Of a stretch of DNA of 48,078 bases, positions 1 to 48,078 are shown in pieces. A model generated the notes under the pieces. That model ran no database searches, was not told the DNA's origin, and saw only the letters and a program-made list of their open reading frames with translations. Origin of the DNA: Acidobacteriota bacterium (GTDB lineage: Bacteria > Acidobacteriota > Terriglobia > Terriglobales > Acidobacteriaceae); contig JAJZIJ010000020.1 of assembly GCA_021810625.1 (NCBI GenBank), forward strand, positions 1 through 48,078, in the 5' to 3' direction. Both the position numbers and the translations under genes were made by a program. Each line of letters begins with the position of its first letter. Position 1 is the stretch's first letter.

Positions 1-126
1 AGCCAGGAGCTAAACTCCTGGCTGCATCTCTACAACTGGCATCGTCCCCATGCTAGTCTGGGCCAGTCTCCTCCCATCAGCCGCTCCGGCCTCGAAGGGA
101 ATAACCTATTGAGCCACCACAGCTAG
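1..126 (+). mobile_element. IS481-like transposase, C-terminal fragment (cut by window edge)
   Basis: Frame 1 is open from the first base to a TAG at 124-126 and encodes 41 residues. They contain YNWHRPHASLG followed by a proline-rich stretch and the ending NNLLSHHS. A tyrosine/asparagine-tryptophan-HRPH block and an NNLL/HS-type end are typical of the last part of the DDE integrase core in IS481-family transposases, which cut and paste the element. Only the tail is in the window. The element must end soon after the stop, because degenerate methyltransferase coding sequence is readable from about 140. I could not fix the terminal inverted repeat because the other end is outside the window. 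Confidence 0.72.
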
Positions 127-140
127 CTCATCGCATTCTT

Positions 141-1076
141 CAAGAGGCTGCATACGTTACATCGGATAGAAGCTTTCCCGCTCTCCTAACAAAGTGCTAT
201 GACGAGCTTTCTCTTAACAGCCTTGAGACATTGCGGCGTGCCCTTCTGGCCCAGGAAACCACATCTTCCGCATGGCAGCTTTGTTGGCTGGCATTCGTCA
301 GTATCATCCGGATGTCATCGCACGCGGGCACGGCACAATGGCAATATGTTTTACCCAACAAACGGAAAGTTTCACCCAAAGAACCATTTAGCGCATATTT
401 CAGAAAGGTCTCTGAAATGGCAAGTGATATGCGAGCCTTGCAGTCAGAAACATGTGGGTATCAACCTCGTCTTTATCAAGAGGATTGTCGTCTGGAAGGT
501 GCAGTTCCTGCGGAGTGGGCCGATCTCATCATCACATCGCCTCCCTACATTAACAATTACGATTATGCAGATGCTACGCGCTTAGAAATGACGATGATGG
601 GAGAGATAGAGGGATGGAAAGACCTTCAAGGTGCCGTACGCACGCATCTTGTCCGTTCATGCACCCAACATGTTTCCGCCTATGCCAGCGATGTGTATCA
701 AATCCTAAAAAACCCACTACTTCGTCCGATTCTCGATGAATTGGAGCCAACTGTTATGGCGTTGGATGCAGAACGGGAAATGCATGGAGGGAAGAAAAAT
801 TATCATGCGATGATTGTTCATTATTTTCTTGATCTAGCTCAAGTTTGGATGCAGATGCGACGGATATCACGATCTGGATCGTCCGTGTGTTTTGTGATTG
901 GGGATTCTGCACCTTATGGCATCCATGTTCCAGTGGAACAGTGGCTCGGACGATTGGCGTTGGCCGCTGGGTTCAAATCTTTTGAATTTTCAAAATTTAG
1001 AGATAGAAACATAAAATGGAAAAATCGCAAACATCAAATTCCCCTACATGAAGGACACCTCTGGATTCATGGATAA
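141..1076 (+). pseudogene. DNA methyltransferase (SPPY type), 5'-truncated and frameshifted
   Basis: The 3' part (frame of 231-1076) reads as a SAM-dependent DNA methyltransferase. It has the catalytic TSPPY motif encoded near 534-548, then a block ending FVIGDSAPYGIHVPVE that resembles the later strands of N4-cytosine/N6-adenine enzymes. Upstream the frame breaks. Positions about 141-272 read well in the frame of 231 (PALLTKCYDELSLNSLETLR). Positions about 275-335 read well only in the frame of 299 (AALLAGIRQYHPDVIARGHG). From about 337 the first frame resumes (QYVLPNKRKVSPKEPF). That implies two compensating indels. The AdoMet-binding motif (FxGxG) is absent and would lie upstream, where the IS481-like element now sits. 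The gene overlaps the probable endonuclease gene at its 3' end. I infer a dead modification gene; two sequencing errors are the alternative explanation for the frame breaks, but they would not restore the missing 5' end. Confidence 0.72.
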
Positions 1077-1860
1077 CGAACAAGAAGAAATCCAAGCCTC
1101 ATCAGGACATAAACTTGGCCAACTCATTGGAGACTGGTTTCAGGACTATTTTGTTTTCCCTGTACTGAATGAGGTGGCAAACAAACTGAACCTTTTCCTC
1201 GACCATCGCTTGCAGCATCGACAAATACGAAGCGGGAAAATTATCTGGAATGACGAATATGGCAATGGCGTAGATTATGACTTCGTCATGGAACTGGGAG
1301 GATCAGATACACAAAGAGGCGTTCCGGTCGCATTTCTAGAAGCTTTTTGGAGGCGTGGTGCACGACATTCTAAAGACAAAGCTCGCGACGATAGCGGTAA
1401 GTTGATGCCGATGCGTAGCACGTATCCAACAGCACGCTTTCTTGGAATTGTTGCCAGCGGAGATTTTACCCGTCCAGCCACGGAATTAGCTCGTTCGCGT
1501 GACATCGACCTCTTCTACATTCCAAAACAGAAGATCGTAGACTCTTTCAAAAAGCTCGGCATGGAGATGGATTACGACGATAAATCCTCCGAGACCATAA
1601 AAGCTCAATTCACTCAAAATTTCCTAACTAAATTTGGTGAAGAAGCGAAGAAAAACGCCGCAAAAATACTTCGGGAAACAGTAACTGAAACAGTCATCCG
1701 TGGCTATATTGATCGTGTTCGTGCGAGTCTTTCCGCGCTTCCACAAGAAGTTCGAATTATCGGTGAACGCAAGTCGATCCCCAAAGTATTTGAAACGGTT
1801 GATGCTGCGGAAGATTTTCTGCATAGGACACCTTTAGAATTCGACTTCTCCGCATCGTAA
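1069..1860 (+). CDS. Putative restriction endonuclease next to the methyltransferase remnant (C-terminally shortened)
   Basis: This 263-residue product directly follows the methyltransferase and overlaps it by 8 bases, the usual layout of a restriction-modification pair. An alternative start at 1048 adds seven residues; neither start has a strong ribosome site. Counting from the 1048 start, near residue 76 it has VDYDFVMEL and near 95 VAFLEAFWRRGARHSKDKA. This acidic pair ahead of an E-x-x-W-R-R/H-S-K segment looks like a divergent PD-(D/E)XK nuclease core, and I recall similar uncharacterised proteins beside DNA methylases. The catalytic assignment is inference. The TAA at 1858-1860 is probably not the natural end, because the same frame stays open for another 45 codons with protein-like sequence. 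With its methyltransferase destroyed, an active nuclease would be lethal, which fits inactivation. Confidence 0.6.
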   Translation: MDNEQEEIQASSGHKLGQLIGDWFQDYFVFPVLNEVANKLNLFLDHRLQHRQIRSGKIIWNDEYGNGVDYDFVMELGGSDTQRGVPVAFLEAFWRRGARHSKDKARDDSGKLMPMRSTYPTARFLGIVASGDFTRPATELARSRDIDLFYIPKQKIVDSFKKLGMEMDYDDKSSETIKAQFTQNFLTKFGEEAKKNAAKILRETVTETVIRGYIDRVRASLSALPQEVRIIGERKSIPKVFETVDAAEDFLHRTPLEFDFSAS

Positions 1861-1998
1861 GAGTTATTTGCTTACGAAATAACCTACAGTGATGGATTCG
1901 AATTTTCGCGTGACGGCCTTGAAATTGAGAAGCTGCAAGTCTTAAACCACGATATTTCTTTACTGGTTTCTCACATGCAGCACCTCAAAAATGCCTAG
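1861..1998 (+). other. In-frame continuation of the endonuclease reading frame beyond its stop
   Basis: Directly after the TAA at 1858-1860 the same frame runs open to a TAG at 1996-1998. It encodes an amphipathic, protein-like tail that includes YEITYSDGFEFSRDGLEIEK and ends in HMQHLKNA. It has no start codon of its own near the front. The simplest reading is that the endonuclease once extended through here and a nonsense change removed its last 45 residues. Confidence 0.5.
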
Positions 1999-2292
1999 CT
2001 GCCCATTAAACGCGTCATCGCAGGCATGTTGATTCCACATGGCTGATGGATTGGCCCAAGCCGTAAAGCCGCAGGCGGACATTGTCCGCATCTTTGGCGG
2101 TAGCGCGCGTCGAACCAACCTGAAAACGTTAAACACCTACCCGAAGAGAAATCCAGAGAATCGTGCCCCATGCAAGCCTTCTTTTTGTTCCGTTCCATGA
2201 CATTCTTTTGGCTTGCGTGGGGGAAACCAGAGACCTGGCATCGCATGCGCTTCGTTCAGAATGGCGTGTTATGTTGCCTGCATCTCTGCCGC
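1999..2292. other. Intergenic stretch with no convincing gene
   Basis: About 290 bases between the endonuclease remnant and the convergent recJ gene. A 54-codon frame starts at ATG 2039 on the plus strand and contains ADIVRIFGGSARR, but it has no clear ribosome site and I do not recognise it. Several longer frames run into the recJ region and are antisense shadows. I see no T-tract terminator for either neighbour. Confidence 0.4.
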
Positions 2293-4125
2293 TTATTCCA
2301 TCTTCGCCGGGCGCAGGCCGAGGATTTCGATCTCCAGCTCCCGGCTGTTGCCGCGAAAATTGTCCGGGCCGCGCAGTTTGTACGCCACATCGACCAGAGA
2401 ATTTTCGCCGAGTCCCATTGCCGCCAGTTGCTCGGCCCAGTTCCAACCGAGGGCTGTGTGCTGCGCTCCGGTTGGCCCCTGCGCCAGTCGTAGACGCACA
2501 TGGCGCTCCTTCATAATGCGCGGCGCGGCGCTGATGCGAACGTGACGCGCCAGAAAAATCGGCTCTGGATTGTCCATGCCATGCGGAGCCAGACGCGCCA
2601 GCCAGGTTGCCAGCGCGGGTGTCAGGCGGTCGAGCGGCAACTCCAGTTCGCAGACAAGTTCGCTGGCGAAGGCATCGGGAGTCATCCGTTCTGCGGCGTA
2701 GGCAGCAAGGCGCTGGCGCAGCTCCGGCACGCAGGCCGAGGGAAGCGAGAAGCCCACAGCGTGCGCGTGGCCGCCATAGCGCGTAAAGAGATCGTTGCAG
2801 GTGGCAAGCGCGCCGAGCAGATGAAACGAAGGAATCGAGCGCCCGGAGCCATACGCCTCGCCCGCCTCATGCGTCAGCACCAGGGCGGGCTTGCCCACAC
2901 GATCCACCACGCGAGAGGCCAGAATGCCGATCACGCCGCGATGCCATCCCTCCCCGTCCAGCACCAATAAAGCGGAGTCTGCCAGTGAGGCATCGTCGCG
3001 CAAACGTTGCTCAATTTCGTCGAGCGCCTGCAACTCGATCTTGCGGCGCTCCGTGTTCAGGCGGTGCAATTTTTCCGCCACCGCGCGCGCGTAGGCCGGA
3101 TCGCGTGTGGTGAAAAGATCGACAACATCGCTGGCAACATCCATGCGTCCGGCGGCATTCAGGCGGGGCGCGATGCGGAAGGCAATGTCGCGTGCGTTGA
3201 GACGGCGGCTGGGATCAATCTCCGCCAGTTCCAACAAGGCGCGCAGGCCGGGATGCACAGGATTCGCCAATTGCTCAATGCCCAGCGCAGTGACGGTACG
3301 ATTTTCTCCCAGCAGCGGAACCGAATCGGCAATGGTGGCCAGCGCCAGCAATTTAAGAAACGATGGCAGCAGCTTGGCGCGCGCCCGTTCCCGGTCGTTG
3401 GCTTCGAGCAGCGCCTGCGCCAGCTTGAAGGCCACGCCCGCGCCACAGAGATGTTTGCAGGGGTAGGCGCAACCGGGTTGGTTGGGATTCAGCACGGCGA
3501 TGGCGGCGGGAATTCCCAGCGTGGCATCGGCCAGATGATGATCGGTGACGATCAAATCCAGTCCCAGCCGCTGCGCCTCGCTCGCGGCGGCAAAGGCGCG
3601 GATGCCATTATCCACGCTGATGACCAGTCGCGCGCCATCGGCTGCCGCCTGCGCCATATACTCCGCCTGCATCCCGTAGCCATCGCGCATTCGGTGCGGA
3701 ACATGGAAGCGGCAGATGCCGCCGAGCGTTTCAATGGCCGTCTTCAGCAGCACCACGGCGATGGTGCCATCGACATCGTAATCGCCGTAGATCAGAACGG
3801 GTTGCTGCTGCGCGATGGCTTTCTGGGCACGCGCCACGGCTGTCGTCATGCCAAGCATGGCATATGGGTTCAGCAGATGATCGAGATGCGGCGAAAGAAA
3901 TGCTTCGGCCTCTTGCGCTGTGCGCGCGCCACGAGCGCACAGCAACTCCGCGATGACGAGAGGCAGAGATGCTGCCCGCGCCAGAGCTTCTGCGGCAGGG
4001 TTGGACGCGCCAACCTTCCAATGTTGCCGCGGCGTAACAGCGTTCTCTGCGCGGTTCGCAATGGAAGGCACAGCGCTGGCAGCCGTGGGAAGCTCTCCCA
4101 TCTCTTCCGGGGGAGAAAGACTCAT
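2293..4125 (-). CDS. recJ: Single-stranded-DNA-specific exonuclease RecJ
   Basis: A 610-residue DHH-family 5'-to-3' exonuclease that degrades single-stranded DNA in recombination and mismatch/base-excision repair. The phosphoesterase motifs are in order: DYDVDG at about 115-120, VDNGI at 171-175 and TDHH at 194-197, followed by the CGAGVAFKL helix and the DHHA1/OB-type C-terminal region (ILASRVVDRVGKPALVL). Length is slightly above that of E. coli RecJ (577). The frame is open 31 codons further upstream, but I place the start at ATG 4125 because it overlaps the stop of the upstream gene in an ATGA arrangement, which points to translational coupling. The first 50 residues look low in complexity and are probably disordered. 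All motif residues are intact. Confidence 0.95.
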   Translation of the reverse strand: MSLSPPEEMGELPTAASAVPSIANRAENAVTPRQHWKVGASNPAAEALARAASLPLVIAELLCARGARTAQEAEAFLSPHLDHLLNPYAMLGMTTAVARAQKAIAQQQPVLIYGDYDVDGTIAVVLLKTAIETLGGICRFHVPHRMRDGYGMQAEYMAQAAADGARLVISVDNGIRAFAAASEAQRLGLDLIVTDHHLADATLGIPAAIAVLNPNQPGCAYPCKHLCGAGVAFKLAQALLEANDRERARAKLLPSFLKLLALATIADSVPLLGENRTVTALGIEQLANPVHPGLRALLELAEIDPSRRLNARDIAFRIAPRLNAAGRMDVASDVVDLFTTRDPAYARAVAEKLHRLNTERRKIELQALDEIEQRLRDDASLADSALLVLDGEGWHRGVIGILASRVVDRVGKPALVLTHEAGEAYGSGRSIPSFHLLGALATCNDLFTRYGGHAHAVGFSLPSACVPELRQRLAAYAAERMTPDAFASELVCELELPLDRLTPALATWLARLAPHGMDNPEPIFLARHVRISAAPRIMKERHVRLRLAQGPTGAQHTALGWNWAEQLAAMGLGENSLVDVAYKLRGPDNFRGNSRELEIEILGLRPAKME

Positions 4126-4604
4126 TCCATCCCTTCCTCGCCGGAGGAGGAACGGGGATCCAAAACATCCTGCATGTAGTCGATGGCCTCCACCAGATGG
4201 CGGTATTGGCCGTACCACTTCGTCACCGTTTCATGCACAAAGAGAAATCCCTGATGCGCGAAGGCCAGCTCAATATGCCCGATCTTGCCGATGTGTTGCA
4301 ACAGCTTGTGCGCTTCGTCAATGTCGGCGGTCAGATCATTCAGGCGAGTCATCTCCTGCAACTCTTCGAGCAATATTTCCAGCGTGGCTGCCTCCAGTTG
4401 ATCCTCGCCGATCATGATGAGCGGGACGTTCACGGTCTTCGCCATCTCGACGAAATCCTTCCAGCTATCCATGTTGTCGGGGTCGTTCCACCAGACGCGG
4501 GGCGCAGCCTCTGGAATCAGCGCGGGGAAGTGGCGAATGCCGTGGCCTTCGATGAAGGCAATCATGTCGTCTTTCAGCAAGGTTAAATTGTCGAATTCAG
4601 TCAT
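4122..4604 (-). CDS. Conserved-looking hypothetical protein coupled to recJ
   Basis: A 160-residue acidic soluble protein with no signal peptide or membrane segment. It has a helical middle (LEILLEELQEMTRLNDL), then a segment rich in His and aromatic residues ending KWYGQYRHLVEAIDYM. I do not recognise the family. Its stop overlaps the recJ start (ATGA), so the two are almost certainly co-transcribed and translationally coupled. That makes a role beside RecJ plausible, but nothing in the sequence demonstrates one. The 68-bp gap to the divergent ferredoxin gene should hold the promoters for both directions. Confidence 0.75.
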   Translation of the reverse strand: MTEFDNLTLLKDDMIAFIEGHGIRHFPALIPEAAPRVWWNDPDNMDSWKDFVEMAKTVNVPLIMIGEDQLEAATLEILLEELQEMTRLNDLTADIDEAHKLLQHIGKIGHIELAFAHQGFLFVHETVTKWYGQYRHLVEAIDYMQDVLDPRSSSGEEGME

Positions 4605-4672
4605 CTCAATTGGTATTCTCGCAGACTGCTTTAGGATGGGAGTAGAAGAATTTTCTCAGGAGAGCAACAAGC

Positions 4673-5062
4673 GTGGCAAAGTTTGAGCGGCACATATTTG
4701 TTTGCACCAACCAGCGGGAGCCGGGAAGCGCCCGTGGCTGCTGCAATCCAGAGGGCAAAGCGGGGCTGCACGCGCTGCTGAAACAGGCCACAGACGCGGC
4801 GGGACTTGCGACCACGGTGCGCGTGAACAAGGCGGGATGCCTGGATCAGTGTGAGCACGGGCCGACGGTGGTCGTGTATCCAGAGGGCGTTTGGTACGGG
4901 GGAATTCTGGCGGAGGATATCGCGGAAATTGTGCAGTCGCATCTGGTCGAAGGCCGTCCTGTGCAGCGGCTGGTGTTGGACGATACCTGCGTCAATACGG
5001 CATCCTGCGCACATAAACCGCGCGCATCTGGCGCATCCACCACATCCGCTCAATCCGCATAG
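4673..5062 (+). CDS. Thioredoxin-like [2Fe-2S] ferredoxin
   Basis: A 129-residue protein of the thioredoxin-fold (2Fe-2S) ferredoxin family, related to the NuoE/HoxE-type fold. Cysteines at 11, 23 or 24, 56 and 60 supply the cluster ligands, in the contexts FVCTNQR, RGCCNP and KAGCLDQC; the segment GPTVVVYPEGVWY that follows is typical. The start is GTG at 4673, preceded by AGGAGAG nine bases upstream. The last 30 residues are Ala/Ser/Thr-rich with two further cysteines and are probably a flexible tail. It is likely a small electron carrier; the partner is unknown. Confidence 0.88.
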   Translation: MAKFERHIFVCTNQREPGSARGCCNPEGKAGLHALLKQATDAAGLATTVRVNKAGCLDQCEHGPTVVVYPEGVWYGGILAEDIAEIVQSHLVEGRPVQRLVLDDTCVNTASCAHKPRASGASTTSAQSA

Positions 5063-5107
5063 ACAGACGGCCATCATCGTCACGTATGCTATATTTCAGA
5101 GAGAATC

Positions 5108-5386
5108 ATGATTTTATCGAAAGATTACGTCGGATATCTGGCGCGCCAGACGGTCAAAGGCTTGATGGAGGCGAAGCTGATTCGCGCCGACAAGGTCGCC
5201 GTGTTGCAGGAGCGCGTGCAGGCCGGGCTGTTGGATGAGCTTGCGCTGGAAGATCGCATCAACGAGGAAGTGCGCGTGATTCTGGAGGCATATCAGGAAG
5301 ATATGCTCCGCAGCGGAGCCAGCTACCCGGAGATGTTCAAAAAGGTCAAGATGGAATTGGCCCGAAAGTACAAGGCGATCCTGTGA
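5108..5386 (+). CDS. DUF507 family protein, first of a tandem pair
   Basis: A 92-residue, highly charged, all-helical cytosolic protein (ILSKDYVGYLARQTVKGLME at the front, FKKVKMELARKYKAIL at the end) that matches DUF507 proteins of acidobacteria and some deltaproteobacteria-like groups. A purine-rich AGAGAGA site precedes the ATG. Its TGA overlaps the GTG of the next gene (GTGA), so the pair is coupled. No function is established for the family; co-expression and related folds suggest the two subunits may form a heteromer, which is inference. Confidence 0.85.
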   Translation: MILSKDYVGYLARQTVKGLMEAKLIRADKVAVLQERVQAGLLDELALEDRINEEVRVILEAYQEDMLRSGASYPEMFKKVKMELARKYKAIL

Positions 5387-5658
5387 GAATCTCGCGCGAT
5401 AAAGTCAATAAACTCGCCCATGTGGTGGCCGATACGCTGGCCGACGTCAACGAATGCGATTTTCTGGAAGACCGCAATACCATTCGACAGAAGGCCCGCG
5501 ACATCCTGGAAAAACTCCTGACCGAGGAGATGAAGATCGACACTGCGGCGCGCCTGAAGGTGCAGTCGCATAAGCGCGATATTCCCGAAGGCAGCCAGGA
5601 GTGGGATATTCTCTACCGGAAATACTACAACGACGAAGTAAAAAAGCTCGGCATCTAA
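5383..5658 (+). CDS. DUF507 family protein, second of a tandem pair
   Basis: A 91-residue charged helical protein starting at GTG 5383, inside the stop of the first DUF507 gene. Its beginning (MRISRDKVNKLAHVVADTL) and its end (WDILYRKYYNDEVKKLGI) are DUF507 signatures. It is paralogous in layout to its neighbour but clearly diverged, so the duplication is old. It ends 7 bases before the convergent esterase gene. Confidence 0.85.
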   Translation: MRISRDKVNKLAHVVADTLADVNECDFLEDRNTIRQKARDILEKLLTEEMKIDTAARLKVQSHKRDIPEGSQEWDILYRKYYNDEVKKLGI

Positions 5659-5665
5659 TCTGGGT

Positions 5666-6496
5666 CTAGGGGCGATGTCCGTGTGTCGTTCCGGGGGTCA
5701 GGACTTCCTCAAGAAACAGCAGCGTCTTTGAGAAATTCCTCTGCCAGTAGGGCCATTCATGGCCCCCGGCGCATTCCTCGAAGACGTGTGCGATCCCTTC
5801 CGCAAGGAGTGCTTCGTGCAGCGCGCGATTGGCGGAGAGCAGCGGATCGGAAACTCCACAATCAAAACGCAGGGGCGGCAGCGCAGCGCCATTGCGCCGA
5901 AACCAGTACATCGGGTCTGCGTCTTCCTGGATTGCGCCTTGATGGATCATAGGCGGTTCCGCCGTAAAGTCCAGCATTTGCGCGGGATGCGTGATCGCGG
6001 AATGGGCGGAAATTCCGGCGACCTTTTCCGCATATTTTGCGCCGAGTCGCAATGCGCCGTAGCCACCCATCGAGAGTCCTGCCAGAAACAGCGGAGACGA
6101 GGTGTTTACGCAAGGCGCAACTTCCATCGCTGCTGCGGCCACATCGCGCATGATCCAGCTCTCATAATCCGCCGCATCGTGCCGGAGATATCCGCTGCCG
6201 TCTCCCCATAAGCCATCCGATGGCATGGCAAGAACGAAGGGCCGCACCTGTCCCATCTGGATCGACGCAAGCGCAGTACGATGCGCGCCCGCTTTCATCG
6301 TCCAAACCCAATGGCTTCCATAAACGCCATGCAGCAGGATGAGCAACGGCACGCCAGACTGTCCCATGCACTGCGGAGGCACAAAGAAACTTATATCTCC
6401 ACGCCGCTGCAATGCTGGACTTTGAACCGTAACGACTCTGACATGCTCCAACTCAAACTGCGGATCCGAAATTTCGATGGTTCGGAAGTAGCTCAT
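5666..6496 (-). CDS. Esterase of the putative-esterase / S-formylglutathione hydrolase type
   Basis: A 276-residue alpha/beta hydrolase. It has the oxyanion-hole region LLILLHGVYG (about 52-60), the nucleophile elbow GLSMGGYG with Ser142, an acidic residue at FDCGVSD (Asp212 or Asp217) and the catalytic His246 in GGHEWPYW. This is the layout of the PF00756 esterases, which include S-formylglutathione hydrolase and mycolyl/feruloyl esterases. No signal peptide is visible. It begins 3 bases after the stop of the alcohol dehydrogenase gene, so it is the last gene of that operon. Pairing with a zinc alcohol dehydrogenase allows a formaldehyde-type thiol ester route or hydrolysis of an imported ester; I cannot decide between them. 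Confidence 0.85.
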   Translation of the reverse strand: MSYFRTIEISDPQFELEHVRVVTVQSPALQRRGDISFFVPPQCMGQSGVPLLILLHGVYGSHWVWTMKAGAHRTALASIQMGQVRPFVLAMPSDGLWGDGSGYLRHDAADYESWIMRDVAAAAMEVAPCVNTSSPLFLAGLSMGGYGALRLGAKYAEKVAGISAHSAITHPAQMLDFTAEPPMIHQGAIQEDADPMYWFRRNGAALPPLRFDCGVSDPLLSANRALHEALLAEGIAHVFEECAGGHEWPYWQRNFSKTLLFLEEVLTPGTTHGHRP

Positions 6497-6499
6497 AGA

Positions 6500-7627
6500 T
6501 CACGCATTCATAACCAGTACGCCCTTGGCTATCCTGCCCGCGCGCATGTCGGAGAACGCTTCGGACAGGCCATCCAAGGGGTAGGTGCGCGTAACCATCT
6601 CTCGCAGCTTGAGACGATTTTCGCTGTGGAGCTTCAGCAGCAAAGGAAAATCGCGCGTCGGACGGCACTGGCCATACAGTGGGTTCAGGTACGTCTTATC
6701 CCATTCAAAAAGTTCCATGTCGAAGGGAATCGATTGTTCGATCCCGCTCACTCCCACAGCCGTACCTCCGCTTCGCGTAAATGCCAGGGGCGCAGGGCCA
6801 AGCGCTGGAATGGCCGTGCATTCAAAGCAGTAATCCGCTCCCCGTCCGCCAGTCATGCTGCGAACTTTCAGCGCGGCCTGCTGAAGTCCCCGATCCGCAG
6901 TATCCGCAAGCAGCGTGGTTGTCGCGCCGAATCGCATGGCCATATCCAGTCTTGCCGCTGCAATATCGACGGCAAGGATGGTTGTCGCGCCGCAATATAC
7001 CGCTCCCTGAATGACGCTCAGCCCGACTCCACCGCAGCCGAGAACAACCACCGTCGAGCCGGGTGTAACTTTCGCCGCATTCACCACGGAGCCAAATCCT
7101 GTCATAACGGCGCAACCAAGAATGCATGCCTCGGCAAAAGAAATTTCGTTGTCGATCTTAACGACGGCCTGCCTGGGGACAAGAGCGTGTGTTGCCATTG
7201 TTCCCAGCGCAAAGGATGTATTGATCTTGCGTCCTCGCCAGTCAAAACGTTCATCGGGAAGACTCCGCCGATTTTCGCAGATATTTTCAGCCGAGCGGAG
7301 ACACTGGAAGCACTGGCCACATGGGATGGCCCAGTTCAGCAAAACGCGATCCCCTGGCTTTACATGATTGACGTTTTCCCCAACTTGAAGGACGATCCCG
7401 GCTCCCTCATGCCCCATGATGTATGTCGAGGAGCGTGGCCCAACGCGCAGGAAATCCTCCGCGCGCGGTGCCCTGTCTTTCCACATACACATGCAGTCGT
7501 AATCTGTGTGACAGACGCCGCTTGCCTTCATTTCAAGCAGAACTTCATCTGCCTGCGGCGGCTGGAGCGTAACCTCGTCAAGAACAAAACTTCCCTTTCC
7601 TTCGGTAATGATTGCCTGGATACGCAT
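6500..7627 (-). CDS. Zinc-dependent medium-chain alcohol dehydrogenase (class III-like)
   Basis: A 375-residue NAD(P)-dependent dehydrogenase. Catalytic zinc ligands are Cys39 (SGVCHTDYD) and His73 (MGHEGAG). The structural zinc lobe is CGQCFQCLRSAENIC (Cys103, 106, 109, 117). The nucleotide-binding fold is VVVLGCGGVGLSVIQ with GxGxxG near 197-202. Overall it resembles the class III/aryl-alcohol group. It lies 115 bp after the dioxygenase gene and 3 bp before the esterase gene on the same strand. I infer it oxidises an alcohol produced by those neighbours; the substrate is not visible from sequence. Confidence 0.9.
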   Translation of the reverse strand: MRIQAIITEGKGSFVLDEVTLQPPQADEVLLEMKASGVCHTDYDCMCMWKDRAPRAEDFLRVGPRSSTYIMGHEGAGIVLQVGENVNHVKPGDRVLLNWAIPCGQCFQCLRSAENICENRRSLPDERFDWRGRKINTSFALGTMATHALVPRQAVVKIDNEISFAEACILGCAVMTGFGSVVNAAKVTPGSTVVVLGCGGVGLSVIQGAVYCGATTILAVDIAAARLDMAMRFGATTTLLADTADRGLQQAALKVRSMTGGRGADYCFECTAIPALGPAPLAFTRSGGTAVGVSGIEQSIPFDMELFEWDKTYLNPLYGQCRPTRDFPLLLKLHSENRLKLREMVTRTYPLDGLSEAFSDMRAGRIAKGVLVMNA

Positions 7628-7742
7628 ACACGCTCTTTATCTCTTCATCCTTGTCTACCCTGTGCCCGGAGTGGCGGACGATTTTGCAAGCCGAATCTGT
7701 ACGCGCGCGTTGCCTGCGGCTGGGCGGGAGCCATTGCGTCCG

Positions 7743-8564
7743 TTATTTTGTGGTGTAGATCACGGGATTCGAGGGGGACGCAATCACTTCGCCCTCCTGA
7801 ACGCCTGGACACCAGCGCGCGATGTCGGCCACCTGGTTTTTATTCTTAGGCTTTACCAGGAGCATGTCCTCATCCATGTAGATGACCGTCATCACTTCAC
7901 GGGGACGATCCGTTGTGTTTTTTCCAGCCCGATGAAATGTCCAGCCCGCATGGAAGCTGACATCTCCAAGCGCGAACGCGCTCTCTTCAAGTTGGAATCT
8001 CTCAAGCGCCTGCTTCAACGTCATCTCGCTCTCATCGCTGATTTCAAGGTCTCGGCCAGTCTGGAAGCGATGACTTTTTTCGCAAAAGGCAAGCGGCCCC
8101 ATTTCAAGCGGAGTGTCCTGGAGTGGTATCCATGCGGTGACCATGTTGTCGTTGGAGACTGGCCAATAGTACTGGTCGGCGTGCCACGGGGTGATGCCGC
8201 CGCCCGGCTCCTTGTAGAGCGCCTGATCGTGATACATCCGCACGCCGCGGCAGCCCATGAGTTCCGTCGCGATCCGGGCAAGACGCTTCCCAAAGACAAA
8301 TTCTCGAATCTTGGCGCTCGACTCCCACAGATTCATTATCTGCAGAAAGGCCTTGTCGTATGTGGAGCGCTGATCGATCGGCAGCCGCTGCGTGTTCAAC
8401 TTCGCGACCTGCGCGGCAATTTCTTTTCTGTACTCTTCGAGCAAATCCGCAGAGAGAACGTTCCGCAGCTTGACATAGCCATTTTCCCGGTAGAAATCTA
8501 TTTCATCCTGTGTGAGTGTATATGGCAGGTCAAGCTCACTTTCGGTCGATGGTGCAGTAGTCAT
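7743..8564 (-). CDS. Phytanoyl-CoA dioxygenase (PhyH) family protein
   Basis: A 273-residue Fe(II)/2-oxoglutarate-dependent oxygenase. The metal triad is visible as HxD in PWHADQYYW (His128, Asp130) and the distal His211 in WTFHRAG, followed by the Arg in DRPREVMTVIY that binds 2-oxoglutarate. Family members hydroxylate lipids, CoA esters, small natural products or halogenated compounds. A strong AAGGAGA site sits 8 bases before the ATG. It appears to head the run phyH-adh-esterase, with the TonB-dependent receptor gene 232 bp upstream on the same strand. The substrate is unknown. Confidence 0.9.
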   Translation of the reverse strand: MTTAPSTESELDLPYTLTQDEIDFYRENGYVKLRNVLSADLLEEYRKEIAAQVAKLNTQRLPIDQRSTYDKAFLQIMNLWESSAKIREFVFGKRLARIATELMGCRGVRMYHDQALYKEPGGGITPWHADQYYWPVSNDNMVTAWIPLQDTPLEMGPLAFCEKSHRFQTGRDLEISDESEMTLKQALERFQLEESAFALGDVSFHAGWTFHRAGKNTTDRPREVMTVIYMDEDMLLVKPKNKNQVADIARWCPGVQEGEVIASPSNPVIYTTK

Positions 8565-8765
8565 GGAATGATCTCCTTAACATTGGAAGACAGGCCTTGG
8601 ACTGAATCTGTGGATTCCCTGGGCAGCGATTTCCCAAGAGCAATCCTCTTAGCAGAGGCGTTCCATTGTCAAGCGGGACAGCGATTAGGTAGTGGCGCAA
8701 TTTGCATGACTCTCCATCAGCGGCTGAAGTCCATCCTCTTCAAGACATGCGCAGTCCGACAAATG

Positions 8766-8790
8766 TTCATGCGGGTACAGCAGGCATGAA
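8766..8790 (-). other. Hairpin just downstream of the TonB-dependent receptor gene
   Basis: A perfect 7-bp inverted repeat (TTCATGC/GCATGAA) with an 11-base loop lies a few bases after the receptor stop. There is no T-tract, so it may be a weak terminator or an mRNA 3'-end stabiliser rather than a classic intrinsic terminator. Confidence 0.35.
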
Positions 8791-8796
8791 TCCGCG

Positions 8797-11700
8797 CTAA
8801 AAGATCACTTTTCCGCCCAATTGAAAGACGCGATTGCCCGGCAGGTTGGAAGCCGTGGTGAGCGTATTCCCATAGGAAGAGTTGTATTTGTTGGATAAAA
8901 ATGGGTTGACAGCTAGCGCAGAATTATATGCGTACAAGCCAGGGTTTGGCGTGCCTAGATAGTCGTGGTTGAAGACGTTATAGGCGTTGAGTTGTAACTG
9001 GACGGAGACGCGCTCGGTGATGCAGATGGTTTTGAAAAAATTGGCGTCGATGTTGTAAAAATTCTGCCCACGCAGAATGTTGCGGCCTGATCCTGGATAG
9101 GGATTGCCCAGGGTCACAGCTTCATTCTTGTTGTCCACGATCCAGTGCGTGCTTGCCGGGTTTACCTGAGTTGTTGTGCCATAGGCAACATATCCATTGC
9201 CGGGGCCAGCGTTGTACGCCACCGTGTTGAGCGGGGCATGTACGTTGGAAAGCACCATGCGGCAGGTATCCACTTGCGGATACGATTGGTTGAAGCTGCT
9301 ATCGCACATGCTGGACTCGGTCGCGCTAGTTACCGGGTTGGTAAAGGAGAGCGGCTGGTAGGGGTTGTAGGGTTGCCCGGTGTTGTAGGTGTAGACGCTA
9401 TTGAAGCTATAGCCGCCGAAGAGCTTGTTCTTCCAGTTGGACTGGTGGGCATAGAATGGCAGATCGTAGGTCAACCCAAGAGCGGCAACGCTGGGGTACG
9501 AGTTACCACTGACGCCACGCTCCGCCCGGTTCGTGTGAAGTGGATTTTGCGCGTAGGCCACGGTTGTTCCGCCCGTATAGGTTCCGAAGACTTCACTTAC
9601 ATTGTCGATGGTGCGGCTGTAGGTGTAGGCAAAGTTGGCCGTCAGGCCATGCAGATTGCGCGTGATGATGTTGGTTTGCAGGCCGTTGTAAAGAGAGAAT
9701 CCGCCGTTGGTCTCCAGCCCAAGGTTGGACTTGGCGCAACTGGGACGACCATAGCCGGGCTGGGTCGCGTCCGCGCACAAAGAACTGGGCGGGACGACGT
9801 TGGGAAAGACCTGCGAGACGGGAAGCAAATCCGGATTGGCATCCACGGATTGAAAATTGTGTATCGTGTGATTCCCGACATACCGTACTGACAGCAACAC
9901 ATTGGGGCCAGCCTGATATTCCACTCCAAGAGAAAAGGTCTCGACATAGGGATTCAGAAATGGGGACGAGACGTAGGTTTGGTTATTGAAGGCTGGGTTG
10001 GCTCCGTTGGGCAGGTAGTGCAGGTCGGCGGCGCGAACATCCCCCCCGGTAAAGCCGCCTCCAGAGGGCAAGCACGCGCCTCCGCCGCAGGTGAAGAGAT
10101 TCTGATTCACGACCGGGCTGGCAATCGCGCCCAGCAGAAACATATTGTAGAAGGCCGGATCAAAGTTGATGGCAAAGCCGCCGCGCACCACCAGTTTGTG
10201 ATCGAGAATGCCGGGATTCCAGGAAAATCCAAGTCGGGGCTGGTAGTTCTTCCAGTTGCGCGGAACTTTGGGCGCAGTGGTGACGGAGAGCGGCAGGCTG
10301 GTGTTCCAGAAAGGATTTGGCCCGGTCTGCTGCGCCAGACTGGAGGCGTGCAGTTCATTAACAGCCTGACCAAAATACTCCCAACGCAGGCCCAGGTTGA
10401 GCATCAGATCGGGGCGAACCTTCCAGTCATCCTGAATGTAGAGAGCTGCGTCCGCCTCTGTGAACGGAATCACCGGATTGCCATTGGCCAGCTCGACCGC
10501 GCCGGTGCCGTGGGAGTCATTCAAAAGCGCATTCATATTGCTATACAAAAAGACGCCGTTGTATGTGGGCAAAAAGACGTTGGGGGAGTTCTGATAATCC
10601 CACTCTCCGCCAAAGTCAATGCTGTGGTTGCCACCTGTCCAGTTGGCATTGTTCTGTACCTGCGTGACCTTTACCGTTCTGCCCTGCGGATAGCCCGCGC
10701 TCAGGCCGAAGCTGGAATCGGTGGTGCCTCCGGTAAAGAAAACCTCCGAGGGGCAGGCGGTCATGTTGGTCGTGGTGCAGCTTGTGTTGGAGCCGCCCTG
10801 AAAATCCAGCTTGGATTCCTGAAAGCTGTAGCGAAGCTGGTCGATCCAGTGTGAGGAAAAAATATGCGTCCAGTCGCTGCCGACAGAATAGTTGGTGTCC
10901 GGGATATTGACGTACTCCCCTTGGGCAATGGAAGGCGCAGCATAGCCCGCCGTGAGTTCGGACTGATAGAAAAAGCGCAAGTAGAAGCGATCTTTTCGTG
11001 TCGGTTGCCAGTCGAGGCGTCCCAAGTCTTCCTGATCCGTGAAGGGAGTCGGGATCGAGCGCTGAAACTGCGCCACCTGAACAGACACCGGGCCACTGGG
11101 CGAGGTGACAGTCTCCGTTGTCGTGGTGCCGGGGATGACGGACGGGTTGCCCGCTTTTTCGCCGAAGGGGCCGTTGTTGGTGAGGATGTCAACGGCGGGA
11201 TTGCCGGGGAAAGCGGAGGCCAGTTGTTGCAGTCCGAGCGGCGTGGGTGTCACCGCTCCCTGCGAAGAGGAGGGAACAACGCCGGTGAAGGCGCGCTCTG
11301 CATAGGCGCTGCCGAAAAACCATAGCTTGTCCCTCAGAATGGGGCCGCCGAGCGTGCCGCCAAAGCGGTTATCGACAAGATTGGGCAGGGTCGGTACAGT
11401 GCAGCCCGTGAGAGCGGGATTCTGATGCGGCAGGCAGAATCCAAAGAGTGGAGATTTCTGCTGATTTTCCAGCGAGCTGAGCCAGGAGCCAGTATAGAAC
11501 TCAAAGCCGCTGCCATGTAGGGTGTTGGTGCCGTTTTTGGTGACATAGTTGACCACAGAACCCATGTTGCGGCCATATTGAGCGTCGAAATTGTCGGTGA
11601 TGACCTGTATCTCCGCCAGAGCGTCCTGATTGCCAAAGAGAATCTGTGGCCCGGCGACGGAGTTATCGTTGTTCGACTGACCATCCAACTCGAAGTTGTT

Positions 11701-12285
11701 GGAGCGACCGCGCTGGCCGTTGGCGGAGAAGCCCGCGCCGTTCGTGTTGCTAAAGTTGTCGTCCAGCGTGCGGGCAACGCCGGGAACCAGCAGCGCGACA
11801 GAGTCGAAGCCGTTGGCCAGGGGCAAATCCTGCAATTGCTGCGCGGAGAATGTGGTGGAGACCTGCGACTGGTTTGTATCCAGAGAAACGCCGTTGTTCT
11901 CATGCACGGTGACGGTGGAGGATGTTCCCAGGGCAAGCCTCTGTTCGCCGAGCGCGGCCACGCCTCCTGTCACCACGCGCGCGCCGCTGAATCGAAGCGG
12001 ACGAAAGCCAGAGGCGACAATGGAGAGCGTGTAGATGCCGATGGGCACATCGCGAAAGGCGTAGTCGCCATTGCCTTGCGATGTGGTTACAAGCGTGGCT
12101 CCGGTGCTGGCGTTCACGGCGGTCACGGACGCGCCGGGAATCACCGCTCCCCGTGGATCGACGACGGTGCCAGTGATCGTTCCGGTGATGATGCCTTGCG
12201 CGACAGCCTGGCGCGCAGCCAGAGTCAGAATGAAGATGGCGCAAAATACGCGGAATCGAAACAAAAGACGACTCCCAACTCGCAT
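8797..12285 (-). CDS. Oar-like TonB-dependent receptor with carboxypeptidase-regulatory domain
   Basis: A 1162-residue outer-membrane protein. I start it at ATG 12285 because GAGGGG sits just upstream and a signal peptide begins there (RFRVFCAIFILTLAARQAVAQG). Then comes a carboxypeptidase-regulatory-like beta-sandwich (about 30-115: ITGTVVDPRGAVIPGASVTA), a plug domain (LPLANGFDSVALLVPGVART; GNQDALAEIQVITDNFDAQYG) and a long beta-barrel ending in a terminal Phe (QLGGKVIF). This is the large Oar/CarbopepD_reg_2 receptor type that is greatly expanded in acidobacteria. Such proteins import large or scarce substrates using TonB energy. The co-directed dioxygenase, dehydrogenase and esterase genes downstream suggest a substrate that is then oxidised, though the 232-bp gap may separate the transcripts. 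Confidence 0.93.
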   Translation of the reverse strand: MRVGSRLLFRFRVFCAIFILTLAARQAVAQGIITGTITGTVVDPRGAVIPGASVTAVNASTGATLVTTSQGNGDYAFRDVPIGIYTLSIVASGFRPLRFSGARVVTGGVAALGEQRLALGTSSTVTVHENNGVSLDTNQSQVSTTFSAQQLQDLPLANGFDSVALLVPGVARTLDDNFSNTNGAGFSANGQRGRSNNFELDGQSNNDNSVAGPQILFGNQDALAEIQVITDNFDAQYGRNMGSVVNYVTKNGTNTLHGSGFEFYTGSWLSSLENQQKSPLFGFCLPHQNPALTGCTVPTLPNLVDNRFGGTLGGPILRDKLWFFGSAYAERAFTGVVPSSSQGAVTPTPLGLQQLASAFPGNPAVDILTNNGPFGEKAGNPSVIPGTTTTETVTSPSGPVSVQVAQFQRSIPTPFTDQEDLGRLDWQPTRKDRFYLRFFYQSELTAGYAAPSIAQGEYVNIPDTNYSVGSDWTHIFSSHWIDQLRYSFQESKLDFQGGSNTSCTTTNMTACPSEVFFTGGTTDSSFGLSAGYPQGRTVKVTQVQNNANWTGGNHSIDFGGEWDYQNSPNVFLPTYNGVFLYSNMNALLNDSHGTGAVELANGNPVIPFTEADAALYIQDDWKVRPDLMLNLGLRWEYFGQAVNELHASSLAQQTGPNPFWNTSLPLSVTTAPKVPRNWKNYQPRLGFSWNPGILDHKLVVRGGFAINFDPAFYNMFLLGAIASPVVNQNLFTCGGGACLPSGGGFTGGDVRAADLHYLPNGANPAFNNQTYVSSPFLNPYVETFSLGVEYQAGPNVLLSVRYVGNHTIHNFQSVDANPDLLPVSQVFPNVVPPSSLCADATQPGYGRPSCAKSNLGLETNGGFSLYNGLQTNIITRNLHGLTANFAYTYSRTIDNVSEVFGTYTGGTTVAYAQNPLHTNRAERGVSGNSYPSVAALGLTYDLPFYAHQSNWKNKLFGGYSFNSVYTYNTGQPYNPYQPLSFTNPVTSATESSMCDSSFNQSYPQVDTCRMVLSNVHAPLNTVAYNAGPGNGYVAYGTTTQVNPASTHWIVDNKNEAVTLGNPYPGSGRNILRGQNFYNIDANFFKTICITERVSVQLQLNAYNVFNHDYLGTPNPGLYAYNSALAVNPFLSNKYNSSYGNTLTTASNLPGNRVFQLGGKVIF

Positions 12286-12516
12286 CGCAGCCCCTCTGTG
12301 GCACGGCTGCATCGGTCGGATGCGACCTGCCAATGTTGTTCTTGCACAGGGTCTCATCTTAACGGCAACAAAGGTATCCTTGTCCAGACTTTTCTTTCAG
12401 GGGTATTCCTGAGGTAGGCGCAGTGGCGCGTTCGTTCCAGTTTGGGAACCTTGAAGCAAGCTGGCGTGTTGGAGCACCCAGAGAAAGCGGATGGAAACGC
12501 CTGAATCAGACTTCGC

Positions 12517-13173
12517 TTATGGCGTGTGCAGCACCAGAGATGGGCCATTGTCGAAGCTGACGGTGATCTGGAATTTGCGACGCTGTTGCCATTGCTGCTG
12601 CGTGATGGGATAGTGGAAGGCCACCAGCCCCTCTGCGGTTTGTCCCGGCGGAATTACCTGACGCCGCAGCAGAGGTTGCATTCGCATCGGGGCCAAATCG
12701 GGAAATCCCTGAAAGAGGCGGTCGATATCTGTGGGGCTGGCTCCCGAACTGCTCTGCTGTTCCTGCGGCAGCGTGAGCTGCGCCGACAGGTCGAAGATAG
12801 CCAGCGGAGCCTTGGAGATATTTTTTACCTGCACCTGTCCGAGCACGATTACCTGATCCTGGTCGAGCGGCGCTCCAGGCATTCCCGGCCCCGGCGTGTT
12901 GGGGTCTGACTCGGCGTTGGGATTAAAAACGGGATGGATGGGATACATCGTTAACCGCGCCAGGGAGCCGGAGGCGACTGGGGCAACACTACCAACCCCC
13001 GTGTAGAAGAGCACCATGCCGATGCTGGTAACGGCCAGCGCGATTAGAATGGGCAGGCCGTACTCCTGAAGCAAAGGGCATGGCAGAAAACGGCAGAGCC
13101 GCGCACGGAGCGAGTCATCTTGCTCCGGGTCTGGCGCAGAGGAATTAGGCATAGAGAAAGAGGGCGTATTCAT
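12517..13173 (-). CDS. Hypothetical single-pass membrane protein
   Basis: A 218-residue protein (start at ATG 13173; 13185 is also possible). A short polar N-terminus of about 35 residues precedes one membrane segment (LPILIALAVTSIGMVLFYTG), then a roughly 150-residue extracytoplasmic part rich in Pro and Gln. That part has beta-type stretches (VIVLGQVQVKNISKAPLAI and FQITVSFDNGPSLVLH), like a small immunoglobulin-fold or DUF-type sensor domain. I do not recognise the family with confidence. It lies on the same strand as the cold-shock gene, about 225 bp downstream of it. Confidence 0.65.
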   Translation of the reverse strand: MNTPSFSMPNSSAPDPEQDDSLRARLCRFLPCPLLQEYGLPILIALAVTSIGMVLFYTGVGSVAPVASGSLARLTMYPIHPVFNPNAESDPNTPGPGMPGAPLDQDQVIVLGQVQVKNISKAPLAIFDLSAQLTLPQEQQSSSGASPTDIDRLFQGFPDLAPMRMQPLLRRQVIPPGQTAEGLVAFHYPITQQQWQQRRKFQITVSFDNGPSLVLHTP

Positions 13174-13397
13174 GGCTGCCAGCATTCTAGCGCGAAAAGC
13201 CCCTGTCAGGATTCCGCGCCGCGTTTTTTGCAGGTCACATCCGCGAAACGAACCATCCCCGCGTTCCAGAAACCTCCCGGAGACTGTTCCAAAGCGCGCG
13301 CAGGACATTGTGGCCGACACAAACACCCGCGTCCACCGACAAGGCGACAGACCCGCCTTGGGTGGTCAATTGGGCACGCTCACGCGCTGCGAGTGTT

Positions 13398-13637
13398 TCA
13401 GCTTGGAGCGCTTTGGTGTTGCAGGGCTTCGTTCAGGCGCAACACCTGATCGGCCTGTGGGCCTTTATCCCCTTGCACGATATCGAACTCAACCTCATCC
13501 CCTTCTTTCAGGCTCTTGTAGCCCTCGGTGCGGATCGCGCTGTAATGCACGAACACGTCCGGCCCGTCCTCTCGACCAATAAATCCGAATCCCTTCGAGT
13601 TATTGAACCACTTCACTTTTCCCTTGAACTGAGTCAC
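13398..13637 (-). CDS. Cold-shock protein, CspA family
   Basis: A 79-residue single cold-shock domain that binds RNA and single-stranded DNA. Both motifs are present: RNP1 KGFGFI and RNP2 VFVHY, within [20 protein letters not shown]. It is about ten residues longer than E. coli CspA owing to a tail rich in Gln and Ala. The 185 bp upstream up to the Nudix gene could form the long structured leader usual for these genes, but I could not identify a defined element there. Confidence 0.95.
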
Positions 13638-13822
13638 GAAGAAACCCTGCCTTCCATACGAATTGGAGTCGCGCGGTTGCAGCGAACGGACTCCCTGAGG
13701 GTATAGACGCAGGGTGGGCGATTTTGGTTATGCGGCAGACGCGAACGAAGCAGGGAACGCCAGGGAGTGTTGCGTATTTGCCTGCAAATGCGAACGATGC
13801 CGGGAAAATCTTCGCGCAGCCG

Positions 13823-14491
13823 CTACGCGCGGGCACGGCGCAGACGGTCGTAGAGCAGCAGGGCGATCATGCTCTTTCCATCGATGATTTTGTTGCTCTC
13901 CACCCAGCGCAGCGCCTCGGAGAGCGGCACCATCTGGCACTCGATGAACTCATCTTCCTCCGGTTGCGCCTGACCCGACGTGAGTTCCTCGGCCAAATAT
14001 ATTTGCATCCACTCGCCCAGAAATCCGGGGCTGGGGTAGAAGCGAATCAGCTTGCTCCAGCGACGCGCGCGGTAGCCTGTCTCCTCAATCAGCTCACGTT
14101 TGGCTCCGGGCAGTGAGGCTTCGTTCGGCTCTTTGCGTCCGGCTGGCAGCTCCCACAGATACTGTCCTGCGGCGTGACGATATTGCCGCTCCAGCAGCAC
14201 CAGCGGGTCTTTTTTGTTTTTTCTGGCATCAATGGCCAGAATCACCACGGAACCGGTGTGGCGAATCACGTCGCGGCGTGAGGCAACACCTCCCGGCTCG
14301 CGCACATACTCCGAATGCACGTCGAAGAGCGGGCCGCGATAGGCCACCTCCGAGGAGATCAATACAACCTTCTCGTCTTTGGACAAGACCTTGGACTTGT
14401 TTTTGAGCGGGGACGACGGCGCAAGCTTGCCTTTGGATTGTGTTTTTTTTGACGCGGTCTGCGGCTTCACAGGCTGTTTTCTGGGTGTCAT
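13823..14491 (-). CDS. Nudix hydrolase, ADP-ribose pyrophosphatase type
   Basis: A 222-residue protein (ATG 14491; a TTG at 14515 would add eight residues). A complete Nudix box is visible: GRKEPNEASLPGAKRELIEE followed by TGY, matching Gx5Ex7REUxEExGU. The preceding LWELPAGR and the following region FYPSPGF match the NudF/ADP-ribose pyrophosphatase subgroup, which hydrolyses ADP-sugars to AMP and sugar phosphate. The first 50 residues are Lys/Ser/Pro-rich and look disordered, an unusual basic extension for this family. Confidence 0.9.
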   Translation of the reverse strand: MTPRKQPVKPQTASKKTQSKGKLAPSSPLKNKSKVLSKDEKVVLISSEVAYRGPLFDVHSEYVREPGGVASRRDVIRHTGSVVILAIDARKNKKDPLVLLERQYRHAAGQYLWELPAGRKEPNEASLPGAKRELIEETGYRARRWSKLIRFYPSPGFLGEWMQIYLAEELTSGQAQPEEDEFIECQMVPLSEALRWVESNKIIDGKSMIALLLYDRLRRARA

Positions 14492-14577
14492 TGATGAAGA
14501 ATGTCCTATCTGCAAGATACCATTTGCTGGCGCCAGCGGCGAACTCCTCCGAATGAAGAACTTTGGAGAACGCTGTT

Positions 14578-15417
14578 TTACCGCTGCATAAAATCCAGAG
14601 CGCGGATCAGATACTCCCGTAACTCTTTGCGTGGCACCACGGCATCCAACATGCCGTGCTCCAGCAAAAACTCCGAGCGCTGAAACCCTTCGGGTAATTT
14701 CTGTCGCAGGGTCTGCTCAATCACACGCGGGCCGGCAAAACCAATCAGCGCGCCCGGCTCGGCAACATTCAGATCGCCCAACATGGCAAAGCTGGCCGTC
14801 ACGCCGCCAGTGGTGGGATCGGTGAGCACCGAAATATACGGAACCTTCGCATCATCCAATTGCGCCAGGCCTGTGGCGATTTTTGCCAGTTGCATCAGGC
14901 TGGTGACACCCTCCATCATGCGCGCGCCACCGGAGGCAGCCACGATGATGAGCGGATGGCGCGTGGTCAGCGAACGATCCACGGCGCGGGCGATGGTCTC
15001 GCCCACCACGCAGCCCATGCTGCCGCCAATAAAGGCATATTCCATGACACTGAGCACCACGGAGTGCGGCCCCAGCTCGCCCAGCGCATTGATGATTGCA
15101 TCGTTCAGGCCCGTATCCTGCCGCGCCTTCTGCAATCGCGCCTTGTAGGATTTCAGATCGGAAAATTCCAGCGGATCGGTGGAGCGCAACTCCAGATCGA
15201 CCAGATCGTAGCCCGACTCCAGCAGGCTGTCGATGCGCTCCCGCGCCGACAGGCGAAAATGCCGTCCACACTTGGGACAAACATTCAGGTTGGCTTCAAG
15301 TTCCGCCTTCCAGACGACCTGGCGACAGCCCTCGCACTTGATCCAAAGACCCTCGGTGCGAACACTCTTCTCGCCATTGGCCATGATTTCGTTCTCGCTT
15401 CGCTTAAACCAGGACAT
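14578..15417 (-). CDS. accD: Acetyl-CoA carboxylase carboxyltransferase subunit beta
   Basis: A 279-residue subunit that works with AccA to transfer CO2 from biotin to acetyl-CoA, giving malonyl-CoA for fatty-acid synthesis. The N-terminal zinc ribbon is intact (KCEGCRQVV and VCPKCGRHF), followed by the crotonase-fold core with ASGGARMMEGVTSLMQLAK and TDPTTGGVTASFAMLGD. Length is normal. accA is not in the window. GGGAAG precedes the ATG. Confidence 0.97.
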   Translation of the reverse strand: MSWFKRSENEIMANGEKSVRTEGLWIKCEGCRQVVWKAELEANLNVCPKCGRHFRLSARERIDSLLESGYDLVDLELRSTDPLEFSDLKSYKARLQKARQDTGLNDAIINALGELGPHSVVLSVMEYAFIGGSMGCVVGETIARAVDRSLTTRHPLIIVAASGGARMMEGVTSLMQLAKIATGLAQLDDAKVPYISVLTDPTTGGVTASFAMLGDLNVAEPGALIGFAGPRVIEQTLRQKLPEGFQRSEFLLEHGMLDAVVPRKELREYLIRALDFMQR

Positions 15418-15486
15418 GCACTTCCCATCCTACCTGTTCTGTCTGCGCTCCGCCCTATTCGGGGCTTGCCGAACACGTCTACTTTC

Positions 15487-16023
15487 TCAATACTCAATGC
15501 CGCGCTGCGCCAGAATGCCTTTTTGATATGCGTGTTTCACTTCGCGCATCTCCGTCACCGTGTCAGCAATCTCCACCAGGCTGGGATGCGCATTGCGCCC
15601 GGTCAGGATCACATGCACCGACTTCGGGCGTTCCAGCAGCGTCTCCACCACGCGGGCCGAGTCTAACATGCCATAGCCGATGGCGTAGTTGATTTCGTCG
15701 AGCACCACCATGTCCCACTCCCCGGAGAGAATGGCCTGCCGCGCCTCTTCCCAGGCAGCCTCCACCATGCGGATGTCCTCCGGGTCAGTCTCCGCGCCGC
15801 CAATTTTCACAAATCCCCGGCCCATCTGCTTCATCACCCAGTTGCCGCCGAATGCCTCCACAGCATCCAGTTCGCCATAATGCCAGGAGCCTTTTAGAAA
15901 TTGCAGCATCAGCACGCGCATCCCGTTGCCGACGGCGCGCAAAGCCGTGCCCATCGCGGCAGTGGTCTTGCCTTTGCCGGGGCCGGTGTTGATCAGGATG
16001 AGTCCGCGTCGCGCGTCCGTCAT
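15487..16023 (-). CDS. cobO: Cob(I)alamin adenosyltransferase, CobA/BtuR family
   Basis: A 178-residue ATP:corrinoid adenosyltransferase that converts cob(I)alamin to adenosylcobalamin. It has the P-loop NTGPGKGKTTAAMG at about 12-25, the segment VLMLQFLKGSWHYGE, and the DMVVLDEINYAIGYGM Walker-B-like stretch of the CobA fold. It follows bamA on the same strand, but a hairpin and T-tract lie immediately before its ATG, leaving little room for a ribosome site. It may be translated from a leaderless transcript or depend on readthrough. No other cobalamin genes are in the window. Confidence 0.92.
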   Translation of the reverse strand: MTDARRGLILINTGPGKGKTTAAMGTALRAVGNGMRVLMLQFLKGSWHYGELDAVEAFGGNWVMKQMGRGFVKIGGAETDPEDIRMVEAAWEEARQAILSGEWDMVVLDEINYAIGYGMLDSARVVETLLERPKSVHVILTGRNAHPSLVEIADTVTEMREVKHAYQKGILAQRGIEY

Positions 16024-16064
16024 ATAAAAACAAGCTATCAGCTATTCGCTGCTGGCTGGTAGCT
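16024..16064 (-). terminator. Intrinsic terminator after bamA
   Basis: On the minus strand a 10-bp stem (AGCTACCAGC / GCTGATAGCT, one G-T pair) with a 12-base loop is followed by a TGTTTTTAT tract. It lies between the bamA stop and the cobO start. It looks like a rho-independent terminator, and since cobO begins right after the T-run it could act as an attenuator for that gene. Confidence 0.6.
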
Positions 16065-16072
16065 GCATACCT

Positions 16073-18970
16073 TTAGAAAGAGGTGCTGATCGTTACGCGG
16101 AAGGTTTTCCTTGGCTCCCAAATAAAATACTGCGAGCCGTAGTAGGCCAGGGCCTGCTGATAGGTAAACTCTCCAGCGCCCCCTTGCGGAAACATGCTGC
16201 GCGTAAAGATGGTCTGGCGGCCTTGGTTTTGGTGCAGACGCACCGGATTGTAGGCGAAGTAAATCTCAATCGGAGCATTAATGACAGGGGCCATCAGGGA
16301 TATATACGGCCCCACCGACATACGCGGTTGAATGTTGGTTCCCGGCACGGCGCCCAATCGGTTGGCGAAGGTAAATGGAATCCCACCCTGGCAAGCGCCG
16401 TTGGTGTAAATGGGGCAGCCGTAGAGTCCGCTGCTCATCGTTGCGGAAGCCTGTGGATTCTCCAGCAATTGGTTGTGGTTCAAGGCCATGTTCAAACCCA
16501 GGTCGTCATAGAGGGCAAAGGTGACTGGCCCAACAATGGGAATGCGATATTCCATGTTGCTGGTAATTTCTGTATCGCCACCAATCGGCGAGAGCGCGTA
16601 GATCGGCAGCGGAATCTGCACGGAACCCAGGCTTGGATTCGTCGGGTCTTTGGGCACCAACGTGCCGTCGGGATTGGTCAGGTTAAAAAGCACCTTGGTG
16701 GGAATAAACGCATACGGGGTCACAGAACGAACGTCGAAGCCGCGCAAGTCGTTTTCGCCGCCCGTGAAGAAGCGGTCGAAGGGCGGAGCCACCAGTCCGG
16801 CGATTCCCTGCACATACGATGCCTGGATGCGATAGCCAAAGATATTGCGTCCGTCGGGATCGAAGTGAAACATGTGGATCGGTCTGAAGAATTTATATTC
16901 CACCGTCGGATTGATGAAGCTGACATTCCCCCCCAGCCCTGAACCCTGCAACACAAACGAAAAGCTTTTTCCCGTGCGAGGCCGATAGGGATCGCCGATG
17001 GTGTCATACATAAAGCTCAACGACAACTGGCTGGTGACAATGCCATTCAGCGCCGTCTGTCCTGTGGTTCCATGGCGAAAGTTTAGAAACTGAAACAGAT
17101 TGGATGTCGCCGGACTGAATGCCTGAACGTTGGAGGTATTCAGCGAGTATGTGGCTCCGACACGTTTGAAGGTACGCCGAATTGGGTAGCCTGCGGAGAC
17201 GGTGAGGCCCGTCTGCGACTGGTTGAAACTTTGGATCGTCGCTTGCTGCGAGGCATCGAAGTTTGCGTTGCCACCGCCCAGCGCATGGTAGCTCTTGGTG
17301 GCGTTGTAGTCCGTATTTTGATGGACAATCTGGAAGCCCAGGCTCAACGGACGATTTCCAAAATATGGCTCGGTGAAGCCAAAGGTGATGTTGCGCTGCA
17401 AATCGCCGATGGATGCCTGCAAGCTGAGCGTTTCGCCGAGTCCCAGGAAGTTGTTCGTCTGGTAGTTGGCACCGAGGAATGCTCCCGACAGGCCGCTGAA
17501 CCCGCCGTTCAGTCCGATGCTGTTTTTGCCCTTTTCGTGAACCTTCAACAGCAGATCGACCGTGCCATTATCAGCATCCTGATGTGTCTCTGAATCTTGA
17601 TCGGCCTTCAGTGGATTGAAATAGTTGAGCTGATTCAGACGCAGCAGGCTCAACTCCCAAAGACGGCTGTTGTACACCTGGCCTTCCTCGACCAGCAGCT
17701 CACGGCGAATCACGCGATCCCGTGTGATGGTATTGCCGCGAAACTCAATGCGAGAGATGTAGTACGGTTTCCCCTCGTCGATATCAATATTCAAAAAGAC
17801 CAGCTTCTTGGCTTCATCGATACGCGGCGTTGGCACGGCGGTGAAGTTGATATAGCCCAGAGTGCCGTAGGCCTTGCGCATATTTTCCAGCCCCTTGCCG
17901 ATCAACGTCGAGTTAAAGATGTCTCCGTCCTTCAGCTTGAAGAGGCTCCGCAGCGCCTTCGCATTGCTGATGGCCTTGTTTCCGGTAAAGGTGATACTGC
18001 CCAGCCGATACTGCTCTCCCTCTTCGATCGGCAGGGTGATGTCCATAACCTTGCCCTTGCGCGGGCGCAAGGTGAAGATGGAAATGCCCCCCTGATTGCG
18101 AATATGTGTTTCCGGCTGATCCACGCTGGCCTTGAAGTAGCCGCGGTCGCGCAGAGCCTGACGCACGCGCTCGGTGTCTTCCTCAAGCTTGTTCTCGTCA
18201 TAGGTGCGCGCAAACAGATTTTCCAGGAAAAAGGAATCCGGGATGCCAATCGGCTTGAGGTTCTTCATGGCGCGTCGCAGTACGCGACTGGAGACATTCG
18301 TGTTGCCCTCAAAACGGATGTGTCCCACCTTGACCGTCGGCCCTTCCTTGATGATGAAGTTGACGGAAACGGAGGCCGGAGGAATCGTTTTCACTTCTGT
18401 CCGAATGGTGGCGAACTGATGCCCATGCTCGGCCAATAACGCCTTCAGCACCGTCTCGGCCCGCTTGATCTTGGTGGGGTCGTACTGGCTCTCCACGGTG
18501 AGGCCCACTTTTTCCTTCTTGAAACGCTCCAGCACGTCAGACTGGGAGACAGCATTGAGGCCCTTGTAATTGATCTCGCGGATGGTTGGCCGCTCACGAA
18601 CAATCACCGTCAGAATGATGCCGTTGGGGGAATCCTCCTTGTCAATCTGTACATTTTCAAAATAGCCCGTGTTCCAAAGCGAGTTGAAATCCCGCTCGGT
18701 GGTCTGCGGGTCGTAGGTGTCGCCCACCTTGGTGAACATGCGCGCAAGGATGGTCTCTTTGGGAATGCGACGATTGCCGATGACGCGAATTTCGCTGACG
18801 ACATTCAACTGCGCCAATTGCGCCGACTGCGCCCAAAGCGTACAGGCAGCGCCAAGGACGACCAGCAGCAACGCTAGAAACTTGGCCGCTCTGCGTGCCC
18901 GGTGGCGCACAGTCGTGGACGGTTGGGTTGGGACGCAAAAGCCCCCTACGCTGACGGGAAAAATAAGCAC
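16073..18970 (-). CDS. bamA: Outer-membrane protein assembly factor BamA
   Basis: A 965-residue Omp85 protein that folds and inserts beta-barrel proteins in the outer membrane. It starts at GTG 18970 with GAGGGT just upstream and carries a signal peptide (AAKFLALLLVVLGAACTLWA). POTRA repeats follow (VSEIRVIGNRRIPKETIL; IREINYKGLNAVSQSDVL; VGHIRFEGNTNVSSRVLR; LGSITFTGNKAISNAKAL; ISRIEFRGNTITRDRVIR), five in all. The C-terminal barrel contains GGENDLRGFDVRSVTPY, the VRGF-like motif of the family, and ends in Phe. It is longer than E. coli BamA (810), with extra barrel-loop sequence. This gene shows that the host has a two-membrane envelope. Confidence 0.95.
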   Translation of the reverse strand: MLIFPVSVGGFCVPTQPSTTVRHRARRAAKFLALLLVVLGAACTLWAQSAQLAQLNVVSEIRVIGNRRIPKETILARMFTKVGDTYDPQTTERDFNSLWNTGYFENVQIDKEDSPNGIILTVIVRERPTIREINYKGLNAVSQSDVLERFKKEKVGLTVESQYDPTKIKRAETVLKALLAEHGHQFATIRTEVKTIPPASVSVNFIIKEGPTVKVGHIRFEGNTNVSSRVLRRAMKNLKPIGIPDSFFLENLFARTYDENKLEEDTERVRQALRDRGYFKASVDQPETHIRNQGGISIFTLRPRKGKVMDITLPIEEGEQYRLGSITFTGNKAISNAKALRSLFKLKDGDIFNSTLIGKGLENMRKAYGTLGYINFTAVPTPRIDEAKKLVFLNIDIDEGKPYYISRIEFRGNTITRDRVIRRELLVEEGQVYNSRLWELSLLRLNQLNYFNPLKADQDSETHQDADNGTVDLLLKVHEKGKNSIGLNGGFSGLSGAFLGANYQTNNFLGLGETLSLQASIGDLQRNITFGFTEPYFGNRPLSLGFQIVHQNTDYNATKSYHALGGGNANFDASQQATIQSFNQSQTGLTVSAGYPIRRTFKRVGATYSLNTSNVQAFSPATSNLFQFLNFRHGTTGQTALNGIVTSQLSLSFMYDTIGDPYRPRTGKSFSFVLQGSGLGGNVSFINPTVEYKFFRPIHMFHFDPDGRNIFGYRIQASYVQGIAGLVAPPFDRFFTGGENDLRGFDVRSVTPYAFIPTKVLFNLTNPDGTLVPKDPTNPSLGSVQIPLPIYALSPIGGDTEITSNMEYRIPIVGPVTFALYDDLGLNMALNHNQLLENPQASATMSSGLYGCPIYTNGACQGGIPFTFANRLGAVPGTNIQPRMSVGPYISLMAPVINAPIEIYFAYNPVRLHQNQGRQTIFTRSMFPQGGAGEFTYQQALAYYGSQYFIWEPRKTFRVTISTSF

Positions 18971-19246
18971 ACCCTCACTGCAAAAAATCGATTCCTGAGG
19001 AAAAGACGATTATACGGGACGAAGCCTCAGCTTCCCAAGGCGCAGCGCCTCGTCCTGCATTTGGCGCCTTTGATCCCACCCAATTTCGCTTGTTCTGTTT
19101 CCATGCAAATCTCCGCAACTCCGTGGAAATGGCAAACCCGCGAACATTCTGCATCTGTGGGTGCGCGACGGCAGTCTGCAAAAAGGCCGCTCCTCGAAAG
19201 GAACGGCCTTGGCCGCTGGCGGCGAGAAACCCTGCTCTCCACGTCA
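18971..19246. other. Intergenic region between frr and bamA
   Basis: About 275 bp. It contains the frr terminator near its frr-proximal end and must hold the bamA promoter further on (minus strand). I see no convincing gene in it. Confidence 0.5.
19180..19210 (-). terminator. Intrinsic terminator of frr
   Basis: On the minus strand a 12-bp stem (AAGGCCGTTCCT with AGGAGCGGCCTT, one G-T pair) is closed by a TTCG tetraloop and runs into TTTTT. A UUCG loop with a U-tract is a textbook strong rho-independent terminator. It lies about 36 bp after the frr stop. Confidence 0.88.
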
Positions 19247-19834
19247 TCAGACCTGCATGACTTCTTTTTCCTTGGCCTTGCATATCTCTTCCATGCGTCG
19301 GATCTCTTCATCGGTCAGCTTCTGTATCTCGTCGAGCGAACGCTTCTCCTCATCTTCGGAGATTTTCTTTTCCTTGGCGGCTTTCTTGATCAGGTCATTG
19401 CCGTCGCGACGGATATTGCGGATGCCCGTGCGATGGTCTTCCAAAACCTTGTTGATCTGTTTGACCACTTCGCGCCGCCGCTCCTCATTCATCGGAGGAA
19501 TCGGCACGCGGATCACCTTGCCATCATTCTGCGGATTAAAAGCCTGTTGTCCAAGACGCAAACCCTTTTCGATCTCCGCAATCAAGCTGGTATCAAAGGG
19601 CTGTACCAGCAGCATCTGCGGTTCTGGCGCGCTGAGCTGCGCCACCTGGTTGATGGGCAACTCCGTACCGTAAGCCATTACCTTCACCTGTTCCAGCATG
19701 TGAACCGAGGCGCGTCCCGTGCGCGTGGAGGCCAAATTGGTACGAAAATCCTCCACCGCCTTGTCCATGCGAAGCTTGAGTTGCTGATACGCATCCTTCA
19801 ACGCCGGAATCCCGGCCATTGCTGAGCCTGCCAT
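19247..19834 (-). CDS. frr: Ribosome recycling factor
   Basis: A 195-residue factor that, with EF-G, splits post-termination ribosomes. Start ATG 19834 is chosen because GGAGAGG lies 8-9 bases upstream; a start at 19855 would add seven residues. The family blocks are clear: FRTNLASTRTGRASVHMLEQ, IRVPIPPMNEERRREVVKQI and the C-terminal helix DEIQKLTDEEIRRMEEICK. Length is close to the usual 185. It stands apart from pyrH and tsf, which often precede it in other bacteria, and has its own terminator. Confidence 0.97.
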   Translation of the reverse strand: MAGSAMAGIPALKDAYQQLKLRMDKAVEDFRTNLASTRTGRASVHMLEQVKVMAYGTELPINQVAQLSAPEPQMLLVQPFDTSLIAEIEKGLRLGQQAFNPQNDGKVIRVPIPPMNEERRREVVKQINKVLEDHRTGIRNIRRDGNDLIKKAAKEKKISEDEEKRSLDEIQKLTDEEIRRMEEICKAKEKEVMQV

Positions 19835-20010
19835 CGTCGTTTTCCTCTCCTGCAAGGGCTAATTGTAATGGCACGGACAGGGAAGAACCAAGCGCGCGGC
19901 AGGCATCTTCCCTTGCGCTTGCAGCGGAGCCACGGTTGGCGCGCGTCTACGCAGGTCTTTCAGTAGACATTTTGGCAGGCTTTTTCAGCAGTCCTGATCC
20001 GGCGCGATTT

Positions 20011-20229
20011 TTATCCGGCCTTGACAGCCGCTTCAGCAGCCTGAAAGCCGATCTTGGCGTGCTGGCCGTCGCAGAAGGGCTTGTTGGCGGAGGCTCCGCA
20101 GCGACAGAGCGCAACCTTCTCTTTGCCGCTCAGGTTGTAGAGATTTCCAGAAGCGTCGGCGAGTTCGAGTTCCTTCAAATCACCTGTGACCATCAGGGGG
20201 CCATTTTTTAGGGCAACAGTTTTAATCAT
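20011..20229 (-). CDS. CDGSH-type iron-sulfur protein
   Basis: A 72-residue protein with one CDGSH zinc-finger-like [2Fe-2S] motif. The ligands are Cys42, Cys44, Cys53 and His57 in the contexts ALCRCGAS and PFCDGQHAKIGF; a Gln replaces the Ser of CDGSH, as is common. The three-Cys-one-His cluster is redox-active and pH-sensitive in the mitoNEET family. Start ATG 20229 has GGAGG nine bases upstream. No membrane segment is present, unlike mitochondrial members. Confidence 0.92.
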   Translation of the reverse strand: MIKTVALKNGPLMVTGDLKELELADASGNLYNLSGKEKVALCRCGASANKPFCDGQHAKIGFQAAEAAVKAG

Positions 20230-20434
20230 GATTTTATTTCCTCCGTGGATTGGAATTGTGGGGGTTGCGAATGCTTCGCAGAATCTATTGTCTCTCAGCA
20301 GAGACAACTTGCGGTGCGCTCAAGCTAAATGCGAGTGGTACGGAAGCGGTTCAGGCGCGACCGGGCGATTGGGCAGAATCGAAGCTGTCAACAAACTCTC
20401 CCACGCGGCGGGTTTTTCAAGCACAATAGAGTTG

Positions 20435-20782
20435 ATGTTCTCTTCTTCCTCATCTGGAACTCAGACCATGTTTAGCTGCTCCGTCTGCACGGCGCCTCAG
20501 AGCCGGTGGACGGCATTTTTTCGTTCCGGGATGCGCGGCTTTTACCGCTGCTCCAGTTGTAATAGCTATCTCCAGGTCAGCGGTCGCATTACTTCGGCCA
20601 TTGTCGCGGCCATTGTCGCGCTCGGCTTTGTTGTCCTCAACTGGATCGTTCCCGTCTATCCGGGCAACACCGCGCTCTGGATTGTCTTTCAGGTGGTCAC
20701 GGTTCTGTTGGTGTATTTCGGCCTACTGGCGTGGTTGATGAGCGTGGAACGTCGCCAGCCCATGCGCCGCTTCATGCTGTAG
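20435..20782 (+). CDS. Small zinc-ribbon membrane protein
   Basis: A 115-residue protein (ATG 20435; 20468 is an alternative). An N-terminal zinc ribbon CSVC...CSSC is followed by two membrane spans (AIVAAIVALGFVVLNWIVPV and ALWIVFQVVTVLLVYFGLLA) and a short basic tail. The first span is coded by a 12-bp direct repeat (GCCATTGTCGCG twice). I do not recognise a named family; small zinc-ribbon plus two-span proteins are often annotated as DUF983-like, and that remains a guess. Translation upstream of 20435 overlaps the CDGSH gene and is unlikely. Confidence 0.6.
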   Translation: MFSSSSSGTQTMFSCSVCTAPQSRWTAFFRSGMRGFYRCSSCNSYLQVSGRITSAIVAAIVALGFVVLNWIVPVYPGNTALWIVFQVVTVLLVYFGLLAWLMSVERRQPMRRFML

Positions 20783-20862
20783 CGCTCTTTGAACTCCTGC
20801 GCTTCGCTGTGCTTGCTCCTCGACGCGCCCCGCTCCTTCTCCTCCAACCCACTATTGAGAAA

Positions 20863-21567
20863 TCAATTCAGTTGCGCGAGCTTCTTCTCGGCGATGGAAC
20901 TGGCCTCCGTATCTTTTTCCGTGTCCTTGATGTGCGCGTAGAGTTGCTTGGCCTGCTGCGGATTGGTCTTCTCATACATCGCCGCCAAGGCAAGCTCAGA
21001 TTCGCCAACAGGAACGCTGACCGTGGGATGCGCCACCAGATTGCGATATATCTGAATTGCGTCCGAGTCTCGGCCCGTCTGTTTATCAAGCCCGGCCAGA
21101 GCCATCTGCGCCAACGCTGCCAGATCGCGACCTCCATGATCGACGACCTGATGCAGCGCGTGTTCGGCATCGGCATTCCGACCCATAGCCATGTAGGTTA
21201 GCCCGACAAAGTATTCCGCGTTTTTGCCTGCGCTGGTCATGGGGTAGCGGTTGGCCACCTCCAGGAACTCGGCATTGGCCTTTGTTGCGCGGGCAATGGG
21301 AGAAGGAAAGGTCTTTGCGCCGGGCGGATCTGTGGGCTGCGCAATCGGTGTCAGGTAGGTTTCCATCGCGAGACCAAAGTCGCGCTGCGACTGATCCTGC
21401 CGATTCTGGTAGAGCACCACGCTGCCGATGCCAACAACCAGCGTGACAAAGACGACGACGGTAAAGAGGAGAACGGCTTTCTTATTCTCCTGCAACCAGT
21501 CCATACCGGTTTTCGCGGTATCAATCAGGGCGTTGTGTTTCAGGGCGTGACGAGTCTGTGTGTCCAC
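20863..21567 (-). CDS. Membrane-anchored TPR protein (YfgM-like)
   Basis: A 234-residue protein. A cytosolic N-terminus (MDWLQENKKA) leads into one membrane span (AVLLFTVVVFVTLVVGIGSV, about 31-50), then an extracytoplasmic helical-repeat region. Its TPR-like units include AEYFVGLTYMAMGRNADAEH and LAQMALAGLDKQTGRDSDAI. The topology matches YfgM/TPR_21 proteins, which act as ancillary factors of the Sec translocon and periplasmic chaperones. Assignment to YfgM is by architecture only. Confidence 0.78.
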   Translation of the reverse strand: MDTQTRHALKHNALIDTAKTGMDWLQENKKAVLLFTVVVFVTLVVGIGSVVLYQNRQDQSQRDFGLAMETYLTPIAQPTDPPGAKTFPSPIARATKANAEFLEVANRYPMTSAGKNAEYFVGLTYMAMGRNADAEHALHQVVDHGGRDLAALAQMALAGLDKQTGRDSDAIQIYRNLVAHPTVSVPVGESELALAAMYEKTNPQQAKQLYAHIKDTEKDTEASSIAEKKLAQLN

Positions 21568-21743
21568 GGGGTTATGAGCGCATCCTTACCAAAAGAGAAG
21601 CTGGCGAGCCTTGCGGGCTTCCACGCCAATCAGTTTCAGTGTATCAGCCTGAAAAATCAAGGGTCAAACAATATCTGGACGGCGGATTCTCCGGCTGGGG
21701 GCAAAGGTTCTGCCCAACATCCGCTATGATCGTTTGCATCCGT

Positions 21744-21765
21744 ACTGTATTGCGACTGTATTGCG
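21744..21765. repeat. 11-bp tandem duplication
   Basis: ACTGTATTGCG is present twice in direct tandem in the gap between the TPR gene and rlmH. It may lie in the rlmH promoter region, about 50 bp before its start codon. Confidence 0.6.
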
Positions 21766-21812
21766 CCATAACCACGCTTCCAATTTATTGACGAAAGCCA
21801 AAAACAAAGCCG

Positions 21813-22271
21813 ATGGAAATACAACTGGTCACAATTGAGAATCGCCGCGCGGGCGGGAAAAAACATGCCGGAGGCGATTGGCTGCTGGACTACGCCCGCC
21901 GGATCGGCCACTTCTGTCGATTCCGGCATGAGGTTCTCCCCTCCGAACCTGCGCTGCTGCTGGCCTGCGAACGATCATCGGGACGAATGCCGCCCTATCT
22001 GGTTCTGCTGGATAGTCGAGGCAGGCAGATGACTTCTGAAGCTTTGGCCGCATGGCTGGGCAAACAGCAGGATGCGGGCACGCAACGAATCCTCTTTGCC
22101 GTTGGCCCGGCGGATGGATGGTCAGAAGGGGCTTGCCAGCGCGCGAACCTCCTGCTCTCGCTGGGGCCGATGACGCTGGCGCATGAACTGGCCGCCGTGG
22201 TGCTGTCCGAGCAAATCTACCGGGCCTTCACCATCCTCAAAGGTCTGCCTTACCACCTACAGCATCGCTGA
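21813..22271 (+). CDS. rlmH: 23S rRNA (pseudouridine-1915-N3)-methyltransferase RlmH
   Basis: A 152-residue SPOUT-fold enzyme that methylates pseudouridine 1915 in helix 69 of 23S rRNA. The C-terminal trefoil-knot signature is clear: [14 protein letters not shown], then [20 protein letters not shown] and [13 protein letters not shown]. Length matches the family (about 155). The start ATG 21813 lacks an obvious strong ribosome site. purE follows about 170 bp downstream. Confidence 0.94.
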
Positions 22272-22443
22272 ACCCTTGCGCGCGACAGCCGGGGGCATCG
22301 CTGCATTTTCTATTTTGCTTCGAGTGGCAATGATTGCTTTGTTCCCAGAGAATGTTTCGGCAACCTGGATGCCGGAGAGAAAATTTCCATCAGAAGATGA
22401 GCTTCGTCATACGTTTCCCGCTCCTCCAACTTATAATCTCCCC

Positions 22444-22935
22444 ATGAAGCAAGCGCCGCTGGTCGGTGTGGTGATGGGGAGTCAAAGCGACTACGATACC
22501 CTGCAACCCGCCATCGACATCCTGAAAGAATTCTCCATCCCTTACGAAGCGCGTGTTGTCTCCGCGCATCGCACCCCCGATTGGCTTTTTGAGTATGCCA
22601 GCGCCGCAGAAACGCGCGGCATTCGCGTTTTGATTGCCGGGGCCGGTGGCGCGGCGCATCTACCCGGAATGCTGGCGGCCAAGACGCATCTGCCTGTTCT
22701 GGGCGTTCCCATCTCCGCAACCCTGCTCAACGGGGTCGATTCGCTGCTTTCCATTTTGCAGATGCCGAAAGGCGTTCCTGTGGGTACGCTCGCCATTGGC
22801 AAGCCGGGAGCGGCGAATGCGGCCTTGCTGGCGATTTCCATTTTGTCGCTGCAAGACGCAGCGCTGCGCGCGCGCCTGCTGGCATGGCGCGAAGCGCGCA
22901 AGCAGGATGTGCTGGCAGTGGAGCTGCCGGAGTGA
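22444..22935 (+). CDS. purE: N5-carboxyaminoimidazole ribonucleotide mutase
   Basis: A 163-residue class I PurE, which moves the carboxylate of N5-CAIR to give CAIR in purine synthesis. It has the phosphate-binding [16 protein letters not shown], the [13 protein letters not shown] segment with the catalytic His, and [18 protein letters not shown]. The frame is open further upstream, but ATG 22444 ([13 protein letters not shown]) is the natural family start. Its TGA overlaps the GTG of purK, so the two are coupled. Confidence 0.96.
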
Positions 22936-24101
22936 GCAAAACCACCGACATTCTTTTTCCCGGCGCGACCATTGGCATTCTGGGTGGCGGCCAACTGGGA
23001 CGCATGACAGCGATGGCGGCGCGTTCGCTCGGCTATCGCGTGCAGGTGCTTGATCCTGACCCCAGTTGTCCGGCGCGATTTGTTGTGGATGCCTGCTTTG
23101 AGGCCTCCTGGGAAGACGCTCACGCCGCGGCCAATCTGGCGCGTGGTTGCGATGTGGTCACGCTGGAGATTGAGCAAATATCCATTGCCTCGCTCGAAGC
23201 TGCGGCGCAGTATGCTCCCGTGCGCCCCGGCGCGAAGATGCTGGCCATCATTCAAGATCGCATATTGCAAAAAGATTGGCTGGCGGCACATCATCTGCCG
23301 CTGGGCGAGTACGTCTCCGTAAATGACGTCGCGCAACTGGAGGCGGCGGTAACGAAGATGGGCGGACGCTGTTTTGTGAAAAGCGCGCGCGGCGGATACG
23401 ACGGACGCAGCCAGGTGAAGCTGGGTTTCGATGCGGAGGTCGCAGACGCGCAGGCATGTCGCGGCGCATGGAAGGCGCTGGGCGAGCAGCCCGTGGTGGT
23501 GGAACGGGCGCAAAATCTGGCGTTGGAACTCTCTGTGATGGTGGCTCGTTCAGCGCGTGGAGAATGCGCCTGCTATCCCCCGGCCATCAATCATCACGAG
23601 CAGCAGATTCTTGTCTGGAGCGGAATGCCCGCCCACCTGCCGCCAGAGATCATGCGTCAGGCGCGCGAAATTGCGTTGACCATTGCGGAGGAATTTCTGT
23701 TGGAAGGACTGCTGGCCGTGGAAATGTTTCTGACCACCGAGGGTCACTTGCTGGTAAATGAACTTGCCCCGCGCCCGCATAACAGCTACCACGCCAGCGA
23801 ACGCGCCTGCGCCACCAGCCAGTTTGAGCAGGCCGTCCGCGCCATCTGCAATCTGCCTCTTGGCGATGTAGAGATTGTGCAGCCCGCCGCAATTGCCAAT
23901 CTTCTCGGCGATGTCTGGATTGATGCAGCCTCCGAATCTGGCCCGCGCTTCGATGCGGCTCTGACGATTCCCGGTGTGCGACTCCATCTCTATGAAAAGC
24001 ACCTTCCGCGACGAGGCCGAAAGATGGGACATCTCTCCGCTGTGGGCGCAACGGTGGAAGATGCAGTGGCGCGGGTGTTGGAAGCCAAGAAAAAATTGTA
24101 G
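22932..24101 (+). CDS. purK: N5-carboxyaminoimidazole ribonucleotide synthase
   Basis: A 389-residue ATP-grasp enzyme that makes N5-CAIR from AIR, ATP and bicarbonate, feeding PurE. Start is GTG 22932, inside the purE stop (GTGA). It opens with the family motif [13 protein letters not shown], then has [18 protein letters not shown] (ATP-grasp loop), [20 protein letters not shown] and [17 protein letters not shown]. All core motifs are intact. It ends 4 bp before the convergent M20 peptidase gene. Confidence 0.96.
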
Positions 24102-24105
24102 TCCG

Positions 24106-25344
24106 CTACAGATTGCGATTTTCAGGACTGCCGATCATGGCGGCCAGCAGCGCCGTTCTGTAGGCCAGTTGTTCAATCTCCACCGATTCGCGCGCCGCAT
24201 GTGCGCCCTCGCCCACTGCGCCCATTCCGTCGAGGGTTGGAATGCCCAGCGCCGAAGTAAAATTGCCATCCGATCCGCCGCCCGTGCTGGCCTCCGCCAA
24301 GGAAAATCCCATCTTCGCCGCCAGCGCCTGCGCCTGCTGAAATAATTTCACGGTGCTTTTTGCGCGCTCCATTGGAGGTCGATTTATGCCGCCCGTTACC
24401 TGCAAGCGGCAGGCTTTGTCTCTCACGCGCAGGCCACGAAACATGCGCTCCACGCGCGCGGCATCCTGCCTGCGGGCAATGCGTACATCGACCTCGACCG
24501 TTGCCTCCGCTGCCACGACGTTGGAGCGCGTACCGCCTGCAATCACGCCGGGATTCATCGTCAAACCTGTTTTCAAGTTCGTGAATCCGGCCACGCGCTC
24601 GACCAGCCCTGCCAGTTCCACAATCGCGCTGTGGCCTTTTTCAAAGTCCACTCCGCTGTGCGCCGCCACTCCCTCGACGTGTAGCTGATACTGCCCCACG
24701 CCCTTGCGCGCCGTCTTGTAAGCGCCCTGCGGCCCCTGCGCTGGTTCCAGCACAAACACGGCGGAGGACTCTTTCGCCAGCTTTTCCGTCACGGCGCGGG
24801 AGCATGGGCTGCCCACCTCCTCGTCGGAGTTCAGCAGCAGCACCACGGGCGTTGCCAGTTCTCCCGCCTCCAGAAGCAGGCGCAGCGCCATTGTCGCCAT
24901 CACCACGCCAGCTTTCATGTCATAGATGCCCGGCCCAAAGGCCTTCCCCTTTGTTTTCCGAAAGGGCATCCGCGCCAGCGTTCCCATCGGCCATACCGTG
25001 TCCAGATGTCCCAGCAGCAGGATGGGGCGGACACGATTTTGCGCACGTCCGACCTGCGCCCGTATTGACTTTGGCATTGGCTGCGCGGCAAAGCGCGCCT
25101 CCAGCAGGTCGCCAAAGTTCTTCTGCCGATGCCAGCGGATTTGACCTCCCAGCGCGCGCATCCAGGCGGCCACCTGTTGGCTGGCTTGATCCACGGCGGC
25201 TTTATTTTCGCTGGGGGATTCGATTTCCACCAGCGTTTTTACCCATTGCAGCATCTCGCGCTGTCGCGCCTGCGCCGCCGCCAAAAATTCCTTTGGATTC
25301 TTCAACATCTTTGTTTTCGCCTTCTGCCAATCTTCTGATTTCAA
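24106..25344 (-). CDS. M20-family metallopeptidase (carboxypeptidase G2-like)
   Basis: A 412-residue dinuclear zinc hydrolase. Metal-site motifs are GHLDTVW (His113), YDMKAG (bridging Asp142) and NSDEEVGS (general base and ligand Glu175/176), with a dimerisation/lid domain (about 215-325) and the C-terminal His in MGAVGEGAHA. The closest functional types are glutamate carboxypeptidase/CPG2 and related deacylases that remove acyl-linked amino acids. No signal peptide is seen, so it is probably cytosolic. The substrate is not predictable from sequence. Confidence 0.88.
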   Translation of the reverse strand: MKSEDWQKAKTKMLKNPKEFLAAAQARQREMLQWVKTLVEIESPSENKAAVDQASQQVAAWMRALGGQIRWHRQKNFGDLLEARFAAQPMPKSIRAQVGRAQNRVRPILLLGHLDTVWPMGTLARMPFRKTKGKAFGPGIYDMKAGVVMATMALRLLLEAGELATPVVLLLNSDEEVGSPCSRAVTEKLAKESSAVFVLEPAQGPQGAYKTARKGVGQYQLHVEGVAAHSGVDFEKGHSAIVELAGLVERVAGFTNLKTGLTMNPGVIAGGTRSNVVAAEATVEVDVRIARRQDAARVERMFRGLRVRDKACRLQVTGGINRPPMERAKSTVKLFQQAQALAAKMGFSLAEASTGGGSDGNFTSALGIPTLDGMGAVGEGAHAARESVEIEQLAYRTALLAAMIGSPENRNL

Positions 25345-25499
25345 ACAAAAAGTTCACTGCGGATTCGCCCATGTTGTGGCGAATTTACCACACAGCGCTC
25401 TTCCCGTTTCCATATACCATCATCCTCGATGGATGGAAGCTCCCTTGTCCACCTTGGCTTGTCTACCTTGGAATAGACGGGAGCGGAAAGCGACCCCTC

Positions 25500-26420
25500 T
25501 TGGCGCACCGTCTGCAATTCGAACAGACTATTCGCGCTGCTGTCGAGTTTTGCGGCATCGGCATTCACAGCGGCGCGCCGGTGGAGATGCGTCTGCTGCC
25601 TGCTCCCGCTGGGGCGGGCATTCTTTTTCGCCGCACCGATCTGGACAACTTTGAAATTCCCGCCACGGGACGCAATGTCGCCAAGGTCAGCTACGCTACC
25701 AGCCTGATGCGCCAGGGCGTGCTGATCTCCACCACGGAACATCTGCTCTCGGCGCTCCTGGGCTTTGGCGTGGACAACGTTATCGTGGAACTGAACAATC
25801 TCGAACTGCCCATTCTGGATGGTAGCGCGTTGCCGTATGTTGAAGCCTTCCAGTCGGTGGGCCTGCAAGCGCAGCGTCGTCGCCGCGAGTATCTGCGCAT
25901 CCGCAAAGAGGTTGAGGTGCGCGAGAACGGAAAATTCATCGGCATCTATCCCGGCGAGGGATACAGCGTTTCCTATGCCATCGACTTTCCCGCGCCCATC
26001 GGCCAGCAGTCCTTTCATCTCGATCTGGATACCGGGGCCTACGCCTCGGAGATTGCTGCTGCGCGCACCTTTGGTTTCCGCGAAGATGAGCAGGCTCTGC
26101 GCGACATGGGCCTGATTCGCGGCGCTTCGGAGGAGAACGCCATCATCCTGACCCGCGCTGGCGTGGTGAATGGCCCGCTGCGTTTTCCCAACGAATTTGT
26201 GCGCCATAAGGTGCTCGACCTCATCGGAGACCTTGCGCTGGTGGGCCGTCAGATTCAGGGCCGCGTGGTTGCCGAGCGCGCTGGCCACGCCATGCACACG
26301 GCTCTGGTCTCCCGCCTGCTGCGGGATCGTTCCGCCTGGGAACTGGCGCATCTTCCCGCCAGCGATGTCGCTCTGGCGCAGCCCTCCCGCATGGTCGCTC
26401 CAGTCGCAGCCACCGCCTGA
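25500..26420 (+). CDS. lpxC: UDP-3-O-acyl-N-acetylglucosamine deacetylase
   Basis: The committed zinc deacetylase of lipid A synthesis. Zinc ligands and catalytic residues sit in STTEHLLSALLGFG and RHKVLDLIGDLALVG, with GHAMHTALVSRLL near the end. The start is uncertain. TTG 25500 gives 306 residues (E. coli has 305) beginning AHRLQFEQTIRAAVEFCGIG, with GGAAAG about 11 bases upstream. ATG 25371 would add 43 residues with no family similarity, and the frame is open far upstream only as a shadow of the M20 gene. With bamA and lptD it shows a lipopolysaccharide-bearing outer membrane. Confidence 0.94.
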   Translation: MAHRLQFEQTIRAAVEFCGIGIHSGAPVEMRLLPAPAGAGILFRRTDLDNFEIPATGRNVAKVSYATSLMRQGVLISTTEHLLSALLGFGVDNVIVELNNLELPILDGSALPYVEAFQSVGLQAQRRRREYLRIRKEVEVRENGKFIGIYPGEGYSVSYAIDFPAPIGQQSFHLDLDTGAYASEIAAARTFGFREDEQALRDMGLIRGASEENAIILTRAGVVNGPLRFPNEFVRHKVLDLIGDLALVGRQIQGRVVAERAGHAMHTALVSRLLRDRSAWELAHLPASDVALAQPSRMVAPVAATA

Positions 26421-26487
26421 GAGAGATTCTCAAGATTCATCGCTGAAAAGTTTGTATGACTGACAGGGTTTCGACAGGGTTTTTTCG

Positions 26488-27048
26488 ATGCCAGATTCTT
26501 CGATTTCCATCTCTTCCATCGCGTGTATCGGACTTGGCTCCAACCTGGGCGACCGCATGGCCCATTTGCAGGCAGCGGTACGCGCTCTGGGTCGTCTTGG
26601 CGAGATTCTGGCCGTCTCCAGCGTGTATGAGACTGCGCCCGTCGGCTTGGAGGAGCAACCTGCATTTCTCAACGCCGCCGTGCAGCTTTCGACGATGCTT
26701 GCGCCGGAGGCACTACTGCTCGAACTCCTGGCGATTGAGAGGAGCCAGGGCCGGGATCGCAGTCAGGCCGTTGATGCTCCCTTGTTGCGAGAGACGCTTC
26801 GGGGAGGGCCGCGAACCCTCGATCTCGACCTGCTTCTGTACGAGGATCGAATCCTGGCCACGCCGCAACTGATCCTGCCGCATCCGGCTCTGCATCAGCG
26901 TCGATTCGTTCTTGCTCCGCTGGCGGAGATTGCTCCCACCCTGCGCCATCCTGTTCTCGACCGCGCGCTCCAGCAATTGCTGGAGGCGCTCCCGGATGTG
27001 GGCGCAAACCGAATCGCCGCCGTCCATCGCGTCGGAGCGCTGGTATAG
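26488..27048 (+). CDS. folK: 2-amino-4-hydroxy-6-hydroxymethyldihydropteridine diphosphokinase
   Basis: A 186-residue HPPK of folate synthesis that transfers pyrophosphate from ATP to the pterin. It begins with the family block CIGLGSNLGDRMAHLQAAV, then has VSSVYETAPVGLEEQPAFLN, and the metal-binding RTLDLDLLLYEDRI and LPHPALHQRRFVLAPLAEI. The last 30 codons lie in an 81-bp sequence that recurs at 28769-28849, so this 3' end may be a replacement acquired with the DNA that follows. Residues after that repeat are only ALV. Confidence 0.95.
   Translation: MPDSSISISSIACIGLGSNLGDRMAHLQAAVRALGRLGEILAVSSVYETAPVGLEEQPAFLNAAVQLSTMLAPEALLLELLAIERSQGRDRSQAVDAPLLRETLRGGPRTLDLDLLLYEDRILATPQLILPHPALHQRRFVLAPLAEIAPTLRHPVLDRALQQLLEALPDVGANRIAAVHRVGALV
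26956..27036 (+). repeat. 81-bp direct repeat, copy A (3' end of folK)
   Basis: This segment matches 28769-28849 at 75 of 81 positions; the first 44 bases are identical and the six differences fall in the last 37. In copy A it codes LDRALQQLLEALPD and onward in frame with folK. Sequence similarity stops sharply on both sides. Confidence 0.93.
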
Positions 27049-27094
27049 GGCGCATCCTTGAAACCGCAATTGCGTCAGACATCTCACCTGTCGC

Positions 27095-27715
27095 TTAGCA
27101 TTCGCAATAGACTCCAAGAACATCGGCACGATCTGCCCAAGCTGTCTCCCGGTGTTCGCGAACAAGAGGTGCCCATGCTTCGGCGAGTTCCAGAAGACTA
27201 TTGCCTGATTTCCTGTAGGCTGCAACGCCCCGCCACCAGAGCGCTTCGGGAAGATTCCTGGCTGTCACATGTTCCCGGACACCGACATCCAAGAGATGAA
27301 ATGCAGCCTCCCACTCCCGCTTGTGGAGCGCATTGAGGCCCAGACCGAGCTGCAACTCCAGCAGCATGTCTTCTGGCGGAAGATAACCGGTGGTACGTCT
27401 CAGCTCAGCCCCATCTGCTGCCCGGATTATGAGAACCGGAGAGAAGATATACGCCGCCATCCCGTTCAGCCGTTCAAAATTATCGTCTGGCTGCCGGGCA
27501 TTGTAGAGAACAGGAATAAATTCTTCATTCAGAGTGGTTGCGACGCGCGGGTCTTGATAGGTTGTTGTTTCCAGCTTCTCGCAGCCCTTGCAGTGCAAGG
27601 CATAGAGGTCGATGAACAGTGGTTTTCCAGAGTTGCGCGACTCGGCGATTGCCGCGATTGCCTGGGACTGTTCATACCAGCGAACCAGAGAAGGGGCGTT
27701 CGTTTGTGTTGTCAT
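27095..27715 (-). CDS. Thioredoxin-fold protein with CxxC motif
   Basis: A 206-residue cytosolic protein (ATG 27715; ATG 27742 lies inside the operator repeat and is less likely). The N-terminal half is thioredoxin-like: KPLFIDLYALHCKGCEKLET with the CKGC pair at Cys42/Cys45, then EEFIPVLYNARQ and FSPVLIIRAADGAELRRTTG. The C-terminal third is helical and TPR-like (LGLNALHKREWEAAFHLLDV). It resembles thioredoxin_7/DUF255-type proteins. It is transcribed divergently from the LysR-type regulator and shares an inverted repeat with it, so it is the probable target of that regulator. The pair sits between duplicated folK ends. Confidence 0.78.
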   Translation of the reverse strand: MTTQTNAPSLVRWYEQSQAIAAIAESRNSGKPLFIDLYALHCKGCEKLETTTYQDPRVATTLNEEFIPVLYNARQPDDNFERLNGMAAYIFSPVLIIRAADGAELRRTTGYLPPEDMLLELQLGLGLNALHKREWEAAFHLLDVGVREHVTARNLPEALWWRGVAAYRKSGNSLLELAEAWAPLVREHRETAWADRADVLGVYCEC

Positions 27716-27738
27716 GGTTGAAGGATAGGCAAAACCAT

Positions 27739-27767
27739 ACATGAATAAAAGAGAATCTTATTCATGT
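27739..27767. promoter_or_regulatory. Perfect inverted repeat, probable LysR operator in divergent promoter
   Basis: ACATGAATAA and TTATTCATGT form a perfect 10-bp inverted repeat with a 9-base spacer, between the thioredoxin-fold gene and the LysR-type gene. The TGAA/TTCA cores are like those of MetR-type sites, though the spacing is wider than the classical TGAA-N5-TTCA. A second small dyad, ATGCA-N5-TGCAT (27773-27787), abuts the regulator start codon and could serve autoregulation. Confidence 0.7.
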
Positions 27768-27787
27768 TTTCCATGCATAATGTGCAT

Positions 27788-28711
27788 ATGAATCAATTCC
27801 AGCTTTCCAGGGAAGATTTTGAATTAGTGGTGGCCATCCAGCAGCAGGGCACGGTAACGCAAGCTGCGGAACACCTGCACCTCTCTCAGTCTGCATTGAG
27901 TCACCACCTGCGGGGACTTGAGGATCGGTTGGGCGAGCCGCTCTTTCAGCGATTTCCGCGCAAAATGGTGTTGACCCCGCTTGGAGAAGAGTTTCTCGCC
28001 ATCGGCAGGCAGATAACGCTGAGCTTTCGGGAGGCAGAGCAACGAATCGTTGCCTGTGCCAAGTCCGGCCCACGGATTCTGCGAATGGCGACGGAGTGCT
28101 ACACGAGCTACAACTGGCTGCCATCTCTGATCCGGGAACAAAACCAAAAGGAGAGCCGCGCGGAGGTACGAATTGTATTGGAAGCGACTGCTCGCGTGAG
28201 AGAAGCGCTCAACGAAGGAGAGCTAGACGTTGCGATTCTGAACTCCTCAATTGGAGATGATGGGTTGACGCTTTGGCCGCTGTTTCGTGACGAGATGGTT
28301 CTTGTAGTTTCGTCAGGTCATCCTTTTGCCAATATGCGCGAGATTAGCGCTGAATTGCTGGGCAACGAGACGCTGTTGTTGAACACCGCTCCTGGCTCGA
28401 ACAACACGGACATGAAGGAATTTTTTGCGCTTGCGAAGATTGAGCCGAAGTCGGTACAGTACATACCCTTTACAGACGCAATCATTCAAATGGTGGGTGC
28501 AGGTTTAGGCGTCGCGCCACTTGCGCGTTGGCTTATTGAGCCTTATCTGCATACAAATAATTTGAGTCTGCTGCGACTTGGACGCAGTGGCATCCACAGG
28601 AATTGGCGATTAGCCGCAAGAGAAGGTCATCCACGAGAAAAAGAATTTGCTTCCTTGGCAAAGGCGCTGCGTACCAGCCTCCGTCGGCAGATGCGTTGTG
28701 GCTTGACCTAG
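27788..28711 (+). CDS. LysR-type transcriptional regulator, MetR-like
   Basis: A 307-residue regulator (start ATG 27788; upstream ATGs in frame are less likely). The winged helix-turn-helix at the N-terminus reads GTVTQAAEHLHLSQSALSHH, close to MetR. The effector domain opens with LRMATECYTSYNWLPSLI and later has QMVGAGLGVAPLARWLIEPY, both typical of MetR, whose co-inducer is homocysteine. The adjacent ahcY makes homocysteine, so the effector could be the same, but this is inference. It probably acts on the shared divergent operator and the thioredoxin-fold gene. It is relatively AT-rich compared with folK and ahcY on either side. Confidence 0.88.
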   Translation: MNQFQLSREDFELVVAIQQQGTVTQAAEHLHLSQSALSHHLRGLEDRLGEPLFQRFPRKMVLTPLGEEFLAIGRQITLSFREAEQRIVACAKSGPRILRMATECYTSYNWLPSLIREQNQKESRAEVRIVLEATARVREALNEGELDVAILNSSIGDDGLTLWPLFRDEMVLVVSSGHPFANMREISAELLGNETLLLNTAPGSNNTDMKEFFALAKIEPKSVQYIPFTDAIIQMVGAGLGVAPLARWLIEPYLHTNNLSLLRLGRSGIHRNWRLAAREGHPREKEFASLAKALRTSLRRQMRCGLT

Positions 28712-28744
28712 CCCCAGTGGTAGGACAACTGGAGTTCGCATTGA

Positions 28745-28888
28745 ATGACCCAACGTTTGATCGAGAGGCTCGACCGCGCGCTCCAGCAATTGCTGGAGGC
28801 GCTCCCGGATGCAGGTGCAAATCGGATCGCCGCCGTCCGTCGCGTCGGATATTTACAGGGTTTCGAGCCGTTGAAATTTCACAGCTAG
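28745..28888 (+). pseudogene. Detached second copy of the folK 3' end
   Basis: A 47-codon frame from ATG 28745 to TAG 28886-28888. Its middle repeats the folK C-terminus (LDRALQQLLEALPD, ANRIAAV, RVG) and then continues for 14 more residues ending GFEPLKFHS. The eight codons before the repeat are unrelated to folK. This is most simply the original tail of folK, cut off when the intervening DNA entered; a transferred partial copy is the alternative. The stop overlaps the convergent ahcY stop. Confidence 0.75.
28769..28849 (+). repeat. 81-bp direct repeat, copy B (detached folK tail)
   Basis: Second copy of the sequence at 26956-27036, in direct orientation, 75 of 81 positions identical. Four of the six differences between the copies leave the encoded residue unchanged or conservative, as expected for two once-functional coding copies. 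Confidence 0.93.
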
Positions 28889-30159
28889 GTTCCTTCTGAC
28901 CAACTGGCCAGATACTCTTCCTGGTCTGGAGTCAATCGGTCGATCTTGACGCCCATCGACTCCAGCTTCAAGCGGGCAACGCGGCGATCCAGTTCCTGCG
29001 GCACGGAGTAGACCTTCTTTTCCAGCGATGCGTGGTGCTGCATCAGATACTCGGCAGCCAGGGCCTGATTGGCAAAGCTCATATCCATCACCGAGGCCGG
29101 ATGCCCTTCGGCGGCGGCAAGATTGATGAGGCGGCCTTCGCCGAGGATATAGATTTTGCGCCCATCTTTCATGGCGAACTCCTCCACCAAATCGCGGGTC
29201 TGGCGCTTGGAGGAGGCCAGCCGTTCCAGCGCCGGAATGTCGATCTCCACATTAAAATGGCCGGAGTTGGCGACGAGCGCGCCGTTCTTCATCAACTCAA
29301 AATGCTCCTGGCGAATCACGCTTTTGTTGCCGGTCACGGTGACAAAAATGTCGCCGATGCGGGCGGCTTCGCTCATGCTCATCACGCGGTAGCCATCCAT
29401 CACGGCTTCAATGGCGCGGGTGGGGTCAACCTCGGTCACAATGACATCGGCACCCATGCCACGAGCGCGCAGCGCCAGTCCGCGACCGCACCAGCCATAT
29501 CCGGCAACCACAAATTTTGATCCGGCCAGCAGCACGTTGGTGCAGCGGATGACACCATCCAGCGTGGACTGTCCGGTGCCGTAGCGATTGTCGAACATGT
29601 GCTTGGTCAGCGCATCGTTGACGGCCACCACGGGATAGCGCAGGATGCCCTGCTTGGCCATTGCGTGCAGGCGCACCACGCCAGTGGTGGTCTCCTCGGT
29701 TCCGGCAATCACGTTGTCCAGAACGTCTTTGCGCTTGGTGTGCAACACTGTGACCAGATCGCAACCATCATCCATCGTCATGTGCGGTTTGTGATCCAGC
29801 GCGGCCTGAATGTGGGAGTAATAGCTGGCCTCGTCCTCGCCCTTGATGGCGAAGGTGGAGATGCCGAAGTCGCGGGTGAGCGCGGCGGCCACGTCATCCT
29901 GCGTGGAGAGCGGATTGGAGGCGCACAGCGCGATCTCCGCGCCACCATCGCGCAGCGTAATCATCAGATTGGCCGTTTCCGTGGTGACATGCAGGCAGGC
30001 GGCAACGCGGATGCCCTTGAGCGGCTGATTCTTGATGAATTCCTTGCGGATGGTTTGCAGCACCGGCATGGATTGGTTGGCCCATTCAATGCGGCGACGG
30101 CCCTGATCGGCCAGTTCAAGGCTCTTCACAGCAGAAGGTACGGTCGTTGTCGAAGCCAT
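28885..30159 (-). CDS. ahcY: Adenosylhomocysteinase
   Basis: A 424-residue NAD-dependent enzyme that splits S-adenosylhomocysteine into adenosine and homocysteine, closing the methyl cycle. Blocks seen are [19 protein letters not shown], the metal/substrate region [28 protein letters not shown], the NAD fold [20 protein letters not shown] and [15 protein letters not shown]. It is the shorter form of about 420 residues common in bacteria and archaea. AGGA precedes the ATG. It sits tail to tail with the detached folK end. I saw no SAH riboswitch in the 63-bp leader. Confidence 0.96.
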
Positions 30160-30222
30160 GTGTGTGTCCTGTATTGAGTGGAGTGGAGGAACTGAAGCCT
30201 TAGGGTATCATTTTTTTGCAGC

Positions 30223-31269
30223 TCACTTTTGCAGCGAAGCCATGTCGATCACGAAGCGATATTTCACATCATTTCTGAGCATCCGGTCGTAGGCTTCGGC
30301 GATCTTCTGAATGGGAATCATCTCAACGTCGGCGACGATATTGTGCTCGGCGCAGTAGTCGAGCATCTCCTGCGTCTCTGGGATGCCGCCAATGGCTGAG
30401 CCGCTCAGTACGCGGCGCTGAAAGGCCAGCGCTCCCACCTGCACTGTCGGTGGCTGGTCGGGCAGGCCCACCAGAACCATCGCCGCATCGCGCTTCAGCA
30501 GAGCCAGGTAGAGGTTCAGATCATGGGGCGCGGAGGCCGTGTCCAAAATAAAGTCGAAGCTGCTGGCGTGTGCCCGCATCGCCGCCGAATCTTTGGAAAG
30601 CACTACTTCGTCGGCTCCCAATCGCAGCGCGTCCTCTTTTTTGCTCAGCGAGGTGGTGAACTGCACCACATGCGCGCCAAAGGAGTGGGCAAACTTCAGC
30701 CCCATGTGGCCGAGACCGCCCAGACCTACAATCCCCACCTTCTTCCCTTTGCCCACCTTCCAGTGCCGCAGCGGGGAGTAGGTGGTAATCCCCGCGCAGA
30801 GCAGCGGCGCAACGCCCGCCAGATTCAGCTTGGGCGAGATGGGATATGTGTACGCCTCATCAACAACAATGTTGTTTGCGTAGCCGCCAAAGGTGAGGTC
30901 GCCATTTTTGTCGCGGCCATTGTAGGTGGGGATCATGCCGAGGTCGCAGTATTGCTGCTCGCCCGCCTTGCAACTGGGACAGACGCGGCAGCTATCGACA
31001 AACACGCCCACGCCTGCGGTGTCGCCTACTTTGAATTTTGTGACCGCGCTGCCCACACTCACCACGCGCCCGACAATCTCATGCCCCGGCACCATCGGAT
31101 AGAGCGAATCGTCCCACTCATTGCGAATCTGGTGCAGATCGGAATGGCAGACGCCGCAGAACTGTATGTCGATCACAACATCGTTCGGCCCTGGATCGCG
31201 GCGTTCAAACTTGAAGGGCGCAAGCGGGGTCTTCGCGCTCTGCGCGGCGTAACCAAAGGATTTCATCAT
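30223..31269 (-). CDS. Zinc alcohol dehydrogenase, YahK/cinnamyl-alcohol type
   Basis: A 348-residue NADP-dependent aldehyde/alcohol reductase. It has the catalytic zinc site CGVCHSDLHQIRNEW and VPGHEIVGRV, structural zinc lobe SCRVCPSCKAGEQQYC, and coenzyme fold VGIVGLGGLGHMGLKFA, all as in YahK and plant-type cinnamyl alcohol dehydrogenases. These enzymes broadly reduce aldehydes. GAGGAGAG lies about 7 bases before the ATG (31269; 31266 is also possible). It ends 63 bp before ahcY on the same strand, so they may be co-transcribed. Confidence 0.92.
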   Translation of the reverse strand: MMKSFGYAAQSAKTPLAPFKFERRDPGPNDVVIDIQFCGVCHSDLHQIRNEWDDSLYPMVPGHEIVGRVVSVGSAVTKFKVGDTAGVGVFVDSCRVCPSCKAGEQQYCDLGMIPTYNGRDKNGDLTFGGYANNIVVDEAYTYPISPKLNLAGVAPLLCAGITTYSPLRHWKVGKGKKVGIVGLGGLGHMGLKFAHSFGAHVVQFTTSLSKKEDALRLGADEVVLSKDSAAMRAHASSFDFILDTASAPHDLNLYLALLKRDAAMVLVGLPDQPPTVQVGALAFQRRVLSGSAIGGIPETQEMLDYCAEHNIVADVEMIPIQKIAEAYDRMLRNDVKYRFVIDMASLQK

Positions 31270-31350
31270 GCAGGTCTCTCCTCAGGAAATTCAAAAGGAT
31301 TGGATGTTCGGCAGTGGAGAAAAGCTGCGCGCGACCCAGCCATGCCTGCC

Positions 31351-31626
31351 TCAGTCCAAAAACACGACCGACTGTAGCCCGGTGATGTCGAAGCGCTTGC
31401 GGCAGCGAATGTTCTTGCAGGCCGCCATGTCATCTTTGCGAACCATGTAATTTTGCGCCTTGGCAAAACGGGCGCGATCGCGCTCGTCGGCATTGCGCGG
31501 GAGCTGCGGCTTTTTGCGACGCACCAGCCAACTGACCGGGTACTCCTCAGCCTTGCCGCAGTGCGGACAGGTCAGCGTATGCGCGCGTTGCTCGGTGGCT
31601 TCATTAAAAAAATCACGCTCTTCCAT
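31351..31626 (-). CDS. Small zinc-ribbon protein
   Basis: A 91-residue soluble protein (ATG 31626; an ATG three codons upstream is also possible). It has two CxxC-type pairs, TCPHCGKAEEYPV near the front and CKNIRCRKRFDITG near the end, separated by a basic stretch (LVRRKKPQLPRNADERDRAR). The four cysteines probably bind one zinc. No family name can be given. It could bind nucleic acid, but only the basic charge suggests that. Confidence 0.65.
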   Translation of the reverse strand: MEERDFFNEATEQRAHTLTCPHCGKAEEYPVSWLVRRKKPQLPRNADERDRARFAKAQNYMVRKDDMAACKNIRCRKRFDITGLQSVVFLD

Positions 31627-31741
31627 AGGAACCATCCATAAAATAACCCTACTACGAAATTATCCCGACTGGAATCGTCGTCCCTGTCGCCAAACGGCTG
31701 CATAATGGTGAGGACAGGTCTGGACATCGCAGGAGCGAGCT

Positions 31742-31921
31742 ATGGCAGCAAAAAAATCCGGCAAAAAACAGGGATTCTCCGTCACCAAAGCCGTCAAGGC
31801 CAATGCGCGGGAGCGCGTCGGGCCGCCTCCAGCCTCGCGTGTGCTGCCTGCGGAGCGGCCTGCTCCGGGACGCAAACAGAAGCACAAATCAAAATGGGAT
31901 GCGTTGGCGCTCGACGAATGA
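31742..31921 (+). CDS. Small basic protein of 59 residues
   Basis: A short frame with AGGAG about 7 bases before its ATG. The product is very rich in Lys, Arg, Ala and Pro: it starts MAAKKSGKKQGFSVTKAVK, has a PPPASRVLPAERPAPGRK middle, and ends KHKSKWDALALDE. It looks disordered and nucleic-acid-binding in character. The good ribosome site and its own promoter-sized gap upstream favour a real gene. I do not recognise a family. Confidence 0.6.
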   Translation: MAAKKSGKKQGFSVTKAVKANARERVGPPPASRVLPAERPAPGRKQKHKSKWDALALDE

Positions 31922-31943
31922 AAAGCGCGTATCGACGCGGCGA

Positions 31944-31963
31944 CCCTCAGCGTACACTGAGGG
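31944..31963. other. Perfect 7-bp hairpin after the small basic protein gene
   Basis: CCCTCAG and CTGAGGG with a 6-base loop lie about 20 bp after the stop of the small gene and about 50 bp before the YbjQ-family gene. There is no T-run. It may be a weak terminator or a leader structure of the next gene. Confidence 0.4.
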
Positions 31964-32010
31964 CGTAAGGCGGCGATCCTGCCTACAGCGAACACACAAG
32001 GAGCCAAATC

Positions 32011-32346
32011 ATGCCCATTGATCCCGCTATGGTCACCACTGCGCTGGAACTGCCCGGATACCGCATCGTCCGCAACTGTGGTGTGGTGCGCGGCATCATC
32101 GTGCGCTCGCGCTCCATCGTTGGCACTCTTGGCGCGGGCTTGCAGACGATTCTTGGCGGCAACATCACCATTCTGACCAGACTGTGCGAAAAGACGCGCC
32201 AGGATGCCTGGATGCAGATGATGGCGCACGGGACGGAGCTTGGAGCCAATGCCATCCTTTGCGCTCGTTACGATGCCAACGAATTGATGCGCGGCGTAAC
32301 CGAAGTTCTGGCTTACGGCACGGCGGTTGTCGTGGAGAAAATTTAG
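32011..32346 (+). CDS. YbjQ family (UPF0145) protein
   Basis: A 111-residue protein of the YbjQ/heavy-metal-binding DUF74 family, which forms a pentameric ring-like fold. Blocks are [20 protein letters not shown], the central [21 protein letters not shown] and [26 protein letters not shown] lies 7 bases before the ATG. The family function is not firmly known. Confidence 0.88.
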
Positions 32347-32967
32347 GCCCGCAGACGATTTTGGATGATGGGTTTTAACGCAATCTTAAAATTCTGCCGA
32401 AAGGGGCGCACTCTTTCTGTTGCAAGCGGACGGCTTTTCCATGAAGGATTCACAGCCTTTCAACAAGCGCGACCCGTTGCAAGTGACGCAGGCGCAAGGC
32501 GAAAGCTCCCAACGGTTGAATCGCCGATGAAATCCATTCCCATCTTCGCCATAATTTCGCCATTTACACAGCTCTTCTTCCTCCGTACTCTTGGCAAGCG
32601 TTCCCGAAACATCGGAACATGTAACTTTCGCTTGAATTAAAAAAATAAGTTTGGACGGAATGTCCAGCCGCCCGGTAACGGCATCTTGCTTCCACGGCGT
32701 ATTGTTTCCGCTGAAGTGACATGTCGCTCCGATTGGATCGGTGGCGCTGCGGCAACCATGCATCGGCATTCCGTCCTCCGCAGTCTGGCTGCTCGCAGCC
32801 GCAGGACAGAGCCTGCACGTGTATAGAAAGCCGCGCCCAGATGCGGCGACGATACTCGCGCGCAGGTTCTCTGTTGAGGCGGAGCGGCAGGCTGCGGCCA
32901 AAAAACACTGGCGGTCGGGACTCCCAGCCCGGCAGCCCTTAGAGGATCGTGGAGTGGTGATACAAGA
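32347..32967. other. 621-bp stretch without a convincing gene
   Basis: Between the YbjQ-family gene and the receiver-domain gene. A long minus-strand frame covers most of it and continues antisense through the receiver gene, so I treat it as chance. Plus-strand frames lack ribosome sites. The stretch 32640-32960 is GC-rich with several short dyads, such as GCTGCTCGCAGC near 32788. A long structured leader or a small RNA is possible, but I see no family match. Confidence 0.4.
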
Positions 32968-33399
32968 ATGCGGCCCAAGAAAAAAATTCTGTGCGTGGAT
33001 GACAACGAACAGGCGCTTTCTGTACGAAAATTTGTTTTGGAAACCAGAGGCTATCGAGTCTTTCCTGCGACCAGCGCGCAAGAGGCACTGGAGATATTTG
33101 AGCGCGAAAGCGACATTGACCTGATCGTCAGCGATTTGGTGATGCCGCACTGCAATGGCAATGAGCTGGTGCGCCGCATCAAGGAAATTGCCCCGTGGGT
33201 TCCGGCGATTCTGCTCAGTGGCAGCGTGAAACATTACGACCAAAACAGCCACGCCGATGCGTTTCTGCCCAAGGGTTGCTGTTCGCCCCAGGAGCTATTG
33301 GAGCGCGCGCGGGTGTTGCTGGTTCGCAAGCGCGGTCCACGCAAGGCAACGCTGGCGGCCATTGCGTCGCTCGATTCCGAACTGGCTGCGGTTTCCTAG
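32968..33399 (+). CDS. Stand-alone response-regulator receiver protein
   Basis: A 143-residue protein with one receiver domain and no output domain. The phosphorylation site is complete: acidic pair Asp11/Asp12 in KILCVDDNEQ, phosphoacceptor Asp56 in LIVSDLVMP, Ser84 in ILLSGSV, and Lys102 in FLPKG. About 20 residues follow as a basic and helical tail. It probably acts by protein contact, CheY-style, or passes phosphate on. No histidine kinase is nearby. GGAG lies about 11 bases upstream. Confidence 0.88.
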   Translation: MRPKKKILCVDDNEQALSVRKFVLETRGYRVFPATSAQEALEIFERESDIDLIVSDLVMPHCNGNELVRRIKEIAPWVPAILLSGSVKHYDQNSHADAFLPKGCCSPQELLERARVLLVRKRGPRKATLAAIASLDSELAAVS

Positions 33400-33447
33400 C
33401 GCGGTTTGGCGATTTGTCCTGTCCTGAAATCCGGCAGAACCGCTACA

Positions 33448-34167
33448 ATGATGCGTAGGATGCAGCCGATCATCATCGCCGAGCAACTCAGCAAAACCTA
33501 CCGCGCGGGCAAGCTGGAAGTTCCCGCGCTGCGGGGCGTTTCCTTCACCGTGGCTCCGGGGGAGTTTGTCAGTATTGTTGGGCCTTCCGGCAGTGGAAAA
33601 TCCACGCTCTTCTATGTGCTGGGCGGGCTGGCGCAGGCCTCGTCGGGAAGTTTGCAGATTGATGGCATTGATTTTGTCCATCTCTCCGACGCGGAGCGCA
33701 CGCGCCTGCGCCGACAGAAAATTGGTTTTGTTTTTCAACGGTTCAATCTGCTGCCAACACTGACGGCAATGGGAAATATAGAAATTGCCCATGAAATTGC
33801 CGGTAGAAAAGGTCAGATTGACCACACATTTTTGCATTCCATCGCCCAGATGCTAGGAATTGAAGGACGACTGCATCATCGGCCCTCGGAGCTTTCCGGC
33901 GGCGAGCAACAGCGGGTTGCCATCGCTCGCGCCTTGATCGCGCATCCGGCAATCCTGCTCGCCGACGAGCCAACGGGAAATCTTGCTTCCAAGCAGTCCA
34001 ACGCCGTGCTGGAAATGCTGCGCCGCTCCAACAAGGAACTGAAACAGACGGTGCTGATGATTACGCACAACGAGGAGGCCGCCTCCATTGCCGATCGCAT
34101 TCTGCACATGAGGGATGGAGAGATCGTCAGGGTCGAAGTGCCACAGGCTGCGGTCACCGCTGGCTGA
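33448..34167 (+). CDS. ABC transporter ATP-binding protein, MacB/LolD type
   Basis: An ATPase of about 239 residues (ATG 33448; 33451 and 33460 are also in frame, and the family start would fit 33460). It has Walker A GPSGSGKSTLF, Q-loop FVFQRFNLLP, signature LSGGEQQRVAIARAL, Walker B ILLADEPTGNL and H-loop MITHNEE. The NLLPTLTAMGNIE and TGNLASK features place it with MacB/LolD/FtsE-like ATPases that drive lipoprotein or efflux mechanotransmission. The permease usually beside it is absent; tRNA genes follow instead, so its membrane partner must be elsewhere. Confidence 0.9.
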   Translation: MMRRMQPIIIAEQLSKTYRAGKLEVPALRGVSFTVAPGEFVSIVGPSGSGKSTLFYVLGGLAQASSGSLQIDGIDFVHLSDAERTRLRRQKIGFVFQRFNLLPTLTAMGNIEIAHEIAGRKGQIDHTFLHSIAQMLGIEGRLHHRPSELSGGEQQRVAIARALIAHPAILLADEPTGNLASKQSNAVLEMLRRSNKELKQTVLMITHNEEAASIADRILHMRDGEIVRVEVPQAAVTAG

Positions 34168-34199
34168 CCCTGCATGGCTCTGCGTTAACCCGCTCTGCG

Positions 34200-34229
34200 T
34201 TGACCCAAAGATGTCGCAGCCGATATACT
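34200..34229 (+). promoter_or_regulatory. Sigma-70-type promoter of tRNA-Gly
   Basis: TTGACC (34200-34205) and TATACT (34224-34229) are separated by 18 bases and lie 13 bp before the tRNA-Gly gene. The sequence around the -35 box is a near-perfect 15-bp-period duplication (CTCTGCGTTAACCC / CTCTGCGTTGACCC, 34178-34206), and only the second unit carries the TTGACC hexamer. Confidence 0.75.
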
Positions 34230-34242
34230 CTGGAAGTACCGC

Positions 34243-34317
34243 GCGGGAGTAGCTCAGTGGTAGAGCATCGCCTTGCCAAGGCGAGGGTCGCGGGTTCAAG
34301 TCCCGTCTCCCGCTCCA
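34243..34317 (+). tRNA. tRNA-Gly (anticodon GCC)
   Basis: A complete cloverleaf of 75 bases. Acceptor stem GCGGGAG pairs with CTCCCGC, followed by T and an encoded CCA at 34315-34317. The D arm reads AGCTCAGTGGTAGAGC, the anticodon loop TTGCCAA gives GCC, and the T arm is GCGGGTTCAAGTCCCGT. Confidence 0.97.
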
Positions 34318-34406
34318 TACGAAGACCCGCCACTGCGGTACGCGACCCTCTCAACCAAGCGAGGCTCTCGGCGGGATATCCCGTGGCAGGTTATTCTGTA
34401 GCGAAG

Positions 34407-34427
34407 GGGTTGTTGCCATAGCAACCC
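34407..34427 (+). other. Hairpin between the two tRNA genes
   Basis: GGGTTG and CAACCC form a perfect 6-bp stem with a 9-base loop between tRNA-Gly and tRNA-Cys. It is followed by TGTCTC rather than a T-run. It may help end tRNA-Gly transcription or guide processing. Confidence 0.35.
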
Positions 34428-34440
34428 TGTCTCATCCCAA

Positions 34441-34515
34441 GGCGCGGTACCCAAGTGGTAAGGGAGAGGTCTGCAAAACCTTTATGCGTCGGTTCGATCC
34501 CGACCCGCGCCTCCA
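34441..34515 (+). tRNA. tRNA-Cys (anticodon GCA)
   Basis: A complete cloverleaf. Acceptor stem GGCGCGG pairs with CCGCGCC, followed by T and an encoded CCA at 34513-34515. The D arm contains CCAAGTGGTAAGG, the anticodon loop CTGCAAA gives GCA, and the T arm is GTCGGTTCGATCCCGAC. Confidence 0.96.
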
Positions 34516-34519
34516 GTTT

Positions 34520-34557
34520 TTTCCAAGCTGCGCCCTAGTTTCCAAGCTGCGCCCTAG
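34520..34557. repeat. 19-bp tandem duplication at the 3' end of the RDD gene
   Basis: TTTCCAAGCTGCGCCCTAG occurs twice in direct tandem between tRNA-Cys and the convergent RDD gene. The second unit contains the stop codon of the RDD gene, and the first unit carries the same stop triplet, so the duplication leaves the protein unchanged. Confidence 0.85.
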
Positions 34558-35774
34558 TAGGATCGCGGGTAGGTGCGCGTCATTCTGTCGTGCCAGCTCA
34601 GGCCATCTTCATCCAGCAGCGCCCATGCAAAGCCCAGCCCAAGCGGCAGGGCGGAAACCCACCAGGCAACGATGCGTCGCCGCAGCGCATTGCGGCGGGG
34701 ATTTTCATCGTCGAAGGTACACAACGCAATGCGCGCATAGTACATCCCCGCCGTGGCATGACTCAAAGAGAAGAACAAAAACTGATAGAGCAACCAAAGC
34801 GCAAAATAAACGATGCCGCCCATCACCACCGCAGATTTTCCGGCAGGCAGATGCGGCGTGGATATCGCGAAGACAAACAGAAACGACAGGAAGGCACACG
34901 TTACCAGGCAAAAATCCACGACAAGCGCCATCAGCCGCCGATGCAGGCTGGCCGTGGGCAGAGATAGCGGCAACGCCTCGTATGCGTCGGCCTCTTCTTG
35001 TCCTGCCACCTCCGGTTGCTCGTCCAGGCAGATGGACGCGCAGGCGTCGGCAACATCGGAGACCGCTGCGACATCTGCGGGCGTCGGCTCCGCTGGCAAT
35101 TCTGACGGGATCGTGGATGCCGCTTCCTGCTGCGCCATCGTTTCCGGATCGACTTCAAAAATTCGCAGTTGCGCCTGTGCCCCCATTGGCCCCTCGGCAA
35201 GCTTGGGACGAGCGCGCCGGGGAGCCACGCGCTCGCGTGGAAATTCAATCAGGTTTGCAGGCAGGGGAATGGGCGGAATTACCCAGGAGGGGGCGAACAA
35301 ATCTTCCGGGGCAGGAGCCATCTCAGTTGCAGGAGATGGAGGAGCAGCGTCAAAGGGCAACTCGCTGTGGATGTTTTCAGCATCGTTCCCAGTAGCGTCC
35401 GCTGCAAGCATCGCGCGCGTTCCGGCTTCCGAAATTGCCTCCTGCGGCTTCTCTGCTTCGAGCAGACCCACAGCTGTGGAAGCTCCACCGGATTTCTGTT
35501 GTTGCCACAATTCGGTATACGTCGGAGCAGCGGCATATCGGGCGGCAACGGTCGCAGCAATTTTAGCGGCGCGGGCCGCGCGTTCCTGTGTTGAGGGCTG
35601 GCTCCGTAGCGCCATTGCTGGATCAGCGTCGGGCTGGGCAACGTTTTTTGTCTGGCGCTCCCGGCGAGACTCCACAAGATGGGAGATTTCGCGCTTCCAA
35701 TCCTGCGTGCGCGGAGGAGTTGGCTCCTCGGAGAGGAACGGCGTGGAGATCGGAGATGGGGATGCAGTGCTCAC
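34554..35774 (-). CDS. RDD-domain membrane protein with long disordered N-terminus
   Basis: A 406-residue protein. Residues 1 to about 270 are Ala/Pro/Glu-rich and low in complexity, with no fold I can see. The last 130 residues form an RDD domain: an Arg-Arg/Asp-containing first span (HRRLMALVVDFCLVTCAFLS), a second and third span, and SWHDRMTRT near the end, close to the family DxxT/RT motif. RDD proteins sit in the inner membrane and some have ion-transport roles. The long cytosolic extension is unusual. It is divergent from lptD, 157 bp away. Confidence 0.85.
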   Translation of the reverse strand: MSTASPSPISTPFLSEEPTPPRTQDWKREISHLVESRRERQTKNVAQPDADPAMALRSQPSTQERAARAAKIAATVAARYAAAPTYTELWQQQKSGGASTAVGLLEAEKPQEAISEAGTRAMLAADATGNDAENIHSELPFDAAPPSPATEMAPAPEDLFAPSWVIPPIPLPANLIEFPRERVAPRRARPKLAEGPMGAQAQLRIFEVDPETMAQQEAASTIPSELPAEPTPADVAAVSDVADACASICLDEQPEVAGQEEADAYEALPLSLPTASLHRRLMALVVDFCLVTCAFLSFLFVFAISTPHLPAGKSAVVMGGIVYFALWLLYQFLFFSLSHATAGMYYARIALCTFDDENPRRNALRRRIVAWWVSALPLGLGFAWALLDEDGLSWHDRMTRTYPRSY

Positions 35775-35931
35775 GCTCGTAACTCTTTGTTATCGCACGG
35801 AAGGCACTCAAAAAGCCAGAGAAAAATGCACAACATTTGCAGCAGGTGGTCGTGCCCGGAATACTGCGCCCTGTTGCGCGGCAACGAATCGCGCACGGAT
35901 TGACAGGCGATACACTACAAGCAGCGCCGCC

Positions 35932-38448
35932 ATGAGAGTCCGCCTCTGTTGCTTCCTTACGCTTCTCGCATTGTGTTCCCCACAAATGCAGGCACAGGCG
36001 TTGACCGGACAACAAGCTTCCTCCGCGCGCAGCGGCAGCAACGATTTGCCGGATGCGCCTACGCCCGCGTCCACGACGATGCTTCAGGGCACGCCAACTC
36101 CAGTCGCGCAGCTTGTTGCGCCGCCGCCAACGGGCACGCCCGTTACGATCCATGCGCAGGAGCAGGAGAAACAAGGCGATACCTATCATCTGCGCGGGGA
36201 AGTGGAGATCGACTATCTCAATTACATCCTCCGCGCCGATCGCATCACCTACAACGCGGCAACAGGCGACGTGGACGCGCAAGGGCATCTGCAACTGGAT
36301 GGCGGCCCGGACAATGAAGAGATCACGGCCACGCATGGCCAGATGAATCTAAACGCGCAGACAGGCCGATTCTATGACGTGGTTGGCTCGGTGGGCGTGC
36401 TGCGTGGTACCGGACAGAGCGAGGTCTACTCAACGCCCAATCCATTCCGAATCGCGGGCAAGCTGCTGGTAAAAAATGGCCCGGAATCCTACGCGCTGTA
36501 TGGCGGCAGCATGACCTCCTGCCGTTTGCCCAAGCCAAACTGGAGAATTCTAGCCCCGCGCATTGTAGTGGCCAACGGCACGGCGAAGGCGTGGAACAGC
36601 CACTTCACAATACGGAAATACCCAATCTTCTATCTGCCCTACGTTACGCACGCGGTCGATGCATCTGGACGCCAGTCGGGGATTCTCATTCCAACGTTTG
36701 GCACGTCGTCCATCCAGGGATACATCTTTGGGGAAGCCTACTACTGGGCGATCAATCGTAGTTCTGATCTAATGCTGGGACTCCAATACTATTCGCTGCG
36801 TGGCCCGGAGCAGAGCGCGGAATATCGCTACAAGGGCCGCGGCAACGATTTTCTGCATGTTTACTATGATGGCCTGGAGGATCGTGGCCTTGCTCCGCTG
36901 TACATCAATCAAGGGGGCCAGGACACCATCGTTACGGGACGACGCGATTTTAATGCCAACACTCACGCCATAACGGATGCCGAGTATCTCAGCTCCTACG
37001 TGTATCGACAGGTCTTCGCGCCAAATTTCTCCCTGGCCGTTTCGTCGGAGGTAAAATCCTGGGCCTTCCTGACACATCAACAGGACGGCCAAGCGGCCAG
37101 CGTGGATTTGGAGCGCTATCAGAACTTCGAGAGCGATGCCGTGGGCGATCAGATTCGCATCCTGCATCTGCCCCGGCTGGATTACGACACCTCCGATCAC
37201 AGCTTCGGCCATTCCCGTTTGCTTGACGGTGGAGCGGCCTCGTTCAGCATGATGACGCGATCCGAGCCGGGACTGAATCCCAGCCTGGATGCTGCACGCA
37301 CGGATTTGTATCCGCATCTTTCCCTGCCGCTGCTAAAGAGGGGATGGACACTACGTCCAGAGGTGGGCCTGCGCGAAACGCTGTACTCCAACAGCCAGAT
37401 TCTCGGCCCAACCACGCCCATCGTGCATAATGCCAGCTTAAATCGAAAGGCCGTCGAAACCGGCGTGGAGCTTCTCCCTCCGGTTCTCGAACGCGACTAT
37501 AGCGGAGGGTTTCTTACGCGCCGCTTCGATGTGGCCGTGCGGCACACGATTGCGCCGGAGGTGCAGTATCGCTACGTGGCGGGTGTCGATAACTTCAATA
37601 ACGTGCCGCGCTTCGACGCGCTGGATATCTACAGCGACACCAATGAAATGGAGTATGGCCTGACCCAGCGATGGTTTATCAAGTCGCTCAAGCCGCATCC
37701 CTGCACGACCGATGAAGCGGCAAACGCGCACAAGGAAGAAGCGTCCAACGCGAAAAGCACACAGGATAACAAGAACAATCCCGGCATCAAAAAACCAGCA
37801 CCAACCTGCACGGGGGATACGCAGGAGTGGCTCTCCTGGTATGTCGGGCAAAAGTATTTCTTCGACCCAACTTTTGGAGGAGCCGTGGTTTCCGGTCGTC
37901 GCAATATCTTTACCAGCACGCTGGACTTTAGCTCCATCGCCTACATCACTTCGCCGCGCAACACCTCTCCCATACTCTCCCGCCTGCTCCTGAACACGCG
38001 CGGAACAACGGACATGGAGTGGGACGTGGAGTACGATGCCAAGGCTGCTCGCATGGCGGCCAACAATATCTTTACCAACTATCGGCACAAGAGCTTTTTT
38101 TCCAGCTTCGGCTACGCGCTGATGAATGCTCCTGCGGAGAGCATCGTAGCCGCCGGACAGCCCATTCCTGTTACCAACTATGACCAGATGCAATTGTTAC
38201 TGGGCTATGGAGCGCCCACAAAACCCGGCCTCAGCGTCGCAGGCAGTGGCGGCCTAGACATCAATCTGCGCTCCTTGGAATATGCCACCGCGCAGACCTC
38301 CTACAACTTCAATTGCTGCGGTGTCAGCGTGGAATATCGACGTTTCGCTCTTGGATCCGTGCGCAACGAGAATATGTGGAGCTATGGCCTGACGCTGACC
38401 GGCATCGGAACAGCAGGCAGCCTGAAGCGGGCTGAGCGGCTGTTTTAG
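35932..38448 (+). CDS. lptD: LPS-assembly protein LptD
   Basis: An 838-residue outer-membrane translocon that places lipopolysaccharide in the outer leaflet. The frame is open over 1 kb upstream by chance on the opposite strand of the RDD gene; I start at ATG 35932, which opens a signal peptide (RLCCFLTLLALCSPQMQA). The N-terminal OstA/LptA-like jellyroll follows (YHLRGEVEIDYLNYILRADR; YNAATGDVDAQGHLQLDGG), then a large barrel with SGILIPTFGTSSIQGYIFGE and a C-terminal NEN-type stretch ending in Phe (RAERLF). The region around 680-740 contains Lys/Asn-rich sequence with several Cys, possibly the disulfide sites of the family. Confidence 0.94.
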   Translation: MRVRLCCFLTLLALCSPQMQAQALTGQQASSARSGSNDLPDAPTPASTTMLQGTPTPVAQLVAPPPTGTPVTIHAQEQEKQGDTYHLRGEVEIDYLNYILRADRITYNAATGDVDAQGHLQLDGGPDNEEITATHGQMNLNAQTGRFYDVVGSVGVLRGTGQSEVYSTPNPFRIAGKLLVKNGPESYALYGGSMTSCRLPKPNWRILAPRIVVANGTAKAWNSHFTIRKYPIFYLPYVTHAVDASGRQSGILIPTFGTSSIQGYIFGEAYYWAINRSSDLMLGLQYYSLRGPEQSAEYRYKGRGNDFLHVYYDGLEDRGLAPLYINQGGQDTIVTGRRDFNANTHAITDAEYLSSYVYRQVFAPNFSLAVSSEVKSWAFLTHQQDGQAASVDLERYQNFESDAVGDQIRILHLPRLDYDTSDHSFGHSRLLDGGAASFSMMTRSEPGLNPSLDAARTDLYPHLSLPLLKRGWTLRPEVGLRETLYSNSQILGPTTPIVHNASLNRKAVETGVELLPPVLERDYSGGFLTRRFDVAVRHTIAPEVQYRYVAGVDNFNNVPRFDALDIYSDTNEMEYGLTQRWFIKSLKPHPCTTDEAANAHKEEASNAKSTQDNKNNPGIKKPAPTCTGDTQEWLSWYVGQKYFFDPTFGGAVVSGRRNIFTSTLDFSSIAYITSPRNTSPILSRLLLNTRGTTDMEWDVEYDAKAARMAANNIFTNYRHKSFFSSFGYALMNAPAESIVAAGQPIPVTNYDQMQLLLGYGAPTKPGLSVAGSGGLDINLRSLEYATAQTSYNFNCCGVSVEYRRFALGSVRNENMWSYGLTLTGIGTAGSLKRAERLF

Positions 38449-38486
38449 CAGCCTGCTTCCAGGATCGCGTCCGGAATGCGCAATCA

Positions 38487-39845
38487 CTACTCCACGCGAC
38501 AGATTAAGCATTTGAGATAGCGCGTTTCGGGGATATTCAAAATTGCCGGATGATCCAGCGCTGCGCCGCGCGTCTCCAGCAGGCGCACGCGGCGACCCGC
38601 ATCGCTGGCGGCAGCGGCGACAACGCCAACAAAATCCTCCAGGGAAATATGATGCGAGCACGAGCAGGTCACCAGCGTTCCGCCGGGTTGCAGCATCTTG
38701 AGCGCGCGCAGATTCATTTCCTTATAGCCGCGCAGTGCGCCTTCGGTGGCGCGTTTGGACTTGGCGAAGGCTGGCGGGTCGAGCACGATGGTGTCAAAAC
38801 GTTCTCCACTCTCGCTCCAGTCGCGCAGCAGGTCGAAGGCATTGGCCTCAATCCATTCCACGCCGCGCCCATCTTCGAGTAACTGGTTTTGATTTTCGAT
38901 CAGATTTTTCTCTGCCACTTCCAACGCGGCGCGGGAGGCATCGACGCCCGTGACCTGCGGACAGACACGCGCCAGATGTAACGCAAATCCTCCCTGGTAG
39001 GTGCAGATGTCGAGCGCGCGCCCATGCGCGTGGCGGGCGGCGGCGGCGTAATTCTCGCGCTGATCCAGAAACGCTCCCGTCTTCTGCCCTGCATTGGCAT
39101 CGTAGAAAAAACGCAGGCCGTTCAATCGGAAAATCGTGCTGCGCAGGGGCTGCTCCGGCGTTCGCGTGTAGAGCGGCTCGCTCGGAGATGCAGCCAGTTG
39201 CTCCAGCTCGCGAATGCGCGGATCGGGGCGCTCGACGATCCAGGAAGGGTTCAACTCCTCGCGCAGCGTGGCGACGATGGTTGCGCGCACATCCTCCGCG
39301 TGGGTTCCCTGCGTCAGCAATTGCAGAATAACCAGTTCCCCATAGCGGTCGATGATGATTCCGGGCAGCGCATCGGCCTCGCTAAAGACCAGGCGGCAGG
39401 CATCGGTTGCGAGATTTTCAATTCCAGAAACATCGGCAAGAAGCTGCGCGCGCAAGGCCAGAGCACGTTGCAGGCGCTCGCGGATCAATTCCAGAAACGC
39501 GCCGCGTGTGGGAATCTCCTTCGCCGACAGAAGCCGCAGCGCGATCATGGAGGCGGAGCTATACAGCGCCGTGCCTAATCTTTCGCCGCGATGATCCTGC
39601 ACTGCGACCAGCGAACCCGGCGCAACCTCCTCGGCTCCAGCCGCAGGAAGGAGCTTCTCCATGTCGGAGGTGTAGACCCAGACGTGCCCGGCGCGGAGCC
39701 GATCTGCGGCGCGGCGCGTGATGGTGGCAATCGGAATATCTGCGGCGGTTGCGTTCTTCTTGATCTCGGACGCGGCAGGGAAAGACGCAGGGGCTGCTTC
39801 TGGACGCGCCGCTTCTAAGTGTGCGGACTTTGTGGATCGTTGCAT
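38487..39845 (-). CDS. rlmI: RlmI-type SAM-dependent rRNA methyltransferase
   Basis: A 452-residue enzyme of the RlmI/YccW (PUA-RNA methyltransferase) family; E. coli RlmI makes m5C1962 in 23S rRNA. It has a PUA domain (RAGHVWVYTSD ... GSLVAVQDHRGERLGTALY), a middle EEHEH domain (YGELVILQLLTQG), and a Rossmann methyltransferase with motif I ALDICTYQGGFALHLA, acidic loop VTGVDASRAAL, motif IV LDPPAFAKSKRA and the late CSCSHH motif. AGAGAGG precedes ATG 39845. The first 40 residues are an Ala/Pro-rich addition. It ends tail to tail with lptD, 38 bp apart. Confidence 0.9.
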   Translation of the reverse strand: MQRSTKSAHLEAARPEAAPASFPAASEIKKNATAADIPIATITRRAADRLRAGHVWVYTSDMEKLLPAAGAEEVAPGSLVAVQDHRGERLGTALYSSASMIALRLLSAKEIPTRGAFLELIRERLQRALALRAQLLADVSGIENLATDACRLVFSEADALPGIIIDRYGELVILQLLTQGTHAEDVRATIVATLREELNPSWIVERPDPRIRELEQLAASPSEPLYTRTPEQPLRSTIFRLNGLRFFYDANAGQKTGAFLDQRENYAAAARHAHGRALDICTYQGGFALHLARVCPQVTGVDASRAALEVAEKNLIENQNQLLEDGRGVEWIEANAFDLLRDWSESGERFDTIVLDPPAFAKSKRATEGALRGYKEMNLRALKMLQPGGTLVTCSCSHHISLEDFVGVVAAAASDAGRRVRLLETRGAALDHPAILNIPETRYLKCLICRVE

Positions 39846-39886
39846 GGCAACCTCTCTTCGATCTTACGCGGGCCATGTCGGGCAGT

Positions 39887-39902
39887 GGATTCAGTTGAAT
39901 CC
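39887..39902. other. 16-bp near-perfect palindrome between tal and the rlmI-type gene
   Basis: GGATTCA and TGAATCC flank two central bases. It lies about 40 bp before the start codon of the rlmI-type gene on the minus strand and about 70 bp after the tal stop. It could be an operator or a weak hairpin; there is no T-tract. Confidence 0.4.
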
Positions 39903-39974
39903 GCCGAAAGGAAAGGGAACGCTGGCGCGGCCTCCGCTTGGAATGACGCGGCTCCGGCCAGCTTCCAGAGAGGG

Positions 39975-40985
39975 TTAACGCGCGCCGACGGCCTTGGGTT
40001 CGCTTGCGCCGAGTTCGACGAGGCGCTTGGCCAGCAGCTTTTCCAGCGTTTCCAACGCAGCGCTAAAGCCTTCGATGCCTTCCTTCAACTTGTCATGCGC
40101 CATGCGGTCGGCGGCGTGCATTTTGTCGAAGGTCGGCTTGTCGATGGTAATTTTTTCGATCGGCAGGGTCTTCGCCTTGCTGGCATCCAGCTTGCGCGGC
40201 AGCGGCTCCTGCTTGGAATCCAATTCGGCGATCAGGGCCGGGGAGATGGTGAGCAGATCGCATCCGGCCAGTTCCTGAATCTCGCCGATATTGCGGAAGC
40301 TGGCTCCCATGACCACTGTTTTGTAGTCGAATTTTTTGAAGTAGTTATAAATTTTCGTGACGGATTGCACGCCGGGATCGTCAGCGCCCTGATAATCTTT
40401 GCCGGTATCTTTCTTGTACCAATCCAGAATGCGGCCCACGAAAGGCGAGATGAGCGTGACGCCCGCCTCCGCGCAGGCGATGGCCTGATGGAGGCCGAAG
40501 AGCAGCGTCAGATTGCAGTGAATGCCTTCCTTTTCCAGAATTTCGGCGGCGCGAATGCCCTCCCATGTGGAGGCAATTTTGATGAGCACGCGCTCACGCT
40601 TGATGCCCGCATCGTCATATTGCTGGATAATTTCGCGGGCCTGCTTTACGGTGGCGGCGGTGTCGTAGGAGAGCCGGGCATCGACCTCGGTGGAGACGCG
40701 ACCGGGAACGATTTTTAAGATGCGCTTGCCAAACTCCACAGCCAGATGTTTGAAGGCCAGGTTAGCGACATCAGCATCCTGGGCATTGGCACCCAGCTTT
40801 TTCTTGGCCTCCAGCAGCACGCCATCCATGATGGGCTGGTACTGCGGCATCTGCGTGGCCGCGGTGATGAGTGATGGATTGGTGGTGGCATCCTGCGGCT
40901 TGGCCTTTTCAATGGCCTGAATGTCGCCGGTATCGGCTACGATGACGGTCATCGCGCGAAGCTGTTCCAATTGCGTCTTTGACAT
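39975..40985 (-). CDS. tal: Transaldolase, TalB type
   Basis: A 336-residue pentose-phosphate enzyme that moves dihydroxyacetone between sedoheptulose-7-phosphate and glyceraldehyde-3-phosphate. It begins with the TalB signature [20 protein letters not shown], has the Schiff-base Lys in [37 protein letters not shown] and the phosphate-binding [21 protein letters not shown] lies 8 bases before the ATG. The length equals that of classical TalB plus a short tail. Confidence 0.96.
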
Positions 40986-41182
40986 ACAATCTCTCCTCGT
41001 CGGGATTTCTGCGTGCTGTATCGGACAAAAATCAAACTACGTTAGCAGGAAAGTGCGCCGGAGAACACCCGCTCTTGTTTCTATTTTAGGTGAGATGCTC
41101 AGTATTTGCGGAGTGGTTGTCGAATTCTAGCGCGCGACCCGAAGATTTTTATCCATGCGCAACCCACATAGGCAGGCGAGAC

Positions 41183-42454
41183 TCACTGCGTTGGAATATC
41201 CGCCATGACCTCTGGCGAGGGCGCGCTCGCATTGCCGCTCGTATCCACAGCGCGAACAGAATAGGCGTAGCGATGGCCCGGAGCTACAGAAGTATCCTGA
41301 AAAGCGGGCGTGACCAACAGCGCGTTAGGCGCGCTGCTGGGAGCGGGAGCGATTTGCATCGGCGCAGCACCCGATAAATCCCGCAGAGACAAATCTCGCC
41401 GATAGACCCGGTACTGGGCAAAATCCGGCTCGGTGTTGGCCAACCAGGAGAGGTTCACCGCTGGCGCTCCTCCGTTCATGGCAGCGGAGACAACCACGGC
41501 GACCAATCCCTGGGGCGTGGCGGGCGGAAAGGTGTCAAGGGTTTGCAGTTGCGTGGGCAAACTTGGCTGGCCGTGGATACGCAGGATTTTCGTACCCATC
41601 GGATGCTCGACAACGCGGGCCACGGCGTAGCGATAAGTTGCGTTCCACTGCGCGCTGGTGTCCAGCGCAAGGCCGGGATCCGTCTCGTCTGGCTGGCTTG
41701 GCTGCGGAGTCGTCTCCGCCGCGCCCGCAGTACGCGCCGCCGGGACATGCAGGATCGGAATACGCACGATCAAAGTTTCCACCACGGGCGGCGCTGATTT
41801 TTTCACAGCGCTGTTTTTCTGCGGACTCTTCTGCGGACTCTTCTGCGAGAGAGCGAGAAGATTCTTTGCAGCCGCAGGAGCGGGCGCGCGCAACAGGGTT
41901 CTCTGAATTTCAAACACGGTGCCGTGCTGCAATGGCGCGGGTTGCCAATGGAGCAGCACTCCCTGAGGAACGACCTGGGCAGTCAGACCCGTTATCGGCA
42001 ATGGCGCGGCACCTGCCAACGCGGGCGCGTCGTTGGAGGCGGCAGCGGCCTGGGCATGGGCATTCTGAGCAAATACCTGATAGGTGATGATTCGCAGCGG
42101 CCCCTGTGTGAGAGGCGCAGGCAAACGATGCGTAAACGTGGCTGGCTTGCCGGGGAGCGCCTGTATGTTGCCGACGGTATCGCAGACGCGGCTGGTGGTT
42201 TGCAGGCAAATACGCACAGGAATGGACGACTTCAGCTTCAGGCCGTCGGTGGTTTTTCCGGGCATCGTCCAGGCCAGCAAAACCTGATTGCCGATGCGCT
42301 TGGCTTTCAGATCGCGTACAGGTTTGGGAATATGCAGCGATGGAGGTTGCGGCGCTGCCGCCAAGCCACAACCCAACCCCGCTGCCGTCAGCAGCGTTGC
42401 AGCAAACAGGACGATTGCGGTCAGCCATCGGGAGTGCCAGGCGCGAATTTCCAT
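41183..42454 (-). CDS. Secreted protein with fibronectin type III-like domains
   Basis: A 423-residue protein with an N-terminal signal (WLTAIVLFAATLLTAAGLGC). The cysteine at the end may be lipid-modified, although the lipobox is not canonical. Two or three fibronectin-III-like modules follow: LKAKRIGNQVLLAWTMPG, LTAQVVPQGVLLHWQPAP and the C-terminal VAVVVSAAMNGGAPAVNLSW with YRYAVARV and YAYSVRAVDTSGNAS. The linker between modules has a short in-frame repeat coding QKSPQKSPQ. It is probably an envelope-associated binding or structural protein; no enzymatic domain is seen. Confidence 0.75.
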   Translation of the reverse strand: MEIRAWHSRWLTAIVLFAATLLTAAGLGCGLAAAPQPPSLHIPKPVRDLKAKRIGNQVLLAWTMPGKTTDGLKLKSSIPVRICLQTTSRVCDTVGNIQALPGKPATFTHRLPAPLTQGPLRIITYQVFAQNAHAQAAAASNDAPALAGAAPLPITGLTAQVVPQGVLLHWQPAPLQHGTVFEIQRTLLRAPAPAAAKNLLALSQKSPQKSPQKNSAVKKSAPPVVETLIVRIPILHVPAARTAGAAETTPQPSQPDETDPGLALDTSAQWNATYRYAVARVVEHPMGTKILRIHGQPSLPTQLQTLDTFPPATPQGLVAVVVSAAMNGGAPAVNLSWLANTEPDFAQYRVYRRDLSLRDLSGAAPMQIAPAPSSAPNALLVTPAFQDTSVAPGHRYAYSVRAVDTSGNASAPSPEVMADIPTQ

Positions 42455-42492
42455 GCGATGTTCAGGCTAGCATGAAGGGAGCGTCGGATGAT

Positions 42493-43245
42493 CTACGCGT
42501 CCGTGGACTTTTGGACAGGTCGGGCAATCTCCTGCGACAGATCGACGAGGGCGCTGAAGTAAAGCAGGCGTCCGCAAGAGTCGCAATATAAAATGGCGGC
42601 GCTTTGCAGCTCATTCCACTTTTGCGGACGCACCATCATCTGGCAGGCGGAGCAACGCTGATCGGCGGCCTCGGCGACGGCGGTTTTGCGCGAGGAGGCC
42701 AGTCGGTCGTAAATTGAGAGCATCCCTTCCTCAATTGTGGCGCGTATCTCCAGGCATTGTTGCTGTAAAGCGCTGCGCTCGGCACTATCCCGCTGGATGG
42801 TTTTTTCTGTCTCGGCTTTTTCGTCGGCAAGCTGCTGCCTGCGGTGTTCGACGGCAGTCTGCAAGGCGCGCTGCTGCTGCTCCAGCGCTTCAATGCGCAT
42901 CATGCTTTCGATAGCGGCATCCTCCAGTCGGCTGGCCTCCTGTTCGGCGAAATCAATCTCATGTTGGAGCGCCTGCACCTGGGATTCATTTTGCGCCGCA
43001 TCCATCTGGACGCGATAGCGGGCGGCCTTGCGCCGGAGGTCTTCAACGGTGGATTCCATGCCACGCCGATTTTTTTCCTCGGCGGCAATGGATTGCGTGG
43101 CGGCGGCGAGTTCGCGTTCCGCAGCGACCAGCGCCATCTCACGCTCTTTAACTCGCTTGGGACATGCGGCGATCTCTCCAGACAGCGCGAGGATCCGCTG
43201 CTCGGTATGCTGCAAGTGAACGAGTTTTTCGAGTTCTGGATGCAT
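42493..43245 (-). CDS. Coiled-coil protein with C-terminal zinc ribbon (C4-type, PF02591-like)
   Basis: A 250-residue cytosolic protein (ATG 43245; the frame is open eight codons further). A long coiled coil (about 10-185, with EHRRQQLADEKAETEKTIQR) is followed by a C4 zinc ribbon: CSACQMMVRPQKW and YCDSCGRLLYF. This architecture is the CdsZ/zf-RING_7 family found in most phyla. Family members have been linked to ribosome- or nucleic-acid-associated roles in some bacteria, but the function here is unknown. Confidence 0.85.
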   Translation of the reverse strand: MHPELEKLVHLQHTEQRILALSGEIAACPKRVKEREMALVAAERELAAATQSIAAEEKNRRGMESTVEDLRRKAARYRVQMDAAQNESQVQALQHEIDFAEQEASRLEDAAIESMMRIEALEQQQRALQTAVEHRRQQLADEKAETEKTIQRDSAERSALQQQCLEIRATIEEGMLSIYDRLASSRKTAVAEAADQRCSACQMMVRPQKWNELQSAAILYCDSCGRLLYFSALVDLSQEIARPVQKSTDA

Positions 43246-43359
43246 ACAGACGCAAGCGCAGTCTAGCATGGAACGGCATGGCCGACTGCATCGACGAGGC
43301 GCGCACCTTAAAGGACGACACCCTTTCGGATTGGTATTCCATCATCTGGCGGATTCGCG

Positions 43360-45279
43360 CTAATTCTTCGGTGGCGCTGTTCTCGGTGTCAGAATCTCAT
43401 CCAGCAAGTCTGGTGTGGCGCTCACGCGCTGGAGCGAGGGATAGCGCGCGCCGCCGTGGTAATCAATGTTCACCACGCGGAAGTATCCCGTGTTCTCGAC
43501 AATCATCTGGATCGGCGTTTTGCTGCTGCTGGAATCGCGGATCGCAGCGCGTATTCGGCTATCGTCATACTGGCGGCTGTTGACGGCAACGATCTTCATT
43601 CCCGGCCCCAGTCCCGCTCTGTACGCTGCCGAGTCCATCAACACATCACGAATGACACCATCCGGCGCGACCAGCAAACCCAGGGAGAACCAGGCATTCA
43701 CGCCGCTCAGCGACTCTCGCGCCTGCGTCATTTCATTCGGCGTGTCGGTGTACACCAGTTGGTAGCCTCCATGCTCAATGCCGCCCATCGGCGCGCTTGG
43801 CGATTTGGCATTCAGCCGTTCGCGCAGAAAGCTCGCCCAATCGTAGGGCTGCACCGCGTTCAGGTTGTTGACAACATCGTCGAAGGTATACGGCACCACC
43901 TTGGGCGGCGTGTTTCCGCCCAGGCCATGAAAGCGCGCGGTGAAATCGTCAATCGACTTTCTGCCGTGGCTCTGCTGGCGAATCGTGGTATCCACATCGA
44001 GCCAGATCAGTTCGCCCTCAGGATAAAAATCCACGCCGCGCCGCCAGTTATCCCACTGGTCGCTGCTGTCGTAGAGAATCTGCGCCGCCGTTGCCGTGTC
44101 CTGTAGATTGCGCCAGGTGCGGCCCGGACGCGCATTGAGCATTGCCGCCGTGTTGGCCAGCGTATCGCGATATTGCTGTTCCGTCCAGATGCCGCTGCGC
44201 GTGGCCAGCACGCCACCCAGATACTCCGTCAGCCCTTCGTAAACCCACAGCAAATCGTCGCGCATCGGCGTTTGATAATCCGGCGAAAGCAGTCCCTCCG
44301 GGCGACGATATTTTCCATTCCAGGAGTGCGTGAACTCATGCGGCAGCAGATCGCCTTCCAATAGCAATAAGTCTGGTTGCAGAAATGTTTTTTCGCGCAC
44401 GCGGTCGTCGCTGGATTGATGATGCTCCAATCCAAAGTGCGCCACCTGATCGCTAAGCGTCACCAGAAAGTGATAGCTGGTGTAGTGGCGCGAGGCATAG
44501 AGCGCCCCCGCTTCACGCACCAGATTGTTGAAGGCGGCCACAGTCTCCGGCCTCACGTCCAAATCTTCTGGCCCATCAGCGGCTAAATCGAGATAATGCT
44601 TCGGCGTTACCTCTGGAGCCAGAGGAATCTCCTTAAAGTACCGCCCGCTCAGCACGGGCGAGTCAATCAGTTGCTCCAACGAAACGGTGGCAAAGTGTGT
44701 CGTGGTTCCCTCATGGCCGGTGGGCGTGAGCGCGGTGCCATACTGCCAGCCGTCGGGCAGCGTCACCGAAGCCGTGACAGGAATATCCGCAGCAACCTTC
44801 CCCTGCGGATAGAGCATCACTTCATTCCAGCTAATCATCGCCAGATTGTCGCTGGTGGAGGCTCCGGCGGAAAAACCCGTGGCCGCTGCGGTCGCCAGAA
44901 AATCATCGCGCACATCAAGCACAGTGACACCCGCAGGCACATGGAGATGAATGGCGCACATGTTGATGCTGTCGCGTGTCCAGCCAAGGGTCTGTCCGTT
45001 GGCTTGAATCACGATGCCCGCAAGATTGTCGATGGGGCCGCTCGGCTCATGCTCGCCGGGAATCCACTTGGCATAGAGCAACGTCACGTCGCCGGGATGC
45101 ACGGGGATCGTCAGATGCGCGTGCAGCATCTTGCGCGGCGCGTCGGTCGCGTCCACTGTGACGGTGATGGGCGTGGCCGCGCTGGGAGCGGTAGGCGCGG
45201 ACTGGTTGGATTGTGCATGGCTGGCCGTGACGGCAAGAACAAAGGTGAAGCAAACCAGAAGCGCAGTTTTCAGTCGCAT
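43360..45279 (-). CDS. M61-family metallopeptidase with PDZ domain
   Basis: A 639-residue secreted peptidase. Signal peptide (TALLVCFTFVLAVTASHAQS), an N-terminal beta domain (about 30-170), then the gluzincin core with HEFTH in LLPHEFTHSWNGKYRRPEGL near residue 310 and the distal glutamate in WVYEGLTEYLGGVLATRSG. A PDZ domain near the C-terminus reads LGLLVAPDGVIRDVLMDSAA and GLGPGMKIVAVNSR. The layout is that of glycyl aminopeptidase, M61. GGAGG sits 4-5 bases before the ATG. It probably trims peptides in the periplasm. Confidence 0.93.
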   Translation of the reverse strand: MRLKTALLVCFTFVLAVTASHAQSNQSAPTAPSAATPITVTVDATDAPRKMLHAHLTIPVHPGDVTLLYAKWIPGEHEPSGPIDNLAGIVIQANGQTLGWTRDSINMCAIHLHVPAGVTVLDVRDDFLATAAATGFSAGASTSDNLAMISWNEVMLYPQGKVAADIPVTASVTLPDGWQYGTALTPTGHEGTTTHFATVSLEQLIDSPVLSGRYFKEIPLAPEVTPKHYLDLAADGPEDLDVRPETVAAFNNLVREAGALYASRHYTSYHFLVTLSDQVAHFGLEHHQSSDDRVREKTFLQPDLLLLEGDLLPHEFTHSWNGKYRRPEGLLSPDYQTPMRDDLLWVYEGLTEYLGGVLATRSGIWTEQQYRDTLANTAAMLNARPGRTWRNLQDTATAAQILYDSSDQWDNWRRGVDFYPEGELIWLDVDTTIRQQSHGRKSIDDFTARFHGLGGNTPPKVVPYTFDDVVNNLNAVQPYDWASFLRERLNAKSPSAPMGGIEHGGYQLVYTDTPNEMTQARESLSGVNAWFSLGLLVAPDGVIRDVLMDSAAYRAGLGPGMKIVAVNSRQYDDSRIRAAIRDSSSSKTPIQMIVENTGYFRVVNIDYHGGARYPSLQRVSATPDLLDEILTPRTAPPKN

Positions 45280-45433
45280 ATTCCTCCGAGAAATTGGAGC
45301 GATGGAATGACAGACCAGTGTAATGCAGGGAAAAAGAAAAGTTAAAACAGGCTGTGTATATCAATAATTTTAGATTTGTATATTCTCATGCAGCATCAAT
45401 ACAATGGCGCTGTATAGCTGAGAGGAACAGCGA

Positions 45434-47062
45434 ATGTGGGAAGTAACAATTCAACATAAAGGATTGAGAGCTTACAGGGTGGTTCGAGGTTCTACCCAGA
45501 AAGAAGCAGAACTCAAGGCCGCATTGCAGCGAGCAAAGTGGGATGAGCGCTGGAACTCTTTGTTGGTCAAGCAAAAAAAGACAGACTTATTACGTTCTAA
45601 CAAAGAGACTGCCGGCAGCCTCACAGAAGAAATACAAGAACAGGTAACCGCGCTCGAAACTCTCCTTGAATCAAGCCTTCAGCAGCCTCCTCTCAGTTGG
45701 GAGTGCTTGAAAGATAGATCTGTCTTTAAGGAAAATCCTCCCATAAAGCCAACACCGCCCGTAATGCCACAAGAGCCGGAGGAAAATCAGTTTCTTCCCC
45801 TCATTACACCTCTTGACCGTGTTTTCTCCGGTTTGCGTAGAAAAAAAGAAGCAATCGCTGCAAATAATCTTGCATCAGCAAAAGAGAAATGGAGTGAATA
45901 CTGCGCCTCTATTGATGCAAATTTTCAAACTGAGATGCTTTCGTACTCGAAACAGCTTTCTGCATGGGAGCAAGGTCGAGCACGCCATGAATCAGCCATA
46001 AAAGAACAGCACGCGCATATCGATCAATTGAAAAACGAATTTGCTGAAGGCGATGTTAAGGCCGTGGAATTCTTCTGCTCCGAAGTCTTAAATCATTCGT
46101 CATACCCAGACAACTTCCCGCAAGACAGTACCGTAAGTTTCAATCAAAGCAATAGGGTTTTGGTGGTGGACTTTGAGCTTCCCAATCAATCAGCGCTTCC
46201 TAAAATAAAAGAAGTTAAATACGTTGCAGTCCGTAACCAGCTTCAAAAAATTCCCATGCCTGAAACATGGATGAAGCGCACGTATGATGATGTTCTCTAT
46301 CAAGTTGCGCTCAGAACGCTCCATGAACTTTTCGTTGCAGATGAATCTAGCATAGTTAAAAGCATCGTCTTTAACGGGTGGGTTCGCAGCATTGATAAAG
46401 CTACGGGAATCGACACCCACGGCTGCATACTCTCCGTACAAGCAGAGCGCGAGGAGTTCCTTCAGATCAACCTGAGCCAAGTTGAACCCAAGGCCTGTTT
46501 TCGCAAGCTCAAGGGCGTAGCGAGCAGCAAACTCACTGAATTAGCCCCAATACGCCCTATCCTAACAATCAATAAAGAAGACCCTCGTTTTGTGGATGCG
46601 TATGCCGTGGCCGAAACACTGGATGATCGCACCAACCTGGCCGCAATGGATTGGATGGACTTCGAGAATCTGATTCGGGAAATATTTGAAAAGGAATTCA
46701 GTAAAAACGGCGGAGAGGTCAAGATTACACAGGCAAGCCGCGATGGCGGTGTTGATGCAATCGCCTTTGATCCTGATCCGATTCGTGGCGGCAAGATCAT
46801 CATTCAGGCCAAGCGATATACCAACGTCGTGGGTGTGGCTGCGGTACGTGACCTTTTCGGCACGGTGCATAACGAAGGGGCGAATAAAGGCATCCTTGTC
46901 ACGACATCCACTTATGGCCCGGATGCCTACGAGTTTGCCAAAGGAAAACCACTAACACTGTTGAGTGGTAACGAGCTTCTGGGCTTGCTCGCTGCACATG
47001 GCCACAAAGCAAAAATTGATCTGCAAGAAGCAAAGCTATTAAGCAAATTGTCTATCGAGTAG
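45434..47062 (+). CDS. Mrr-type restriction endonuclease with unusual N-terminal region
   Basis: A 542-residue protein. The C-terminal 140 residues are an Mrr-like PD-(D/E)XK nuclease: MDFENLIREIFEKEF, the catalytic Asp in SRDGGVDAIAFDPDP (about 441) and QAK in KIIIQAKRY (about 457-459), then VRDLFGTVHNEGANKGILVT. Such enzymes cut modified or foreign DNA. The N-terminus (about 1-70) begins WEVTIQHKGLRAYRVVRGST, then comes a Gln/Glu-rich coiled coil and a Pro-rich stretch, and a middle domain (about 230-380) that I do not recognise. GAGGAA precedes the ATG. No methyltransferase is adjacent. It is more AT-rich than the M61 gene before it, which suggests transfer. Confidence 0.85.
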   Translation: MWEVTIQHKGLRAYRVVRGSTQKEAELKAALQRAKWDERWNSLLVKQKKTDLLRSNKETAGSLTEEIQEQVTALETLLESSLQQPPLSWECLKDRSVFKENPPIKPTPPVMPQEPEENQFLPLITPLDRVFSGLRRKKEAIAANNLASAKEKWSEYCASIDANFQTEMLSYSKQLSAWEQGRARHESAIKEQHAHIDQLKNEFAEGDVKAVEFFCSEVLNHSSYPDNFPQDSTVSFNQSNRVLVVDFELPNQSALPKIKEVKYVAVRNQLQKIPMPETWMKRTYDDVLYQVALRTLHELFVADESSIVKSIVFNGWVRSIDKATGIDTHGCILSVQAEREEFLQINLSQVEPKACFRKLKGVASSKLTELAPIRPILTINKEDPRFVDAYAVAETLDDRTNLAAMDWMDFENLIREIFEKEFSKNGGEVKITQASRDGGVDAIAFDPDPIRGGKIIIQAKRYTNVVGVAAVRDLFGTVHNEGANKGILVTTSTYGPDAYEFAKGKPLTLLSGNELLGLLAAHGHKAKIDLQEAKLLSKLSIE

Positions 47063-47114
47063 TCTTTCTGTCGAGTCTGTCTCATTGGGTTCAGCGTGCT
47101 AGAATGTGCTCAGG

Positions 47115-47122
47115 TGTATACA
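47115..47122. promoter_or_regulatory. Palindrome abutting the antitoxin start codon
   Basis: TGTATACA is an 8-bp perfect palindrome directly before ATG 47123. Short palindromes at this place are usual operators for ribbon-helix-helix antitoxins, which repress their own operon. It overlaps the space for the ribosome site (AGG at 47112-47114). Confidence 0.4.
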
Positions 47123-47380
47123 ATGTCTACAACCCTTTCAATTCGTCTGGATTCTGAAGTCAAAGCAAAGCTAGAGGCCTTGGCTAAGTCTTCCCGACGA
47201 TCCAAGTCATTTCTGGCGGCAGAGGCGATTGCCTCCTATGTGAAAGCTGAAGCATGGCAGCTTGCAGAAATCCATGCGGGAATCAAGGAACTGGATGCAG
47301 GTAAGGGTGTCGAGCACGCAAAGGTCAACAAATGGCTGCAATCCTGGGGCAAGAAGAATGAGCGCAAGTCGCCGCAATGA
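47123..47380 (+). CDS. Ribbon-helix-helix antitoxin, RelB/ParD/CopG-like
   Basis: An 85-residue antitoxin. It begins STTLSIRLDSEVKAKLEALA, the beta strand and first helix of a ribbon-helix-helix DNA-binding fold, then RRSKSFLAAEAIASYVKAEA. The C-terminal 35 residues (AEIHAGIKELDAGKGVEH) are the toxin-neutralising tail. The frame is open nine codons upstream, but ATG 47123 matches the family. Its TGA overlaps the toxin ATG (ATGA). Confidence 0.88.
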   Translation: MSTTLSIRLDSEVKAKLEALAKSSRRSKSFLAAEAIASYVKAEAWQLAEIHAGIKELDAGKGVEHAKVNKWLQSWGKKNERKSPQ

Positions 47381-47661
47381 AGATACTCTGGTCGCCCCGC
47401 GCAATTGAGCACCTGGTTGCTGTCCGCGCCTATATTGCTCTGGACGATCCCTCCGCGGCGGAACGTGTGGCTGCGAAGATTCTTCTCCGCGTGGAGAGTC
47501 TTGCACTGCACCCTCACCTGGGTCGGCCCGGACGTGTCGCTGGCACCCGCGAACTTGTCATCCCAGATACGCCCTACATCCTGCCCTATCGCATTCACAA
47601 AAATTGCGTAGAAGTGATTGCCATTTTTCACGGGAGGCAGTGCTGGCCGGAACTTTTGTGA
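47377..47661 (+). CDS. RelE/ParE-type toxin
   Basis: A 94-residue toxin of the RelE/ParE superfamily, coupled to the antitoxin by an ATGA overlap. It has the signature ILWSPRAIEHLVAVRAYIAL, then LHPHLGRPGRVAGTRELVI, YILPYRIHKNCVEVIAIFHG and a C-terminal W. The GRxGRVxGTREL block is that of the ParE branch, which poisons DNA gyrase, whereas RelE cuts mRNA; the choice is inferred from similarity only. The pair is intact and probably functional. Confidence 0.88.
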   Translation: MKILWSPRAIEHLVAVRAYIALDDPSAAERVAAKILLRVESLALHPHLGRPGRVAGTRELVIPDTPYILPYRIHKNCVEVIAIFHGRQCWPELL

Positions 47662-47680
47662 TCCGCAAGCGGTATCCTTT

Positions 47681-47953
47681 TCACGCTGCATGTTTGAACG
47701 GAGCGATTTTCCCCCGGCGCTTGCGCGCGGCCTGGCGCAGATCGTAGTCCAACTAGAGGCCCAACCAGAACGCGGCGTGCGTACCGAGCGCCTCAGAGAG
47801 CCGCAGGCTCATATCTGCGGAGATTCCAGACTTGCCATTCAGCACGCGGGACAAGGTGGTGCGTGAGACGCGCAGCCTCGCGGCAGCCTCGGAGACTTCT
47901 ATCGCGCCGAGATACTCGCGCAATACTTTTCCCGGATGGGGCGGGTTATGCAA
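47681..47953 (-). pseudogene. HigA-type antitoxin broken by an in-frame stop
   Basis: An XRE-type antitoxin of the HigA/VapI family. TTG 47953 opens LHNPPHPGKVLREYLGAIEV, and the helix-turn-helix is AARLRVSRTTLSRVLNGKSG followed by LRLSEALGTHAAFWLGL. A TAG at 47753-47755 stops it there, yet the same frame goes on LDYDLRQAARKRRGK to a TGA at 47681. HigA proteins normally read FWL-x-L-Q-x-x-YDL at this point, so the stop most likely replaces a Gln codon. No HigB toxin gene is seen in the 125 bases upstream to the window edge. The remaining 66-residue part still contains the DNA-binding fold. Confidence 0.78.
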
Positions 47954-48078
47954 GTCTTTTCCAATCGAAGGATGAGCCTGAAGGGAGCGAAGGGTGGCGA
48001 AGCGGGTTTTGTCCTTTCGGGTATTGAATTGAACTTAGCTTAACAGTTGGTTCCGGGGCGGAGGGAATGTGGAAATCG

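Follow-up and report, generated by a model that had tools for sequence, protein, structure and literature searches.

A perfect inverted repeat between a thioredoxin-like gene and a LysR-type regulator gene in an Acidobacteriota genome is probably part of an ordinary divergon operator

What is a perfect 10-bp inverted repeat doing between two divergent genes, one for a LysR-type regulator and the other for a thioredoxin-like CxxC protein, with ahcY as a neighbor? The repeat lies in a stretch of 48,078 nucleotides of Acidobacteriota DNA, which was analysed at its full length and is called the window here. An earlier note, made from the letters of the window, had suggested that the repeat may be a variant MetR site and that the regulator may sense homocysteine, the product of AhcY, or a thiol-stress signal. 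The divergent gap is 72 bp long with a G+C content of 33%. It separates the leftward thioredoxin-like (Trx-like) gene (27095-27715, minus strand, ATG at 27715) from the rightward LysR-type gene (27788-28711, plus strand, ATG at 27788). Both dyads that the note had described are present at their places in the sequence. The first is composed of the left arm ACATGAATAA (27739-27748), a spacer of 9 nt and the right arm TTATTCATGT (27758-27767), both read on the plus strand; the left arm contains the half-site ATGAA and the right arm the half-site TTCAT. The second, ATGCATAATGTGCAT (27773-27787), has the arms ATGCA and TGCAT around the spacer TAATG and abuts the ATG of the regulator gene. It is a perfect 5+5 dyad with the T-n11-A pattern and is a candidate distal LysR box (IR1). 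The regulator gene has further in-frame starts at 27773 and 27764; with translation from 27773, the conserved distal box would fall inside the coding sequence.

The first dyad is the sole perfect inverted repeat of at least 10 bp with a spacer of 0-20 nt in the 48-kb window. Because between 0 and 5 such repeats arose in each of eight dinucleotide-shuffled windows (mean 2.1), the mere existence of a 10-bp dyad in the window is unremarkable. Its falling inside the 72-bp gap is remarkable; a dyad of at least 10 bp was obtained in 17 of 5000 shuffles of the gap. The second dyad by itself is not rare in AT-rich DNA, and a perfect 5+5 T-n11-A repeat was present in 1040 of 20000 simulated Markov 72-mers. 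A terminator hairpin was also considered as the explanation of the dyad and was rejected because the terminator scan was empty, the repeat is rich in A+T and the starts on its two sides are divergent. The promoter and terminator scan found nothing, where 0.3 and 0.1 hits were expected, and the consensus scan gave no sigma-70 site.

Only one orthologous Trx-LysR pair was available for comparison. It is found in the genome G060, where the regulator is 76% and the Trx-like protein 71% identical to those of the window and the two genes are divergent in the same way. The G060 gap aligns without indels and is identical at 57 of 72 bases, whereas the fourfold-degenerate sites of the two genes are identical at 74 of 194 (38%; 46/116 in the LysR gene and 28/78 in the Trx gene; Fisher p about 1.5e-9 for the gap against these sites). 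The gap is better conserved than the fourfold sites and is therefore under selection. The conservation of the first dyad is divided: the left arm is kept at 10/10 and the spacer at 8/9 positions, but the right arm is kept at only 7/10, its half-site being TGCAT in G060. The second dyad is identical at 14 of 15 positions, the single change falls in the 5-nt spacer, and the perfect 5+5 T-n11-A repeat is retained. With up to 3 mismatches allowed, the genome of the window (G000) and G060 each have a single copy of the first dyad, in this gap, and the sister genome G299 has none; a reversed control pattern gave no match in any of the three. The exact pattern ATGCAN5TGCAT occurs three times in G000 and four times in G060 (reversed control, 0 and 1, respectively). 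The divergon copy is the sole one in either genome outside a long open frame, and the remaining copies (2/3 and 3/4) are all inside open frames of 346-772 codons. The exact sites in G000 and G060 thus give no sign of a wider regulon.

These data bear on the possibility that the palindromes arose by chance in an AT-rich promoter, and that the gap is conserved for promoter elements only or, in 27773-27787, as coding sequence. The readiness with which whole-window shuffles yield such dyads, the frequency of the T-n11-A repeat in simulated 72-mers and the non-conserved right arm of the first dyad would agree with this. However, such a dyad is scarce among the gap shuffles, and between the orthologs the left arm has been retained, as has the T-n11-A box, though fourfold sites have drifted to 38% identity. 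We consider an origin by chance unlikely.

It is probable, in our judgment, that the first dyad belongs to the operator of a LysR-type divergon of the ordinary, autoregulated kind, formed by a gene pair that was itself probably transferred. The sections of PMC5002191 on LysR divergons describe a strong distal box that lies near -65 relative to the start of the target and overlaps the regulator promoter, with a weaker box some 22 bp closer to the target; the positions given there are -63/-41 for metE, -65/-43 for gcvB and -65/-43/-34 for ilvC. As in a LysR divergon, the regulator gene of the window has a divergent neighbor and a shared gap holding a T-n11-A box. Measured from the Trx ATG, the center of the distal box (27780) is at 65 bp and the center of a candidate proximal box (IR2; GAGAA-n5-TTCAT, 27751-27765, center 27758) at 43 bp; to read these distances as -65 and -43 is to assume a Trx transcript that begins at this ATG. 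The ATG at 27715 was chosen as the start since, in the alignment, the G060 ortholog shows an in-frame stop upstream of it. A possible Trx -10 box, TATCCT (27722-27727, minus strand; TAGGCT in G060), would set the transcript start at or next to 27715. The distal box overlaps a -10-like hexamer, CATAAT (27776-27781), which would place the start of the LysR transcript at about its ATG.

The proximal candidate is imperfect and weak. Counted by eye, it has 3/5 pairs in the window and 2/5 in G060; it lacks T-n11-A, and differs from TGAA-n5-TTCA by one mismatch in the window and by two in G060. It is not among the boxes listed by a 15-bp repeat scan of the gap, in which other imperfect boxes score equal or better. 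A box centered at 27767 has three pairs with T-n11-A in the window and four in G060, where it is one mismatch from TGAA-n5-TTCA; this box does not fit the published spacing. A third box centered at 27748, as in OccR, is not claimed, its right half being mismatched by eye. On the layout with boxes at 65 and 43 bp, the first dyad would hold ATGAA and TTCAT as half-sites separated by two helical turns. In the divergon that we favor, the 15-bp T-n11-A box (27773-27787) would most likely be occupied by a regulator dimer that covers the -10 region of the regulator gene and represses that gene. A second dimer may occupy the weaker half-sites in the region of the first dyad (27741-27765) and, with an inducer, would activate the leftward Trx-like gene. 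Control of the divergent CxxC gene through the shared gap, which the earlier note had also proposed, is plausible.

How the pair came to its present place bears on the suggested homocysteine signal. The gene ahcY (28885-30159, minus strand; adenosylhomocysteinase, TIGR00936 at 660 bits against a cut-off of 497.6) is indeed a neighbor, but it is convergent with the regulator gene, starts about 1.1 kb from the dyads and lies outside the divergon. The Trx-LysR pair is flanked by an 81-bp direct repeat of the 3' end of folK, with the upstream copy at 26956-27036 and the downstream copy at 28769-28849 (both plus strand; 75/81 identical). In the sister genome G299, whose AhcY is 99% identical, folK is followed by ahcY, and between them there is one such folK-end stretch and neither a Trx nor a LysR homolog; G299 is the only other genome of the genus compared and is about 90% complete. 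It has no LysR ortholog, the best match being 27% identical. Between folK and the ahcY side G299 also has about 110 bp (locus L042) unmatched in the window, possibly a small repeat element. In a survey of 60 genomes for ahcY, 42 had a match and 30 loci were taken with 1.5-kb flanks. The flanks of the 29 loci other than that of the window contain no Trx or LysR homolog, and folK is near ahcY in two of them (G299 and G300). The neighbors of the pair in G060, named by eye, are a tgt-like gene and a large glycosidase-like gene; the surrounding 13 kb contain neither an ahcY nor a folK homolog, and an AhcY-like gene (47% identical, divergent in sequence) is on another contig.

These arrangements suggest that the Trx-LysR pair is probably an inserted or acquired cassette at the 3' end of folK, and both genes probably came together as a small transferred unit. 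The G+C content of the pair region is 0.531 while that of ahcY, folK and lpxC is 0.598-0.626; since 0.531 is not far from the window mean of 0.570, composition supports transfer only weakly. Alternatively, recombination between the repeats may have removed the pair from G299, which is less likely because the pair is so rare in the family. If the pair arrived as a transferred cassette, as is likely, the proximity of ahcY says nothing on the inducer. The homocysteine signal that the earlier note had read from ahcY is thus not supported, in view of the pair-less folK-ahcY site of G299, the ahcY loci elsewhere and the place of the pair in G060.

The rarity of the pair is seen in three genome samples, which overlap each other. 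The LysR protein has matches at E 1e-40 or better in 11 of 298 order-sample genomes including its own (G060 at 76% identity, the others at 36-40%), at 1e-70 in 2 of 398 family-sample genomes (its own and G060), and in 3 of 396 phylum-sample genomes (its own, G473 and G478). No Trx homolog is present in about 3.8 kb around the LysR relatives of G473 and G478. Likewise, no Trx, ahcY or folK homolog was found by tblastn (E 1e-3) in the 10.8-14 kb around each of the nine order-sample relatives outside G060. As the relatives outside G060 are without a Trx homolog, they offer no further operator to compare. Several LysR relatives (L032-L040, about 34-40% identical) adjoin, by eye, genes for a small exported-type protein and an AMP-binding or acyltransferase-like protein, which is a different recurrent gene context. 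In a wider contig collection the LysR protein has one relative, 27% identical, in Lachnoclostridium. In a plasmid collection 12 records matched, all below 60% identity, with 31.3-32.3% in the 10 listed.

The regulator is a member of the LysR family, with HTH_1 (PF00126, 3.2e-19) and LysR_substrate (PF03466, 4.8e-38) both above cut-off. The name MetR-like is apt in so far as, among the five E. coli LysR regulators compared, MetR comes closest, at 28.5% identity against 21.2-23.2% for the others. The plain name MetR is not apt: the MetR model NF011950 is the best NCBIfam match, but the protein scores 113.6 bits where the cut-off is 382. In a 22-protein tree the regulator groups with the G060 and G473 proteins (100/100). 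Together with the other relatives it falls on the MetR side of a 100/99 branch, a join that is uncertain, as E. coli MetR is a long branch for which the program warns of false joins.

A redox-sensing regulator of the OxyR kind would also suit this pair: thiol stress would oxidise the regulator, which would then turn on the CxxC Trx-like protein. The target has a thioredoxin-like domain and matches DsbD domains among PDB sequences. Two PDB sequences match the regulator at 1e-20 or better, a LysR-family regulator and a solved OxyR, and C104 is retained in both regulator orthologs. C104 is, however, the sole cysteine common to the two, so a disulfide of the OxyR type is unlikely; moreover, the identity to E. 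coli OxyR is 23.2%, and OxyR falls on the other side of the tree. We regard OxyR-like sensing as improbable.

The Trx-like protein has a CKGC motif and a C-terminal extension. It is above cut-off for the Pfam models Thioredoxin_7 (1e-9), Thioredox_DsbH (7.5e-9) and Thioredoxin_2 (3.5e-6), and narrowly passes PF13098 (27.8 against 27 bits). Besides G060, 14 order-sample genomes (L017-L030) hold relatives of it at E 1e-15 or better, which are 27-35% identical in the rows shown, with one at 26%. Each relative has an in-frame TGA (L025 has two), and in all 11 relatives that were aligned a TGA stands at the first cysteine of CxxC, C42. SelA was found above cut-off in all 14 genomes with a TGA-type relative and was not found in the two CxxC genomes, G000 and G060. 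The window protein has cysteine at this first active-site position, where a UxxC selenoprotein has its in-frame TGA. The alignment suggests that it is probably the cysteine form of a selenoprotein family, in whose other members TGA likely encodes selenocysteine. Such a family is probably not new in kind, since two reviews (PMC13188914 and PMC9312934) already list several UxxC thioredoxin-like families; Table 1 of PMC13188914 includes a 'Thiol:disulfide interchange protein' with PF13098 and UxxC. The string 'acidobacteri' is absent from the main texts of these reviews. One may imagine a transferable thiol/selenium cassette, in which a LysR protein of the MetR branch drives the cysteine form of an otherwise selenocysteine-dependent Trx in SelA-less genomes and responds to a redox or a selenium/sulfur signal by way of half-sites that extend over two helical turns. 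We hold this to be quite unlikely.

The weakest explanation, and in our view a very unlikely one, is that a MetR variant senses AhcY-made homocysteine, binds the 10-bp dyad with its 9-bp spacer and couples the methyl cycle to thiol repair: MetR is the top model and the nearest E. coli protein, and TGAA-n5-TTCA sites with one mismatch exist in the window (center 27758) and in G060 (center 27767), but the model score is far under its cut-off, the one-mismatch sites are at different places in the two gaps, neither gap has an exact site, the perfect box ATGCA-n5-TGCAT is two mismatches from the MetR core, and the ahcY neighborhood is not conserved. That the 9-bp spacer marks a variant MetR site is not supported either, as the 10-bp dyad decays in its right arm in G060 whereas the T-n11-A box is perfect in both genomes.

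A striking palindrome beside a suggestive enzyme can mislead, and the sister genome indicates that the position of ahcY is an accident of insertion. What remains under the autoregulated divergon that we prefer is an uncharacterised LysR/Trx-like pair whose common promoter region is conserved. This regulatory unit is small and could readily be tested, and its presumed target is the cysteine form of what is probably a selenoprotein family. Like the UxxC thioredoxin-like selenoproteins in the table of PMC13188914, the window protein has a thioredoxin-like domain and passes PF13098; unlike them, the window and G060 proteins are CxxC, and their genomes are those in which SelA was not found. Compared with the metR-metE system of E. 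coli and Salmonella, as described in the relevant sections of PMC5002191, the window regulator is likewise divergent from its presumed target, has a distal box at a similar distance and is on the MetR side of the tree. It differs in its low identity to MetR and its failure to approach the MetR cut-off, in a box core of TGCA-n5-TGCA instead of TGAA-n5-TTCA, and in a target that is not a met gene. In the ilvY-ilvC system, the same source gives boxes of TTGCA-n5-TGCAA at -65, -43 and -34. The window is without clear second and third boxes, and its regulator, with 21.2% identity to IlvY, lies across the tree from that protein; what the window shares with ilvY-ilvC is the TGCA half-sites in a 5-n5-5 box and a distal box at an equal distance.
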